Below, in pieces: positions 1 through 64,000 of a DNA stretch of 64,000 bases. The stretch comes from Halomonas sp. QHL1 (GTDB lineage Bacteria; Pseudomonadota; Gammaproteobacteria; Pseudomonadales; Halomonadaceae): the NCBI RefSeq assembly GCF_001882345.1, contig NZ_MINL01000001.1, positions 3,357,852-3,421,851 on the forward strand, in the 5' to 3' direction. Every line of letters starts with the position of its first letter. The stretch's first letter is position 1. The position numbers were made by a program, and so were the translations under genes. Below the pieces are notes generated by a model. It had not been told where the DNA came from. It made no database searches and saw only the letters and a list, made by a program, of their open reading frames with translations.

Positions 1-82
1 TGAGACACGGTCTTTAAGATCGTATTCAAAACCGTAATTAAGGCCAGCACCGCCAGGTGCACAACACGAAAGGGGAAGTATT
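1..82. other. Window edge, upstream of hom
   Basis: No coding region can be supported in the first 82 bases. A TGA occupies positions 1-3 but there is not enough sequence to say whether it ends a gene. The only clear signal is a purine-rich ribosome binding site (AGGGGAAG at about 71-78) a few bases before the TTG start of hom. Confidence 0.5.
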
Positions 83-1399
83 TTGAAACCGGTAAGAGTA
101 GGTATTTGTGGTCTAGGCACTGTCGGTGGCGGCACCTTTAACGTATTGACCCGCAACGCTGACGATATTTCGCGTCGTGCTGGCCGCCCTATTGTGATTG
201 AGCAGGTTGCTCACCGCAGTATTCATCCTGACTGCGATATTACCGGCATCAATGCCACCTCCGATGTGTTTGAAGTCGCCACCAATCCCAATGTGGATGT
301 CCTGGTGGAGCTAATTGGCGGTTACGATATCGCTCGCGAACTGGTGCTGACGGCGATCGCCAACGGCAAGCACGTGGTCACCGCCAACAAGGCGCTAATT
401 GCGGTGCACGGTAACGAAATCTTCAAGGCCGCTCACGAAAAGGGCGTTATCGTGGCGTTTGAAGCCGCAGTCGCAGGCGGCATTCCGGTGATTAAGTCGC
501 TACGCGAAGGCTTGGGTGCCAACCGTATCGAATGGGTGGCGGGGATTATCAACGGCACCGGCAACTATATTCTTACTCATATGCGCGATGAAGGCCGCGC
601 CTTTGAAGACGTGCTCGCGGAAGCTCAGGCGTTGGGCTACGCCGAATCTGATCCCACCTTTGACGTGGAAGGCATCGACGCCGCGCACAAGCTGACGATT
701 TTGGCCTCGATTGCTTACGGCGTGCCGCTCCAGTTTGAGAAAGCTTTTACTGAAGGCATTTCACGGATTACGTCTGAAGATATCGAGCAGGCCGATAATC
801 TGGGCTACGTGATCAAGCACCTGGGTATCTCCAAACGCACCGATCAAGGCCTGGAGCTGCGCGTTCACCCCACGCTGATTCCCAAAGAGCGTCTACTGGC
901 CAATGTACATGGCGTGAAAAATGCCATTGCGATCATGGGCGATGCCGTTGGGCCGACGCTTTACTACGGTGCTGGTGCGGGCGCAGAGCCGACTGCCTCA
1001 GCGGTCGTGGCCGATTTGCTCGACGTAGCGCGTGATATCTCCACCGATCACCACTACCGAGTGCCTTACCTGGCATTCAGCGGCATCGACGAAGATGTCA
1101 CTCAACTGCCCATCATGCCGATGGAAGATATCATCACGGCGTACTACCTGCGTCTGCTGGCGGTAGACCGTCCCGGCGTGCTGGCACGAGTGGCAACGAT
1201 TCTGGCTGAGCAGGGCATCTCTATCGAAGCGCTGATTCAGAAAGAGGCCACTGAGGGCGAACTGGTGCCGATCATTCTGCTGACGCATCGCACCAAAGAG
1301 AAACAGATGAACGAAGCGATCCGTGAAATTGAGTCGATGGCCGATATCGCCGGGCCGGTAACACGCATTCGCGTGGAAAGCCTGGACGAAGGGGAGTAA
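83..1399 (+). CDS. hom: Homoserine dehydrogenase
   Basis: Reduces aspartate semialdehyde to homoserine with NAD(P)H, the branch step toward threonine and methionine. The 438-residue protein has a Rossmann nucleotide-binding loop GLGTVG at residues 10-15, the central catalytic domain (NGTGNYILTHM, then a DVEGIDAAHK region) and a C-terminal ACT domain from about residue 355 (LLAVDRPGVLARVA), which in this family mediates feedback inhibition by threonine. It is a stand-alone enzyme without a fused aspartokinase, as in pseudomonads and Halomonas. The start is a TTG at 83 preceded by AGGGGAAG; the protein begins MKPVRVGICGLGTVGGG, matching the usual N-terminus, so no upstream start is needed. thrC begins 6 bases after its stop, so the two form an operon. 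Confidence 0.96.
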   Translation: MKPVRVGICGLGTVGGGTFNVLTRNADDISRRAGRPIVIEQVAHRSIHPDCDITGINATSDVFEVATNPNVDVLVELIGGYDIARELVLTAIANGKHVVTANKALIAVHGNEIFKAAHEKGVIVAFEAAVAGGIPVIKSLREGLGANRIEWVAGIINGTGNYILTHMRDEGRAFEDVLAEAQALGYAESDPTFDVEGIDAAHKLTILASIAYGVPLQFEKAFTEGISRITSEDIEQADNLGYVIKHLGISKRTDQGLELRVHPTLIPKERLLANVHGVKNAIAIMGDAVGPTLYYGAGAGAEPTASAVVADLLDVARDISTDHHYRVPYLAFSGIDEDVTQLPIMPMEDIITAYYLRLLAVDRPGVLARVATILAEQGISIEALIQKEATEGELVPIILLTHRTKEKQMNEAIREIESMADIAGPVTRIRVESLDEGE

Positions 1400-1405
1400 G
1401 ACAAG

Positions 1406-2794
1406 ATGCGCTATATCAGCACGCGTGGGCAGGCGCCCGCGCTCTCCTTTGAAGAGGTAGTACTCACCGGCATGGCCAGCGACGGCGGATTGTATGTGCC
1501 AGAGACGCTGCCGGAGTTTTCCCGTGAGGAGCTTGCCGATATGGCCGGGCTCTCCTACGCGGAAATAGCCTTTCGGGTGATGAAGCCGTTTGTGAACGGT
1601 GAGATCGACGATGCCACCTTCCGCAGCATCGTCACCGAGGCCTACGCGACCTTTAATCACGATGCGGTGCTGCCGCTCAAGCAGCTGGATGCTAACCACT
1701 TCCTGCTTGAGCAGTTCCATGGCCCGACCTTGGCGTTTAAAGATGTAGCGCTACAGCTGCTAGGCCGCCTGCTTGATCACTTCCTGAAAAAGCGCGGCGA
1801 GCGTGCGGTGATCATGGGTGCAACCTCCGGTGACACCGGCTCGGCGGCGATTGAGGGTTGTCGCCACTGCGACAACCTGGATATCTTTATCCTGCATCCG
1901 CATAACCGGGTCTCCGAAGTGCAGCGCCGTCAAATGACCTCGGTGCTGGCTAACAACGTTTTCAATATTGCTATCGAAGGTAACTTCGACGACGCCCAGG
2001 CGATGGTCAAGGCGAGCTTCGCCGACCAGACGTTCCTCAACGGTACCCGCTTGGTCGCGGTTAACTCGATCAACTGGGCGCGCATTATGGCGCAGATCGT
2101 TTACTACATCGCCTCCGGTGTTGCCCTGGGTGCGCCACACCGTGAGGTGAGCTTCTGCGTACCGTCGGCCAACTTCGGCAATGTGTTTGCGGGCTACATG
2201 GCCTATAAAATGGGGCTGCCGGTGAAGCAGTTCATCATCGCCACCAACGCCAACGACATTCTGCACCGCACGCTGGCCGCCAACGATTTCTCTAAAAAAG
2301 AGCTAGCGGCTACTTTAGCGCCCTCCATGGATATCGTAGTGTCGTCTAACTTTGAGCGCCTGCTGTTTGACGCCTACGACCGCGATGGCTTGGCCGTGGC
2401 GGCGCTGCTTGAGCGCTTCCAGCAGGAGCCCACGGCCTTGGCTGATGCACCGCTGGCCAAGCTGCGCGAGAAGTTCTCCAGCTACAGCGTGGACGATGCG
2501 ACGATTCTGGAAGTGATCCGCGACGCCCATAAGCGCACCGGTGAAATGCTCGACCCGCACACCGCTACCGGCTATCGCGCTGCCGAGCGTGCCCGCGCTG
2601 ATCAATCAACGCCGATGATAACCCTCGCCACTGCACATCCGGCTAAATTTGCCGAAGCCGTGGTGAAAGCGGGCTTCCTCGGTGTGCCGCTGCCGCCGCA
2701 TATGGAAGACCTGATTGAGCGCGAAGAGCGTTACACGGTGCTCCCTGCGGAACTTGCCGCTGTGCAGCAGTACGTTGCGGAAAACCGGCGTTAA
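1406..2794 (+). CDS. thrC: Threonine synthase
   Basis: PLP enzyme that converts O-phosphohomoserine to threonine, the last step after hom and homoserine kinase (no thrB is in the window). The 462-residue length fits the longer proteobacterial class. The N-terminal MRYISTRGQAP is typical, and the PLP-binding lysine is K112 in GPTLAFKDVALQ. The phosphate-binding loop GATSGDTGSAAIEG and the HPHNRVSEVQRRQM segment follow. It is spaced 6 bases from hom and is surely co-transcribed with it. Its last codons overlap an upstream extension of the recJ frame, but the better recJ start lies just beyond the thrC stop. Confidence 0.96.
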   Translation: MRYISTRGQAPALSFEEVVLTGMASDGGLYVPETLPEFSREELADMAGLSYAEIAFRVMKPFVNGEIDDATFRSIVTEAYATFNHDAVLPLKQLDANHFLLEQFHGPTLAFKDVALQLLGRLLDHFLKKRGERAVIMGATSGDTGSAAIEGCRHCDNLDIFILHPHNRVSEVQRRQMTSVLANNVFNIAIEGNFDDAQAMVKASFADQTFLNGTRLVAVNSINWARIMAQIVYYIASGVALGAPHREVSFCVPSANFGNVFAGYMAYKMGLPVKQFIIATNANDILHRTLAANDFSKKELAATLAPSMDIVVSSNFERLLFDAYDRDGLAVAALLERFQQEPTALADAPLAKLREKFSSYSVDDATILEVIRDAHKRTGEMLDPHTATGYRAAERARADQSTPMITLATAHPAKFAEAVVKAGFLGVPLPPHMEDLIEREERYTVLPAELAAVQQYVAENRR

Positions 2795-2801
2795 CGTATC
2801 A

Positions 2802-4613
2802 ATGGCCTCAGTGACCGATTTGCCCCATAGCACGCTGTCTGCTAGCACCACCAGACCGCGTTTAGAGCCTCGTCCGGTGGATGAGGCGCTGTATGCCCGT
2901 GCTCAAGCCGAAGGCTTAAGCGAACTGCAGGCACGGCTGCTGGCGTCCCGGTTACCCGGCTACAGCGGTGATCTGTTGCCGTTAATCTCACCTAGCCTGC
3001 GCTATCTGGCGCATCCCGAGAAGCTTGCGGACGGTAAGCGCGCCGCTGAACGTATCGCCCAGGCGGTGGCAGAAGGCGAAGCCATCGGTATTCTCACCGA
3101 CTACGACGTGGATGGCATTACCTCCCACGTGGTGATCCGGCGCACGCTGGTGGAGCTGTTTGGGGTGCCGGAGGGCAAGCTGCACAGTTTGATTGGCCAT
3201 CGTATTCACGACGGCTACGGCATCAGTCTGCCGCTGGTAGAGCGCACGCTGGCGCAAAAGCCTTTTCCCACCCTGGTCATCACCGCCGACTGCGGCAGCT
3301 CCGATGAGCCGCGTATCGCGCGATTAAAAGCGGCGGGTATCGATGTGGTGGTTAGCGACCACCACGCCCTGCCCATTGAGGGGCCGCCAAGCTCGGCATT
3401 CGCCTGCGTTAATCCCACCCGTGATGACTGTGAGTATCCCGACAAGACCATCGCCGGCTGTATGGTGGCGTGGCTGTTGATGTCACTGGCTCGCGGTGTG
3501 CTGATTGAGTGGGGGGCGCTATCAGAGTCGACGCCCAAGCTGTCGCCCTGGCTCTCCTACGTCGCCTTGGGCACCGTGGCTGACTGTGTATCATTGGGCG
3601 GCAGCCCCGCCAACCGCGCGGTGGTCAATCAAGGGTTAAAGCTGATCAACCGTATGGATGCGGCGTGCTGGCGCGCCATGGCCACGCGCTTAGGCGCTGA
3701 CAGCGTGCCGTTTAATGCCGAGACGTTAGCGTTTCAGATGGGGCCGCGTATCAATGCCCGCTCTCGGCTGGACGACCCCTACGCAGCGCTGCACTTTATG
3801 CTGGCCGAGAACGATGGGGTCGCTAATCGCCAGCTCGACGTGCTGGATCAGGATAATCAGTCCCGCAAAGCGATTGAAGCCGATATGGCCGCCGAGGCGC
3901 GCACTCTGGCGGTAAGTGCGTTAACCGCCGATGAGCCCGCCGTGGTGGTGCTGCTGGAAGATGGCCACCCTGGCGTACAAGGCATCGTCGCCTCGCGGTT
4001 GGTGCAGGCCTACGGGCGTCCAGCGCTGGTGCTAACACAAGCTTCAGCACCGGGCATGCTAACCGGCTCCGGCCGTTCGATTGACGGGCTGCACCTGCGC
4101 GATGCCCTACAGCGCACCTTTGAGCTTGCTCCCCAGGCGTTACCGCGCTTTGGCGGCCATAGTGGCGCGGCAGGCGTGGGCGTGCCACGGGATCAGCTTG
4201 ACGCCTTTAAAGCGGCTTTCTTGAGGGCAGTAGGCGAGCAGTTGGAGGGGCGAACACTCTATCCGCGCCTATGGACGGATGGCGAGCTCTCAACTGCGCA
4301 GCTTTCTCTGACCACCTTGCAAGAGATTGAAACCCTTGGCCCCTACGGTCGTGAATTCGACCCGCCGCTGTTTGAAGGCCGCTTTATTGTCGAGGCGCTG
4401 CGCCCGGTGGGTGCCGACGGCGCGCACCTGATGTTGGAGCTTTCCACTGGCCCGGTGACCTGTAAAGCGATCTGGTTTCGCGCTCTAACGCCGGGTGAAC
4501 TGCCCGGTTTTAGCGTCGGCGATACGCTGCACTGTGCCTATAAGCTTAACCGCAACCGCTGGCGTGGCCGCGAGACGCTGCAGTTGATGGTCGAGCACGC
4601 CAGCCCAATTTAA
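2802..4613 (+). CDS. recJ: Single-stranded-DNA-specific exonuclease RecJ
   Basis: 5'-3' single-strand DNA exonuclease of recombination and mismatch repair. It is a DHH-family phosphoesterase: motif I DYDVDG is at about residues 100-105 and the DHH motif (VVSDHHALP) at about 185-188. The DHHA1 motif GGHSGAAG is near residue 460, followed by the C-terminal OB-like domain. The open frame extends upstream to 2715 inside thrC, but I chose the ATG at 2802, 7 bases after the thrC stop, because it gives 603 residues and avoids a long overlap. Upstream of it only a weak ribosome binding site is seen, so the start is less sure than the identity. It follows hom-thrC closely and may be transcribed with them. 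Confidence 0.93.
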   Translation: MASVTDLPHSTLSASTTRPRLEPRPVDEALYARAQAEGLSELQARLLASRLPGYSGDLLPLISPSLRYLAHPEKLADGKRAAERIAQAVAEGEAIGILTDYDVDGITSHVVIRRTLVELFGVPEGKLHSLIGHRIHDGYGISLPLVERTLAQKPFPTLVITADCGSSDEPRIARLKAAGIDVVVSDHHALPIEGPPSSAFACVNPTRDDCEYPDKTIAGCMVAWLLMSLARGVLIEWGALSESTPKLSPWLSYVALGTVADCVSLGGSPANRAVVNQGLKLINRMDAACWRAMATRLGADSVPFNAETLAFQMGPRINARSRLDDPYAALHFMLAENDGVANRQLDVLDQDNQSRKAIEADMAAEARTLAVSALTADEPAVVVLLEDGHPGVQGIVASRLVQAYGRPALVLTQASAPGMLTGSGRSIDGLHLRDALQRTFELAPQALPRFGGHSGAAGVGVPRDQLDAFKAAFLRAVGEQLEGRTLYPRLWTDGELSTAQLSLTTLQEIETLGPYGREFDPPLFEGRFIVEALRPVGADGAHLMLELSTGPVTCKAIWFRALTPGELPGFSVGDTLHCAYKLNRNRWRGRETLQLMVEHASPI

Positions 4614-4658
4614 GCGGTACATCGCATCATCTACTAACAATTTAAGTAAGGACGCCCT

Positions 4659-5288
4659 ATGCGCGTGGAAGATTTACCCAAGGATCAGCATCGCCCCTAT
4701 GAAGATGTGATGGCGATGCTGCTGGGCACGTTCTTTGTCGCGCTGGGAGTGACCTTTTACACCCATGCAGTGCTGCTAACCGGCAGTACGGCAGGCTTAG
4801 CGCTGCTGCTTAGCTATATGACCAGCAGCGTTACCGGTTGGGGCTTTGGGGTGTACTTTTTTGCCATTAACCTGCCGTTTTACTACTTGGCGGTGAAGCG
4901 GATGGGGTGGAGTTTTACCCTGCGCACCTTCGCCGCCATCGGCTTGGTATCGCTGTTTTCGGAGCTAACCCAAGGCTGGGTGCAGTTTGCCAGCGTGCCC
5001 TCCATCTACGCTGCCTTAATGGGCGGCGCGCTGATGGGAATCGGTATGCTGATGCTATTTCGCCACCGCACCAGCCTGGGCGGTATCAATATCCTCGCGC
5101 TCTACTTGCAGGATAAACACGGCCTGCGCGCAGGCTACGTGCAGCTCGCCATCGATGGCGTTATTCTGTTGATTGCGTTAACGCAGCTACCGCTGGATCG
5201 CGTGGGCTACTCAGTGCTGGGGGCACTGACACTCAACCTGATTATCGCCTTGAACCATAAGCCAGGGCGCTATATTGGAGTGAGCTAA
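4659..5288 (+). CDS. YitT-family multi-pass membrane protein
   Basis: Inner-membrane protein of 209 residues with about five or six hydrophobic segments, beginning around residues 17-38 (MAMLLGTFFVALGVTFYTHA). The pattern TGSTAGLALLLSY followed by an FAINLPFYYLA helix and a second glycine-rich GGALMGIGMLMLFRHRTSLGG repeat resembles the YitT/DUF161 family, whose members are probable transporters without an established substrate. A ribosome binding site (AAGTAAGGA) lies before the ATG. It sits alone between recJ and the copper operon and converges on the latter, with only 6 bases between its stop and that of the microprotein on the other strand. Confidence 0.8.
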   Translation: MRVEDLPKDQHRPYEDVMAMLLGTFFVALGVTFYTHAVLLTGSTAGLALLLSYMTSSVTGWGFGVYFFAINLPFYYLAVKRMGWSFTLRTFAAIGLVSLFSELTQGWVQFASVPSIYAALMGGALMGIGMLMLFRHRTSLGGINILALYLQDKHGLRAGYVQLAIDGVILLIALTQLPLDRVGYSVLGALTLNLIIALNHKPGRYIGVS

Positions 5289-5294
5289 AAACGT

Positions 5295-5366
5295 TTAGCC
5301 AAGCCAGAACCACCACACTATCAGCGCGATTAGGCCCAGGCCTGCCAAGTTGATCAATAAACTCAT
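5295..5366 (-). CDS. 23-residue membrane microprotein behind copA
   Basis: A tiny reading frame starts in the copA stop: the sequence ATGA gives the ATG here (5366-5364) and the TGA of copA (5365-5363). It codes for 23 residues that begin [10 protein letters not shown] and end VWWFWLG, a single hydrophobic helix with an aromatic tail, and stops at a TAA at 5295. The 4-base overlap is the same coupling seen between merR and copA, which argues for real translation. From memory, the sequence resembles the N-terminal anchor of cupredoxin-domain proteins often encoded beside copA, so it may be the remnant of such a protein or a genuine small subunit. No cupredoxin domain follows on this strand. 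Confidence 0.6.
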
Positions 5367-7921
5367 GAGGCGTCCTCCTGGCTGGCTTTCCATAGCCGCA
5401 AGCGGTTGGCATTACTCACCACGGTGATGGAAGAGAGTGACATGGCAGCGCCCGCTATCATCGGTGAAAGCAGCATGCCGGTGAGCGGGTAGAGCACCCC
5501 CGCCGCGATGGGAATACACAGTAGGTTGTAGCCAAAGGCGCCCACCAGGTTCTGTTTGATATTGCGCAGCGTGGCGCGGCTAATCTCGATCGCAGACGCC
5601 ACCCCGTGCAGCGAGCCGCGCATTAGCGTGATGCCTGCGCTCTCAATGGCCACATCGGTGCCTTGGCCAATCGCAAAGCCCACATTCGCCCGGGCCAGCG
5701 CCGGGGCATCATTAATGCCATCGCCCACCATACCAACGATTTCTCCCGCCTTCTGGCGGCGCTCGATCTCGGCGTGCTTGTCCTCGGGTAACAGCCCTGC
5801 CCGAAACTCATCAATGCCCACTTCCTGGGCAATGGCTTTGGCGGTGTGCTCGTTATCGCCGGTTAACATAACGATGGTTAAGCCGTCTTTTTGCAGGCGC
5901 TTGATCGCGGCCACGGTGTCGTGGCGAAGCGGGTCGCTGATGCCAAACAGGGCGGCCAGTTTGCCATCCACCGCCAAGTACACCAGCGTGCGGGCCTGCT
6001 CCTCCAGGGCGCGGGCTTGCTCTTCACCTGCCTTGAGATCCACCCCTGCCTCGCTTAACAGACGCGCATTGCCCAGCAACAGCGCCTTGCCGTCGGCGGT
6101 TTGGGCTTTTACCCCGCCACCGGTCACGCTGTCGAAATCCTTAATCTCGGCAGGGTTGGCGTTGTGTTCCTCCGCGTAGGTCATTAGCGCCGCCGCCAGT
6201 GGGTGTTCGGAGCCGCGCTCCAGCGCGTTCACCAGCGCGAGTGCTGTGGATTGTTCCACGCCAAACATCTGCGCATCGGTAACGCTGGGCTTGCCCTGGG
6301 TGAGCGTGCCGGTCTTATCGACTACTAGCGTGGTCAGCTTGCTGGCGGTTTGCAGCGCCTCGCCGCTGCGTACCAGTACCCCATGCTCTGCCGCTTTACC
6401 GACGCCGATCATGGTCGAGATTGGCGTCGCCAGACCCAGCGCACAGGGGCAGGCAATAATCAGTACGGTGGTCGCCGTCACCAGCATATGGATCACCTGG
6501 GGAGCGGGCCCCAGGTTGAACCACACCAGGGCCGTCAATATGGCAATGATCATTACCGAAGGGACAAACACACTGGAGACCTGGTCGGCGAGCTCGCCAA
6601 TCGGTGGGCGCGAGTTTTGGGCGCTCGCTACCTGTTCGGTAATCTGCCCCAGGCGAGTGTCGGCGCCCACCCGCGTGGCGCGATAGATCAAGCTGCCCTT
6701 GCCATTCACCGTGCCAGCGCTGACTTCATCCCCCGCGCTTTTGGCGATGGGAAGCGGCTCGCCGGTCAGCATCGATTCATCGATATGGCTTTGACCCTCA
6801 ACGACCTCACCATCCACCGGTAAGCGCTCGCCAGGGCGCACTCGTACATGGTCGCCAGCACGCACCGCGTCAATATCCACTTCTTGCTCGTGACTGTCGC
6901 GAATCACCCGCGCGGTGCGGCTCTGCAGGTCAAGCAGACGCTTTAGCGCATTGCTGGTGCGGCCCCGGGCGCGTAGCTCCATGGCATTGCCGAGTAGGAT
7001 CAGTCCGATCACCATGGCAGAGGCTTCAAAATAGATACCCTGAGCGACTTCGGGCAGCCATGGCGCAAACAGCACTACGGCCATGGAGTAGAGCCAGGCG
7101 GTGCCGGTACCCATGGCAACCAATGTATCCATATTGGCTTGGCGATGCCTAAACTGCTTCCAGGCGTTGACGAAAAAGTGCCGCCCTGGGAAGGCCATAA
7201 TGCCCAGGGTTAATAGACCAATTACCAGCCAGTAGAGACGCCCTAACCCCATCGGGTGAGGGTGGAAAAAGAGCATGCTCACCATGAGCGGAATCGCCAG
7301 TGCCAACGAGATGGCGCTGCCGCGCAGCCGTTTTTGGTATGTCTTGGCATCCTGCTTTGCACGAGTGCGTTCGGCTTCCCGCATATCCACAATCGGTTCG
7401 GCGCCATAGCCAGCTGACTCAACGGCGGCGATTAACGCTTGGGTCTCGGCAATGCCAAACACCTGGGCGGAGTGGGTGCCAAAATTGACGCTGGCGGTGT
7501 CGACTCCCTCTGTGCGCTCTAGCGCTTTCTGAACGCTTTTGACGCAGCTGGCGCAGGTCATCCCGCTAATCACCAAGCGCTGCTTTTTGCCTTGCCCGTG
7601 AGAGTGGGGGCTTGAGCCTTTTTCAGCATCAGCGGGTGTTGCGATTTCTGGCTGTTGATCCGCTACATTCAGAGCAGCTTCGCCTGGCGGGTAGCCCGCC
7701 TCGGTCAAGCGTTGATCCAGCTCGGCGTCGGTTAGAGACGAAACAACCTCAAGGCGTTTTTCATTAGGCGTGCCGATCACATCGGCACTAGGGTCAACGC
7801 TTTGCACTGCCTCGCGCATACGCTTGACGCAGCCCTGGCAATTCATGCCAGGAATGGTTCGTGTGGTGGCTCCCTTGGCAGGGCTTTCGCTGGAGGCGGC
7901 TTCGGTAGAGGCGTCGCTCAT
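5363..7921 (-). CDS. copA: Cu(I)-exporting P1B-type ATPase
   Basis: Inner-membrane pump that drives Cu(I) out of the cytoplasm using ATP. The 852 residues carry two N-terminal heavy-metal-associated domains, with CxxC motifs at C28/C31 (GMNCQGC) and C123/C126 (GMTCASC), separated by a linker containing an HSHGQGKK stretch. The eight-helix core has the TM6 metal site CPC at 491-493, the phosphorylated aspartate D535 in DKTGT, an SEHP motif and GDGINDAP. The GYN of TM7 and MSLSS of TM8 are the signatures of Cu(I) pumps. The first metal domain is divergent. Its start overlaps the merR stop by 4 bases (ATGA), so regulator and pump are translationally coupled. Confidence 0.95.
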
Positions 7922-8346
7922 GGGGTCTCCTTGGTAGACGTTGCGTCAGGAAAACTCTCGATCAGGCGGCACACGCTGTGGCCGTCTGGGGAGCCATCGG
8001 GCATATGCTGCCAACTGGTCAAAGCATGCTCCATACGCTCAGCCAGTGCTTCGAGCTCAGCAATACGCGCCCGTATCTGAGGCAAACGGCTAGCGAGTAG
8101 ATCGCGGACTAACGGACACGGTGAGTCGCCTTGGTCTGCATGGGTCAGGATGTCGCGAATTTCCGCCACGCTAAAGCCTAGCTTTCGCGCCCGCTGGATA
8201 AACCGCAGCCGCTCTAAGTCGTTATCTGAAAATAGCTGATAGCCATTATCAGGGTGACGTTGCGGGGCAAGCAGCCGCTCACGAGCGTAGTGGCGAACGG
8301 TCTCCGCGGTAACCCCGCCACGTTTGGCAAGCTCGTTAACTTTCAT
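7918..8346 (-). CDS. MerR-family metal-responsive regulator of the copA operon
   Basis: Transcription activator of 142 residues with the MerR winged helix at the N-terminus ([26 protein letters not shown]), a long dimerisation helix and a short metal-binding tail. Only two cysteines are present: C77 (GDSPCPLV) and C126 (HSVCRLIE). CueR has its two cysteines in a single C-terminal loop and a serine near position 77, so this protein is not a typical CueR although it heads a copper-pump operon. The tail between residues 111 and 126 also offers H114, M115 and H123 as possible ligands. It is the first gene of the merR-copA-microprotein operon and probably regulates its own promoter. Confidence 0.88.
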
Positions 8347-8382
8347 AGCCTGTTCTCCCGACCGGTTAAATAGTCACTATTT

Positions 8383-8414
8383 AGTGTAGAACCTATGGGT
8401 TACCCATAGGTCAA
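8383..8414 (-). promoter_or_regulatory. MerR-type promoter and operator for merR-copA
   Basis: Read on the minus strand, TTGACC (8414-8409) and TACACT (8388-8383) are separated by 20 bases, the over-long spacer typical of promoters activated by MerR proteins through DNA distortion. The spacer is filled by a dyad at 8391-8411 with half-site ACCTATGGGT and one central base. A second dyad with half-site TAAATAGT lies at 8367-8383, just downstream of the -10 box. The arrangement closely resembles known copA promoters. Confidence 0.85.
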
Positions 8415-8612
8415 GGGTGCCTTTGTTCAATAAGCCGAAATGACTAAAACACTGATTTAAAACGGGCGTGCGACTAATGTATAAGCCAGAAACGAAATAA
8501 AACGAACGTTTGCCCTTGATCCTTTGGCCCAGTTGCGAGAAAACTGTCATGTGAAAAATAACGAAGGTGGATCTTCGGTATCCACTGGATCATCCGGGAA
8601 TAGAGACCAACT

Positions 8613-9950
8613 ATGAATAATAAATTTAATAAGCTTACCCTGGCCGCTGCAATTACGGCCGCCTTCGCCAGCCAAGCCCATGCGGGCGGGTATCAAATCA
8701 ATGAGCAGAGCGTGAGTGGGCAGGGCTACGGCCACGCCGGGCGTAGCTCCAATATTAATGACGCTTCGATTGTCTATGGCAACCCTGCGGGTATGTCGTT
8801 TTTAGACCGTGCACAGATTACGGCGGGTGGGACTTACTTAAATGTTAATTCTGATATAGATAATGTCTCTTCAAGCCGCTCTTTGGAAACACAAGCAGGC
8901 TCACTGCCACTCGGCTCGGTGGAGGGAAGCAATGAAGGTGACATGGTGCCGGGAACATTAATTCCGTTTGCCTTTTATGCTCAGCCCGTCAACGAACAGT
9001 TGGCCTTTGGTTTCGGTGTCTATGCACCTTTTGGCTCCAATACCGACTACGAGGACAGCTTCGAGGGGCGTAATCAGGGTAATTACACCGAGGTGAAGGT
9101 GATGACGGCTCAGCCAACGGTCTCTTACCGTTTTAATGAGCAGTGGTCCGTTGGTGCCGGCGTTACTTACAACCGCGTTGAGGGGGAGCTTCATCGGCAG
9201 GTACCTACTGTTCTTGGACAGGCGGCTGATGGCTCTCTAATTAGTACTGAAGTAGATTCCCGTGTTGAGGGTGATGACGAAGCTTGGGGCTATAACTTGG
9301 GGGTAATCTACCAGCCAGTGCCCGAAACAACGTTAGGTTTAACTTATCGATCAAAAGTTGATTTCAACCTCGAAGGTGGCTTTACTGCGAGCTCGCCAGT
9401 TTTAGATCAACTGGGGATCGGTACGCAAACGGATACTGCCGCTCTAGATTTAACAACGCCTGAAACGGTGAATTTCTCTTTAACACAGCAAATGACTGAC
9501 CGCCTTAAACTGATGTTTGGTGCATCCTGGGCACGTTGGAGCCGTTTCGACCAAATCTTGGTGACTGGCAGTGAGCGCCCTGAAATTACCAATGAGCAGC
9601 AGAACTATTCTAATGCTTGGGCGTTTTCAACCGGCGGAGAGTATCAGTTGACACCTCAATTAGCTCTGCGAGCAGGGGTGACTCTTGATTTTACGCCTAC
9701 CCAAGATGCTACTCGTAGCGTGCGAATCCCTTCCGATGATCGGCGTATTTTCTCCATTGGCGCCGGTTGGAGCCCCACACCAGATCTAACACTGGATTTG
9801 GCTTACTCCTACTTGACTGAGCGTGGTACATCTGTTGATCAAACTAAGACAGATCCGCGTATGGGCGCCCCTAGTATTACGTCATCCTACTCTGCCGACT
9901 ACAAAAACGAAGCTCACGGTTTCGGCGCGCAGCTAACCTACCGCTTCTAA
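8613..9950 (+). CDS. FadL/TodX-family outer-membrane transporter
   Basis: Outer-membrane beta-barrel of 445 residues for uptake of long-chain fatty acids or other hydrophobic compounds. A signal peptide (LTLAAAITAAFASQAHA) is followed by GGYQINEQSVSGQG, the FadL-type N-terminal hatch, and the NPAGM motif near residue 58. The rest shows alternating aromatic beta strands and ends in a terminal aromatic (LTYRF) as expected for BAM substrates. It is monocistronic: a 200-base gap precedes it and a strong terminator follows. Codon use appears less G+C-rich than in its neighbours. The substrate cannot be told from the sequence. Confidence 0.9.
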   Translation: MNNKFNKLTLAAAITAAFASQAHAGGYQINEQSVSGQGYGHAGRSSNINDASIVYGNPAGMSFLDRAQITAGGTYLNVNSDIDNVSSSRSLETQAGSLPLGSVEGSNEGDMVPGTLIPFAFYAQPVNEQLAFGFGVYAPFGSNTDYEDSFEGRNQGNYTEVKVMTAQPTVSYRFNEQWSVGAGVTYNRVEGELHRQVPTVLGQAADGSLISTEVDSRVEGDDEAWGYNLGVIYQPVPETTLGLTYRSKVDFNLEGGFTASSPVLDQLGIGTQTDTAALDLTTPETVNFSLTQQMTDRLKLMFGASWARWSRFDQILVTGSERPEITNEQQNYSNAWAFSTGGEYQLTPQLALRAGVTLDFTPTQDATRSVRIPSDDRRIFSIGAGWSPTPDLTLDLAYSYLTERGTSVDQTKTDPRMGAPSITSSYSADYKNEAHGFGAQLTYRF

Positions 9951-9974
9951 GCTCTAGAAAGCCAGAACCCAATG

Positions 9975-10000
9975 AAACCCGGCCATTGCCGGGTTTTTTA
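9975..10000 (+). terminator. Rho-independent terminator after the fadL-type gene
   Basis: Perfect 9-base stem AAACCCGGC / GCCGGGTTT with a CATT loop, followed by a T run, 25 bases after the stop codon. Confidence 0.92.
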
Positions 10001-10112
10001 TTACCTAGTGGCAGGCCATTGGATGCGGGGCGTGTCGGCTTTCGTTACACTATGCGCTTTTCTGATCGATACACCTCTGTACGATCCGAGTAGACCAAGC
10101 TAGGGCGATCCC

Positions 10113-11211
10113 ATGTTGGAAACCAATCCGATTCACAACCAGCTCAAGGACCTGTCTGAGCGGACAGACGTTCTTAGGGGGTATCTTTGACTATGCCGAG
10201 AAGAAAGATCGGCTAGAAGAGGTCACCCGCGAACTGGAAGACCCCAATGTCTGGAACGATCCAGACTACGCGCAGAAGTTAGGCAAAGAGCGCGCCTCCC
10301 TCGAAGCCATAGTGGCGACCATTGATGAACTTGAGCAGGGCCTTGGCGATAGCCGGGATCTGCTAGAGCTTGCAGAAATGGAAGAGGATGAAGGCACCGT
10401 CGAAGAAGTGTGCAAAGAGCTGGACAGCATGCAGGCGGCGTTAGAAAAGCTTGAGTTTCGGCGCATGTTCTCCGGTGAAATGGATCAGAACAACGCCTAT
10501 CTGGAAATTCAGTCCGGCTCTGGTGGCACCGAAGCCCAGGATTGGGCCAATATTTTACTGCGCATGTACCTGCGCTGGGCGGAGAGTCACGGCTTCAAAG
10601 CCGATATCACCGAAATCTCTGCTGGCGAAGTGGCGGGCATTAAGTCGGCCACCGTGCATATCCAGGGCGATTACGCTTTCGGCTGGCTGCGTACTGAAAC
10701 CGGCGTGCACCGCTTAGTGCGTAAAAGCCCGTTTGATTCCGGTGGCCGTCGGCATACCTCTTTCGCATCGGTATTCCTGTCACCGGAAATTGACGACAGC
10801 TTCGAGGTGGAGATTAATCCCTCGGATCTGCGCGTTGATACCTACCGCTCCAGCGGCGCGGGCGGTCAGCACGTTAACACCACCGATTCGGCCGTGCGGA
10901 TTACCCACGAGCCGACCGGTATCGTCGTGGCCTGTCAAGGCCAGCGCAGCCAGCATGCCAACCGCGACTTTGCCATGAAGCAGTTGAAAGCGCGGTTGTG
11001 GGAACACGAGATGCAAAAGCGTAATGCCGCCAAGCAGGAGGCCGAGGACTCCAAGGCGGATATCGGTTGGGGCAGCCAGATTCGCTCTTACGTGCTGGAT
11101 GATCAGCGCATCAAGGATTTGCGCACCAGCGTGCAGTCCAGTAACTGCGATAAAGTGCTCGACGGGGATATTGATCAATTTATCGTCGCCAGCTTGAAGC
11201 AAGGTTTGTAA
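10113..11211 (+). CDS. prfB: Peptide chain release factor 2, programmed +1 frameshift
   Basis: RF2 recognises UGA and UAA and triggers peptide release. The gene is in two frames: codons 1-25 run from the ATG at 10113 to an in-frame TGA at 10188-10190, and the remaining 340 residues continue in the +1 frame from GAC at 10189 to the TAA at 11209-11211. The total of 365 residues equals that of E. coli RF2. The tripeptide anticodon motif SPF (KSPFDSGG) and the catalytic GGQ ([14 protein letters not shown]) are present. The frameshift is autoregulatory, not a defect: low RF2 lets ribosomes shift past the UGA. lysS follows after 34 bases, the common prfB-lysS pair. Confidence 0.97.
10176..10191 (+). 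promoter_or_regulatory. prfB programmed frameshift site
   Basis: AGGGGG (an internal Shine-Dalgarno), TAT, then the slippery CTT TGA C. This is the canonical RF2 recoding signal with a 3-base spacing between the Shine-Dalgarno-like element and CTT. The stop in the zero frame is TGA, the codon RF2 itself reads. Confidence 0.97.
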
Positions 11212-11245
11212 TCTTTTTAGCGTTTGAACATCAACAGGGTGCCCC

Positions 11246-12757
11246 ATGGCTAACCAAGACGCGTCTCCTGCAGACAACGAAAACCACCTGATCGCCGAGC
11301 GCCGTGCCAAGTTGACTGCTCGCCGCGAGCGCGCCGCTGAGCAGGGAAAGAGTGCGTTTCCCAATGATTTTCGCCGTGACAGCTTAACCGTCGAGCTGCA
11401 AAGCGCCTTTGGCGATAAAGACAAGGCCGAGCTTGAAGCGCTGGATCACCACGCCGCTGTGGCAGGTCGTGTGATGCGTCAACGTGGCCCCTTCATCGTC
11501 ATTCAGGATGTGGCCGGGCAAATCCAGCTCTACGTGGATAAAAAAGGCCTGCCCGCCGACGTGCTTGAAGACGTTAAAAGCTGGGATATTGGTGACATCG
11601 TTGCTGCCCAGGGGCCAGTGCATAAATCTGGCAAGGGCGATTTGTACGTGATGATGAAAGAGGCTCAGCTGCTCACCAAGAGCCTGCGCCCGCTGCCGGA
11701 TAAGTTTCACGGCCTCACCGATATGGAAGCCCGCTATCGCCAGCGCTATGTGGATCTGATCATGAATCCGCAGTCGCGCAAGGTGTTTGAAACCCGCGCA
11801 GCGGTCATCAGCTCCATGCGCCGCTTCTTTGAAGCCCGTGGCTTTATGGAAGTAGAAACGCCCATGCTGCAGCCGATCCCCGGCGGCGCGGCGGCCCGGC
11901 CGTTCATTACCCACCACAATGCGCTGGATATCGACATGTATCTGCGTATTGCGCCAGAGCTTTACCTCAAGCGTTTGGTGGTGGGCGGCTTTGAAAAAGT
12001 CTTTGAGATTAACCGCAACTTCCGCAACGAAGGGTTATCAACGCGCCATAACCCAGAATTCACCATGGTGGAGTTCTACTGGGCGTACGCGGATTACCGC
12101 GACCTGCTGGATATGACCGAAGCCATGCTGCGTACCGCCGCTGAAGAAGTGCTCGGTAGCGCCATCATCGAGTATCAGGGCGCCAGCTACGATTTCGGTA
12201 AGCCGTTTACCCGTTTGACGCTGCGTCAGGCGATTCTTGATCACGGTGACGGCATTACCGACAGCGATTTGGATTCGTTGGAGGCGGCGCGGGCAACCGC
12301 AGAGAAACTGGGCATTAAGGTCAAAGAGAGCTGGGGTCTGGGTAAGGTGCAAACGGAGATATTTGAAGAGGTTGCCGAGCACAAGCTCGACCAGCCGACC
12401 TTTATCACCGAGTACCCGGCTGAAGTGAGCCCGCTGGCGCGGCGTAATGACGCTAATCCGTTCGTCACCGACCGCTTTGAGTTCTTTGTGGGTGGTCGCG
12501 AAATCGCCAACGGTTTCTCGGAGCTCAACGACGCTGAAGACCAGGCTGAGCGCTTCCGTGCCCAGTCAGCGGAAAAAGACGCCGGCGACCTGGAAGCGAT
12601 GTATTACGACGCGGATTACGTGCGTGCATTGGAGTATGGCATGCCGCCCACCGCTGGCGAAGGCATCGGTATCGACCGCCTGGTCATGCTGTTCACCGAT
12701 AGCGCCTCGATTCGGGATGTCCTGCTGTTCCCGGCGATGCGCCCTGAAGTGGACTAA
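11246..12757 (+). CDS. lysS: Lysyl-tRNA synthetase, class II
   Basis: Charges tRNA-Lys with lysine in the cytoplasm. The 503-residue protein has an N-terminal OB-fold anticodon-binding domain ([29 protein letters not shown]) and a class II catalytic domain. The latter holds motif 1 ([20 protein letters not shown]), motif 2 ([19 protein letters not shown]) and motif 3 ([14 protein letters not shown]). Length and motif order are those of bacterial LysS. It directly follows prfB. Confidence 0.97.
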
Positions 12758-12841
12758 CACGCTAAGATAGCGGATGAAAAGTTGGTAAGGGCGCGTTATA
12801 GCGCCCATAATGGTCAACGTTTCGACGGCGAGGAGAATCCC

Positions 12842-13228
12842 ATGAAACTGCTTAACCGCTCCGCACTGAGCGTCAGGCCGACCCAGCCCTTTGTGGACTG
12901 GATCAACGCGCTGGAACCCACCATGGGAGACGACGACCTGACCCTGGACGACGTCGAACGTGAAAGTACCATTTACCTGATTCCAGAGATGGATACTCCA
13001 GAAGCGCTGGAAACCTTTGTGCGCGACCGCTACGTGGAAATTCTCGAGACTGAGCTGCGCGCTTGGGAAGAGGACGAACGTCAGTGGCCAGACAAGTTGG
13101 ACTGGGAATTGTTTCAGGAATTTGTGCGCGTCGAGCACAGCTACCTGGCGATCGACCTGGATGACGAAACGGCGTTAGAGATTTCAGAAGTCGATGATGC
13201 ACTGCTGCTCGACAGTGAGCAGGACTAG
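12842..13228 (+). CDS. Conserved acidic protein of unknown function
   Basis: A 128-residue, strongly acidic soluble protein (runs such as DDDLTLDDVE and DLDDETALEISEVDD) with regularly spaced tryptophans (DWINAL, RAWEEDERQWPDKLDWELF). I chose the ATG at 12842 because of the GAGGAG ribosome binding site 6 bases upstream; the open frame reaches back to 12782 without a good start. It has no signal peptide, membrane segment or motif I can name. From memory, similar proteins occur downstream of lysS-like genes in pseudomonads and Halomonas, without known function. It lies 84 bases after lysS and may be transcribed with it. Confidence 0.75.
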   Translation: MKLLNRSALSVRPTQPFVDWINALEPTMGDDDLTLDDVERESTIYLIPEMDTPEALETFVRDRYVEILETELRAWEEDERQWPDKLDWELFQEFVRVEHSYLAIDLDDETALEISEVDDALLLDSEQD

Positions 13229-13239
13229 CCGTTAGCGTG

Positions 13240-13273
13240 CTAGTATTTAAGCAAGCCTAGTATTTAGGTAAGC
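13240..13273. repeat. Tandem 17-bp duplication
   Basis: Two adjacent 17-base copies, 13240-13256 and 13257-13273, both beginning CTAGTATTTA and ending AAGC, with 2 mismatches. They lie just after the acidic hypothetical gene, in the 237-base gap before the MFS gene. Confidence 0.75.
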
Positions 13274-13339
13274 TTGGTGCTTGCCTGAAAGGCTGGTTGC
13301 TAACAGCCAGCTAGCGCTCTTCGAAATAGCGCAATTCGG

Positions 13340-13368
13340 AACCGGCTTAGGCCGGTTTCTGTGTTTTT
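13340..13368 (+). terminator. Probable terminator after the lysS-hypothetical unit
   Basis: Stem AACCGGC / GCCGGTT with a TTAG loop (13340-13357), followed by TCTGTG and then a T run. The interrupted T tract makes it weaker than the other terminators in the window. Confidence 0.65.
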
Positions 13369-13387
13369 AAGACAATGTTTTAAGACA
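13363..13387. repeat. Paired AAGACA repeat, copy 1
   Basis: GTTTTTAAGACA (13363-13374) is followed after 2 bases by GTTTTAAGACA (13377-13387). The same paired arrangement occurs at 29195-29221. It lies in the gap upstream of the MFS gene and partly overlaps the T tract of the terminator. Confidence 0.7.
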
Positions 13388-13465
13388 GTAGTTTTTAATA
13401 CCACTATTTGAGTCGTTTCGCTTTCACTGTGTTGTTTAAGATATCTCCTGCCTAGGAACGCTTGC

Positions 13466-14869
13466 ATGCGACTGTTTGAAACTCGCCCCGGCGACGATGG
13501 CCTGCCTGGGCCTGAACGCGCCCTTGCCGTGCTGGCGCTAGTGACCGGCACCTTGATGGCGGTGGTGGATACCACCGTGATCAACCTGGCACTGCCCACC
13601 ATTGCGGCTGATTTGAATGTCTCGGCTTCCCGGGCGGTATGGATTACCAACCTGTTTCAGGTCGTTTGTGCGGCTTTTTTACTCGTGTTTGCGGGCATTA
13701 GTGAGTTAATCACACGACGCAGGCTCTACCTGTTTGGGCTGGCCACCTTTGTTGCTGCCGCACTGGGCGCTGCGCTATCGCGTAATTTAGAAACGTTGCT
13801 GGTGTTTCGTGCTTTTCAGGGGCTAGGCGCTGCGGCCACGCTATCGATTGGCCCATCACTCTATCGCGCCATTTTCCCCTCGCGCCTATTGGGCAGCGCC
13901 CTGGGCTTAAGTGCCTTGGTGGTGGCCGGTGGCTACGCGGCAGGGCCAACGCTAAGCGGTGTGATCCTGTCCTTTGCCGACTGGCCCTGGCTGTTTGCGC
14001 TAAATGTGCCGCTGGGTCTCTGTTCGCTATGGCTCGCCAAGCGTGCGTTGCCACGAGAAGAGCCGCGCAAAGGTAGTTTTGATGTAGCTGGTGCACTGCT
14101 CTCAATCGTTATGCTGGCCAGTTTCTTTATTGCCATGGACGCCGTGAGCCACGCCGCGCCGATTTGGCAAAGCGGTGGCTGGGCGCTGCTAGCGGTACTG
14201 GCCTGTGCCGGTTTTATTGCTCGCCAGCGTCGCGCACCTTATCCGCTGCTGCCGCTTAGCGTATTTGCTGAGAAGCGCTTTACGCTAGCGGTATCTGCCT
14301 CTGGGCTTGCCTTTATTGGCCAAGGGCTTACCTTTGTAGCGCTGTCGTTTTTCTACCAGGAGCAGATGGGCTTTTCGCCGCTAGAAACCGCTTGGCTGTT
14401 CACCCCCTGGCCGCTGGCCATTATGTTGGTTGGCCCCATCGCTGGACGCTTGGCTGACCGTATTAACCCCAGTATTCTCTCTAGCAGTGGGCTCGGCCTA
14501 CTTATCATTGGCCTGATTGCGCTGGCGCTAGTCGATGAATCAACCGGAGTCGCGGGAAGCCTATGGCGTACCGCGCTATGCGGCATTGGTTTTGGCTTGT
14601 TCCAGCCACCCAACAACCGCGAAATGATGGGCAGTCTGCCGCCGGAGCGCAGTTCCAACGTTTCTGGCGTCATGAGCACCACGCGTACCGTGGGACAGTC
14701 GTTTGGCGTGGCCCTAGTCGGTGCTGCGCTGGCGCTAGGCTGGCCAGTTCAAGTAACGCTCTGGCTGGGGGCGGCGACCACGCTGCTGGCACTCTTGGCA
14801 AGTATGGCGCGTATGCCGCTGGCAAGGCGCGCGTTACACGCCCGCCGGGCATCGTCGGCGGGCCAGTAA
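13466..14869 (+). CDS. MFS transporter, DHA2 (EmrB/QacA) family
   Basis: Proton-driven inner-membrane exporter of 467 residues, with enough hydrophobic segments for the 14-helix topology of the DHA2 family. The first helix carries the family signature DTTVINLALPTIAADL. Motif C-like glycines follow (GGYAAGPTLSGVILS). No EmrA-type adaptor is beside it, so it probably works alone or with a partner encoded elsewhere. Substrates of this family (drugs, dyes, organic solutes) cannot be inferred. The start ATG at 13466 gives MRLFETRPGDDG as a short cytoplasmic tail. Confidence 0.87.
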   Translation: MRLFETRPGDDGLPGPERALAVLALVTGTLMAVVDTTVINLALPTIAADLNVSASRAVWITNLFQVVCAAFLLVFAGISELITRRRLYLFGLATFVAAALGAALSRNLETLLVFRAFQGLGAAATLSIGPSLYRAIFPSRLLGSALGLSALVVAGGYAAGPTLSGVILSFADWPWLFALNVPLGLCSLWLAKRALPREEPRKGSFDVAGALLSIVMLASFFIAMDAVSHAAPIWQSGGWALLAVLACAGFIARQRRAPYPLLPLSVFAEKRFTLAVSASGLAFIGQGLTFVALSFFYQEQMGFSPLETAWLFTPWPLAIMLVGPIAGRLADRINPSILSSSGLGLLIIGLIALALVDESTGVAGSLWRTALCGIGFGLFQPPNNREMMGSLPPERSSNVSGVMSTTRTVGQSFGVALVGAALALGWPVQVTLWLGAATTLLALLASMARMPLARRALHARRASSAGQ

Positions 14870-14912
14870 GCGCGTACAATAAAACGGTTTGTGATCTCTC
14901 AAGGAGAACCTT

Positions 14913-15221
14913 ATGACGCTGCAGACACAGATTGAGCAGAAGTTAGCGGCACTTGCGCCGGACGTGCTGCAGGTTGAAAACGAAAGCCACATGCACAACG
15001 TGCCCGCTAACTCTGAAACCCACTTCAAAGTGACGCTAGTCAGTGAGACCTTTGACGGTCTGATGCCGGTCAAACGCCATCAAAAGATTTATGCGCTGTT
15101 GGCCGATGAGCTATCTGGCCCGGTGCATGCCTTGGCGCTGCATCTCTATACGCCCAGCGAATGGCAGGCGCGGGGCGGTGAACGCCCGAATTCGCCCAAC
15201 TGTCGCGGCGGCGGGAAGTGA
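14913..15221 (+). CDS. bolA: BolA-family protein
   Basis: Small (102 residues) soluble protein of the BolA/IbaG fold. In this family such proteins pair with monothiol glutaredoxins around iron-sulfur clusters, and some also bind DNA. The helix-turn signature region is VKRHQKIYALLADEL, and the conserved histidine in HMHNVPANSETHFKV is present. AAGGAG precedes the ATG by 6 bases. Its stop overlaps the GTG start of the next gene by 4 bases (GTGA), so bolA, the psi subunit gene and rimI form one translationally coupled unit. Confidence 0.93.
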   Translation: MTLQTQIEQKLAALAPDVLQVENESHMHNVPANSETHFKVTLVSETFDGLMPVKRHQKIYALLADELSGPVHALALHLYTPSEWQARGGERPNSPNCRGGGK

Positions 15222-16114
15222 ATCAAGAAGTTACTCGGCGCCACTACCTGGACGCCATGGGGATTACCGCCTGGGCCGCTAAATACCAGCTGCCTAATGC
15301 GCTGCCAACCGAGGCCTGCGAGTGGGAGGATTCGACGCCTGCCCCTACGCCACCTCGCGAGCGGTTGCAGGCGCTACTGGACGACGCCCCTGCGCCCAGG
15401 CGTCAAACGTCCAAACCTCAAACGCCCGAACTTCAATCTTCCGACCCACAGGCTTCTGGCGAAACCATTGCCTCACCTTCGGCGGTGCGGGCCCTGTTGG
15501 GTCAAGACAAGCAAAGTCAGGATCAGAAAAAGCCAGCGATTGCCAACCCGGATGCGTCAACGCCTAGCGTGGAAGCTGCGCCTGCCACGCCAGCCAAACC
15601 CCTTAAGTTCGAACTCTCATGTGTCTGTCTTGAGGGCCGCTGGATGATACTGCATGCGGGGGAAATGAGTCCGCTTGAGCAGCAGCTGCTGGCTAACCTG
15701 TTACAGGCCGCTGGCATTCAGCGTGGAGCGTTGCCGGAAGTGAGCCATTTCACCTGGCCGCAAATGGCCAACGCCTTTGCGGTAGAGGACCCGCTGGATG
15801 AAGCCCGCGAGGGCTTGGCGGCGTTTATCGCCGGCAGCGCGAGCCGACAGGGATGGCGTTTAGAGCGATTACTTTGGTGGGGTGAGTTAGCAGCCGAGCT
15901 CGATACCAACTCAGGGGCTGAGCAAGCGCCGCTGGATCGCATACTCAACGTGACTGATGGCCACAGCCAAACGCTTTCGCTGCCCTTATGGCAGGGGCCT
16001 CCACTTGGGTCGCTGCTCGACGGCAGCCATAGTAAGCGCGACCTCTGGCCTGCGTTGCAGGCGCTAGGCCAGCTGTGGGTGGCTGATGCTAAGCAGACAA
16101 CTGATGATCACTGA
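15218..16114 (+). CDS. holD: DNA polymerase III psi subunit, large divergent type
   Basis: Assigned by two lines. Its N-terminus RRHYLDAMGITAW aligns with the E. coli psi segment RRDWQLQQLGITQW, the conserved start that contacts the clamp loader. It also lies immediately before rimI, as holD does in E. coli. The family in pseudomonads is known to be much longer than the 137-residue E. coli protein, and this one has 298 residues. Residues 35-125 are a low-complexity, proline- and glutamine-rich linker; the globular part (about 128-298) follows. Psi bridges the clamp loader and chi, which binds SSB. It starts with GTG and overlaps bolA by 4 bases. The call rests on short similarity, so structure prediction is needed to confirm it. 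Confidence 0.75.
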   Translation: MNQEVTRRHYLDAMGITAWAAKYQLPNALPTEACEWEDSTPAPTPPRERLQALLDDAPAPRRQTSKPQTPELQSSDPQASGETIASPSAVRALLGQDKQSQDQKKPAIANPDASTPSVEAAPATPAKPLKFELSCVCLEGRWMILHAGEMSPLEQQLLANLLQAAGIQRGALPEVSHFTWPQMANAFAVEDPLDEAREGLAAFIAGSASRQGWRLERLLWWGELAAELDTNSGAEQAPLDRILNVTDGHSQTLSLPLWQGPPLGSLLDGSHSKRDLWPALQALGQLWVADAKQTTDDH

Positions 16115-16547
16115 ACTCAACGTTGAACACCTGGCCCTGCTGATTGCGCTTGAGCGTCAGGCGCAAAGCGGCACTTCTGATACGCAAATGCTTGCAGCGT
16201 TGGGCAGCCAAGACACCTGTGTGTTGGGCTGGTGGCAGGATGAGCAACTGTTGGGGTACGCCATTGTAGCGCGACTGCCGTTTGAGGCGGAGCTGCAAGC
16301 CATTGGGGTTTTACCCGAGCGTCGTCAAAGTGGCGCGGGTTTGGCGTTGATGGAAGCGGTGTTTACCACTGCGCAAGGATGGTCCAGCGAGCGGCTGTTG
16401 TTAGAGGTGCGGGTGGGTAATCTTAGCGCTATCCGGCTCTACCAGCGCTGTGGATTTAGCGAGGACGGACGCCGCAAAGGCTACTACCCAGCGGCCAAAG
16501 GGGTCGCTGGGCGAGAAGACGCGCTACTCATGTCGCAGATACTCTAA
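16104..16547 (+). CDS. rimI: Ribosomal protein S18-alanine N-acetyltransferase
   Basis: GNAT-fold enzyme that acetylates the N-terminal alanine of ribosomal protein S18 from acetyl-CoA. The 147-residue protein shows the acetyl-CoA pyrophosphate loop (IGVLPERRQSGAGLALMEAV), the LLLEVRVGNLSAIRLYQRCGF segment and the RKGYYPA motif near the end, all as in RimI. I chose the ATG at 16104 (MITELNVEHLALL), which overlaps the psi gene by 11 bases; a longer frame from 16086 adds six residues. The holD-rimI order is conserved. Confidence 0.92.
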   Translation: MITELNVEHLALLIALERQAQSGTSDTQMLAALGSQDTCVLGWWQDEQLLGYAIVARLPFEAELQAIGVLPERRQSGAGLALMEAVFTTAQGWSSERLLLEVRVGNLSAIRLYQRCGFSEDGRRKGYYPAAKGVAGREDALLMSQIL

Positions 16548-16562
16548 GTAGCGCAAAGTCCG

Positions 16563-16757
16563 TTACGAAACGCTGGTTGTTTCGAGACTGTCGAATTTGC
16601 TGAGTAGGCTATTGAGGCGACGCTCCCACTCTTCACGCTCCTCTTTAAGCTTGGCGTTTTCGCCGCGCAGCTCTTCATTTTCCAGTTTCATCATTTCCAG
16701 CGCGTCAACGGTATCGGTAACTTTCTGTTCAAGCTGATTAAATAATTCCAGACTCAT
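16563..16757 (-). CDS. zapB: Cell division protein ZapB
   Basis: A 64-residue, almost entirely coiled-coil protein that in E. coli stimulates Z-ring assembly. It starts MSLELFNQLEQKVTDTVDAL, close to the E. coli N-terminus, and continues in heptads (ENEELRGENAKLKEEREEWERRL). The ATG at 16757 has GGGAGAG as ribosome binding site; the frame extends to 16790 but without need. It converges on rimI with 15 bases between stops. Confidence 0.88.
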   Translation of the reverse strand: MSLELFNQLEQKVTDTVDALEMMKLENEELRGENAKLKEEREEWERRLNSLLSKFDSLETTSVS

Positions 16758-16891
16758 GTATCTCTCCCTAGCGTAAGAACGAAAACCCATAATAGGTCAT
16801 AAAAAAGCACCCAAAAAAGCAAGCGCAAAGCTTGTCAGTAGGGATGAATGAGGCGAGCGTAACGCCACCTTCGCTTGGCGGCAAGCGCTGT

Positions 16892-17512
16892 TTACGGTGC
16901 TTGACGTTGATAAAGCCGTGCAGTGCTTTCGCCCGCCTGGGTTTCGCGGTGCAATTGCCAGTTGGCGGGCACATTGGGAGCCAGCGACGTCTCGGTTTCG
17001 AGGTAAATCATTGCCTCTTCGCTTAGCAAGCCGCTATTTTCCAGCGCCGAGCAGCAAGGTGCAGCTAATTGCTGATGGAAAGGCGGGTCGAGAAAGACCA
17101 GCGCATAGGGTTTGGCTGGGCGAGCCAGGTAGGCCTGAACATCGTTAACATGCACCGCGCTTGCGGTAATATTGAGCGATGCCAGATTGGTCGACAGCTG
17201 TGCCGCTACCCGTGGGTCGCGTTCGACAAAATCGACCCACGCCGCGCCGCGGGACAGGGCTTCTATGCCCAGCGCGCCGGTACCTGCGAATAGGTCGAGT
17301 ACCTGCTGGCCGTAAAGCTGCTGCCCGAGCCAGTTGAACAGCGTTTCACGTACGCGGTCTGGGGTTGGGCGCAAGCCGGGGCTATCCAGCACCGGCAACT
17401 GACGGCGGCGGAACTCGCCGCCGATAATGCGCAGTTTGCCAGGTTGTTTACCACCCCGCTGAGCAGGTGTGCGGCGGGACGTAGGGGATCGAGGGGGGCG
17501 TTGTCGTGTCAT
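16892..17512 (-). CDS. rsmD: 16S rRNA (guanine-966 N2)-methyltransferase
   Basis: SAM-dependent enzyme that methylates G966 of 16S rRNA in the 30S subunit. The 206 residues show the Rossmann SAM site (VLDLFAGTGALGIEALSRGA), the acidic VDFVERD strand end and the catalytic motif DPPF (VFLDPPFHQQ). The N-terminal GKLRIIGGEFRRRQLPV and LRPTPDRVRETLFNWL are family hallmarks. I chose the ATG at 17512 over a TTG at 17542. It is divergent from ftsY, the same rsmD/ftsYEX arrangement as in E. coli and pseudomonads. Confidence 0.93.
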   Translation of the reverse strand: MTRQRPPRSPTSRRTPAQRGGKQPGKLRIIGGEFRRRQLPVLDSPGLRPTPDRVRETLFNWLGQQLYGQQVLDLFAGTGALGIEALSRGAAWVDFVERDPRVAAQLSTNLASLNITASAVHVNDVQAYLARPAKPYALVFLDPPFHQQLAAPCCSALENSGLLSEEAMIYLETETSLAPNVPANWQLHRETQAGESTARLYQRQAP

Positions 17513-17602
17513 GAAGCGGATTGTAGCGGGCTGTTTATCCAAAGTCTTGGGTTACGGTGTTAGCATAACCCTAATGTTCACTATTTATGTCGGGTAACAC
17601 TC

Positions 17603-18873
<1,271 letters not shown>

Positions 18874-18877
<4 letters not shown>

Positions 18878-19542
18878 TCGCCTTTGAGCATGTGGGAAAA
18901 CGCTACGGCGGACGCTTTGAAGCGCTGGCGCACCTTAACTTTCGGGTTGCCCGGGGCGAAATGGTGTTTCTTACCGGCCACTCCGGGGCAGGGAAAAGCT
19001 CGCTACTACGCTTAGTGATGCGTCTAGAGAAACCTAGCCGTGGGCGCGTCGTCGTAGCAGGGCACGATATCGCCCAGCTGCATGCCAGCCAAGTGCCGTT
19101 CTATCGGCGCCAAATTGGCGTGGTCTTCCAGGATCATCAGTTGCTCTTTGATCGCAGCATTTTTCACAATGTCTCTCTACCTCTGGAGATTCAAGGGGTT
19201 GAACCTCGGGAAGCCGCCCGCCGAGTACGTGCCGCGTTAGATAAAGTGGGGCTGCTGCATCGTGAAAAGGCATTACCCATAGAACTCTCCGGCGGCGAGC
19301 AGCAGCGGGTAGGCATCGCCCGGGCGGTGGTTAATAAGCCCGCGCTACTGCTTGCCGATGAACCGACGGGTAACCTGGATCCCCAGCTCTCGGCGGATAT
19401 CATGGCGCTGTTTGAGGATTTTAATCGGATTGGCACCACGGTGATGATCGCCAGCCACGATTTGGCCCTGATTGCCCGATTGCGCCACCGCATCCTGCGC
19501 TTAAGTGACGGCAGGCTGGTCGCCGATGAGGGGGCGGTATGA
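18874..19542 (+). CDS. ftsE: Cell division ATP-binding protein FtsE
   Basis: ABC-type ATPase that, with FtsX, regulates murein hydrolases (through EnvC-like partners) at the division septum. The 222 residues show Walker A GHSGAGKSS, the signature LSGGEQQRVGIARA, Walker B LLLADEPTGNLD and the switch histidine in MIASHD. It overlaps ftsY upstream and ftsX downstream by 4 bases each (ATGA). Confidence 0.96.
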
Positions 19543-20588
19543 AGTCATCCGCGACGCCCAAGCGCCGTCAGGGGGCGGCATTAAGGACTCCGCGCAAAGC
19601 CGCTGTTAAACCAGCAGTTGAGAAAACCCAAGCGCCACAGCGGGGCGCCAGATCGCAGCAGACGCGTTTTTCCAGTCGCCTACGGGCATGGGGGCGCCAT
19701 CACCGCAGCATGGCGTGGGATAGCTTTCAGCGCTTAGTGCGCTACCCGCTGGGTAATCTCCTGACCATGCTGGCGATCGCTATTGCGCTGGTACTGCCTG
19801 CGGCGCTATGGCTAACCCTGGACAGTGCTCGGTTGCTGGATGCAGAGCTTGATGAGAGCGCCACCCTAACGGTTTACCTGGAGTTGAGTGCCGATGATGC
19901 CCAGTCGCTGCGTATCGAAGAGGCAGTCAACGCGGAGCCGGACGTTCTCGAAACACAGTTGATCAGCGCCGAGCAGGGGATGGCGGAGTTCCAGCAGTCG
20001 CTGGGGCTTGATGATGCCTTGGCAGGGCTGGAGAGTAACCCGCTGCCTATCAGCATGGTGGTACGCCCAGAAAGTGTTGATCCGGTTGCCATGCAGCAAT
20101 TGGCCGCCCGCCTGGAAGCGCTCTCTGGGGTTGATGAGGTGCGCCTTGATCTAGCCTGGGTGGAGCGGCTGCGAAACTTGGCGGAACTAGGCCGACGTGT
20201 GGCGCTGGCGCTGGGTGCGCTGTTTGGTTTAGGCGTGCTGCTGGTGGTCGGTAATACCATTCGCCTCTCGGTGGAGAGTCGCCGCAGGGAAATTGAAGTT
20301 GTGATGCTCATTGGTGCTACGCATGCCTTTGTTAGGCGGCCTTTTCTGTATAGCGGCGCTTGGTACGGTTTTGGCGGTGGGCTGTTGGCGCTGGCTTTGT
20401 TAGGTCTGGGCAATCACTGGCTTTCTCTGCCGGTAGCCGCTCTGGCGGCCAGTTACGGGGCGAGTTTCTCTTTACCCCAACTCGACGTGACAGGCTCTAC
20501 AATTCTGCTATCTTGCAGTACACTACTAGGCTGGTTGGGTGCCTGGCTGGCGGTTACACGTCATCTCTCAAGCATTCGGCCAAGATGA
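19539..20588 (+). CDS. ftsX: Cell division membrane protein FtsX
   Basis: Membrane partner of FtsE, with a periplasmic loop that recruits hydrolase activators. The 349-residue protein has a long basic cytoplasmic tail (residues 1-70, rich in Lys and Arg), TM1 around residues 74-97 (NLLTMLAIAIALVLPAALWL), and a periplasmic domain up to about 225. Three C-terminal helices form the FtsX/MacB-type permease core. The basic tail is longer than in E. coli. It is the last gene of ftsYEX. Confidence 0.93.
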   Translation: MKSSATPKRRQGAALRTPRKAAVKPAVEKTQAPQRGARSQQTRFSSRLRAWGRHHRSMAWDSFQRLVRYPLGNLLTMLAIAIALVLPAALWLTLDSARLLDAELDESATLTVYLELSADDAQSLRIEEAVNAEPDVLETQLISAEQGMAEFQQSLGLDDALAGLESNPLPISMVVRPESVDPVAMQQLAARLEALSGVDEVRLDLAWVERLRNLAELGRRVALALGALFGLGVLLVVGNTIRLSVESRRREIEVVMLIGATHAFVRRPFLYSGAWYGFGGGLLALALLGLGNHWLSLPVAALAASYGASFSLPQLDVTGSTILLSCSTLLGWLGAWLAVTRHLSSIRPR

Positions 20589-20638
20589 TTGATAGATTCT
20601 AGGCAGCTAATGCGATACTGCTGAAATGCTTAACGTGC

Positions 20639-20665
20639 GAACTTTATTTTTGCGTTAAGGTCTTA
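20639..20665 (+). promoter_or_regulatory. Possible sigma-E-type promoter upstream of rpoH
   Basis: GAACTT at 20639-20644 and TCTTA at 20661-20665 are separated by 16 bases, close to the extracytoplasmic-stress consensus (GGAACTT, about 16 bases, TCTGA). In E. coli rpoH has a sigma-E promoter among several. It lies about 107 bases before the rpoH ATG. A match this short needs a mapped transcript start. Confidence 0.45.
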
Positions 20666-20771
20666 GTATGCAGACTTTGTATGACTGAATTATTAGTATC
20701 ACGGTTTGGTAATAGGTTATTGATAACGTGCTACGTCAACCACGATGGGTTACAGGGGAGACCACCTGCAC

Positions 20772-21638
20772 ATGAGCACTAGTCTTCTACCGGTGGGGCA
20801 GCTTTCGCCCGGCGGCGATCTGGGCGGTTACATCCGCGCGGTCAATGGAATTTCGGTATTAACTGCCGATGAAGAACGCGAACTCGCTTATCGCCTTTAT
20901 GATGAAGGCGATTTGGAAGCCGCTCGCCGTTTGGTACTGTCGCATTTGCGCTTTGTGGTGCATATCGCGCGTAGCTATTCGGGCTATGGGTTGCCTCAAG
21001 CGGATTTAATTCAAGAAGGTAACGTTGGCTTGATGAAAGCCGTCAAGCGCTTCGACCCGAACCAGGGCGTTCGTCTGGTCTCTTTTGCCGTGCACTGGAT
21101 AAAAGCGGAAATTCACGAATTTGTACTGCGCAACTGGCGGATCGTTAAAATCGCCACGACCAAAGCCCAGCGTAAGCTTTTCTTTAACCTGCGCAGTGCG
21201 AAGAAGCGCTTGGCGTGGTTGAACAACGACGAAGTGGCCGCCATTGCCAAGGATCTCGACGTAAAGCCTGAGATCGTTCGCGATATGGAAGGGCGCTTGT
21301 CGTCTTACGATGCAGGCTATGATGCCCCGGCAGGCGATGATGAAGAGAGCACCTATCAAGCGCCGATTCACTTCTTAGACGATGCCGCTTCCGACCCTGC
21401 AACGCAGTTGGAAGATAGCAACTTCGAGGAAGACTCGACCCGCCGTTTACAGCTTGCACTCGAAGGGCTTGATGAGCGCTCGCGAGATATTCTCCAGCGC
21501 CGCTGGTTGGCCGATAGCAAAGAGACGCTGCATGATCTGGCCGATGTGTATGGCGTCAGTGCAGAGCGAATCCGCCAGCTTGAAAAGAATGCCATGAAAA
21601 AGCTACGTCAGAAAATGGGCGAGGCGATGGTGGCTTAA
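20772..21638 (+). CDS. rpoH: Heat-shock sigma factor RpoH (sigma-32)
   Basis: Directs RNA polymerase to heat-shock promoters. The 288-residue protein has region 2 ([29 protein letters not shown], then [20 protein letters not shown]), the sigma-32-specific RpoH box (QRKLFFNLR) and region 4 ([27 protein letters not shown]). I chose the ATG at 20772 ([10 protein letters not shown]) with GGGGAG upstream; the open frame reaches 20745. The 183 bases before it may carry several promoters. It is followed by a strong two-way terminator. Confidence 0.95.
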
Positions 21639-21675
21639 ACAGCATTGCCAAATCGGTTGTCGCTTTTTTAGCACC

Positions 21676-21713
21676 AAAAAACCGGCCCCTTTAAAAGGGA
21701 GCCGGTTTTTTGT
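21676..21713. terminator. Bidirectional terminator between rpoH and slmA
   Basis: Long stem AAAAAACCGGC / GCCGGTTTTTT with a nested CCCTTT/AAGGG hairpin. A runs on the left and T runs on the right suit termination from both converging genes. Confidence 0.92.
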
Positions 21714-21730
21714 GCCACCTACACGCTAGG

Positions 21731-22339
21731 CTAAGCGGGCTGCACCGCAGCGCGCAGTAATTGCGCAGAAAGTAATGACCACTGATCTTCCCAGTGTTCG
21801 GTGGGCAGGCGCTTAAAGTCGCTACGCACATACTGTGAAATTCGCCCCTCCGCCTGGGCCGCCAGTAAATTGGCAGCAGCAGAGGCGGGAATCGTGGGGC
21901 GCAGGCCTTCGCGCAGCTCGGCTTCACGCAGGATCTGCTTAAGCTGCATTTCCAGGCGTTCAAACAGCTGATTAACCCGCTGACGTAGCCGGGCGGTTTC
22001 GCCAGTAAGCACGTCGCCGCCCATTACCCGCGCCAGTCCAGGATTTTTTTCAGCGAAGCCCAGCAGCAGTGCGAGGATTGTGCCGCAGCGGGTGGTGGCA
22101 TCAGGAACGTCTTCTAAAATACGCGTGATGCGGGCAAAAATACTCTCTTCAATAAAGTCGATCAGCCCCTCAAACATACGCGCTTTGCTGGGGAAGTGGC
22201 GGTAGAGCGCCGCTTCTGAAACGCCGACCTGACGGGCGAGGGCGGCTGTGGTAATGCGCTTGCCGCTATCTTCCTCGAGCATCAATGCCAGGGCTTGGAG
22301 AATCTGCTCGCGGCGGCGAGGTTTTTGATCTTCGCTCAT
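21731..22339 (-). CDS. slmA: Nucleoid occlusion factor SlmA
   Basis: TetR-family DNA-binding protein that blocks FtsZ assembly over the nucleoid. The 202 residues have the N-terminal helix-turn-helix (ITTAALARQVGVSEAALYRHFPSKARMFEGLI). The C-terminal region matches SlmA: EKNPGLARVMGGDVLTGE, then GRISQYVRSDFKRLPTEHW. It lies just upstream of argB in the usual slmA neighbourhood (dut, coaBC, algC, argB, slmA), all on the minus strand, 19 bases after the argB stop. Confidence 0.93.
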   Translation of the reverse strand: MSEDQKPRRREQILQALALMLEEDSGKRITTAALARQVGVSEAALYRHFPSKARMFEGLIDFIEESIFARITRILEDVPDATTRCGTILALLLGFAEKNPGLARVMGGDVLTGETARLRQRVNQLFERLEMQLKQILREAELREGLRPTIPASAAANLLAAQAEGRISQYVRSDFKRLPTEHWEDQWSLLSAQLLRAAVQPA

Positions 22340-22358
22340 AATGTGGCCTCCGTCGCGG

Positions 22359-23279
<921 letters not shown>

Positions 23280-23390
23280 TTATTATGCTGCTAACGTTTA
23301 TGCTGATTGAGTGGTGAGGGTCGCGCTTTCTAGGTGGTCGCGATCCCTTCAGCGCCTAACTAATTAAGAGCTATTTGAAAAGCTATCTGT

Positions 23391-24776
23391 CTAGTCGGGT
23401 AGCTCAATGTCTGGCGCGACGCGCAATAGCGCGTCGTTAAAAACTGCTTTGATGCGTGCTAGCGCGGCCTCGTCTTTGCCTTCAAAGCGCATGACCAGTG
23501 CAGGCGTGGTGTTGGAAGCGCGACACAGCCCCCAGCCATCCTGGTAGTCAACGCGGATACCGTCCAAAGTTGTTTTGATACCTTCGCCGAAGTCGCCCTC
23601 GCGAGCAAGCTTATCCACCAGAGAAAATTTGTTATCGTCGGTAACCGCAATATTAATTTCCGGCGTAGCCACGTCTTGGGGGAAGTGGGCAAAAAACGTA
23701 TCGGCGTCGTCGGCTTGGTTGGCGAAAATCTCCACCAGCCGAGCGGCGGCATAGAGGCCGTCGTCAAAGCCATACCAACGCTCTTTGAAAAAAATGTGCC
23801 CGCTCATCTCTCCGCCAAGCTGAGCGCCGGTTTCCTGCATGCGCGCCTTGATCATCGAGTGTCCGGTACGCCACATTTCCGGTTCGCCGCCGGCCTCGCT
23901 GATGACTCTGACCAGGTTGCCGGTGCACTTAATATCGAAAATAACCTTGGCCCCAGGTTGGCGCGCGAGCATATCGGTGGCAAACACCATGAGCAGGTGG
24001 TCGGGATAAATCAGCTTGCCTGAAGGTGTGACAACGCCCAGGCGGTCGCCATCACCATCGAAGGCAAGGCCAATGTCGGCCCCGGTTTCGCGTACTTTGC
24101 GGATCAGATCCTGGACATTTTCCGGCTTGCCCGGATCAGGGTGGTGATTGGGAAAATTGCCGTCAATCTCCGCAAACAGCGGGATAGTCTCGATACCTAA
24201 TCGTGCCAGCAGCTGTGGGCCGAGTTCCCCGGCAACGCCGTTGCCGCAGTCGACCACGGCTTTTATCGGTCGATTGATCTTAACGTCGCCTAAGATGCGC
24301 GTTAAATAGCGTTCACGAACATCCTGTTGGGTGATACTGCCATGACCACTGTCTAAGTTACCGGACTGGATACGTTCGAAAAGGCCGGTAATCGCGTCGC
24401 CGGAGAGCGTTTCGCCGTTAAGCACAATTTTAAAGCCGTTATAGTCAGGCGGGTTATGGCTACCGGTAACCATCACACCCGATTGGGTGCCATCCAGTAC
24501 ATGGGTGGCGAAGTAGAGCGCCGGGGTGGGCACCATGCCGATGTCTATCACGTCGCGCCCTGCGGCGTTCAGGCCCCGCATCAACGCTGCTTGAAGCCGA
24601 GCGCCTGAAAGGCGACCGTCGCGAGCAACGACCACGCTGGATTCGCCCCGCGCGGCCGCTTCGGAGCCGACAGCACGCCCGATCATTTCGACCGTCTCTT
24701 CAGTGAGCGTGTCGTCAACGATACCGCGAATATCGTAGGCGCGAAAAATCGAAGCGGGTACAGAGTGTGCGTTCAT
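23391..24776 (-). CDS. algC: Phosphomannomutase/phosphoglucomutase
   Basis: Interconverts the 1- and 6-phosphates of mannose and glucose for polysaccharide and LPS precursors. The 461-residue alpha-D-phosphohexomutase has the phosphoserine loop TGSHNPPDYNGFK (S106), the metal-binding DGDGDR (AFDGDGDRLGVV) and the sugar-binding GEMSGHIFF. The phosphate-binding CRASNTTPALVMRFE lies near the end. The length matches the AlgC/PMM-PGM class rather than the shorter ManB or longer Pgm. Confidence 0.93.
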   Translation of the reverse strand: MNAHSVPASIFRAYDIRGIVDDTLTEETVEMIGRAVGSEAAARGESSVVVARDGRLSGARLQAALMRGLNAAGRDVIDIGMVPTPALYFATHVLDGTQSGVMVTGSHNPPDYNGFKIVLNGETLSGDAITGLFERIQSGNLDSGHGSITQQDVRERYLTRILGDVKINRPIKAVVDCGNGVAGELGPQLLARLGIETIPLFAEIDGNFPNHHPDPGKPENVQDLIRKVRETGADIGLAFDGDGDRLGVVTPSGKLIYPDHLLMVFATDMLARQPGAKVIFDIKCTGNLVRVISEAGGEPEMWRTGHSMIKARMQETGAQLGGEMSGHIFFKERWYGFDDGLYAAARLVEIFANQADDADTFFAHFPQDVATPEINIAVTDDNKFSLVDKLAREGDFGEGIKTTLDGIRVDYQDGWGLCRASNTTPALVMRFEGKDEAALARIKAVFNDALLRVAPDIELPD

Positions 24777-24838
24777 AGGGCTTCCCAGCTAAACAGACGT
24801 TTCCTTAAAAAGGCTTCCTAAGCAGGCGTGACTATTCG

Positions 24839-25297
24839 CTACTGACTGCCCGTACTACCAAATCCGCCGCTGCCCCGGGACGAGTCTTCAAAAGCGTCCA
24901 CCAAGGAGAGTTCGGCTTGCACGACAGGCACAAGCACGTACTGGGCCAGTCGATCGAAAGGGTTTAGCGTAAACGTACTTTGACCACGGTTCCAGACCGA
25001 AATCATTAGTTCGCCCTGGTAATCTGAGTCGATTAAACCCACTAAATTGCCCAGTACGATGCCATGTTTATGCCCCAAACCTGAGCGTGGCAGGATCATG
25101 CCCGCCAAACCCGGATCTTCAATATAGATGGCAATGCCGGTGCGTACGAGCTGACAATCGCCGGGTGCTAATATTAACGGCTCATCCAACAGGGCGCGCA
25201 GATCCATTCCCGCCGAGCCCGCTGTCGCGTAGGCAGGGAGGTAGTCGTGCAAACGCTCATCTAATACTTTGCACTGTAGGCGGGGGCGGGCACTCAT
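24839..25297 (-). CDS. dut: Deoxyuridine triphosphatase
   Basis: Hydrolyses dUTP to dUMP and pyrophosphate, keeping uracil out of DNA and feeding thymidylate synthesis. All five trimeric dUTPase motifs are visible in the 152 residues: [36 protein letters not shown] and the C-terminal [10 protein letters not shown] that closes over the substrate. Its ATG overlaps the coaBC stop by 4 bases (ATGA), the common coaBC-dut coupling. Confidence 0.96.
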
Positions 25298-26589
25298 TGA
25301 GACTCTCCAGATGTTTTCGTAGGGGCTGTTGTGGGTAGCAGGGCGAGCGCTTGACGGATAATGGTGGTGGCCAGCTGGGTCTTAGGCTGCGCTGCTTCTG
25401 AACGGCTCTCGACGCCTTTAGGGGTGCGCCAGAGTAACCAGGCGGCGTTCTGGTCGCTGCCAAAGCCCAAACCCGCCTGGGAGACGTCGTTGGCGACGAT
25501 CATATCCAGTCCTTTGCGCTGTAATTTATCCCGTGCGTAGCGCTCAACCTCCTGGGTTTCGGCGGCAAAGCCGATCACCAGCGGGCGCTGTTTGGCGGGT
25601 AGTGCCGCGACGCTGGCGATAATATCGGGATTTTTAACCAGCGTCAGGGTGAGTGTGTCGCTATCGTCCTGCTTTTTGAGCTTATGCTCGGCAGGGGACG
25701 CCGCGCGATAGTCCGCGACGGCCGCGCAGCCGATAAACAGCGCCGCCTGGGGCGCTAGCCGCTGAGCTTCAGTGTGCATCTGCTCGGCTGACTCAACGTC
25801 AATCCTCGTCACGCCCTGGGGGGTGGGTAGGTTAATCGGCCCGCTGATCAGCGTCACCCTGGCGCCTTCAGCTACCGCGGCTGTGGCCAGGGCAAAGCCC
25901 ATTTTTCCCGAGCTGTGATTGGAGAGGTAGCGTACGGGATCCAGCGGCTCCCGGGTGGGGCCAGCGGTAATCACAATATGCGGTGCATGTGAGTAAGGTG
26001 CTGTGGTGAGAGGCGCTGCAAACAGCGCCGTTACCGCGCCAAAAATCTCTTCAGGCTCGCTCATGCGGCCTGGCCCCACATCGCCACAGGCTTGATCACC
26101 GGCGGCGGGGCCTATGGGCTGCCAGCCGTCATGCTCCAGCTGCACTACGTTGCGCTGGGTGGCAGGGTGGCGCCACATCGCCTGGTTCATCGCCGGGGCA
26201 ATTAGTTTGGGCGCTTCAGAGGCCAGGCAGAGCGTGGTGAGCAGGTCGTCGGCCATACCGTGCACCAAGCGAGCGATAAGGTCCGCAGTCGCCGGAGCGA
26301 TCAGTACGACATCCGCCCAGCGGGCCAGCTCAATATGACCCATGCCCGCCTCGGCCTCGGGATCGAGTAACGAGGTGCGCACAGGCTCACCGGAGAGCGC
26401 TTGTAGCGTGAGTGGGGTAATAAAGGCTTGGGCTCCGTCGGTCATCACCACGCGCACCTCGCAGCCGACCTGCTTGAGCAGGCGCACAATCAGCGCGCTT
26501 TTGTAAGCTGCGATACCCGCACTGACGCCGAGCAGTATGCGTTTGCCTGCGAGCGTCGAAGCGCTTGTCGAGTTAACAGCAGAGGCCAT
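25294..26589 (-). CDS. coaBC: Bifunctional phosphopantothenoylcysteine synthetase/decarboxylase
   Basis: Makes 4'-phosphopantetheine for coenzyme A in two steps. The 431-residue protein has an N-terminal flavin-binding CoaC domain ([11 protein letters not shown], the PAMNQAMW motif and the reactive cysteine in [10 protein letters not shown]). A C-terminal CoaB domain follows from about residue 200 ([26 protein letters not shown], and later ANDVSQAG). The frame runs back to 26670, but the ATG at 26589 (MASAVNST) starts close to the conserved [11 protein letters not shown]. Divergent from radC with 174 bases between them. Confidence 0.95.
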
Positions 26590-26763
26590 GGTCAGTGATC
26601 CATATCCGCGTTCGTAAGGAGGCTTACCATACCATTGGCACCAACAATTTGGCATATTGAGCACAAACAAGGTTAAGCTAGGTTTAATGAGCTTATTGCT
26701 GTAAAGCTAAGTGCGTTGAGGCTGGCTTTAAGCGACAAAGATGGGCAGCGCGGGTGAGGTGCG

Positions 26764-27438
26764 ATGGGAATCAATCACTGGCCGGAAGGTGAGCGGCCCC
26801 GGGAAAAGCTATTAAATACTGGAGCACAGGCGCTTTCAGACGCTGAGTTGCTGGCAATTTTTTTGCGTGTTGGCGTGCAGGGGCGCTCGGCGGTCGATTT
26901 AGCGCGTGATTTACTCACTAGTTTCGGTGGTTTGCGTCAACTGCTTGAGGCCGATCAAGAAAGCTTCTGCACTGCTCGTGGGTTAGGTAGCGCCAAGTAC
27001 GCACAGCTCCAGGCGACGCTTGAGCTATCGCGCCGCCATTTAGCCAGCCAGTTGGCGCGAGGCAATGCGCTGACATCGCCTGCATTGGTACGCCACTATC
27101 TGAGTTCGCAGCTGCGTCATTTAGGGCATGAAGAGTTTGCGGTACTTTTTTTGGATACCCAGCACCGAATTATTCGCTATGAATCGCTGTTTCGCGGTAC
27201 CCTAGACAGCGCATCTGTTTACCCCCGCGAAGTTGCCAAGCGCGCGTTAGAGCTTAGCGCTGGCGCTGTTATCCTGGCGCATAACCACCCTTCTGGTGTG
27301 GCAGAGCCAAGCGATGCTGATCGACGTATCACGGAACGCCTAAAAGACGCGCTGGCACTTTTTGACTTGCGCGTGCTGGATCATTTCGTGGTGGGGGACG
27401 GAGAAGTGATCTCTTTTGCCGAGCGCGGCTGGCTATAA
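26764..27438 (+). CDS. radC: RadC-family JAB-domain protein
   Basis: A 224-residue protein with an N-terminal helix-hairpin-helix-like region ([22 protein letters not shown]) and a C-terminal JAB/MPN metalloprotease-like domain holding the zinc motif HNHPSG...D ([18 protein letters not shown]). The family was named for a DNA repair locus, but its real function is unsettled. It is divergent from coaBC and followed by the ribosomal protein pair rpmB-rpmG, the same order as in E. coli. Confidence 0.92.
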
Positions 27439-27525
27439 GCAGCGTCAGTATGCAGTGCTCCATGCAATGTTGACTAAGTAGAATGAGCAAAAAAGTGCTT
27501 TTTCAGCCTTTTTTGTGGGTTTTGC

Positions 27526-27554
27526 TTGCTGTAAGTCGGGTGCTCTGGTATAAA
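27526..27554 (+). promoter_or_regulatory. Probable sigma-70 promoter of rpmB-rpmG
   Basis: TTGCTG (27526-27531), 17 bases, TATAAA (27549-27554). This would give a leader of about 135 bases before the rpmB ATG. Position between radC and the ribosomal protein genes fits. Confidence 0.6.
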
Positions 27555-27696
27555 GTGCCACCTTTAAACTTGGGTTGAATAACGGATTTGGATAAAGCTT
27601 GGCGGTTAACGGCGTCGACACCTTCCCTGCTCCGGTTTGCCCGACAGTTTTGAACACTCAGGTTATTATATCCTGGCCAAGCAGTTGGAGGCTCTA

Positions 27697-27933
27697 ATGT
27701 CCAAAGTATGTCAGGTTACCGGCAAGCGTCCGGTAACTGGAAATAACGTTTCACACTCAATGCGTAAGACACGTCGTCGTTTCTTGCCGAACCTGCATAC
27801 CCATCGTTTTTGGGTTGAGTCTGAAAACCGCTTCGTCAAGCTGCGCGTTTCTACTAAAGGAATGCGCATTATTGATAAAAACGGTATCGACGCAGTGTTG
27901 GTTGATATTCGTAAGCGCGGCGACGCTATCTAA
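27697..27933 (+). CDS. rpmB: 50S ribosomal protein L28
   Basis: Component of the large ribosomal subunit, 78 residues. It starts [21 protein letters not shown], essentially the E. coli L28 N-terminus, and contains [17 protein letters not shown]. Only one cysteine is present, so this is the zinc-free form. The ATG at 27697 follows TTGGAGG; upstream in-frame codons are not part of the gene. rpmG follows after 39 bases. Confidence 0.97.
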
Positions 27934-27972
27934 GCCAGCGTTTCGGACCAAGCATTTTGGAAGGATTAAACC

Positions 27973-28128
27973 ATGCGCGATAAAATCAAGCTGGTGTCTA
28001 GTGCCGGTACAGGTCACTTCTACACCACTGATAAGAACAAGCGGAACACTCCGGATAAATTCGAATTCAAAAAATTCGACCCGGTCATCCGTAAGCACGT
28101 GATCTACAAGGAAGCCAAGATCAAGTAA
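27973..28128 (+). CDS. rpmG: 50S ribosomal protein L33
   Basis: Large-subunit protein of 51 residues, beginning [19 protein letters not shown] and ending [10 protein letters not shown]. It has no cysteines, so it is the zinc-independent L33 type. AAGGA lies 8 bases before the ATG at 27973. Second gene of rpmB-rpmG, with a terminator about 50 bases downstream. Confidence 0.97.
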
Positions 28129-28176
28129 TCGCTTTTGCGATGTTGATCGGCTTCCACTGCAGGCGAGCGCCTGTTC

Positions 28177-28203
28177 AAAAACCCGGCCTCAAGCCGGGTT
28201 TTT
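28177..28203 (+). terminator. Terminator after rpmG
   Basis: Stem AAAACCCGGC / GCCGGGTTTT with a CTCAA loop and a T run. It separates rpmB-rpmG from mutM. Confidence 0.92.
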
Positions 28204-28285
28204 GCATGCATGTCTTTCGTGTATCGCATGCTTTGCTAAACCACCTTCACTAGGCTGTCACTACAGGCCGGTACGATGTCTCAAT

Positions 28286-29128
28286 ATGCCCGAACTTCCT
28301 GAAGTTGAAACCACCCGACGCGGGATTGCTCCCTATATTGAAGGTCAGGAAGTCACCGAAGTGCTGGTGCGTCAGCCGCGGCTGCGTGTGCCCGTGCCCG
28401 ATGACCTGGCTGAGCGGTTGGTGGGCGCGCGCATTGGGGTGTTGATGCGGCGGGCAAAATACCTGCAGATTCCTATTCAGGCGGGTGGCGCGCTTGAGGG
28501 TGACGCTAGCGCGACGCTGCTATGGCACTTGGGTATGTCGGGCAGTCTACGGATTGCCCGGGTGGGGGATTTGCCCAAAAAGCATGACCACGTGGACGTA
28601 GTGACTGCCAGCGGCTATGTGCTGCGCTATCACGATCCCCGACGGTTTGGCTTTGTGGATTGGCAGGCCGCAGACGCAGCGCAGGATAAACGGCTTGCTC
28701 ACCTGGGCCCAGAGCCGCTGTCTGATGCATTTAACGGCAAATGGCTCTATGCGCTCTCGCGTAACAAGCGCGTGGCGGTAAAGCCGTTTCTGATGGATAA
28801 CCAGGTGGTTGTCGGTGCCGGGAATATCTACGCGGCAGAAGCGCTATTTATGGCCGGTATTGATCCGCGCCGTGCGGCGGGGAGAGTTTCCCGTGCTCGC
28901 TACGACGCTTTGGCTCTGGCCGTGAAAGAGGTGCTGGCGGCGGCGATTACCCAGGGCGGCACCACGCTGCGGGATTTTGTCAGTGGCCAGGGCGAGCCCG
29001 GTTACTTCGCCCAGCGCCTGAATGTTTATGGCCGCCACGGCCAGCCCTGCTTGCGCTGTGGCACGGAGCTTCGCCGCATTACGCTAGGTCAGCGAGCCAG
29101 CGTTTTTTGCCCCGGTTGCCAGCGCTAA
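28286..29128 (+). CDS. mutM: Formamidopyrimidine-DNA glycosylase
   Basis: Base-excision repair enzyme that removes 8-oxoguanine and cleaves the abasic site. The mature N-terminus [12 protein letters not shown] supplies the catalytic proline (P2) and glutamate (E3), so the ATG at 28286 is certain although the frame extends to 28202. The 280 residues include the helix-two-turn-helix ([18 protein letters not shown]) and the C-terminal zinc finger ([11 protein letters not shown] ... CPGCQR). Confidence 0.96.
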
Positions 29129-29194
29129 TGCCTACTTATAAGTGCTACTGTCTTATTTAAGTATCGCTTTGCCTCATCTTTTTGCCTTGTCTGA

Positions 29195-29221
29195 GTTTTT
29201 AAGACACAGGTTCTTAAGACA
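29195..29221. repeat. Paired AAGACA repeat, copy 2
   Basis: GTTTTTAAGACA (29195-29206), CAG spacer, GTTCTTAAGACA (29210-29221). The same first 12-mer and paired spacing occur at 13363-13387. A TTGTCT at about 29187 can pair with the last AGACAA, so a hairpin is possible. It ends 18 bases before the next start codon. Confidence 0.7.
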
Positions 29222-29239
29222 AAATTTTTGGAGATTGCT

Positions 29240-30430
29240 GTGACCCAACGCCTGCGCCTGAATAAAAATGCTGACCGCCGCCTGAAAGCGGGCCACCTCT
29301 GGATTTACTCCAATGAGGTGGATATCAAAGAGACGCCGCTGAAAAACTTTGCGGCAGGCGAAACCGCACTGGTAGAAGCCTCCAATGGTAAAGTGATGGC
29401 TGTCGCCTATGTAAACCCGCATTCGTTAATTGCTGCCAGAGTGATGTCGCGTGACCCTGAAATGCGCTTGGATCGCTCGCTGTTTGTGCACCGCTTTAAT
29501 CAAGCGCTGTCGCTGCGTCAGCGCCTTTATGCGCAGCCGTTCTACCGCTTGATTCACGGCGAAGGCGACCTGTTGCCAGGCTTGGTGATCGATCGTTTTG
29601 GTGATGTCCTCGTCGTGCAGCTCAATACCGCGGGTATGCAGGCGCTGGCGGATGAAATTGTCGATGCGCTGGAAAAAGTCATCAAACCGGAAGTGATCGT
29701 TTTCCGTAACGACACCGGTGGCCGTCGTCAGGAAGGTCTTGAGGCCCACGTTGAAGTCATTAAAGGCACGCTGCCTGACGAAGTGGTGTTGGAAGAGAAC
29801 GGCACTCGTTTTGTCGTGCCTGTTCTGAACGGTCAGAAAACCGGCTGGTTCTTTGATCACCGCGTTAATCGCGAATGGGTCAATCGCCAGGTGGAAGGTA
29901 AGCGCATGCTGGACGTATTCAGCTACGTAGGTGGTTGGGGCGTTCAGGCGGCTGTTCACGGCGCGAAAGAGGTGATGTGCCTGGACTCTTCAGGCCCAGC
30001 GCTAGACCAAGTTGCGCGAAATGCCGAGCTCAATGGGGTACAGGATAAGGTAGCGGTTAGTGAGGGAGACGCGTTTGAAGCGCTAGCAGCGTTGAAGGCA
30101 GAGGGCGAGGAGTTTGACGTGGTCATTATTGACCCGCCGGCGTTTATCAAAAAGCGCAAGGATATCCCTAACGGCGAGCGCGCCTATGCCCGCTTGAACC
30201 GCGAAGCCATGCGACTGTTGGGTCGTGATGGTCTGCTGCTGTCAGCCTCTTGCTCAATGCATCTGGCACCTGAGCGTTTAATGGACGTAGTGCGTGGTGC
30301 GGTTCGCCATCAGGATCGTCACGGGCAGGTGATTTTCCAAGGCCATCAAGGGCCTGATCATCCGGTGCATCCAGCTATCCCTGAAACGTCTTACCTGAAG
30401 GCGCTAGGTGTGCGAGTGTTCCGCGACTAG
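29240..30430 (+). CDS. rlmI: RlmI-like class I rRNA cytosine methyltransferase
   Basis: SAM-dependent enzyme; the best-known relative, RlmI, methylates C1962 of 23S rRNA. The 396 residues have an N-terminal PUA domain (RLRLNKNADRRLKAGHLWIYSNEVD), an EEHV/RlmI-like middle domain (HGEGDLLPGLVIDRFGDVLVVQL) and a Rossmann SAM domain. That domain has VFSYVGGWGVQAAVHGA, DPPAF (VVIIDPPAFIKKRKD) and LLSASCSMHL, where the cysteine is expected in catalysis. I chose the GTG at 29240 with TTGGAG upstream; a TTG at 29228 is also in frame. The precise target should be treated as inferred. Confidence 0.85.
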   Translation: MTQRLRLNKNADRRLKAGHLWIYSNEVDIKETPLKNFAAGETALVEASNGKVMAVAYVNPHSLIAARVMSRDPEMRLDRSLFVHRFNQALSLRQRLYAQPFYRLIHGEGDLLPGLVIDRFGDVLVVQLNTAGMQALADEIVDALEKVIKPEVIVFRNDTGGRRQEGLEAHVEVIKGTLPDEVVLEENGTRFVVPVLNGQKTGWFFDHRVNREWVNRQVEGKRMLDVFSYVGGWGVQAAVHGAKEVMCLDSSGPALDQVARNAELNGVQDKVAVSEGDAFEALAALKAEGEEFDVVIIDPPAFIKKRKDIPNGERAYARLNREAMRLLGRDGLLLSASCSMHLAPERLMDVVRGAVRHQDRHGQVIFQGHQGPDHPVHPAIPETSYLKALGVRVFRD

Positions 30431-30494
30431 TTCATGTGGACAGGATCCAGAGAAGCCAGCGTACAGGGGAGTCAAGGTGCACAGGAGTTAGCCG

Positions 30495-30929
30495 ATGGAG
30501 TGGGCGCTACCCGATCCTTTTGTGATCGATATCCGCGTGGCTGATGAGGCGATCGATGCTTATCAACACGTCAACAACAGCGAATACCTGCGCTGGGTTG
30601 AGCAGATTAGCTGGGCGCACTCGGTCGCGCTCGGCCTCTCTCTCGAGCGCTACCGAGAGCTTGACCGGGCAATGGTGGTTCACCGCCACGAGCTGGATTA
30701 CCTCGCGCCTGGCTTTGCAGGCGACGAGCTACAGCTTGCTACCTGGATTGTCGATTGCGATGAGCGCTTCAGTCTAACGAGACGTTTTCAGCTAGTACGC
30801 GTCAGCGATGCGAAAACACTGCTTTATGCCCGCACGCGCTTTGCCTGTGTGGCGCTTACTTCGGGTCGGCCCAAACGCCTGCCCGAGGAGTATCGACGCA
30901 TTTACGGCGGCGCGGTTGTTGTGGAGTGA
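30495..30929 (+). CDS. Acyl-CoA thioesterase, hotdog fold (YbgC/FadM type)
   Basis: A 144-residue hotdog-fold protein with the 4-hydroxybenzoyl-CoA thioesterase pattern: the aspartate/histidine motif DAYQHVNNSEYLRWVEQ near residues 22-38 and a central RHELDYLAPGFAGDEL strand. These enzymes hydrolyse acyl-CoA thioesters in the cytoplasm; the chain-length preference is not visible. It starts 64 bases after the rlmI-like gene and is followed by a terminator, so it may end that transcript. Confidence 0.85.
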   Translation: MEWALPDPFVIDIRVADEAIDAYQHVNNSEYLRWVEQISWAHSVALGLSLERYRELDRAMVVHRHELDYLAPGFAGDELQLATWIVDCDERFSLTRRFQLVRVSDAKTLLYARTRFACVALTSGRPKRLPEEYRRIYGGAVVVE

Positions 30930-30985
30930 CGGCGAACAAAGTGGATTTTTTCGTGCAGAATCGGTAATCGCTAGATTTTTCTCCT

Positions 30986-31014
30986 AAAAAACGCCTTAAC
31001 CGGCGTTTTTTTTG
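30986..31014 (+). terminator. Terminator after the thioesterase gene
   Basis: AAAAAACGCC / GGCGTTTTTTTT with a TTAACC loop. Confidence 0.9.
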
Positions 31015-31103
31015 TTTTGCGTTCCTGGGGTGGTGGTCAACGTTAGCTGTGCTGTAATTTGCTTAACAACACGACTGACCTTTAAAAGCACAGGAAAAAT
31101 CCA

Positions 31104-32222
31104 ATGAAAATCGCCGTCCCCAAAGAGATCAAAAATCACGAATATCGCGTGGCTTTAACACCTACCGGCGCACGGGAATTAACCGGACGCGGCCATCAGG
31201 TGAGCGTTCAGGCCGGAGCTGGTGAAGGTGCAGGCTTTAGCGATGCTGATTTCCAAGCCGCCGGCGCACAAATAGAAGCGGTTGTGGATACTTTGTGGCG
31301 TAACGCCGAGCTGATCCTCAAGGTGAAAGAACCGCAGCCGGACGAGGTGACGCGACTCACCCCGCAGCATACGCTGTTCACCTATCTACATCTTGCCGCC
31401 GAAGAGCCCCTTACCCGCGGTCTGATGGAGAGCGGTGCCACCTGTATCGCCTACGAAACCATTACCGATGCCCGCGGTGGCCTGCCGCTGCTGGCGCCTA
31501 TGAGCACCGTGGCGGGACGAATGGCGGTACAAGCGGGTGCTCATAGCCTTGAGAAGGCCCAGGGCGGTGCAGGCGTGCTGCTGCCCGGTGTACCCGGTGT
31601 AGCGCCGGGTAAGGTAACCGTGATTGGCGGTGGCGTAGTGGGCGAAAACGCTGCACGCATGGCGCTGGGGTTAGGCGCGGAGGTGACCATTCTGGATAAG
31701 TCGTTAGCACGGCTTGAAGTACTGGATGACCGTTATCAGGGCCGCATCAAAACGGTTTATTCCACCGCAGACGCGCTGGAAACGGCTACCCGTGAGTCGG
31801 ATATGATCATTGGCGCGGTGCTGGTACCCGGTGCCGCTGCGCCAAAATTGATAACGCGCAGCATGCTGGCTGATATGAAGCCTGGCAGCGTACTGGTCGA
31901 TGTTGCGATCGATCAGGGCGGCTGTTTTGAAACCAGTAGGCCCACCACCCATGCCGAGCCGACCTACATAGTCGATGGGGTGGTGCACTACTGTGTGGCC
32001 AATATGCCCGGCGCGGTAGCACGTACGTCTACCCAGGGGTTGACCAACGCCACGCTGCCCTTTGTGCTCGCCCTGGCTGATAAGGGCTGGCAGCAGGCGC
32101 TGCGTGACGACCCGCACTTCCTGCCGGGACTGAACGTGCACGCGGGCCAGGTCACCTACCAGGCCGTAGCGGATGCCTTTGGGCTGGAAAGTAGGGACCC
32201 TGCGAGCGTTGTTGGCAGCTAA
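31104..32222 (+). CDS. ald: Alanine dehydrogenase
   Basis: NAD-dependent interconversion of L-alanine with pyruvate and ammonia. The 372-residue protein begins [20 protein letters not shown], the family signature with the pyruvate-binding arginine. It carries the conserved KVKEPQ lysine segment, the catalytic histidine in HLAAEEPLT and the Rossmann loop [20 protein letters not shown]. The second signature is [18 protein letters not shown]. It stands alone, with its own ribosome binding site (CAGGAAAAA) and inverted repeats after it. Confidence 0.95.
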
Positions 32223-32263
32223 GCTTTTGAAAGCTAGCTGCCGGCGGCTAATTAATAAGCCGC
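32214..32263. terminator. Two hairpins between converging ald and slyX
   Basis: GGCAGCT / AGCTGCC with a nested AGCTTT/AAAGCT (32214-32242) overlaps the ald stop codon. A second stem GCGGCT / AGCCGC follows (about 32245-32263). Neither is followed by a long T tract, so the terminator role is inferred from position. Confidence 0.5.
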
Positions 32264-32282
32264 ATCGGGAGCTGTCGCTAGT

Positions 32283-32531
32283 TCAGTAGTGCGGCGGAAG
32301 TTCATCCTCGGGGCGCTGGCCGCCCTGAGGGTCGCTTGCCTGAAGTGCCTGGTGCTGCTCGCGCAGACGTTCACGCATTAGCCCGCTGAGCTGCTCCAGT
32401 TTCTCCAGGCGCCGCTCCTGTTGTACCACTGCTTGATCCAGGGTATCCAGCCAGTGCTCTTGATGGGCTAAGCGGCTCTCTAAAGATTCAAGACGTTGAA
32501 CTAGGTCAACAGGCGATAATTCGTGGGTCAT
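32283..32531 (-). CDS. slyX: SlyX-like coiled-coil protein
   Basis: An 82-residue soluble coiled-coil (residues 8-60, for example LVQRLESLESRLAHQEHWLDTLDQAVVQQERRLEKLEQ) ending in a proline-rich tail EDELPPHY, both typical of SlyX. The function of the family is unknown. It converges on ald and is divergent from the cold-shock-domain gene. Confidence 0.87.
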   Translation of the reverse strand: MTHELSPVDLVQRLESLESRLAHQEHWLDTLDQAVVQQERRLEKLEQLSGLMRERLREQHQALQASDPQGGQRPEDELPPHY

Positions 32532-32643
32532 GATAACATTGCAGCCTTATGTAGTAGTATGCCGGTGCTATTGGGAATGGGCCTGATAGTACGGGTATTG
32601 TCCTTCGTCTGTTACCCATACAACAAGAGAGCTTTTTTTTTCT

Positions 32644-33168
32644 ATGAACCCAAAAGTTGTGTTTCGCTGTTTCTTAATCAGTGTATTACTTGCCGCCCCC
32701 ACGCCACTTTTGTTGGCGGGGATTGTTCATTTAACCAATAGTGCCCTCGCTGAACAGTTAATGGAGGTGTTGGCAGACAGTGGCGGGGTCTATATTGCCG
32801 TTGCTATAGGTAGTTTTATTGTTCTGTGTATTGGCACATTAGCGTCTGCCGCTTTTGCGCCCTCGATTGTGGTGGCTCACTCCAAGCCAGCACCGCGCCA
32901 GCCCCAAGCAGCCGCTCCGTTGGACGATGATGAGGATGAAGATATCATCGACCCTAACGATGGCCGTGAAGAGGGTGAAGTGAAGTGGTTTAATACCAAC
33001 AAAGGCTACGGTTTTATTACCCGCGATAATGGCGAAGATGTGTTTGTTCACTTCCGTGCCATTCGTGGCCGTGGTCCGCGTATGTTGGCAGAAGGCCAAA
33101 TTGTGCGTTATCACGTGATTAAAAATGAGCGTGGTTTGCAGGCCGACGATGTGAGTATTATTGAGTGA
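32644..33168 (+). CDS. Membrane-anchored cold-shock-domain protein
   Basis: A 174-residue two-part protein. Residues 6-29 and 49-72 are hydrophobic membrane helices. An alanine/proline stretch and a highly acidic linker (LDDDEDEDIIDPNDGREE, 93-110) lead to a complete cold-shock domain (110-174). RNA-binding motifs RNP1 KGYGFI (120-125) and RNP2 VFVHF (133-137) are intact, as is the EVKWFN strand. With two helices, the domain probably faces the cytoplasm, where it could bind RNA at the membrane. This layout is unlike the classic 70-residue Csp. Nine T residues (32633-32641) lie between its AAGAGAG ribosome binding site and the ATG. A strong terminator follows. Confidence 0.85.
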   Translation: MNPKVVFRCFLISVLLAAPTPLLLAGIVHLTNSALAEQLMEVLADSGGVYIAVAIGSFIVLCIGTLASAAFAPSIVVAHSKPAPRQPQAAAPLDDDEDEDIIDPNDGREEGEVKWFNTNKGYGFITRDNGEDVFVHFRAIRGRGPRMLAEGQIVRYHVIKNERGLQADDVSIIE

Positions 33169-33202
33169 GCCCAACGTCTAGCTAAATTGATCGTTGGATA
33201 GC

Positions 33203-33230
33203 AAACGACCCCGCTTCGGCGGGGTCGTTT
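33203..33230. terminator. Bidirectional terminator after the cold-shock-domain gene
   Basis: Perfect 12-base stem AAACGACCCCGC / GCGGGGTCGTTT closed by a stable TTCG tetraloop. It lies between two converging genes. Confidence 0.93.
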
Positions 33231-33246
33231 ACGTTTAAGCACTCGC

Positions 33247-33636
33247 TTAACGCCCTGAATCGGGCCACTCTATTGCGCCTTCTTTCCCGCCGGGCAACAC
33301 TTGCCAAAAGCGGTCGGGATCATCCCCGGGGTGCCAGCCGCCTAGTGAGCAGCGTACCTCGGTTTGCAAGGCCTCCGCGGCCTGCTGGGCACACTCCTGG
33401 TCGGTCATCCACGGCGTGTGGTTGCTATCAAACCATAGGCTGGCAAACCCATCAGCGGCTTTGTCTACCAGCAATACCGGCACGCAGTCGCCCTGGTATT
33501 GGCCGCGGGTTTTCCATTGGCCTTTGCCTGCGGGGCTCAGCGGCGGTGCGATTAGCGCGCTTTTCAACCACTCATTGAGCGCATCAAGCGACACGCTGGC
33601 TAGGTAAATCTCTATATCGGGGTAACGCTCAATCAT
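33247..33636 (-). CDS. Conserved hypothetical protein coupled to dapE
   Basis: A 129-residue soluble protein I do not recognise. It begins [24 protein letters not shown] and has three cysteines and six tryptophans, for example [19 protein letters not shown]; no signal peptide or membrane segment is present. Its start overlaps the dapE stop by 4 bases (ATGA), so it is translated with dapE and is the last gene of the dapD-dapE unit. This suggests a role linked to that transcript but not a function. A terminator shared with the converging gene follows. Confidence 0.78.
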
Positions 33637-34805
33637 AGGTTTACCTCGCCGGAGGAGAGCAGCGCTTGCAGCGTCGCTTCGTAAATCCGGCTTAAGTCGT
33701 CCAGATCGCTGGCGCGAACACGCTCATTGACCTTATGGATAGTATCGTTGAGCGGGCCTAGCTCGACCACTTGAGCGCCAAGGGTGGCGATAAAGCGGCC
33801 ATCCGAGGTGCCGCCGCTGGTAGAGAGCGCCGGGCGCTCGCCGGTCACCGCTTCAACGCCTTTAATGGCGGCGTCAACCAGCGCGCCTTCCGCGGTTAAA
33901 AACGGCTCACCGTTGAGCGTCCAATCTACCTGATACTCCAATCCGTGCTGGTCGAGAATGGCCTCTGTGCGCGCTTTAAGCTCTTCATGGGTCACCTCGG
34001 TGGAGAAGCGAAAGTTAAACACCACTTCCACATCGCCAGGGATCACGTTGGTGGCCCCGGTGCCTGCGCGCAGATTGGAAATCTGAAAGCTGGTGGCGGG
34101 AAAAAAGTCGTTGCCCGTGTCCCAGTGCTCGTTGACCAGCGCATCCAGCGCTGGCATCGCCTGGTGGATCGGATTACGCGCTAAATGCGGATAGGCCACA
34201 TGACCCTGCACGCCTTTAATGTGCAGGGTGGCCCCCAGTGAGCCGCGGCGCCCGTTTTTTATCACATCGCCCAGGCGCGTGGTCGAGGATGGCTCGCCGA
34301 CAATGCAGTAGTCGAGGCGCTCATTGCGCTCGCGCAGGTGTTCGACCACCGCGCGGGTGCCGTCGACTGCCGGGCCCTCTTCGTCGGAGGTGATCAGAAA
34401 AGCAATACGGCCATCGTGATCCGGGTGATTGGTCACAAAGCGCTCAACGGCGGTCAGCATTGAGGCTAAGCTGCCTTTCATATCCGCCGCACCGCGTCCG
34501 CACAGCATGCCCTCGTCGTCAATGCAGGGCTCAAACGGTGGGTACTGCCAGTTGGTATAGGGGCCGCTGGGTACCACGTCGGTGTGACCGGCAAAGGCCA
34601 CCACCGGGCCGTGATGACCGCGAACCGCCCAGAAATTCTTTACGTCGCCAAACGGCAGCCGCTCAATATGAAAACCGAGCGCTGCTAAGCGCTCGATCAT
34701 GAGTTCCTGGCAGCCTTCATCGTCCGGCGTTACCGAGGCCCGGCTGAGCAGCTCAAAGGCGAGTGTGAGCGTCGGGGACAATCCTTCAGGCTCAGTTGTG
34801 GGCAT
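33633..34805 (-). CDS. dapE: Succinyl-diaminopimelate desuccinylase
   Basis: Zinc metallohydrolase that releases succinate to give LL-diaminopimelate for lysine and the cell wall. The 390-residue M20 peptidase-like enzyme has the metal-binding histidine in [11 protein letters not shown], the bridging aspartate (GRGAADMKG), the catalytic glutamates in ITSDEEGPA, and a dimerisation domain in the middle. The terminal histidine is in [13 protein letters not shown]. It overlaps dapD by 14 bases upstream and the hypothetical gene by 4 bases downstream. Confidence 0.96.
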
Positions 34806-35817
34806 GCAGCGCCTCGTTCAAGGCGATAGCGCTTTTATTGGTCAAGCACTCAATGCGGCCATTCTGGGAGTTGCGGCGCCATAGCTGGTCGTCTTGTCCG
34901 GCCAGCTCGCGGGCGGCAACGGTGTTCACTTCCTGGCCTTGGTCATCCAGTAAGGTTACTTTGGAGCCAGCGGTGATATACAGACCTGCTTCTACCGTGC
35001 AGCGGTCACCCAGCGGAATGCCGATGCCGGCGTTGGCGCCGATCAAGCAGCCTTCCCCGACCTTAATGACGATATTGCCGCCACCTGAGAGGGTGCCCAT
35101 AGTTGAGCAGCCGCCGCCCAAGTCGGAGCCTTTGCCGATCATCACCCCGGCTGAGATACGGCCTTCGATCATACCGGGGCCTTCCGTGCCCGCATTGAAG
35201 TTGACGAAGCCTTCGTGCATGACGGTAGTGCCTTCGCCGAGGTAAGCGCCCAGGCGCACCCGCGCTGTATCACCAATGCGGATGCCGGTGGGAACCACGT
35301 AGTCGGTCATTTTGGGGAATTTATCGACACAGTCGACGGACAGCGCGCGGCCCGCCATGCGCGCCTTCAAGCGGCGTGTAGGCAACTCTTCAATGTCGAT
35401 GGCGCCTTCGTTGGTCCAGGCAATATTGCGCAGCAGGCCAAACATGCCGGTGAGATCGAGACCGTGAGGTTTGACCAAGCGGTGCGACAGCAGGTGCAGT
35501 TTTAAATACACCTCTGGCGCGGTTTGTGGCGCTTCGTCGCTCTCTAGAAACATCGCAACCAGCGGGCGCTGGCTGGCAGAGAGCGCTTCGGCAAGCTCTG
35601 CCTGGTCAGAGTGCCCGGCGGCTTCTAACGCTTTAGCCAAGCGTGTGCAGTCTTCGGGCAAAAAGCTGATGGCGGCGTTGCCTTGGGGGGCGTCAAGAGC
35701 CTGTTTAGCGGCTTCCACTAGGCTGGCTGGCGGGTTGAGCAGCGGCGCCGGGTAGTAGATTTCCAGCCAGTCGCCCTGGGTGTTTTGGGTGCCGATTCCA
35801 AGCGCAAAGCTCAGCAT
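34792..35817 (-). CDS. dapD: Tetrahydrodipicolinate N-succinyltransferase
   Basis: Succinylates tetrahydrodipicolinate, the step before DapC. The 341-residue protein is the longer (pseudomonad-type) DapD: an N-terminal domain to about residue 165, then a left-handed beta-helix ([50 protein letters not shown]). The C-terminus is [21 protein letters not shown]. It overlaps dapE by 14 bases and is 103 bases downstream of the ArsC-like gene. Confidence 0.95.
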
Positions 35818-35920
35818 AAGAAGGTGTCCTGTAGTGATAAATAGTGAAGAAAAATAGGCAAAGCCAAGGTGCCTGGTTGTTTAATTACTTTGCTGCTGAA
35901 GCACTTGGCCACTTGAGTAC

Positions 35921-36262
35921 TTAGCCGAGCTTGTCGTAATCGCCCTCGCGGTAGCCGACTAAGATAGTGGAGTCGTCTACTTCGAGCAGCGGCCGCTTCA
36001 GCAGCGTGGGATGTTTCATCAGTAGTTGGCGGGCCGAGTTGGCGTCGTAATCTTTTTCCTCATCGGAAAGTTCGCGCCAGGTTTTGCTGCGTTTGTTAAT
36101 GACTTCCACAAGCGGCACGCGATGTAAAATATGTTCTAGCAGCGCAGCGGAGAGACCATCTTTGCGCAGATCGTGGGTTTTATACAGCAGCGCTTTCTCA
36201 TCCAACGCTTTACGCGCTTTGCGGCAGGTATCGCAGTTATCGATGATATACAGCGTCAGCAT
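35921..36262 (-). CDS. ArsC/Spx-family reductase (YffB type)
   Basis: A 113-residue thioredoxin-fold protein with CDTCRKA (cysteines 9 and 12) at the N-terminus and the ArsC-family pattern NKRSKTWRELSDEEK ... LLMKHPTLLKRPLLEVDD. The E. coli homologue beside dapE, YffB, is of uncertain function, probably a glutathione-dependent thiol reductase rather than an arsenate reductase. It lies between dapC and dapD, and its ribosome binding site CAGGAGG is directly after the three tandem repeats. Confidence 0.88.
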   Translation of the reverse strand: MLTLYIIDNCDTCRKARKALDEKALLYKTHDLRKDGLSAALLEHILHRVPLVEVINKRSKTWRELSDEEKDYDANSARQLLMKHPTLLKRPLLEVDDSTILVGYREGDYDKLG

Positions 36263-36272
36263 ACGACCTCCT

Positions 36273-36317
36273 GAAAATGTTGAGCCAGAGAATGTTGAAC
36301 CAGAAAATGTTGAATGC
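36273..36317. repeat. Three 15-bp tandem repeats between dapC and the ArsC-like gene
   Basis: Units at 36273-36287, 36288-36302 and 36303-36317, each containing AATGTTGA, with one to three differences. They fill the gap from the dapC stop to the ribosome binding site of the next gene (reading on the minus strand). Confidence 0.85.
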
Positions 36318-36318
36318 G

Positions 36319-37515
36319 TTAACCGCGCTCTAAGAGTTGACGAATTCGTTGGGCGGCTTCAAGAGTGGGCGCTAGTTCTGCCACCAGCGCGAGGCGCAAA
36401 CGCCCTGCGCCGGGGTTAACACCATTTTCACCCGTACGCCCCATTAGGCTGCCCGGCAGTACGCTAACGTGCTGCTCGGCAAATAGCCTCTGCGTGAAGG
36501 CAATATCGTCGCCACTGGGCACCGCAGGCCATAGGTAAAAGCTAGCTTGTGGTGCGGGAAAATCCATGATCGGGGCAAGCACCTCGGTGACCGCGCTAAA
36601 TTTTTCGCGGTAGGCGTCGCGGTTGGCGCGCACGTGCTGCTCATCCTGCCAGGCGGCGATGGAGGCGTGCTGAAGCGGCAGCGACATGGCACAGCCATGG
36701 TAAGTGCGGTAGCGCTTAAACGGTGTGAGCAGTGCCGCATCCCCCGCTACAAAGCCCGAGCGCAGGCCCGGCAAGTTGGAGCGCTTGGAGAGCGAGTGAA
36801 ACACCACGCAGCGCCGGTAATCATCACGACCCAGCTCGGCGCAGGCTTGCAGCAGTCCCGGTGGTGGGGCGGCTTCATTGAGGTAGAGCTCCGAGTAGCA
36901 CTCGTCCGAGGCGATAATAAAGTCGTGTTCGTCGGCGAGAGCAATCAGCTGCTTAAATTCATTAAGGGGCGTGACCGCGCCGGTAGGGTTACCCGGCGAG
37001 CAGATAAAAACGATTTGCACGTCGCGCCACGTAGCGGCGGGCATAGTGCTAAAGTCGGGCCGAAAGTTGTTCTCAGCGGTGCAGTCTAAATAGAGCGGCT
37101 CGCCGCCTGCCAGCAGCGTCGCACCTTCGTAGATTTGATAAAACGGATTGGGTACCGCGACTTTCGCCGGGCGGCTGCGATCCAGTGCCGCCTGCACAAA
37201 GGCAAAAATGGCTTCCCGAGTGCCGTTAACGGGCACCACGTGCCGTTCGCTGTCGAGTTCGCGCAGTTGAAAGCGTTGTCTTGCCCAGTTGGCGATGGCT
37301 TGGCGGAGCGCTGGCAGGCCGTTGGACGCAGGATAACGGGCCATTTCCAGCTGGTGCGTCACCAGCGCTTCAAGCGCTGCGGGGTAGGGCGCGTGCTGGG
37401 GCTCGCCAATGGTCAGCGGGATATGCGCCAAGTCAGTTGGGGGCGTTAGTTCGGCTTTCAGTGCGGCCAGCTTTTCAAACGGGTAGGGATGCAGGGCGTC
37501 GAGGTCGGCGTTCAT
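36319..37515 (-). CDS. dapC: Succinyldiaminopimelate transaminase
   Basis: PLP aminotransferase that converts N-succinyl-2-amino-6-ketopimelate to N-succinyl-LL-diaminopimelate, between DapD and DapE. The 398 residues start MNADLDALHPYPFEKLAAL, as in the Pseudomonas DapC family. The fold-type I motifs follow: ICSPGNPTGA, IIASDECYSELYL and the PLP lysine in SLSKRSNLPGLRSG. The start at 37515 is chosen because the frame upstream to 37581 lacks conservation and because a promoter match lies between. It heads the dapC-arsC-like-dapD-dapE series. Confidence 0.94.
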   Translation of the reverse strand: MNADLDALHPYPFEKLAALKAELTPPTDLAHIPLTIGEPQHAPYPAALEALVTHQLEMARYPASNGLPALRQAIANWARQRFQLRELDSERHVVPVNGTREAIFAFVQAALDRSRPAKVAVPNPFYQIYEGATLLAGGEPLYLDCTAENNFRPDFSTMPAATWRDVQIVFICSPGNPTGAVTPLNEFKQLIALADEHDFIIASDECYSELYLNEAAPPPGLLQACAELGRDDYRRCVVFHSLSKRSNLPGLRSGFVAGDAALLTPFKRYRTYHGCAMSLPLQHASIAAWQDEQHVRANRDAYREKFSAVTEVLAPIMDFPAPQASFYLWPAVPSGDDIAFTQRLFAEQHVSVLPGSLMGRTGENGVNPGAGRLRLALVAELAPTLEAAQRIRQLLERG

Positions 37516-37552
37516 GATATGTCCGTTGATGGCTGGCTGGCGTAAACCGTCG

Positions 37553-37581
37553 ATTATAGGCAAGCCCCGGTGCAGGCTCAA
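37553..37581 (-). promoter_or_regulatory. Probable sigma-70 promoter of dapC
   Basis: On the minus strand TTGAGC (37581-37576), 17 bases, TATAAT (37558-37553), a full -10 consensus, 37 bases before the dapC ATG. This supports dapC having its own promoter rather than read-through from glnD. Confidence 0.7.
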
Positions 37582-37600
37582 ACCTAATGGTCGGCTCTAG

Positions 37601-37713
37601 TTAGGCTGCCGGTCGACAGGGTCACGAGGAGGCGCTGTAAATCCCTCCCTGGAAGCTACATTTGCCATCCATGGCAAATGACCTCCTCTTTGACCTGTCC
37701 CCGGCGCCTTAGG
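37601..37713. repeat. Large imperfect palindrome in the glnD-dapC gap
   Basis: A two-level inverted repeat. The inner hairpin is perfect: CATTTGCCAT (37659-37668), CC, ATGGCAAATG (37671-37680). The outer arms pair GACAGGGTCACGAGGAGG (37615-37632) with CCTCCTCTTTGACCTGTC (37682-37699), and the pairing continues outward through GCCGG / CCGGC. A 26-base unpaired insert (37633-37658) sits in the left arm only. Its form resembles dispersed intergenic repeats I recall from Halomonas genomes. No second copy is seen in this window. Confidence 0.8.
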
Positions 37714-37731
37714 CTAATGCTGATTAAGCGT

Positions 37732-40407
37732 TTAAACCCCCAACACTTCAATTAAGCGTTCGCGCAGCTGCTGCTGGCGCTCGGGGTCGGTAAGCGGTTC
37801 GCCTGCTTTGGTGGTGATGAAAAAGACGTCCTCTACCCGCTCGCCGAGGGTGGCGATTTTTGCCGCGGAAAGCGAGATATCCTGCTCCATAAAGATACGC
37901 CCCACCCGGGCAAGCAGGCCAGGGCGGTCGGGGGCCGTTAGCTCCAGCAACGTACGTTCATTGGCCGGATCCTGCTCAATTAGCACCTCTGTGGGTACCT
38001 TGAAGTGCTTGAGCTGGCGCGGCGTGTGGCGGGTGACGATATCCGGGTAGTCGTCGGGGTCATCGAGCTCTTCCACCAGGTGTTGGCGCATCTCTTCGAT
38101 GTGGCCTGGGTCACGTATGGGCTGCCCATGGCTGTCGAGCACGATAAAGGTGTTTAGCGTCCAATCGTTGTGGGAGGTCGCAATGCGCGCATCGTGAATT
38201 GAGAGCCCCAGTTGCTCCATGGCAGCGGCGGTAGCCGCGAAAAGGTCGTCCACCGAGCGGGTGTGGATAAACACTTTGGTGCCGCCTTCGGACATGTCAG
38301 CAGTCGGCGCGCTGATCAACACCAGCGGCAGCGGCGACTGGTTGTGATTCAGAATGCCCTGGGTCTGCCAAACGATTTCGCTGGGCGCGTACTGCAGGAA
38401 GTAGTCTTCCCCTAGCGATTCCCAAAGATGATCGATTTGCTCACGATTAACGCCAATTGTTTGCAGTAGCGAGCGAGCTTCGGTGCGCGTTTCCCGCACC
38501 CAGTCATCGCGGTCGGGCGGGTTGTTCAGGCCGCGGCGCAGGGCGCGTTTGGTTTCCGCATGCAGCTGGCGCAGCAGCGACGCCCGCCAGCCGTTCCATA
38601 GCGTGGGGTTAGTGGCATTGATGTCGGCCACGGTGAGCACGTAAAGGTAGTCCAGACGCGTTTCGTTACGCACCACCAAGGCAAAATCGCGAATCACATC
38701 GGGGTCGCTAATATCGCGCTTTTGCGCCGTCATCGACATCAATAGATGGTGCTCAACCAGCCAGCTCACCAGATTGGTATCGTGGGGCGAAACGTGGTGG
38801 CGCTGGCAGAACTGTTCAACGTCTCGGGCGCCGATTTCCGAGTGGTCGCCGCCGCGCCCTTTGCCTATGTCGTGAAACAGCCCCGCGATCCACAGCAGAT
38901 CCAGTTTGGGCAGTTGCTGCATTAGTACGGCTGCCACCGGGAAGTCGCCTTTCGCTTCTGGTTTGCGGAAATTGTGCAGAAATTTGAGTAGCAGCAGGGT
39001 GTGGGCATCGACCGTGTAAATATGGAACAGGTCATGCTGCATCAGCCCTATGGCACGGCCAAATTCGGGCAGGTATTTGCCCAGAATGCCGTAGCGGTTC
39101 ATGCGCCGTAGCTGGCGGGGCACGTTGCCGGGGGCGCGCATAATGGCCATAAATAGCCGCTGGTGGCGCGGGTCTTCCCGGTAGTGGTCGTCGATCTGGT
39201 GGCGATGGTCGCGAATTAGCCGGATGGTATCAGCACGTACCCCTTCGATTTCGGGGTGCTTGGCCATCAGCAGAAATAGCTCCAGCATCGCCGCAGGCCG
39301 CTCGCGGAATAGATTGCGCGAACGGACTTGAATATAGCCGCCCTTGGTCTCAAATCGCTCGTTGAGTTTGACCGTAGTGAGCGTCTCCTTGCCGCGCAGA
39401 ATGACCTCGTCAAAGTGCTGCAGTAGCATATCGTTGAGACCTGCCAGCGCAGTGACGTGCCGGTAGTAGCGCTTCATAAACTGCTCGACCGCGAGACGCT
39501 CTGGCGTATCGCGGAAGCCAAACATTTCGGCGATGGTGCGCTGGTGGTCAAACAGCAGGCGGTCTTCGGCGCGGTCGGTAATCATATGCAGGGCATAACG
39601 CACCTGCCACAAGAACGCCTGCCCCTGGCTTAAAATGCGCAGCTCGGCATCGTTCATAAAGCCGTTGGCGACAATGTCGGTGTACTGCTCGGTACCGAAG
39701 TGGCGCTTGGCCACCCAGCCGATCATCTGGATATCGCGTAGCCCGCCGGGGGAGCTTTTGAGGTTCGGTTCTAGGTGGTACTCGGAGTTGTTGTAGCGGT
39801 AGTGGCGGGAAATCTGCTCCTGCCACTTGGCTTCAAAAAAACGGTCGGCGGGCCAAATGTGCTCGGCGCTGAGGCGCTCGCGCATCGCTTCGCGCAGGCT
39901 TTCTGGCCCGGCGATCAGGCGAGATTCGAGCAGGTTGGTAATCACCGTGACATCCGCTTCGGCTTCCCGTTCGCAGTCGCTAAGCGAGCGAACGCTATGA
40001 CCAATTTCCAGGCCAATATCCCACAAGAAGGTGATAAAGGCGGTCAGCGGTTCTCGATAGGCGGTGTCGTCGTCCTGCTCCAGTAGTAGCAGTAGATCGA
40101 TATCCGAGTGGGGGTGTAGCTCACCACGGCCATAGCCGCCTACCGCCACCAGCGCAATACCATCATCGGGCCACTCATGCTGCGCCCAGGCAATCGCCAG
40201 CAGCTGATCCAGGTACCAGGCGCGGCCGCGCACCAGGTCGCGGATGTCTGCACCGGCGCGAAACTGGTCGTCCAGGCGCGCCTGTAGCTCGCGCAGTGCG
40301 GCCTTGAAGGGAGCAACTGGCGAGCGAGATCCGGCAAGTTCAGTGCGGAAAAGATCCAGGTCGTAAAGCGTGGTGTCCGGCTCAAACCGGTGGTGGTGTA
40401 GGAGCAT
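37732..40407 (-). CDS. glnD: PII uridylyltransferase/uridylyl-removing enzyme
   Basis: Main nitrogen sensor: it adds UMP to PII proteins under nitrogen limitation and removes it when glutamine is high. The 891 residues carry an N-terminal nucleotidyltransferase (VGGYGRGELHPHSDIDLLLL), the HD hydrolase domain (GLFHDIGKGRGGDHSEIGA) and two C-terminal ACT domains (from about 700 and from about 815, LTAPDRPGLLARVGRIF) that bind glutamine. Its start overlaps the map stop by one base (TGATG), so map and glnD are translated as a pair, as in E. coli. Confidence 0.96.
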   Translation of the reverse strand: MLLHHHRFEPDTTLYDLDLFRTELAGSRSPVAPFKAALRELQARLDDQFRAGADIRDLVRGRAWYLDQLLAIAWAQHEWPDDGIALVAVGGYGRGELHPHSDIDLLLLLEQDDDTAYREPLTAFITFLWDIGLEIGHSVRSLSDCEREAEADVTVITNLLESRLIAGPESLREAMRERLSAEHIWPADRFFEAKWQEQISRHYRYNNSEYHLEPNLKSSPGGLRDIQMIGWVAKRHFGTEQYTDIVANGFMNDAELRILSQGQAFLWQVRYALHMITDRAEDRLLFDHQRTIAEMFGFRDTPERLAVEQFMKRYYRHVTALAGLNDMLLQHFDEVILRGKETLTTVKLNERFETKGGYIQVRSRNLFRERPAAMLELFLLMAKHPEIEGVRADTIRLIRDHRHQIDDHYREDPRHQRLFMAIMRAPGNVPRQLRRMNRYGILGKYLPEFGRAIGLMQHDLFHIYTVDAHTLLLLKFLHNFRKPEAKGDFPVAAVLMQQLPKLDLLWIAGLFHDIGKGRGGDHSEIGARDVEQFCQRHHVSPHDTNLVSWLVEHHLLMSMTAQKRDISDPDVIRDFALVVRNETRLDYLYVLTVADINATNPTLWNGWRASLLRQLHAETKRALRRGLNNPPDRDDWVRETRTEARSLLQTIGVNREQIDHLWESLGEDYFLQYAPSEIVWQTQGILNHNQSPLPLVLISAPTADMSEGGTKVFIHTRSVDDLFAATAAAMEQLGLSIHDARIATSHNDWTLNTFIVLDSHGQPIRDPGHIEEMRQHLVEELDDPDDYPDIVTRHTPRQLKHFKVPTEVLIEQDPANERTLLELTAPDRPGLLARVGRIFMEQDISLSAAKIATLGERVEDVFFITTKAGEPLTDPERQQQLRERLIEVLGV

Positions 40408-41198
40408 CAGTTGGTCAAAAAACTGAAGTCTTCATCGCCACGCGCGGTCAGCACTTCGACGCCGCCCTCGGTCACCAGCAGCGTGTGCTCCCACTGCGCC
40501 GAAAGACTGCGGTCTTTGGTGACGGCGGTCCAGCCATCGCGCAGCACCTTGGTTTTATAGCCGCCAACGTTAATCATTGGCTCGATGGTAAAGCACATGC
40601 CGGCGGCGAGCTTAATGTCGGCATTCGGGGCGTAGCCGTCGTAGTGCAAAAACTGCGGCTCTTCGTGAAACTCGGCGCCAATACCGTGGCCGCAGAAGTC
40701 GCGAACGACGGAGTAGCCGTTGCTTTCGGCATGTTTTTGAATCACGCGGGCAAGCTCAGACAGGTGCACGCCGGGCTTGACCAGCTCGATGCTTTTATAC
40801 AGGCACTCCTGAGTGATGCGGCACAGCCGTTCACCCTGGATGGTCTCTCCCACCACGAACATCACGCTGGAGTCGCCGTGGTAGCCGTCGGTGGTCTTAA
40901 CGGTGATATCTAAATTCATGATATCGCCTTTTTTGAGCTTCTTGGCGTCATCGGGGATGCCGTGGCACACCACATGGTTCAGCGAGGTGCAGGTCGCTTT
41001 GGGAAAACCATGGTAGTTCAGCGGTGCAGGGGTCGAGCCCAGCTCGTTAACAATATACTCATGACAAAGACGGTCGATTTCCCCCGTGCTAATTCCCGCC
41101 TGGACGTGGGGGGTGATCATTTCAATTACGCTAGCCGCTTGGCGCCCGGCTTCGCGCATGTGTTCGATTTCAGAAGGCGTCTTGATAGGAACGTTCAT
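40407..41198 (-). CDS. map: Methionine aminopeptidase, type I
   Basis: Removes the initiator methionine from nascent proteins. The 263-residue pita-bread metalloprotease has the metal ligands in order: LDITVKTTDGYHGDSS, GHGIGAEFHEEP, TIEPMINVGG and WEHTLLVTEGG. Family histidine NYHGFPKATCTSLNHVVCHG is also present. I chose the ATG at 41198 (MNVPIKTPSEIEHMREAG) rather than the longer frame to 41315. Divergent from rpsB, as in most gammaproteobacteria. Confidence 0.96.
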   Translation of the reverse strand: MNVPIKTPSEIEHMREAGRQAASVIEMITPHVQAGISTGEIDRLCHEYIVNELGSTPAPLNYHGFPKATCTSLNHVVCHGIPDDAKKLKKGDIMNLDITVKTTDGYHGDSSVMFVVGETIQGERLCRITQECLYKSIELVKPGVHLSELARVIQKHAESNGYSVVRDFCGHGIGAEFHEEPQFLHYDGYAPNADIKLAAGMCFTIEPMINVGGYKTKVLRDGWTAVTKDRSLSAQWEHTLLVTEGGVEVLTARGDEDFSFLTN

Positions 41199-41532
41199 GA
41201 ATGCTCGATATGAATGCAGAATGGATAATTGAATGGCGCAATTTAAGACCGTCAAACGGGGTGCGACTTCATCTTGGCAATGATCTATGGTATAAAGCCG
41301 CGCGCTTTCCTGCAATCGTGATTCCTAGCTTCTTATTAGCTGGGAAGGACGCAGTAGGGCAGGGCGATGAATCCGCAGGGTGCTCGTTAACGGGCGCGTT
41401 GCTTACTATCAAGCCTTAAAAACACACATGCACCGGCACATGGTCCCGGGTGCCGCTGGCAGCGTTTAACGCGGTCAACGGTCGGATCCATGGGGTGCGT
41501 GGAGGCCTAACCCGAGTTTTAGGAGTTCTACC
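41199..41532. promoter_or_regulatory. map/rpsB divergent region with candidate S2 leader
   Basis: A 334-base gap without a gene. On the minus strand TTGACG (41255-41250) is a possible -35 box for map. On the plus strand TATAAA (41291-41296) is a possible -10 for rpsB, with only a weak -35. The remaining 236 bases form a long rpsB leader with stems such as CGGCAC / GTGCCG around 41430-41455. In gammaproteobacteria this place holds the S2 autoregulatory leader (Rfam t44 RNA), which is the likely identity, though I have not aligned it. Confidence 0.5.
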
Positions 41533-42282
41533 ATGTCTCACGTTAATATGCGTGACCTGCTGAAAGCAGGCGCTCACTTTGGTCACCAGACCAAGTACTG
41601 GAACCCGAAGATGAGCAAATTTATCTTCGGCGCGCGCAACAAGATTCACATCATCAACCTTGAACACACCCTTCCGGCGCTGAACGAAGCGATCGATGTG
41701 GTCGAGAAGATGGCGGCATCCAACAACAAAATTTTGTTTGTTGGCACCAAGCGCAGCGCTAGCAAGGTAATTAAAGAAGAAGCCAATCGTGCTGGTCAGC
41801 ACTTCGTCAACCATCGCTGGTTGGGCGGCATGCTGACAAACTTCAAGACCATCCGTCAGTCGATTAAGCGTCTGCGTGATCTTGAAGCTATGCGCGAAGA
41901 TGGCACCTTTGAGAAGCTGACCAAGAAAGAAGTTTTGGTAGCGACTCGCGAGCAGGAAAAGCTTGAGCGCTCTATCGGCGGTATCAAGAACATGGGCGGC
42001 CTACCGGACGCACTGTTCGTGATCGACGTTGACCACGAGCGCATCGCGATCAACGAAGCCAACAAGCTGGGTATCCCGGTTATCGGCGTGGTGGATACTA
42101 ACTCCAACCCCGATGGCGTTGATTACGTAATCCCCGGCAACGATGACTCTATCCGCGCTATCCAGATCTACGTAAAAGCGATTGCGGATGCCTGTGGTCG
42201 TGCCAAAGAAGGCAACGCTCAAGAGTTCGTTGAAGTGACCGAAGAGGCCGCTGCAGCTGAAGACAACACTGCCGCCGAGTAA
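41533..42282 (+). CDS. rpsB: 30S ribosomal protein S2
   Basis: Small-subunit protein of 249 residues: [20 protein letters not shown] at the start, the central [19 protein letters not shown], and a C-terminal tail rich in Glu and Ala. A ribosome binding site (TTAGGAG) is 7 bases before the ATG. In related bacteria S2 represses its own mRNA and tsf. First gene of the rpsB-tsf pair. Confidence 0.97.
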
Positions 42283-42324
42283 TCGCAGCAGTGGGTGCGG
42301 TGAGCAGGTGTGCCGCATCAAGAT

Positions 42325-42347
42325 AAAGGGGGCTGTGCCCCCTTTTT
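42325..42347 (+). terminator. Hairpin between rpsB and tsf
   Basis: AAAGGGGGC / GCCCCCTTT with a TGT loop followed by T residues. Because tsf normally follows rpsB on the same mRNA, it probably attenuates rather than fully stops transcription, lowering EF-Ts relative to S2. Confidence 0.85.
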
Positions 42348-42510
42348 CCCGCTACAGATGAGCTGTCTGAGCGGACGAATTTGCCGGCACTCAGTACCGG
42401 CCCCGTAATACAGAGAGACATAGGGCAGCGTGATACATGATGGTCATTTATCATGCCTATACTCTGTGTTGCGTCTAACTCTCATAGAACCATTTTAGAG
42501 GTGAATTCTC

Positions 42511-43380
42511 ATGGCAGCTATCAGCGCCTCTCAGGTCAAGGAACTTCGCGAACGTACCGGTCTCGGCATGATGGAGTGTAAAAAAGCACTCACCGAAACC
42601 GACGGTGATATCGAAGTTGCGATTGAAAACCTGCGTAAAAGCTCCGGCCTAAAAGCGGCGAAGAAAGCCGATCGTATCGCCGCAGAAGGTGTAGTGGTAA
42701 CGCGTGTAGCGGAAGACGGTAGCTACGGCGTAATGGTTGAAATCAACTCCGAGACCGATTTTGTTGCTCGTGATGACAACTTCATCGCGTTTGCCGACAA
42801 AATCGCCGCAGCCTTCTTTGCAGCGAAAAGTGAAGATGTTGCCGCCGTTATGGCTGGCGAACTGGAAACTGCCCGCGAGCAGTTGGTTCAGAAAATCGGT
42901 GAGAACATCGGTGTGCGTCGCGCCATCGTAGTTAACGCTGCTGACGGTGGCCTAGTAGGCGAATACGTCCACGGTGGCCGCATTGGCGTTCTAACCGTGT
43001 TGACAGGCGGTACTGCGCAAGTCGCTAAAGACGTTGCTATGCACGTAGCGGCGATCAACCCTGCGGTTGCACATCCTGCCGATATGCCCCAAGAGCAGCT
43101 GGATCAAGAAAAAGCGATTATTCTGGCGCAGCCGGATATGGCCGGTAAGCCGGAGCAAATCGCTGAGAAAATGGTTCAGGGCCGCTTGAAAAAGTACCTG
43201 GCAGAAAACAGCCTGACCGAGCAGCCGTTTGTTAAAGATCCCAACCAAACGGTCGCTGAGTTCGTCAAAGCTGCGGGCGGCGAAGTGGTAGGCTTTACGC
43301 GCTTTGAAGTTGGCGAAGGTATCGAGAAAGAAGAAGTCGACTTTGCTAAAGAAGTTATGGAACAGGCTGGCCGTCGCTGA
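42511..43380 (+). CDS. tsf: Elongation factor Ts
   Basis: Guanine-nucleotide exchange factor for EF-Tu. The 289 residues show the UBA-like N-terminal [24 protein letters not shown], the core [12 protein letters not shown] motif that inserts at the EF-Tu nucleotide site, and the C-terminal coiled-coil module. It lies 228 bases after rpsB with an attenuator-like hairpin between. Confidence 0.97.
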
Positions 43381-43404
43381 GGTCAGAAGTTTCAGAAAAA
43401 AGAT

Positions 43405-43426
43405 GGCGTGCGCGTGAGCGCACGCC
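43405..43426. other. Stem-loop between tsf and pyrH
   Basis: Perfect GGCGTGCGC / GCGCACGCC stem with a GTGA loop, not followed by a T tract. It could stabilise the tsf mRNA end or be a factor-dependent stop. A TATAAT at 43446-43451 just downstream could be a -10 box for pyrH, though no good -35 is seen. Confidence 0.55.
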
Positions 43427-43558
43427 TTCGCGTATCCGGCCCCTGTATAATCAATGCTAGAATAATCGGCCCTTTTAAAGCTGGTTTTATACACTGGTTT
43501 TTATACCAAGGGGGCTGCCCCGCCTGCCTGTTTACAGGTCTGCCTCAGGAGAGATGCC

Positions 43559-44332
43559 ATGTCGCGTGATGTTCAAGAGCCTACCCCCCATGTAGCACCC
43601 AGCAAAGCTGAGGGCTCGAAGTCAAAATACAAACGTATTTTGCTCAAGCTTTCTGGCGAAGCGTTGATGGGTGAGCACGATTTTGGTATTGACCCTAAAG
43701 TACTTGACCGCATGGCGCTGGAAATTGGCCAGCTAGTCGGCATTGGTGTGCAGGTGGGTATCGTGATTGGCGGTGGTAACTTGTTCCGCGGCGCGGCGCT
43801 CAATGAAGCCGGCATGGATCGCGTCACCGGTGACCATATGGGTATGCTGGCTACCGTTATGAATGCGTTGGCGATGCGCGATGCTCTAGAGCGTTCCAAT
43901 ATCCGCTCGCGAGTGATGTCGGCTATCCCGATGAGTGGCGTGGTAGAGCATTATGACAGGCGTACCGCCATTCGCTATTTAACTTCAGGGGACGTGGTGC
44001 TGTTCTCTGCAGGTACTGGTAATCCCTTCTTCACCACCGACTCTGCTGCTTGTTTGCGCGGTATTGAGGTGGACGCCGACGTCGTGATCAAAGCGACCAA
44101 AGTCGATGGCGTCTACAATAAAGACCCGGTAAAACATCCGGATGCGGTGAAGTACGACCAGCTCTCTTACGACGACGCCCTGGATCAAAAATTGGGCGTT
44201 ATGGATTTGACCGCTATCTGCCTGGTACGTGACCATAATATGCCGGTGCGGGTATTTGACATGAATAAGCCTGGCGCCCTACTGAATATGGTCGTAGGGG
44301 GCAAGGAAGGCACGCTGATATACAGAGGGTAA
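43559..44332 (+). CDS. pyrH: UMP kinase
   Basis: Hexameric amino-acid-kinase-fold enzyme that phosphorylates UMP to UDP. The 257 residues show [14 protein letters not shown], the [14 protein letters not shown] loop, [15 protein letters not shown] and the [12 protein letters not shown] motif. An N-terminal tail of about 24 residues precedes the fold. It is followed after 4 bases by frr, the conserved pyrH-frr pair. Confidence 0.96.
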
Positions 44333-44336
44333 TGAC

Positions 44337-44894
44337 GTGATCAACGATATTAAGAAAGACGCCGATTCGCGCATGCACAAAAGCGTTGAGGCGCTGCATA
44401 GCAACTTCAATAAAATTCGTACCGGTCGTGCTCACCCGAGCATTTTAGACGCCGTTACCGTGGACTATTACGGCAGCCAAGTACCGCTTAGCCAAGTGGC
44501 ATCGGTCAACGTTGAGGACGCCCGCACGCTGACGATTGCGCCGTGGGAGCAGGGCATGGTGCAGAAGATCGAAAAAGCCATCATGACCTCTGATCTTGGT
44601 TTGAACCCGGCCAGCGCTGGTAACGTGATCCGTGTGCCGATGCCGATGCTCACCGAAGAGACCCGCAAAGGTTACATCAAGCAGGCGCGCAGCGAAGCTG
44701 AAAACGCCCGCGTTGCCGTACGTAACGTACGTCGTGATGCGAACGGTGACTTCAAGTCGTTGTTAAAAGATAAAGACATTACCGAAGACGATCAGCGTGA
44801 AGGCGAAGACGCGATTCAAAAGCTGACCGACAAGTATATTGCTGAGATCGATAAAGCGCTGACTGCAAAAGAGCAGGATCTCATGCAGGTATAA
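44337..44894 (+). CDS. frr: Ribosome recycling factor
   Basis: Splits post-termination ribosomes with EF-G. The 185 residues have the three-helix bundle sequence ([26 protein letters not shown] ... [38 protein letters not shown]). It starts with GTG at 44337, 4 bases after the pyrH stop. Confidence 0.97.
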
Positions 44895-44914
44895 ACCTGT
44901 GCTTTATTCAGCCG

Positions 44915-44938
44915 CGGGCAGCTTAGGCTGCCCGTTTT
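44915..44938 (+). terminator. Hairpin between frr and uppS
   Basis: CGGGCAGC / GCTGCCCG with a TTAG loop and four T residues. It likely ends part of the frr transcript; uppS starts 50 bases later. Confidence 0.75.
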
Positions 44939-44987
44939 GCCACACTCTGGCTGGTTTTTTTATGACTGAACTTTGGTGCGAGAATCC

Positions 44988-45776
44988 ATGACGTCTCCGC
45001 AGCTTCCTGATAAACAGCCGGACGACGCCTGTGCTTCTTCTCTGGCCGGGGAGGCCCCGCCGTCTCACGTTGCCATCATTATGGATGGCAATAACCGCTG
45101 GGCGCGCGCGCGCGGGCTTTCGGGGGTGCGCGGGCACCGCGCAGGTGTAGAAACCGTCCGTGCGGTGATTCAGCGAGCCGCCGAGCGCGAGGTGCAAACG
45201 CTCAGCCTGTTTGCCTTCTCCAGTGAAAATTGGAAGCGCCCAGCCGCAGAAGTCAATGCGTTGATGGAGCTGTTTTTGATGGCGCTTAAGCGCGAAGTCA
45301 AAAAGCTCAATGAACGTAATGTTCGCCTTTCAATTATTGGCGAACAGCGCGGTTTTTCCCACGCTATCCAAAAGCATATTCAGCGTGCTGAAGCGTTAAC
45401 GGCAGACAACACGGGTATGCATCTGGTGATTGCCGCTAACTATGGCGGTCAGTGGGATATCGCACGCGCCGCGCGCACTTTAGCCGAGCAAGTGGCGGCT
45501 GGTGACTTGGCACCTGCAGATATTGATGAGGCGTGCTTTGATACCGCGATGGGGGTTGATGACGTGCCGCCGGTGGATCTATGCATACGCACCAGTGGTG
45601 AGCAGCGGCTATCCAACTTTATGCTTTGGCAGTTAGCTTATGCCGAGCTGCACTTTTCCCCACTGCTATGGCCCGATTTCGGTGCGGATGCGTTTGATGC
45701 GGCATTAAACGACTTCTGTCAGCGCCGTCGTCGCTTTGGCATGACGGACGAACAAATAGAGGCGCAGGGTGCTTAA
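44988..45776 (+). CDS. uppS: Undecaprenyl diphosphate synthase (cis-prenyltransferase)
   Basis: Extends farnesyl diphosphate with isopentenyl diphosphate to the C55 lipid carrier of peptidoglycan and O-antigen. The 262-residue enzyme carries the catalytic IIMDGNNRWARARGLSGVRGHRAG, the FAFSSENWKRPAAEV segment and the C-terminal RTSGEQRLSNFMLWQLAYAEL. I chose the ATG at 44988; the frame runs back to 44973. It overlaps cdsA by 8 bases. Confidence 0.95.
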   Translation: MTSPQLPDKQPDDACASSLAGEAPPSHVAIIMDGNNRWARARGLSGVRGHRAGVETVRAVIQRAAEREVQTLSLFAFSSENWKRPAAEVNALMELFLMALKREVKKLNERNVRLSIIGEQRGFSHAIQKHIQRAEALTADNTGMHLVIAANYGGQWDIARAARTLAEQVAAGDLAPADIDEACFDTAMGVDDVPPVDLCIRTSGEQRLSNFMLWQLAYAELHFSPLLWPDFGADAFDAALNDFCQRRRRFGMTDEQIEAQGA

Positions 45777-46599
45777 ACAGCGGATTATCACCGCAGCCTG
45801 GCTAGCACCTCTGGTGCTGGCTGGCCTGTTTGGTTTAGACGGCGGCGCTTTTGCGCTTTTTACGGCGCTGATAGTGCTACTCGCCACCTGGGAGTGGGCC
45901 AATCTGGCGGGCGTTACCCGTTCGGCGCAACGTGCCCAGCTCGTGGCCGTGATGGCGGTGTTGATGTTGGTCATGTGGCTGATCGGGGCTGCCACATCGA
46001 TATGGCCGCTTTGGCTCTCCGCCGCTGGCTGGCTGGTGAATCTCTACTGGGTAACCCACTACCCTGCGGCGGGTGAGCAGTGGCAAGCCACCACGCGGCG
46101 CTTGGCGATGGGCCTGTGGGTGCTATTGCCCTGCTGGGTGGGCTTTAACGTTCTGCGTGACATTGGCATGGCCTGGCTGCTGTTTGTGTTGCTGCTGGTC
46201 TGGTGCGCGGATATCGGCGCCTACTTTGTGGGGCGTAATTGGGGAAAGCGCAAATTAGCTCCCCATGTGAGTCCTGGCAAATCATGGGAGGGTGTTTACG
46301 GCGGCTTAGCGGCGACCGCTATTTTGGCCATCCTCTTTGCGCTGTGGTTGCCGCTGGGTCTAGTGGGTGGCATTACTCTGATACTCATCACCGCCGTGGT
46401 CACCTTGGCCTCTGTGCTCGGGGATCTGCTGGAAAGCATGCTCAAGCGCCATCGTAATATCAAAGATTCAAGCCAGTTGCTTCCTGGTCACGGCGGAGTG
46501 CTGGATCGTATTGATAGTCTTACCGCAGCGATTCCGCTGTTTGCGCTGTTCTATGTGGAAGTACTGGTTGAGGTGTTTGCTCAGGTGCCGCCGCTATGA
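45769..46599 (+). CDS. cdsA: Phosphatidate cytidylyltransferase
   Basis: Inner-membrane enzyme making CDP-diacylglycerol for all phospholipids. The 276 residues contain about seven or eight membrane helices and the CDS signature near the end ([36 protein letters not shown]). It starts with GTG inside uppS (8-base overlap) and overlaps dxr by 4 bases (ATGA). Confidence 0.95.
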
Positions 46600-47795
46600 G
46601 CCAACTCGCTAATAAGCAACGCGTGACCGTGCTTGGCTCGACAGGCTCTGTGGGCACTAGCACGTTGGATGTGATTAGCCGCCACCCCAACCGCTATAGC
46701 GTCCATGCCCTGACCGCGCACACCTCAAAAGAGGCTCTGCTAGCGCAGTGCTTGGCACACCATCCCGCGGTCGCCGTGCTGGATGATGAAGCCGATGCGG
46801 CTTGGCTGCGCCAAGAGCTCAAGCGGGCAGGCCAGCTAACCGAGGTGAACTCAGGTCCCGAGGCGCTGTGCGAAGTCTCCCGAGAGGCCAGCGTCGACTG
46901 CGTAATGGCGGCCATCGTAGGGTCGGCGGGCTTGCTGCCTGCGCTAGCCGCCGCGGAAGCAGGCAAGCGCGTGTTATTGGCCAATAAAGAGGCGCTGGTG
47001 ATGAGCGGCGCGCTATTTATGGAGGCCGTGGCACGCTCTGGCGCAACATTACTGCCGATTGATTCCGAACATAATGCCATTTACCAGTGTCTACCTGCGG
47101 AGCATCGTGGCGGGCTTGCCAAGCACGGCGTTCGTCAGCTGCTGCTAACGGCCTCAGGCGGGCCGTTTCGTACCTGGAGTCAGGACGATATCAATAATGT
47201 CACTCCCGAGCAGGCCTGCGCTCACCCGAACTGGTCAATGGGGCGTAAAATATCGGTGGATAGCGCCACACTGATGAATAAAGGGCTAGAGCTTATTGAA
47301 GCCTGCTGGTTGTTTGATGCCACGCCCGAACAGATCCAGGTGGTGATACACCCGCAAAGCGTGATTCACTCCATGGCGGCCTATCAGGATGGCTCAGTGA
47401 TTGCCCAGTTAGGTAATCCTGATATGCGCATCCCCATCGCATACGGGCTAGCGTGGCCAGAGAGAATTGACGCTGGGGTCGAAACACTGGATCTTTTTCA
47501 GGTGGCGCGGCTTGATTTCGAAGCCCCCGATGAAACCCGTTTTCCCTGTTTAGGGCTTGCCCGTGAAGCGATGCGGCATGGCGGCATGGCACCCGTTGTG
47601 CTCAACGCTGCCAATGAGGTTGCGGTTGAGGCATTCCTACAGCGTCGGCTCGGCTTTACAGCCATTGGGCAGTTAGTAGCCGACGTCTTGTCGCGCCCCT
47701 GTCAAGGCCGTGTTGATAGCCTTGATAGCGTATTAGCAACAGATCAATGGGCGCGACAGCAGGCGCTGGAACTGGTAACAAGGTGGTCCGCTTAA
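46596..47795 (+). CDS. dxr: 1-deoxy-D-xylulose 5-phosphate reductoisomerase
   Basis: Makes 2-C-methyl-D-erythritol 4-phosphate, the committed step of the MEP isoprenoid pathway that feeds UppS upstream. The 399 residues show the NADPH loop [14 protein letters not shown], the [10 protein letters not shown] motif and the metal/substrate motif [13 protein letters not shown]. The flexible loop [24 protein letters not shown] is present. Confidence 0.96.
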
Positions 47796-47841
47796 GCATT
47801 CGCTGAGCTGGTCGTTAGAGCGGGGCATTAAGGAGTTCAGT

Positions 47842-49200
47842 GTGGGCCTTATTCAGAATATTTTAGCGGTCATTGTGGTCTTGGGCCTGTTAGTGACCTT
47901 TCACGAGTTTGGCCATTTTTGGGTGGCCAGGCGATGTGGGGTCAAAGTGCTACGTTTCTCTGTAGGCTTTGGTAAGCCGCTATGGTCACGAGTTGACCGT
48001 CACGGCACCGAGTTCGCGATAGCCGCCATTCCGCTGGGCGGCTATGTCAAAATGCTCGATGAGCGTGAGGCGCCGGTTCCGGAAGAGCAGCTTGACCAAG
48101 CGTTTAACCGCAAAACCGTGTGGCAGCGTATTGCGATTGTGGCAGCGGGGCCTATCGCCAACTTTTTACTGGCGATCGTCGCTTACTGGGCGCTGTTTGT
48201 GGCGGGCACCACGGTGGTGTCGCCGATGGTAGGCAGCGTTGCCCCTGACTCGCCCGCCGCCGAAGCCGGTCTTGCCAATGGCGACGAAATTGTCGCTATC
48301 CAGGGCGATGAGATGCGCTCCTGGGAAGATGTTAACCTCAAGCTGGTGTCGATTATTGGTTTCAGCGGTGAGCTGGATATCGACGCCCGCCCTGAAGGCG
48401 CCAGCGACCCACAGCGTTTTGGTTTATCGGTGAACGATTATTTGGTTCGCCAAGATCCGCCACAGCCGCTGCAATCGCTGGGCATTACCCCTTGGCAGCC
48501 GGAATTTCCAGCGGTCTTAGGTCAAGTGATCAGCGGTGAGGCCGCCGAGCAAGCAGGCCTCGAGGCGGGCGATAGGATAGTAGCGATTAATGGCGAACCA
48601 GTGGATGATTGGATGCACTTCGTTAATATGGTGCGAGGTAGTCCTGGTGAAACGCTGCAGCTTACCTATGAGCGTGACGGTGAGCAGTCGAACGTCGACT
48701 TAACCCCTGGGCGTAACCGCTTGGAAACGGGGGTTGAAATTGGTTATATCGGTGCAGGCGCCGAGCAGGTTGAGTGGCCAGCAGCGTTTCAGCGTGAAAT
48801 CCGTTACGGGCCTATTGAAGCGGTAGGTCAGGCACTTTCACGCACCGGCGAGATGACGCTGCTCACCATCGACGCCATTCGAAAAATGCTGGTGGGGCTG
48901 ATTTCGCCCTCCAATCTATCGGGGCCGATCACCATTGCGCAGATCTCGGGTGATTCAGCCCGTGCTGGAATGGAAGCGTTTATTGGCTTTCTAGCGTATC
49001 TTTCTATCAGTCTTGGGGTGCTTAACTTACTGCCTATCCCGGTGCTCGATGGCGGCCACTTGCTTTATTATTTTATGGAGGTTGTGCGTGGACGGCCAGT
49101 ATCTGAAAAAACTCAAGCTGTAGGATTGCGCATTGGGCTTGCCATGGTCGGCACCCTGATGTTGATGGCACTCTATTTTGATCTGATGCGCCTGTGGTAA
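47842..49200 (+). CDS. rseP: RseP-type site-2 intramembrane protease
   Basis: Cleaves the anti-sigma factor RseA to release sigma-E when outer-membrane assembly is disturbed. The 452-residue protein has the zinc motif HEFGH (residues 21-25) in the first helix, two PDZ domains (about 120-205 and 215-300) and the second metal motif NLLPIPVLDGGHLL in the third helix. It starts with GTG at 47842. It stands beside bamA and skp, whose failure is the signal it serves. Confidence 0.96.
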   Translation: MGLIQNILAVIVVLGLLVTFHEFGHFWVARRCGVKVLRFSVGFGKPLWSRVDRHGTEFAIAAIPLGGYVKMLDEREAPVPEEQLDQAFNRKTVWQRIAIVAAGPIANFLLAIVAYWALFVAGTTVVSPMVGSVAPDSPAAEAGLANGDEIVAIQGDEMRSWEDVNLKLVSIIGFSGELDIDARPEGASDPQRFGLSVNDYLVRQDPPQPLQSLGITPWQPEFPAVLGQVISGEAAEQAGLEAGDRIVAINGEPVDDWMHFVNMVRGSPGETLQLTYERDGEQSNVDLTPGRNRLETGVEIGYIGAGAEQVEWPAAFQREIRYGPIEAVGQALSRTGEMTLLTIDAIRKMLVGLISPSNLSGPITIAQISGDSARAGMEAFIGFLAYLSISLGVLNLLPIPVLDGGHLLYYFMEVVRGRPVSEKTQAVGLRIGLAMVGTLMLMALYFDLMRLW

Positions 49201-49225
49201 TGACGCGTGTAGCGCGCAGGATGCC

Positions 49226-49253
49226 TTGTCATCTGCCTGCACAAATGTATATG
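49226..49253 (+). promoter_or_regulatory. Possible promoter of bamA
   Basis: TTGTCA (49226-49231), 16 bases, TATATG (49248-49253), in the 100-base gap between rseP and bamA. A weak match; read-through from rseP is equally possible. Confidence 0.35.
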
Positions 49254-49300
49254 GTGCCTTTCTGGAATGAACGGCAGACCAACGCGAGCGAATTGACTGC

Positions 49301-51652
49301 ATGAAAATCAAGACCCTTGGAATGGCGGTACTCTTGCTGGCAGGCGCCAGCGGCGCCCAAGCACAATCCTTTGATGTTTCAGACATTCGAGTGGAAGGAC
49401 TGCAGCGGGTATCCGCCGCCTCGGTCTTCAATGCCTTCCCGGTAAGCGCCAATGAGCGTGTCAGCGAAGCGCAGTTGGCTGCCGCTGCCCGTGACTTGTT
49501 TGCCACCGGGCTATTTGACGATGTCTCCCTGGCCCGCGAGGGAGACGTGCTGGTTATTCAGGTTGTCGAGCGCCCGACCATTGCGCGGCTAGATATTAGC
49601 GGCAACGATCAAATATCTGAAGAAGACCTGCGCGATGGTTTGCGTCAATCCGGGCTCTCGGAAGGCCAGGTGCTGGAGCTCTCCACGCTTGAAGAGATTC
49701 AGCGTGAGCTCGAAGGTGTCTACCAGTCTCAAGGTCGCTATAGCGCCAGCATCGATACCGAAGTTGAAGAGGTCGATGAGGGCCGTGTTCAAGTCAATAT
49801 CAATATCAACGAAGGCGAAGTTGCTAAGATTCGTCAAATTAACATCGTTGGTAACGAAGCCTTTGACGATGAAACGCTGCGCGGCGTGTTTGAGTTAAAT
49901 GATCGGCCAGGACGCTTTTTCGGCTGGTTCTCTAGCGACGAGTACTCCCGTGAAGCGCTATCCGGTGATATTGAGCGACTGCGTTCGTTCTATTTGGACC
50001 GCGGCTACGTCAACTTTGATGTGACATCGACTCAGGTGTCGATTGGTCCTGAAAAGTCCGAAATCTTTATTACCCTCAACGTCGATGAAGGTGCCCAGTA
50101 TCGGGTTGGCAACATCCGTTTTGTGGGTGATCTACAGATCAGTGAAAATGAAGCCCGTCAACTGTTGACCGTCGAAGAGGGTGAGATTTTCTCCCGTGGC
50201 GATGTCAATACGTCGACTGAAGCCTTACGCCAACGTCTAGGTGCCGAGGGCTTCGCCTTTGCTGATATTCAGGGCGTACCTGAAATGTCAGACGATGGTG
50301 AAACGGTCGATCTTGTTATCTCTGTTGAACCCGGTGAGCGCGCCTATGTACGCCGTATCGAGTTCTTCGGTAATACCACTACCCAGGATGAAGTGCTGCG
50401 GCGTGAAATGACCCAGTTAGAGGGCGCACCCGCTTCCACCGAAGCCATTACACAGTCCCGCCAGCGCCTTGAACGGCTGGGCTTCTTTAGCCAAGTCGAA
50501 GTTGACACCCAGCCTGTTCCGGGTGAACCCGATTTACTCGACGTTACTTATACCGTCGAAGAGCAGCCCTCTGGCTCGGTTTCCGCAAGTGTCGGTTTCT
50601 CCCAGAGTGCCGGTGTTATTTACGGCGTCGGTCTGTCGCAAAACAACTTCCTGGGCACAGGTAACCGGGTCAACGTAGGCGCACAGCGCAGCGACACTTT
50701 TACCAGCGTGAACTTTGGTTTCACCGACCCCTACTGGACACTGGATGGCATCTCTCGCGGCTATAATCTGTTCTACCGTGAAACCGACTACGCCGATTCG
50801 GATATCTCGACGTACTCAACGGATGCCTACGGTGGCGGTATCAACTTCGGTTACCCCGTCAGCGAGCTATCAAGGCTTAACTTTGGTGCCAGTATTGAAG
50901 AGTTGTCGGTTAAAACCTACAACGATACGGCCTCGGAAATTCTTCGCTATGTGGAAGATGAGGGCGAAGATGCGCAAAGCCTGAAGCTGACCGCTAGCTG
51001 GACACGCAACAATCTCAACCGCGGTATTATGCCGACCGATGGCAACTATCAGCGCCTATCGCTGGAAACCGGCGTGCCCGGCAGCGATTCGGAGTACTAT
51101 AAGCTGCGTGCGCGGGCTCAACAGCTTTTCCCGATTAACGACGATGAGTCATGGGCGTTCAAATTTACCGGCAACGTCGGCTATGCCGATACCCTGGGCG
51201 GCAACGATCCCTTCCCCTTCTATGAAAACTTCTACGCCGGCGGCCTCGGCTCGGTGCGCGGCTATACCTCCAATACGCTGGGCCAACGCACCACGCCAGC
51301 AATGGAAGGCGGCCGTGACCGCACCCTAGGCGGTAACGTTTCTATTGAAGGCAGTGCCGAGATTATCTTCCCGCTGCCCTTTGTTGAAGATCAACGTTCC
51401 CTGCAAACATCGCTGTTCCTGGATGGGGGTAATACTTTCCTGAGCTCTTGCTACGATGTGCTTGAGGAAGATGCAGGGCGCCAGCAGTGCAACTCCGGCG
51501 TTGATCTGGGTGATTTGCGCTATAGCGCCGGTATCGGCCTTTCTTGGCTGACGCCGGTAGGCCCGCTGACCTTTAGCGTTGCCGAACCATTGAACGATGA
51601 GAGCGGAGACGATACCCAGTTCTTCCAGTTCTCACTCGGCCAATCGTTCTGA
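49301..51652 (+). CDS. bamA: Outer-membrane protein assembly factor BamA
   Basis: Core of the BAM machine that inserts beta-barrel proteins. The 783 residues have a signal peptide (MKIKTLGMAVLLLAGASGAQAQ), five POTRA domains (about 23-425), and the 16-stranded Omp85 barrel ending FQFSLGQSF. The loop-6 motif VRGY (GSVRGYTSN) and two cysteines in the extracellular region (SSCYDVLEEDAGRQQCNSG) are conserved features. Followed by skp, lpxD, fabZ, lpxA as in other gammaproteobacteria. Confidence 0.97.
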   Translation: MKIKTLGMAVLLLAGASGAQAQSFDVSDIRVEGLQRVSAASVFNAFPVSANERVSEAQLAAAARDLFATGLFDDVSLAREGDVLVIQVVERPTIARLDISGNDQISEEDLRDGLRQSGLSEGQVLELSTLEEIQRELEGVYQSQGRYSASIDTEVEEVDEGRVQVNININEGEVAKIRQINIVGNEAFDDETLRGVFELNDRPGRFFGWFSSDEYSREALSGDIERLRSFYLDRGYVNFDVTSTQVSIGPEKSEIFITLNVDEGAQYRVGNIRFVGDLQISENEARQLLTVEEGEIFSRGDVNTSTEALRQRLGAEGFAFADIQGVPEMSDDGETVDLVISVEPGERAYVRRIEFFGNTTTQDEVLRREMTQLEGAPASTEAITQSRQRLERLGFFSQVEVDTQPVPGEPDLLDVTYTVEEQPSGSVSASVGFSQSAGVIYGVGLSQNNFLGTGNRVNVGAQRSDTFTSVNFGFTDPYWTLDGISRGYNLFYRETDYADSDISTYSTDAYGGGINFGYPVSELSRLNFGASIEELSVKTYNDTASEILRYVEDEGEDAQSLKLTASWTRNNLNRGIMPTDGNYQRLSLETGVPGSDSEYYKLRARAQQLFPINDDESWAFKFTGNVGYADTLGGNDPFPFYENFYAGGLGSVRGYTSNTLGQRTTPAMEGGRDRTLGGNVSIEGSAEIIFPLPFVEDQRSLQTSLFLDGGNTFLSSCYDVLEEDAGRQQCNSGVDLGDLRYSAGIGLSWLTPVGPLTFSVAEPLNDESGDDTQFFQFSLGQSF

Positions 51653-51710
51653 TTTTGCTAGTCCGCGTGCCATGGTGGCGCGCGCTAGTTTAATTTAAGG
51701 AGATAACAAG

Positions 51711-52211
51711 ATGCGTAGACTAACAGCGGTGGTATGTCTGTTGGGCGCGATGATTTTGCCTGCTCACGCCGCAGAAGTAGCGGTGTTGGACTGGCGAGCG
51801 GCACTGATGAATACCCAGTCTGCACAGGCGTCAATGAGCAGCCTGGAAGGTGAGATTGGCAATCAGCAGCGTGAAGCGCAGAGCCTGGGTAATGAGTTGC
51901 AACAGCTTCAGCAGCGTTTGCAGAACGAAGGCGAAACGATGCCTCAGTCCCAGCGGGAGTCGCTGATTAGCGAGCTTCAGCAGAAAGGCAGTCGTTTTGA
52001 GCAGCTTCGCCAGGAAGTGTTGCAGGCCCAGCAGCGCTCTGAGCAGCAGTTTTTAGAAGGCGCCGAGCCGAAGCTTGAGCAAGCTGTTGCGGAGGTGCTG
52101 GAACGCCACGGTATTGATGTACTGGTCGAACCTCAGGGCGTACTGCACTCTGGGGTTGATCTACCCAATGTGACCAATGAAGTCACCCAGATTTTTGATT
52201 CCTTGAACTAA
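51711..52211 (+). CDS. skp: Periplasmic chaperone Skp/OmpH
   Basis: Holds unfolded outer-membrane proteins on the way to BamA. The 166-residue protein has a signal peptide (LTAVVCLLGAMILPAHA) and long glutamine- and glutamate-rich coiled-coil arms (QQREAQSLGNELQQLQQRLQ ... QQKGSRFEQLRQEVLQAQQRS) typical of the jellyfish-shaped trimer. GGAGATAAC precedes the ATG. Confidence 0.93.
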   Translation: MRRLTAVVCLLGAMILPAHAAEVAVLDWRAALMNTQSAQASMSSLEGEIGNQQREAQSLGNELQQLQQRLQNEGETMPQSQRESLISELQQKGSRFEQLRQEVLQAQQRSEQQFLEGAEPKLEQAVAEVLERHGIDVLVEPQGVLHSGVDLPNVTNEVTQIFDSLN

Positions 52212-52264
52212 ATTTAAACGATGATTGGTGTGGCTTGGCCACACCAAAGCTTCCCTGGGCTCCT

Positions 52265-53299
52265 ATGACGCACGCTTCTCATCAGCTTACTCTCGCAGAC
52301 ATTGCGCGCCAATTGGGCATTACCGTTAGCGGCAATGCCCAGCAGCCGATACGTGGTTTGGCGACGTTAAAAGAAGCGCAGCCGGATCAAGTCGCTTTCC
52401 TGGCGAATCGTGCCTATCTGAAAGATTTGGCGACGACTAAGGCGGCAGCGGTATTGCTGCACCCTGAACACGGCAAGCATTGCCCGGTACCTCGTCTGGA
52501 AATCGATAACCCTTACCTGGGCTATGCCAAGCTATCGCAGTTGTTTGACCCGCTGCCCGCCCGCGACGTCGTCGGTATTCACCCCACGGCGGTAGTGGCG
52601 GAAGACGTTAAGCTAGGCGCCGATGTCTGCATTCAAGCTCACGCCGTGATTGAGTCTGGCGTAGTGCTGGGTGACCGCGCAGTGATTGGCGCGGGCAGTA
52701 TGGTTGGGGCCGACAGCATTATTGGTGAAGCAACGCGGCTGCATGCCAATGTCACTGTGTGTCATGGAGTGGTGGTAGGTAAGCGAGTCATCCTGCAGAG
52801 CGGCTGTGTTATCGGCGGTGACGGTTTTGGCTTCGCCCACGACGGTGCTGGCTGGCATAAAATTGCCCAGCTAGGGGGCGTTGTGCTGGGCGATGACGTT
52901 GAGGTAGGCAGCTGCTCCAGCATTGATCGTGGCGCCCTGGGTGATACGGTGATTGGTGATGACGTCAAAATTGATAGTCAGGTACAAATTGCCCATAACG
53001 TCATCATTGGCGACCACAGCGCCTTAGCGGGCTGTGTGGGGATTGCTGGCTCTACCAAGGTGGGTAAGCACTGCATGCTGGGTGGCGGCGTTGGTTTATC
53101 CGGCCATCTAACCATCTGCGATGGCGTCCAGGTAACGGGAATGAGTTTAGTGACTAACTCAATTCATGAGCCAGGGGTCTACTCCTCCGGTACCGGCGCC
53201 ATGGCTAATGCCCAGTGGCGTAAAAACGCAGTGCGTTTTAAACAGCTTGATGACATCGCTAAGCGTCTGGCGAGATTGGAAAAAAAACAGCGTGAGTAG
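52265..53299 (+). CDS. lpxD: UDP-3-O-acylglucosamine N-acyltransferase
   Basis: Third step of lipid A synthesis: N-acylates UDP-3-O-acyl-glucosamine with 3-hydroxyacyl-ACP. The 344 residues have an N-terminal uridine-binding domain (GLATLKEAQPDQVAFLANRAYL), a left-handed beta-helix of hexapeptide repeats from about residue 100, and the catalytic histidine segment GGDGFGFAHDGAGWHKI. A C-terminal helix follows. I chose the ATG at 52265; the open frame reaches 52235. Confidence 0.95.
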   Translation: MTHASHQLTLADIARQLGITVSGNAQQPIRGLATLKEAQPDQVAFLANRAYLKDLATTKAAAVLLHPEHGKHCPVPRLEIDNPYLGYAKLSQLFDPLPARDVVGIHPTAVVAEDVKLGADVCIQAHAVIESGVVLGDRAVIGAGSMVGADSIIGEATRLHANVTVCHGVVVGKRVILQSGCVIGGDGFGFAHDGAGWHKIAQLGGVVLGDDVEVGSCSSIDRGALGDTVIGDDVKIDSQVQIAHNVIIGDHSALAGCVGIAGSTKVGKHCMLGGGVGLSGHLTICDGVQVTGMSLVTNSIHEPGVYSSGTGAMANAQWRKNAVRFKQLDDIAKRLARLEKKQRE

Positions 53300-53448
53300 T
53301 AATAGCTGATTGAATTTTACCTGCTGCGGTTTTGTGGCTAGATAGCAGCGGGGTATAATCTACGTCTTTTAATCAGCGGACGTGCTGGTATTTGCCTGAC
53401 TCTCTTCAGGAGTACATCAGGTTTTTTGTTATTTTAGAGGTCGCTACG

Positions 53449-53892
53449 ATGGTTATGGATATCAATGAAATTCGCGAGTACTTGCCCCACCGTTACCCTT
53501 TTTTGCTGGTGGATCGAGTAACGCAACTAGCCATCGGTGAATCCATCGTTGCGTACAAGAATGTCAGCATTAATGAGCCGTTTTTCAACGGCCATTTTCC
53601 CCATCACCCGATTATGCCCGGCGTGCTGGTGATCGAAGCACTGGCCCAAGTCTGCGGCATTCTGGGCTTTAAAACGGTTAATAAATTGCCTGCCGATGGC
53701 TATGTCTACTATTTGGTTGGCAGTGACAAAGTGCGCTTTAAGCGCCCGGTAATGCCGGGTGACAAGCTCACCTTAGAGGCCGACGTGATTAAAGGTAAAC
53801 GTGGTATTTGGAAATTTGCATGCCGTGCCACGGTTGACGGTGAGCTGGCCTGCGAAGCGGAAATTATTTGTGCCGAGAGGAAGGTGGCTTGA
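53449..53892 (+). CDS. fabZ: 3-hydroxyacyl-ACP dehydratase FabZ
   Basis: Dehydrates 3-hydroxyacyl-ACP in fatty acid synthesis and competes with LpxA/LpxD for the same substrate. The 147 residues show [14 protein letters not shown], the catalytic histidine in [20 protein letters not shown] (with the paired glutamate in the same helix) and [11 protein letters not shown]. The ATG at 53449 follows GAGG; the frame extends upstream to 53392. A TATAAT at 53354-53359 could be a promoter -10 box. Confidence 0.96.
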
Positions 53893-54656
53893 TACATCCT
53901 ACTGCACTGGTCGACCCCACGGCGCGCCTTGCCGACGACGTTGAGGTAGGCCCTTTTAGTATCATCGGCCCCGACGTCACGATCGGCGCGGGCTCGGTGA
54001 TTGGCCCCCATGTGGTGGTTAAAGGCCCTACTACGCTGGGTGAGCGCACGCGTATCTTTCAGTTTGCCTCGGTAGGTGAAGACTGTCAGGACAAAAAATA
54101 CGCCGGCGAGCCCACGCGGTTAGTCATGGGTGACGATAACGTGATCCGCGAAGGCGCCACGATTCACCGTGGCACCGTTCAGGATCGTAGTGAAACCACC
54201 ATTGGTTCGCGCAACTTGTTGATGGCCTACGTTCATGTCGGCCATGACTGCGTGATTGGTAATGACTGCATTTTGGCCAATCAGGTAACCCTGGCGGGGC
54301 ATGTCACCGTCGGCAATCATGTCATTTTGGGTGGTTTGGCGGCAGTGCACCAGTTCTGCCATTTTGGCGATCACGCCATGGCAGGTGGTGGCTCGATTAT
54401 CACCAAAGACACGCCCGCCTACATCATGATTAATGGCAACCCTGCCGAAGCGCGTGGCCTAAACCTGGTGGGCTTAAAGCGCCGTGGCTTTAGCCGCGAA
54501 GCGATTAATGCCTTAACCGCCGCCTATAAAATGGTTTATCGCCAAGGGCTGACCACTGAGCAGGCGCTTGCCGAAATGCGTAGCCGCTTTGAGCTACCCG
54601 AAGTCGAGCATTTTGCTGCCTCCATTGAGCGTTCGACTCGCGGCATCACCCGTTAA
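53889..54656 (+). CDS. lpxA: UDP-N-acetylglucosamine acyltransferase
   Basis: First step of lipid A synthesis: transfers 3-hydroxyacyl from ACP to UDP-GlcNAc. The 255 residues form a left-handed beta-helix with [15 protein letters not shown]-like hexapeptides, the catalytic histidine region [18 protein letters not shown] and the family [10 protein letters not shown] tail. Upstream codons in the frame offer no ATG; a TTG at 53889, preceded by GAGAGGAAGG and overlapping the fabZ stop by 4 bases (TTGA), is the best start. This TTG start is unusual for an essential gene. Confidence 0.93.
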
Positions 54657-54673
54657 CCGATGCTAATCATTTT

Positions 54674-55846
54674 ATGACCCTGCAACGCGTCTACCTCGTG
54701 GCCGGAGAACTCTCCGGCGATATTCTTGGCGCTGGGCTGATGCGTGAACTTAAAGCACGCCATCCCGACATCGAGTTCCGTGGTATTGGCGGGCCGCGCA
54801 TGCAGGCGGAAGGCATGGAGAGCCGCTTCCCTTTAGAGACCCTCGCGGTGATGGGGCTGGTTGAAGTGCTTAAGCACCTCCCCGAGCTAATCCGGGTGCG
54901 GCGCACCCTAAAAGCCGAAGCGTTGGCCTGGCAGCCGGATATTATGCTCGGCATCGATGCGCCCGACTTCAATCTAGGCCTTGAGCGCCAGCTTCGTGAA
55001 GAGGGGGTTACCACTGCCCACTACGTGAGTCCTTCCGTATGGGCGTGGCGCCAGGGGCGGGTAAAAGGCATCGCTAAGTCGGTAGATGGTATGCTGACAC
55101 TGCTCCCTTTTGAAGCCGCCTTTTATCGCGAACACCGTGTCCCCGTCGCCTTTGTGGGACATCCGCTGGCAGATGAAATGCCACTGGAAAATGACCGCGC
55201 TGCCACCCGTCTGGCTCTGGAACTGTCGCCTGATAGCCAGGTGTTGGCGCTGCTGCCAGGCTCCCGAGCCAATGAAATTCGTTTTTTGGGCGACACCTTT
55301 CTTGCCGCCGCCGAACAGCTTTGCCAGCGCCACCCCGCGCTACAGGTAGTGATTCCTGCGGCCACACTTGATCGGCGCCGGGAAATCAGCGCAGTGATGG
55401 CCAAATACCCGCTGCTTGCCGAGCGAACTACGCTGCTGGATGGCCAGGCCCGCGAAGCGATGGTGGCTAGCGATGTCGTACTGCTGGCCTCGGGTACCGC
55501 CGCGCTGGAAGCCATGCTGTGTCACCGCACCATGCTGGTGGCCTATAAGATGGCACCGGTCACCCACTGGTTGGCTAAGCGGTTGGTAAAAACCCAATGG
55601 GTCTCACTACCCAACCTGATTGCACAGGAAACGCTGGTGCCTGAGCTAATTCAAGACGCCGCCTCGCCGGAGGCGATTGCCGGTCAGCTCAGCACCATGC
55701 TGGCGGACGAAGATAGCCGCCATGCCCTGGAAGCGCGCTTTGCCGAGATGCACGCCACCCTCCAGCGCAACGCCAGCCGCCGCGCCGCCGAGGCAATTAG
55801 CCTGTTGGCCGCGCGTCAGCCGCTGGAGACTGTTGATGGCCATTGA
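54674..55846 (+). CDS. lpxB: Lipid-A-disaccharide synthase
   Basis: GT-B glycosyltransferase (family 19) joining UDP-diacylglucosamine and lipid X to the lipid A disaccharide. The 390 residues start [21 protein letters not shown] and carry [31 protein letters not shown] and [10 protein letters not shown], all family hallmarks. It lies 17 bases after lpxA and overlaps rnhB by 11 bases. Confidence 0.96.
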
Positions 55847-56468
55847 GTCCTGGTTGATTGACCACAAGGATTTTCCACCACTAGAAATTGCCTACCGTGG
55901 TGAGCGGCTGGCAGGGGTTGATGAAGTGGGCCGCGGGCCGCTGATCGGCAGCGTGGTGGCCGCTGCGGTGATTCTCGACCCCGCGCAGCCGATTGACGGT
56001 CTTACCGACTCTAAAAAGCTGTCTCCCCGCAGGCGTGAAACGCTGGATACACAAATTCGCGAGCGGGCGTTAGCCTTTGCCGTAGCAGAAGCCAGCGCTG
56101 CCGAGGTGGATACGTTGAATATTTACCATGCCACCCACTTAGCCATGCGTCGAGCCATTGATGCGCTGGCACCGGCGGCGGAATATCTACTCGTGGATGG
56201 CAATAAATTACCTGAGCATCTGTTGCCCGGCCAGGCCGTGGTGAAGGGCGATTCACGCCACTGTGCCATTGCCGCGGCGTCGATTTTGGCCAAGGTCGCT
56301 CGCGACGCCCAGATGGTCGCCTTGGATGAGTGCTATCCTGAGTATGGTTTTGCGCGCCATAAAGGTTACCCGACCAAAGAGCATCTGACGGCGCTGGCAG
56401 CCCACGGGCCACTTACCGAACATCGTCGTAGCTTCGCGCCGGTGCAGCGCCAGTTGGCGTTGCTTTAA
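55836..56468 (+). CDS. rnhB: Ribonuclease HII
   Basis: Cuts RNA in RNA-DNA hybrids and single ribonucleotides in DNA. The 210 residues show the catalytic motif [19 protein letters not shown] (two acidic residues), the [10 protein letters not shown] loop, the third acidic residue in LLVDGNKLP and [21 protein letters not shown]. The ATG at 55836 lies inside the end of lpxB. The frame upstream to 55677 is the wrong-frame shadow of lpxB. Confidence 0.96.
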
Positions 56469-56506
56469 CGTATTTTTTCTTCATCTAGCGTTTTGCTGAG
56501 AGTCCC

Positions 56507-59500
56507 ATGACGGTTCCGTTCGTTCATTTACGTTTGCACAGTGAATATTCCCTGGTCGATGGCTTAGTGAAGCTCAAGTCGCTGGTCAGCACCACGGCTG
56601 AACGGGCGATGCCAGCGCTGGCCTTGACCGATGAAACCAACCTATTTGGCTTGGTGAAGTTCTACAAAGCCGCCCAAGGCGCGGGATTGAAGCCAATTAT
56701 TGGCAGCGACTTATGGCTGCAGAATCCCCATGACGAGTCGCACCCTTACCGGTTAACGCTGCTGGCGATGAACGATGTTGGCTATCGCAACCTGACCGAG
56801 TTGATCTCGAAAGGCTGGACGCACGGCCAGTGCCAGGGGAGGGCCATTCTCGATAAACAGTGGGTGCTGGAACAGAGCGAAGGCTTGATTGCGCTCTCCG
56901 GTGCACGGGAGGGTGAGATTGGCCGTCACCTGCTATCTGATAACGAACAAGACGCACGGGTGCTGCTCGAAGAGTGGCAGGCGGCATTTCCCGAGCGCTT
57001 TTATCTAGAGTTGGTTCGAACCGGGCGCCCGCTGGAAGAGGCTTGCGTTCACGCCAGCGTCAAGCTGGCCATTGAAACAGGCACTCCAGTGGTGGCGACC
57101 AATGACGTGCGCTTTCTGGAGCGCGAAGATGATTGGGCTCACGAGACCCGCGTCGCCATCGGTGAAGGTAAAGCGCTGGACGACCCGCGCCGCGAACGCC
57201 GCTATACCGAAGAGCAGTACTTAAAAAGCCCCGACGAGATGGCGGCGCTGTTTGCCGATATCCCCGAAGCGCTGGAAAACAGCGTGATGATCGCCGAGCG
57301 CTGCAGCGTGGACGTGCGCTTGGGCGAGATTTTCCTGCCCGAGTTCGGCATTCCTGAAGGCATGACCCAGGATGAGTTCTTCCGCAAGGTCTCCCATGAC
57401 GGTTTAACCGAGCGGTTGGATTTTCTGTTTCCCGCTGAACGCTATCCTCGCGACAGCGAAGAGTACCAGGTGATCGACCAGCGCTACCGCGACCGGCTGG
57501 AGTTCGAGCTCAACGTTATTATCCAGATGGGCTTCCCCGGCTACTTCCTGATCGTGATGGACTTTATCCAGTGGGCCAAGGACAACAGCGTGCCGGTAGG
57601 CCCGGGGCGTGGTTCCGGTGCTGGTTCGCTGGTGGCCTACGCGCAAAAGATCACCGATCTGGATCCGATTGGCTACGACCTGCTGTTCGAGCGCTTTCTT
57701 AACCCTGAGCGTGTCTCCATGCCCGACTTTGACGTCGACTTCTGCATGGAGAAGCGCGACAAGGTGATCGAGTACGTGGCCGAGCGCTACGGGCGCAATG
57801 CGGTATCCCAGATTGTCACCTTTGGCACCATGGCTGCCAAGGCCGTAGTACGTGACGTCGCCCGTGCCCAAGGCCGCCCTTACTCGCTGGGGGACAAGCT
57901 CTCCAAGCTGATTCCCTTTGAAGTGGGGATGACCCTGGCCAAGGCGATTGAGCAGGAACCCGCGCTCAAAGAGTTTATCGGCAACGATGAAGAGGCCGAA
58001 GAGATCTGGGAGATGGCGCTCAAGCTTGAGGGCACCACCCGGGGTACTGGTAAGCACGCAGGCGGCGTGGTCATCGCGCCGACCAAACTGACTGACTTCT
58101 CGCCGCTGTTATGCGATGAAGATGGCTCAGGTCTGGTGGTCCAATTTGATAAAAACGATATCGAAGAGGCGGGGCTGGTCAAGTTTGACTTCCTGGGTCT
58201 ACGCACGCTGACGATTATCGACTGGGCGCTGGAGATGGTCGATAAGGTGCGCAGCGTTAATGGCCAGGGGCCGCTCAAGATCGAGAGCATTCCGCTGGAC
58301 GACGCGCCGACCTTTGAGATGCTAAAACGCGCCGAAACCACGGCGGTCTTCCAGCTTGAATCCCGCGGCATGAAGGAGCTGATCAAGCGTCTGCTGCCCG
58401 ACTCACTGGACGACATGATCGCCCTGGTGGCGCTGTTCCGCCCTGGCCCGCTGCAGTCGGGCATGGTTGACGATTTTATCAACCGTAAACACGGCCGAGC
58501 CGAAGTCTCTTATCCACACCCGGATTACCAGCACGAGCTGTTGAAACCAGTGCTGGCGCCTACCTACGGCATTATCCTCTACCAAGAGCAGGTCATGCAG
58601 ATTGCTCAGGTAATGGCAGGCTACAGTCTCGGTCAGGCCGATATGCTGCGCCGGGCCATGGGTAAGAAAAAGCCCGAAGAGATGGCCAAGCAGCGTGACG
58701 GCTTTATGGAGGGTTGTGCCGCCAACGGTATCGATAAAGACTTGGCCGGTAACATCTTTGATCTGGTAGAAAAATTCGCCGGTTACGGTTTTAACAAATC
58801 GCACTCGGCCGCCTATGCGCTAGTTTCTTACCAAACCGCGTGGCTGAAAGCCCACTATCCGGGGCCCTTTATGGCCGCGGTTATGTCCACGGAAATGGAC
58901 AACCTGGATAAAGTGGTACCGCTGATTGAGGAGTGTCGCAACCTCAAGCTCACAGTGACCCCGCCGAACGTTAACGTCGGTGGCTATAAATTCACCGTCG
59001 ATACCGATGCTCGTGTGGTTTACGGCCTGGGCGCGATTCGTGGCGTGGGCGAAGGACCGATTGGCGCCATTGTCGAAGCCCGTGAGGCAGACGGCCCGTT
59101 TAAGGAGATCTTCGACTTCTGCCGTCGCATGGACCCCAAGCGGATGAATAAGCGCACCCTGGAAGCACTGATTCGTTCCGGCGCGCTGGATACCATCGGT
59201 CCCAACCGCGCAGTGCTATTCGCTGCCATGGAAGACGCACTGAAAGCCGCCGCCCAGAACCATACCAATCAAAACCTGGGTATGCTGGACATGTTCGGTG
59301 ATGCTTTCGTCGAGAGCGACGACAGCGAGAATGATGTTTACGCGGAGTACATCAACGCCCGTGAGTGGACTGATCGCGAGCGCCTCTCCGGGGAGAAAGA
59401 CACCCTAGGGCTTTACCTGACGGGTCACCCGATCGACGAGTACGAGCGCGAATTAAAGCGCTTTGTGTCGACGCGGATCAGCGATTTAAAACCCTCACGC

Positions 59501-60013
59501 GACCCCCAGCGCGTTGCTGGCCTAGTGGTCGGCGTGCGCACCATGAAGTCCAAGCGTGGTGATACCATGGCGTTTATTACCCTGGACGACCGCACTGGGC
59601 GTATTGAAGCCTCGCTGTTTGGGGAGTTATTCGAGCAGCTACGCGGTCAGATTGAGGCCGATCAAGTGCTCATCGTAGAGGGCGAAGTCTCCAGCGATGA
59701 ATTCTCTGGTGGCCTGCGCCTGCGCGGTAAAGACGTTACGCCGATGGTGACGGCACGTATTCGCTACGGCCAAGCGGTGGAGCTGGCGCTGGACGCGGGG
59801 CAGATCAATGGTCGCTTAATTGAAACCCTGCGCGACAGCCTGACGCCGTATCGCGATCAAGAGGGCTTACCGGTGCGCCTGCAGTATCGACACCCGGCAG
59901 CCGTCGCGTGGTTGGAACTCGCCGATGAGTGGAAAGTCGCACCGAGCGACGATTTGCTGCTGGCGTTGAGGGATGTCCAGGGCCAGACAGGCGTTCAGCT
60001 ACGTTATCGTTAA
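56507..60013 (+). CDS. dnaE: DNA polymerase III alpha subunit
   Basis: Replicative polymerase subunit, 1168 residues. An N-terminal PHP domain (FVHLRLHSEYSLVDGLVKLK) is followed by the C-family polymerase core with catalytic aspartates in MPDFDVDFCMEKRD. The fingers and helix-hairpin-helix region (KFAGYGFNKSHSAAYALVSYQTAW) come next, then an OB domain (RVAGLVVGVRTMKSKRGDTMAFITLDD) and a C-terminal tau-binding part. Full length, as in E. coli (1160). It follows rnhB after 38 bases. Confidence 0.97.
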   Translation: MTVPFVHLRLHSEYSLVDGLVKLKSLVSTTAERAMPALALTDETNLFGLVKFYKAAQGAGLKPIIGSDLWLQNPHDESHPYRLTLLAMNDVGYRNLTELISKGWTHGQCQGRAILDKQWVLEQSEGLIALSGAREGEIGRHLLSDNEQDARVLLEEWQAAFPERFYLELVRTGRPLEEACVHASVKLAIETGTPVVATNDVRFLEREDDWAHETRVAIGEGKALDDPRRERRYTEEQYLKSPDEMAALFADIPEALENSVMIAERCSVDVRLGEIFLPEFGIPEGMTQDEFFRKVSHDGLTERLDFLFPAERYPRDSEEYQVIDQRYRDRLEFELNVIIQMGFPGYFLIVMDFIQWAKDNSVPVGPGRGSGAGSLVAYAQKITDLDPIGYDLLFERFLNPERVSMPDFDVDFCMEKRDKVIEYVAERYGRNAVSQIVTFGTMAAKAVVRDVARAQGRPYSLGDKLSKLIPFEVGMTLAKAIEQEPALKEFIGNDEEAEEIWEMALKLEGTTRGTGKHAGGVVIAPTKLTDFSPLLCDEDGSGLVVQFDKNDIEEAGLVKFDFLGLRTLTIIDWALEMVDKVRSVNGQGPLKIESIPLDDAPTFEMLKRAETTAVFQLESRGMKELIKRLLPDSLDDMIALVALFRPGPLQSGMVDDFINRKHGRAEVSYPHPDYQHELLKPVLAPTYGIILYQEQVMQIAQVMAGYSLGQADMLRRAMGKKKPEEMAKQRDGFMEGCAANGIDKDLAGNIFDLVEKFAGYGFNKSHSAAYALVSYQTAWLKAHYPGPFMAAVMSTEMDNLDKVVPLIEECRNLKLTVTPPNVNVGGYKFTVDTDARVVYGLGAIRGVGEGPIGAIVEAREADGPFKEIFDFCRRMDPKRMNKRTLEALIRSGALDTIGPNRAVLFAAMEDALKAAAQNHTNQNLGMLDMFGDAFVESDDSENDVYAEYINAREWTDRERLSGEKDTLGLYLTGHPIDEYERELKRFVSTRISDLKPSRDPQRVAGLVVGVRTMKSKRGDTMAFITLDDRTGRIEASLFGELFEQLRGQIEADQVLIVEGEVSSDEFSGGLRLRGKDVTPMVTARIRYGQAVELALDAGQINGRLIETLRDSLTPYRDQEGLPVRLQYRHPAAVAWLELADEWKVAPSDDLLLALRDVQGQTGVQLRYR

Positions 60014-60131
60014 AAGTATCGTCAACGGGTAAACGGGCGAGCACCCACCTTGCGCAGCAGGGTCAGGGTGCGATAATGCTCTTTATACTCTTTAAACACA
60101 TATGCATGCTTATTTTGACCAGGCAGAGCCG

Positions 60132-61088
60132 ATGAATCCTAATTATCTCGATTTTGAACAGCCCATTGCCGAACTCCAGGCAAAAATTGAAGAGCTGCGT
60201 TTGGTCAGCTCTGATAGCCAAGTGAACCTTTCCGACGAGATCTCTCGACTGGAAGAGAAAAGCCGTAAGCTGACGGAATCGATCTTCAAGGATTTGACTC
60301 CCTGGCAGGTTTCTCAGATATCTCGACACCCCCAGCGGCCCTATACGCTGGACTACCTCGAACACATCTTCACCGACTTTGACGAATTACACGGCGATCG
60401 AAATTTCGCCGATGATGCCGCGCTAGTCGGTGGCATTGCACGACTGAACGATGCGCCGGTGATGGTGATTGGTCATCAAAAAGGCCGCGATGTAAAAGAG
60501 AAAGTACGTCGTAACTTCGGTATGCCGCGCCCAGAAGGCTACCGCAAAGCGTGCCGTCTAATGGAAATGGCCGAGCGCTTTAAGATGCCGATCCTGACCT
60601 TTATCGATACGCCTGGGGCTTATCCTGGTATCGACGCGGAAGAGCGCGGCCAGTCTGAAGCGATTGCCTATAATTTGGCCGTTATGTCGCGACTGAAAAC
60701 GCCAATTATCTCCACTGTGGTAGGTGAAGGCGGCTCCGGTGGCGCACTCGCCATTGGCGTATGCGATGAACTGCAAATGCTGCAGTACTCCACTTACTCG
60801 GTGATCTCGCCTGAAGGCTGCGCCTCGATTCTGTGGAAGAGCGCCACCAAAGCCTCGGACGCCGCTCAGGCCATGGGGATTACCGCTGAACGCCTAAAAG
60901 AGCTGGGTTTTGTCGATTCACTGATCAAGGAGCCGCTTGGTGGTTCTCACCGCCACCCGCTCACCACCGCTGAACGGGTCAAAGAGGCGCTTACCGGCAG
61001 CCTGGAGCGTTTGCAGGCGATGGACACCGACGCGCTGCTAGAGCGTCGCTATAAGCGTTTAATGAGCTATGGCGCCCCAGCCGCTTAA
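60132..61088 (+). CDS. accA: Acetyl-CoA carboxylase carboxyltransferase alpha subunit
   Basis: Together with AccD transfers CO2 from carboxybiotin to acetyl-CoA, the committed step of fatty acid synthesis. The 318 residues start [44 protein letters not shown] and the oxyanion-hole glycines in [13 protein letters not shown] are present. The ATG at 60132 is preferred over the longer frame to 60102. dnaE-accA order is conserved. It overlaps tilS by 20 bases. Confidence 0.96.
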
Positions 61089-62367
61089 TTTGCTGCAAGC
61101 CTTACTCAACGACGCCCTGGCGGAAACCCCGCCGGGGCGCTCTATTTGGGTGGCACTCTCGGGCGGTTTAGACTCCTGCCTGCTGCTCGCGTTAGCCGCA
61201 CAGGTCTGCGAACAAGCAGACCGTCGCTTGCAGGTAATCCACATTAACCACGGTCTGCAGTCGGCAGCGCAGGCATTCGAAGCGAACTGCCGAGATATGT
61301 GCGTGCGTTTAAACTTAACGCTGACAGTGGTCAATGTGACGGTAGATGCCCAGGGCGAAGGTATCGAAGGCGCCGCCCGCAACGCCCGCTACGAGGCCTT
61401 CTTCGCGACCGTTCCTGCGGGTGACACCCTTTGGCTGGCCCAGCATCAGGACGATCAGGCGGAAACCTTTCTGCTCGCCGCTCTGCGCGGCAGCGGACTA
61501 CGTGGCCTGGCCGGTATGCCCTATCGCCGGGACGCTCAGAGTATCTCTCTGGTGCGCCCCTGGCTCACCGTGCGCCGAGCGGAACTTGAAGCTGCGGCTA
61601 GGCTGCTTGAGTTGCGCTGGTGTGAAGACCCTACCAATCAAGATATTCGCTTTGATCGCAACCGCTTGCGGCACCGGCTACTACCCGCTATTCGCGAGCG
61701 CTGGCCGACGGCAGAGACGGCGCTGGCGAATAGCGCTGTCCATGCCAGTGAAGCAGATGCAGTGCTTAGTGAGTATTTAGCTGCGGAGCTAACGGAGCTC
61801 TTTACCGGAGAAGGGCAGGTAGATGCAAGCGCGCTTAGTCAGCGCTCCCGCCCCCGTCAGCGGCTGCTGGTGCGCACTCTTTGCCAGCAGCAAGGATTGC
61901 CAACGCCGCCGCAGAAGCGTTTAGAGAGCCTTCTAGATCAACTGACAGCCAAAGCCGATGCCGAGGTGTGCGTTGAGTGGCCGGGTGCGCAGGCGCGCCT
62001 ATGGCGCCAGCGGCTCTATCTGCTTAAGCCCCTTGAACCGCTACCGACTTGGGAAGTTAGCTGGGATGGTCAAACGCCGCTGGAGACGCCCATTGGGCCG
62101 TTAGGCTGGCAAGTGGCATTATCTCAACCGCACTCTCAACTATTGAGGGCGAGCTGGCGACAAGGTGGGGAGGTTATTCAATTGCCCAAACGAGGGCGGC
62201 GCGATCTCAAAAGGTTGCTACAAGAGGCAGATATGCCGCCCTGGGAACGCGAGCGGCTGGTGGTCATCTTGCTGGATGAGGCGTGCATTGGGGTGATTTG
62301 CCCCCCTGCTCAGCTGCTATGGCAGGCAGAGGGCGTTCGCTTTACCCGTCTAACTTCGCCTGCTTAA
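61069..62367 (+). CDS. tilS: tRNA(Ile)-lysidine synthase
   Basis: Converts C34 of tRNA-Ile(CAU) to lysidine so that it reads AUA codons. The 432 residues have the PP-loop ATPase motif SGGLDS ([17 protein letters not shown], residues 29-34), the INHGLQ and [11 protein letters not shown] motifs, [11 protein letters not shown], and the tRNA-binding C-terminal domains. Its start overlaps accA by 20 bases and its end overlaps the converging ppx by 26 bases. Confidence 0.95.
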
Positions 62368-63901
62368 TGACCAGCTTAAAACCGGCGGCTTCCATAAACG
62401 CCTGCTCCTGCTCCAAGTCAGTACTCAGTAGGGTAGGTTCATCATTGGCAGGCAGAGTGATCGTCAGGCTATCGCTGTCGGCGCTTATTTCCGGTAGCGG
62501 TGGGGCGGTTTCTGGGCGCGAATGGTTGAGCAGTACGGCTAAACGCAACAACCGTGCGAGCTTCTGGGTGATCGACTGCTGCGCGTTGGGCAGGCTCTGC
62601 CACTCTTTGAGCGGAAATTTGCGCCGATGGGCGCGCACTAAAAACGCCAATTGACGCTGTTCAGGGCGTGAAAAGCCAGCAAGGTCGGAGTGCTCAAGCA
62701 AGTAGGCACCGTGGCGATGAAACTGGCTGTGGGAGATCGCCAGGCCGATTTCGTGCACGTGGCTGGCCCATTGCAAATAGCGTCCTTGATCAAGGTTTAG
62801 CGACCAGTCATGGCGCACCTGATTAAACAAGCGCTCGGCAGTGTCGGCAACGTTAACCCCTTGGCGGGTATCGACATCGTACGTGCGCTGCAGCGACTCC
62901 AGGCTTTTCGAGCGTGAGTCTTCCGCGGTATTGCGCCCGGCCATGTCGTAGAGAACGCCTTCGCGCAGAGCACCATCGGCAAAGCGCATCTGGGTTAAAT
63001 CAAAGGCTTCAAAGATCGCGCCAAGGATGGCAATACCCGCCGGGAAGACTTTAGCGCGGTCGGCTTTTAGGCCATCAAGCACGACTTTATCCAGCTGCTT
63101 GCACTTTAGCAGCCGTTCGCGCAGTTTCTTCAAACCGCCACGGGTGATCACACCTTCGTGGGGCGTATCGCCGTGAGCATACAGCACGCTGGCGGCGGCC
63201 TTGATCGTACCGCTTGAACCGACGGGGTCATCCCAGCCCAGGCGCTGGTAAGGACGCTGAATATTGGCAAGCTCCGAAAGGGCGGCTAGCTCGGCGCGGC
63301 GCATACGTTTTTCGTTTAACTCGCCGTCGGGGAAGAAGCGTCGGGAAAAGGTCACGCAGCCCATACGCAGGCTTTCCAGCGCTTTGGGCTCAAAGGCTTC
63401 GCCAATGATAAATTCGGTTGAACCGCCGCCAATATCGACGATTAAGCGGCGGCCATTTTCGGCCAGCGCGTGGGCGGCGCCTAAATAAATCAGCCGGGCC
63501 TCTTCGCGTCCAGCAATAATTTCGATGGCGTGACCTAATTGAGCCTCGGCGCGTTCGATAAAAGCTTGGCTATTATCGGCATCGCGCAGCGCGTTAGTGC
63601 CGACAATGCGCAAATTGGCATCGGTAATGTCGTTTAAAAACGGCGCAAAGCGGCCCAGGCAGTCCAATGCGCGCTGCATTGCCTCTTCGCTGAGCTGGCC
63701 GTCATCGTCTAATCCCGCGGCTAGCTGCACCTTTTCACCTAAGCGAGCAACTACCTGGAGGCGTTCATGCTGGTAGTTGGCCACCAGTAGGTGAAAGCTG
63801 TTAGAACCCAGGTCTATGGCGGCGAAGCGCTGCGGTGCACCGCTGTCTGCCTCCGCGGCAGAGGTGGCAATGGGGAGCGAAATATCCGTGGGCATGAGCA
63901 T
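62342..63901 (-). CDS. ppx: Exopolyphosphatase
   Basis: Processively releases phosphate from the ends of polyphosphate. The 519-residue Ppx/GppA-family protein has the actin-like ATPase-fold core: phosphate-binding FAAIDLGSNSFHLLVANY, the catalytic glutamate region AGREEARLIYLGAAH, and VDIGGGSTEFIIG. A C-terminal HD-like domain (WASHVHEIGLAISHSQFHRHGAYLL) follows. The length and C-terminal extension favour Ppx over GppA. Two in-frame ATGs (63901 and 63895) are possible. No ppk is next to it in the window. Confidence 0.93.
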   Translation of the reverse strand: MLMPTDISLPIATSAAEADSGAPQRFAAIDLGSNSFHLLVANYQHERLQVVARLGEKVQLAAGLDDDGQLSEEAMQRALDCLGRFAPFLNDITDANLRIVGTNALRDADNSQAFIERAEAQLGHAIEIIAGREEARLIYLGAAHALAENGRRLIVDIGGGSTEFIIGEAFEPKALESLRMGCVTFSRRFFPDGELNEKRMRRAELAALSELANIQRPYQRLGWDDPVGSSGTIKAAASVLYAHGDTPHEGVITRGGLKKLRERLLKCKQLDKVVLDGLKADRAKVFPAGIAILGAIFEAFDLTQMRFADGALREGVLYDMAGRNTAEDSRSKSLESLQRTYDVDTRQGVNVADTAERLFNQVRHDWSLNLDQGRYLQWASHVHEIGLAISHSQFHRHGAYLLEHSDLAGFSRPEQRQLAFLVRAHRRKFPLKEWQSLPNAQQSITQKLARLLRLAVLLNHSRPETAPPLPEISADSDSLTITLPANDEPTLLSTDLEQEQAFMEAAGFKLVIKQAKLDG

Positions 63902-64000
63902 TCCTTCGTATTGGCTGTGCCAAGGTTGCGGTGGCCTTTATCTATTGTCAATTGCCAAAGGCTTGCGTTTGTCGCGGCGCTTGACTACCATCGAGCTACT
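63902..64000. other. Window edge upstream of ppx
   Basis: No gene is visible in the last 99 bases. TTGACT at about 63981-63986 on the plus strand could be a -35 box for a divergent gene outside the window, but nothing further can be shown. Confidence 0.4.

Follow-up and report, generated by a model that had tools for sequence, protein, structure and literature searches.

We found that the copA gene of Halomonas sp. QHL1 is followed by a frame of 23 codons whose product, a single hydrophobic helix, appears to be the membrane anchor of a CupA-type Cu(I) chaperone without its cupredoxin domain. With a probability of roughly two in three, this anchor-only CupA has been kept as a single-helix membrane partner of CopA and is encoded by the third gene of a merR-copA operon. 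Sequence comparison supports the conservation of the frame, the purifying selection on it, its coupling to copA, its homology to CupA-type anchors, the recurrent change between a short and a long form of the protein, and the predicted topology.

The gene lies on the minus strand of the window, by which we mean the whole stretch of 64,000 nucleotides that was analysed, in the following surroundings:

4659..5288, plus strand: YitT-family gene (PF02588), convergent
5295..5366, minus strand: microprotein ORF of 23 aa, ATG at 5366-5364 and TAA at 5297-5295, read from the sequence
5363..5366, minus strand: ATGA overlap of copA stop and microprotein start, from the sequence
5374..5379, minus strand: Shine-Dalgarno site AGGAGG within the 3' end of copA, from the sequence
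5363..7921, minus strand: copA, Cu(I) P1B-type ATPase of 852 aa with two N-terminal HMA domains (TIGR01511, PF00122, PF00403)
7406..7570, minus strand: HMA domain 2 of CopA (PF00403; genome 3365257-3365421)
7691..7858, minus strand: HMA domain 1 of CopA (PF00403; genome 3365542-3365709)
7918..8346, minus strand: merR-family regulator (PF13411/PF09278), first gene of the operon, ATGA-coupled to copA
8383..8414, minus strand: candidate MerR-type promoter/operator, read by eye, with TTGACC, a 20-bp spacer, TACACT and the dyad CCTATGGGTAACCCATAGG

The initial annotation had described the microprotein ATG as overlapping the copA TGA in an ATGA, with the frame open to a TAA, and had seen the same coupling at the merR-copA junction; the sequence bears out the former and the coordinates of merR and copA the latter. 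CopA itself scores 620 bits against TIGR01511 (cut-off 397) and matches PF00122 and, in two stretches, PF00403. Only 6 bp separate the stop of the microprotein ORF from that of the convergent YitT-family gene, which leaves no room for a cupredoxin remnant at this locus. The merR product exceeded the cut-off of no NCBIfam equivalog; the ZntR, CadR and MerR models scored best and CueR lower, all below cut-off, though the pump is a copper ATPase.

The ORF behaves like a gene, which confirms the original observation. Its 23-residue product finds matches in 79 of 82 genomes of the genus and in 234 of 275 genomes of the family, covering 17 of the 24 family genera, and more widely in 124 of 390 genomes of the order, 66 of 321 of the class and 26 of 299 of the phylum; these counts include weak matches near the E limits (0.05 per genome for the family), not all of them read individually. 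Among the loci that were read, 60 from the genus and 40 from other genera of the family, the start codon is ATG without exception. In all, 102 of the 234 matching family genomes, that of the window included, were read. The overlap with copA is -4 in 59 of the 60 genus loci and in 36 of the 40 others. The sole exception within the genus (locus L032 of G054, a genome 74% complete) has both the ATGA and a Shine-Dalgarno site, and an intact copA end was not found there. Products measure 23-26 residues in the genus and 23-34 in the other family genera, and all three stop codons are in use among these loci.

Selection on the encoded protein is evident from a dN/dS of 0.068 among 58 unique genus sequences (pS 0.70, pN 0.13, with synonymous sites near saturation) and of 0.107 among 98 genus-plus-family sequences, and the entropies at codon positions 1, 2 and 3 of the 58 sequences are 0.57, 0.24 and 1.20. 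All 100 genus and family loci carry a GGAG within 20 nt upstream of the start, compared with 44 of 1800 control windows taken from more upstream parts of copA. Measured against the codons of CopA, this motif takes one of two phases (81 loci and 14 loci of the 95 scored), and is thus more than a by-product of the conserved CopA tail. We infer that the frame is translated; a chance ORF is ruled out by the genus and family matches, the dN/dS, the codon-position entropies and the upstream GGAG.

The peptide is under 50 aa long, and 20 of the 22 residues after its Met belong to the hydrophobic set AILMFVWCG, as expected for the single hydrophobic helix that had been proposed. In a simulation at the base composition of the window, an open 22-codon stretch with at least 19 of 22 residues from this set arose in 2.5e-5 of draws. 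The peptide has neither Cys nor His, its sole Met is the initiator, and no charged residue fixes its topology. Short forms matched no family over cut-off in the Pfam scan of two (window and L070) or the NCBIfam scan of four (window, L068, L069 and L070), the 23-residue form gave no match in the plasmid collection, and no anti-phage family was found at E 0.1.

The presence of the helix gene follows one type of CopA. Of the 41 family genomes that did not match the peptide, 20 were tested, and none holds a complete orthologue of the window CopA: six have no CopA match at E 1e-150 and the others reach at most 51% identity, except G204, which has a 68% match to a fragment truncated at the end of a contig. 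No such ORF stands downstream of 15 CopAs of other type, 14 from non-matching family genomes and one from the window's own genome (the fragment L127, which has no CopA end, was excluded). Across 35 genomes of the order, 15 copies of CopA share 52% identity or more with that of the window. Eleven of them carry the helix in its short or long form, one is cut by a contig end, and three of the 14 with a readable downstream region (L403, L405, L419) are without it. The helix follows none of the 13 less similar copies with readable ends. L404 and L413, situated at contig ends, were unusable. The tie between the helix gene and one CopA type is therefore strong but, given L403, L405 and L419, not absolute. 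Separately, a different, membrane-like protein of 44 residues (MMGSEACMWPMAGMG...) is encoded 26 bp after a copA of another type at L121 and L130 (G171), where it represents a second kind of small protein next to a copper pump.

Outside the family, the same helix often runs on into a protein of 116-143 residues, typically about 117. The initial annotation had envisaged either a short frame with an immediate stop in relatives or a continuation into a cupredoxin, and both occur: the short form is kept in all 102 genomes read from the genus and family, own genome included, while the continuation is seen in other lineages. By genome read, the rest of the order gave 34 short and 57 long forms, the rest of the class 32 short and 22 long, and another class of the phylum nine long forms and one frameshifted. 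Most of these loci are found no more than 60 bp from a copA end, and the majority of short forms overlap it. Among the matches listed, bearers of the long form include Pseudoalteromonas, Alteromonas, Idiomarina, Thalassotalea, Shewanella, Alcanivorax and Kangiella. At four loci (L257-L260) an extra ORF lies between copA and the cupredoxin gene, which in L257 and L260 looks methyltransferase-like by eye.

The domain behind the helix in these long forms points to CupA. All seven scanned long forms match Cupredoxin_1 (PF13473), and a profile of eight long forms finds CupA of S. pneumoniae (PDB 2mry/4f2e) at E 2.5e-19 and the metal-binding domain of pneumococcal CopA (4f2f) at E 7.7e-15, with the ligand Cys and the C-x-M-x-M motif aligned between long forms and CupA. 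Of 175 long-form loci, 172 show the pattern C...C-x-M-x-M, and 158 do so when it is defined more strictly. Long forms that depart from it are L317 (His for the first Cys, no second Met), L234 (no second Met) and L315 (masked there). The AlphaFold model of one long form (pLDDT 85) predicts a helix at residues 2-21 and a beta domain, for which Foldseek returned 4f2e (E 1.6e-9) and 4f2f as the best PDB matches. Over residues 3-22 the window helix is 85% identical to a long-form anchor (G069 query). Homology of the window helix to the anchor of a copA-linked CupA-type protein is thereby supported at the sequence level, and so is the earlier impression that the helix recalls the anchor of cupredoxin proteins beside copA. 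The proposal that the peptide is either a truncated descendant of such a protein or a small pump partner gained support in both its parts, from the anchor homology and from purifying selection beside one CopA type.

Plasmid records of Lactococcus, Listeria, Deinococcus, cyanobacteria and Hymenobacter contain long relatives as well. In Deinococcus the anchor has the sequence LIVNFAGLGVIAWIVWWFWLYK, and the gene encoding it overlaps with the end of a gene for a P-type ATPase; in Lactococcus the similarity of the anchor is lower. On one Lactococcus plasmid (L389), copY is followed by two cupredoxin genes, copA and a gene for a small cation transporter, the cupredoxin genes thus standing upstream of copA. 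A periplasmic cupredoxin of the CopI kind is disfavoured by the charges flanking the helix and by the CupA match.

Changes between the two forms recur on the CopA tree. A first tree of 190 CopA sequences requires 14 such changes, at least five of them forced by strongly supported branches; it sampled 11 genus loci, every second locus of other family genera, every fourth named locus and all other loci available, dropped 33 rows (20 duplicates, 10 without usable CopA, three without CopA) and left one outgroup row. A second tree of 120 rows, computed under a mixture model, yields 13 changes with at least three forced. It left out five rows (four long-branch, one frameshifted) and rows over 80% alike, and kept only eight random rows from the family loci first read; the window row is absent. 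The clade of the window's family is short throughout, with 49 rows including the window in the first tree and 22 rows without it in the second. Basal rows of the second tree (Lactococcus, Deinococcus, L336) are long, which makes domain loss the simpler direction, on a root that is uncertain and with Lactococcus as a long branch. Short forms would then have arisen by loss of the domain, the probable direction of the single changes. One short form of 22 residues, L253 (G500), sits amid long forms and is followed at once by an unrelated ORF; it looks like a recent domain loss.

The short genes show no remnant of the domain. A cupredoxin HMM run in three frames over up to 1200 nt downstream (E 1) found nothing in 197 of 198 loci with frames below 60 aa (169 genomes), and the single match, L360, is a frameshifted long form. 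Readthrough of the stop codon or a frameshift into a cupredoxin is unsupported, in view of these 197 empty loci and the 6 bp gap at the window. In four genomes of the genus (G041, G025, G023, G027) the long-form alignment runs past the helix through in-frame stops (query residues 36-64, 38-56% identity); the HMM scan does not bear these stretches out as remnants, though very eroded ones could escape it. A full-length copy elsewhere in the genome was found in none of 61 genus genomes, own included, at E 0.1.

The helix is conserved alike with and without the domain. In weighted comparison of 166 short and 137 long loci, Asn is kept in 96 and 99%, Gly in 96 and 96%, Leu in 89 and 86% and the last Trp in 98 and 97%, with the limits that the alignment anchor itself sets W19 and F20, which are left out of this argument, and that diverged copies would be missed, since loci were found through the helix or the long form. 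The periodicity of conservation is helical (shuffle p 0.021 and 0.022). Lys or Arg precedes the helix in none of 156 unique short forms and one of 130 long forms, and follows it in 82 and 123 of these, respectively. Such positive charge after, and hardly before, the helix predicts an N-out/C-in orientation, and a cytosolic C-terminus is accordingly the most likely topology. Three points go beyond the first reading of this DNA: the cupredoxin belongs to a Cu(I) chaperone of the CupA type, the C-terminus probably faces the cytosol, and switches between the two forms happen repeatedly on the CopA tree.

One group of short forms is longer, at 37-43 residues (group f20: L070, L157, L238, L239, L241, L251, L252, L254, L255, L269, L270, L272, L276, L287, L295, L297). 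All but L238 end in His-rich C-terminal tails (e.g. HSHHH, HQHHH), which are predicted to be cytosolic and possibly bind copper.

The number of HMA domains in the neighbouring CopA, counted by a simple pattern, is one in all 87 loci beside long forms. Beside short forms of the family the count is none in 2, one in 5, two in 24 and three in 8 loci; beside short forms elsewhere, it is none in 3, one in 16, two in 2 and three in 2. Extra HMA domains may therefore replace CupA in the window's family. This compensation is not general, because 16 short-form loci outside the family have a single-HMA CopA. No stand-alone CopZ was seen in the window's own genome, where each of the five HMA matches belongs to a frame of 746-860 codons.

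These observations suggest that the anchor alone does something for the pump. In the mechanism we propose, the microprotein would be the third gene product of a merR-copA-microprotein operon and the free-standing membrane helix of a CupA-type Cu(I) chaperone, whose cupredoxin domain would have been lost and whose helix would have been kept in the window's lineage and several others. Lying most likely N-out/C-in, the helix probably packs on the membrane domain of CopA through a conserved face of Asn6, Gly9, Ile13, Ile16 and Phe20, with the W-W-F-W cluster placed at the cytosolic interface. We infer that this docking part of a former CupA binds CopA and now acts as a small structural or regulatory subunit, which may stabilise the pump or tune its activity. 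Copper would reach CopA without the CupA domain; in the window's family, the additional HMA domains of the pump are perhaps its route.

The homology to CupA-type anchors and the form changes on the CopA tree would also fit a neutral leftover, that is, a decaying and functionless CupA remnant or a frame kept only through its overlap with copA. We consider this very improbable: a dN/dS of 0.07 at near-saturated synonymous sites, whole CopA-tree clades that are short (49 rows, and 22 rows in the second tree) and a helix as well conserved as in the long forms all argue against decay, and the overlap with copA amounts to 4 nt only. Scarcely more probable is a service to another membrane complex, such as a terminal oxidase of which the helix would be a small subunit, encoded beside copA for co-regulation only. 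What hints at it are weak Pfam matches of the 41-aa L070 form to CydS (0.014) and FixQ (0.033); these are below the cut-offs and are not shared by the window peptide. Moreover, the gene tracks one CopA type and is missing together with that CopA in the genomes tested, the 15 CopAs of other type have no such ORF, and the long homologue belongs with a chaperone of CopA.

Two further explanations concern what the helix might do beside CopA. Direct handling of copper by the short protein as a minimal chaperone is suggested by the His-rich tails on most f20 forms, yet the window peptide offers neither Cys nor His nor any Met besides the initiator, and tabulated short forms outside f20 have no His-rich tails, so that we regard this role as highly unlikely. 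A tentative reading, clearly less probable than the subunit role in general and in fact a special case of it, is that of a stability factor, in which the helix would shield CopA from FtsH and not act on transport. It draws on the analogy with MgtS and MgtU, proteins of the same size class that stabilise the P-type ATPases MgtA and MgtB, likewise metal pumps, against FtsH, as reported in the accessible text of PMC10710835. The sequence holds no evidence bearing on proteolysis, and both the overlap with the pump gene and the kinship with a chaperone anchor are unreported for MgtS and MgtU in that text. Our preferred reading is that of an anchor-only CupA kept as a membrane partner of CopA.

Among known systems, MgtS, MgtU and MgtR are small membrane proteins too, and they work on metal-transporting P-type ATPases (PMC10710835, accessible text). 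Their targets MgtA and MgtB are magnesium importers, in contrast to the P1B copper exporter CopA, and the window peptide matched none of the three in the Pfam and NCBIfam scans. KdpF is a single-helix peptide encoded together with its P-type pump, the potassium transporter KdpFABC. The window peptide did not match the KdpF family in the Pfam and NCBIfam scans either. A wider proposal is that one clade of P1B ATPases that export Cu(I) possesses a KdpF-like single-helix subunit of its own, derived from CupA that was stripped several times, with the anchor as a pump-docking subunit and more than a tether, and with a His-rich, probably cytosolic tail replacing the domain in one lineage; we regard the chances for and against it as evenly balanced.

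Already known are CupA and a copA-linked cupredoxin domain-containing protein of Alteromonas (PMC8478169), which holds the same position after merR and copA as the window gene. In Alteromonas loci the match to the long-form query begins at residue 1 and takes in the helix. Unlike the window protein, the Alteromonas protein is full-length, and the accessible text of PMC8478169 mentions neither anchor nor CupA nor short form. We found no description of the short free-standing anchor in the open-licence literature.

CupA of S. pneumoniae binds copper by C74, C111, M113 and M115, and its residues 1-22 form a membrane leader (accessible text of PMC5646241). Like cupA, the window gene is encoded with copA, in a putative operon indicated by the ATGA overlap; the N-terminal leader helix of about 22 residues finds its counterpart through the long-form anchors. 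This likeness of the leader rests on the long forms, the pneumococcal leader being absent from the matched PDB chains. In contrast to CupA, the window protein has no cupredoxin domain (PF13473) and no Cys or Cys-x-Met-x-Met ligands, and its gene, unlike cupA, lies downstream of copA in an operon headed by merR. In S. pneumoniae, tethering CopZ to the CupA helix does not make it a replacement for CupA (accessible text of PMC7558416), so that the helix is insufficient for the job of CupA there; this result bears on chaperone function and not on a subunit role. The part of the CupA leader in the interaction with CopA is called speculative in the published work accessible to us, and the many species with only a CupA-type leader beside CopA represent a natural experiment on the role of this anchor. 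As far as the accessible text of a 2017 paper (PMC5646241) and a 2020 review (PMC7558416) goes, CupA is placed in only few streptococci. Unlike this reported range, the long forms described here occur throughout Gammaproteobacteria and a further class of the same phylum as well as in Deinococcus, Lactococcus, Listeria and cyanobacteria, which makes CupA-type chaperones far more widespread than these sources state.
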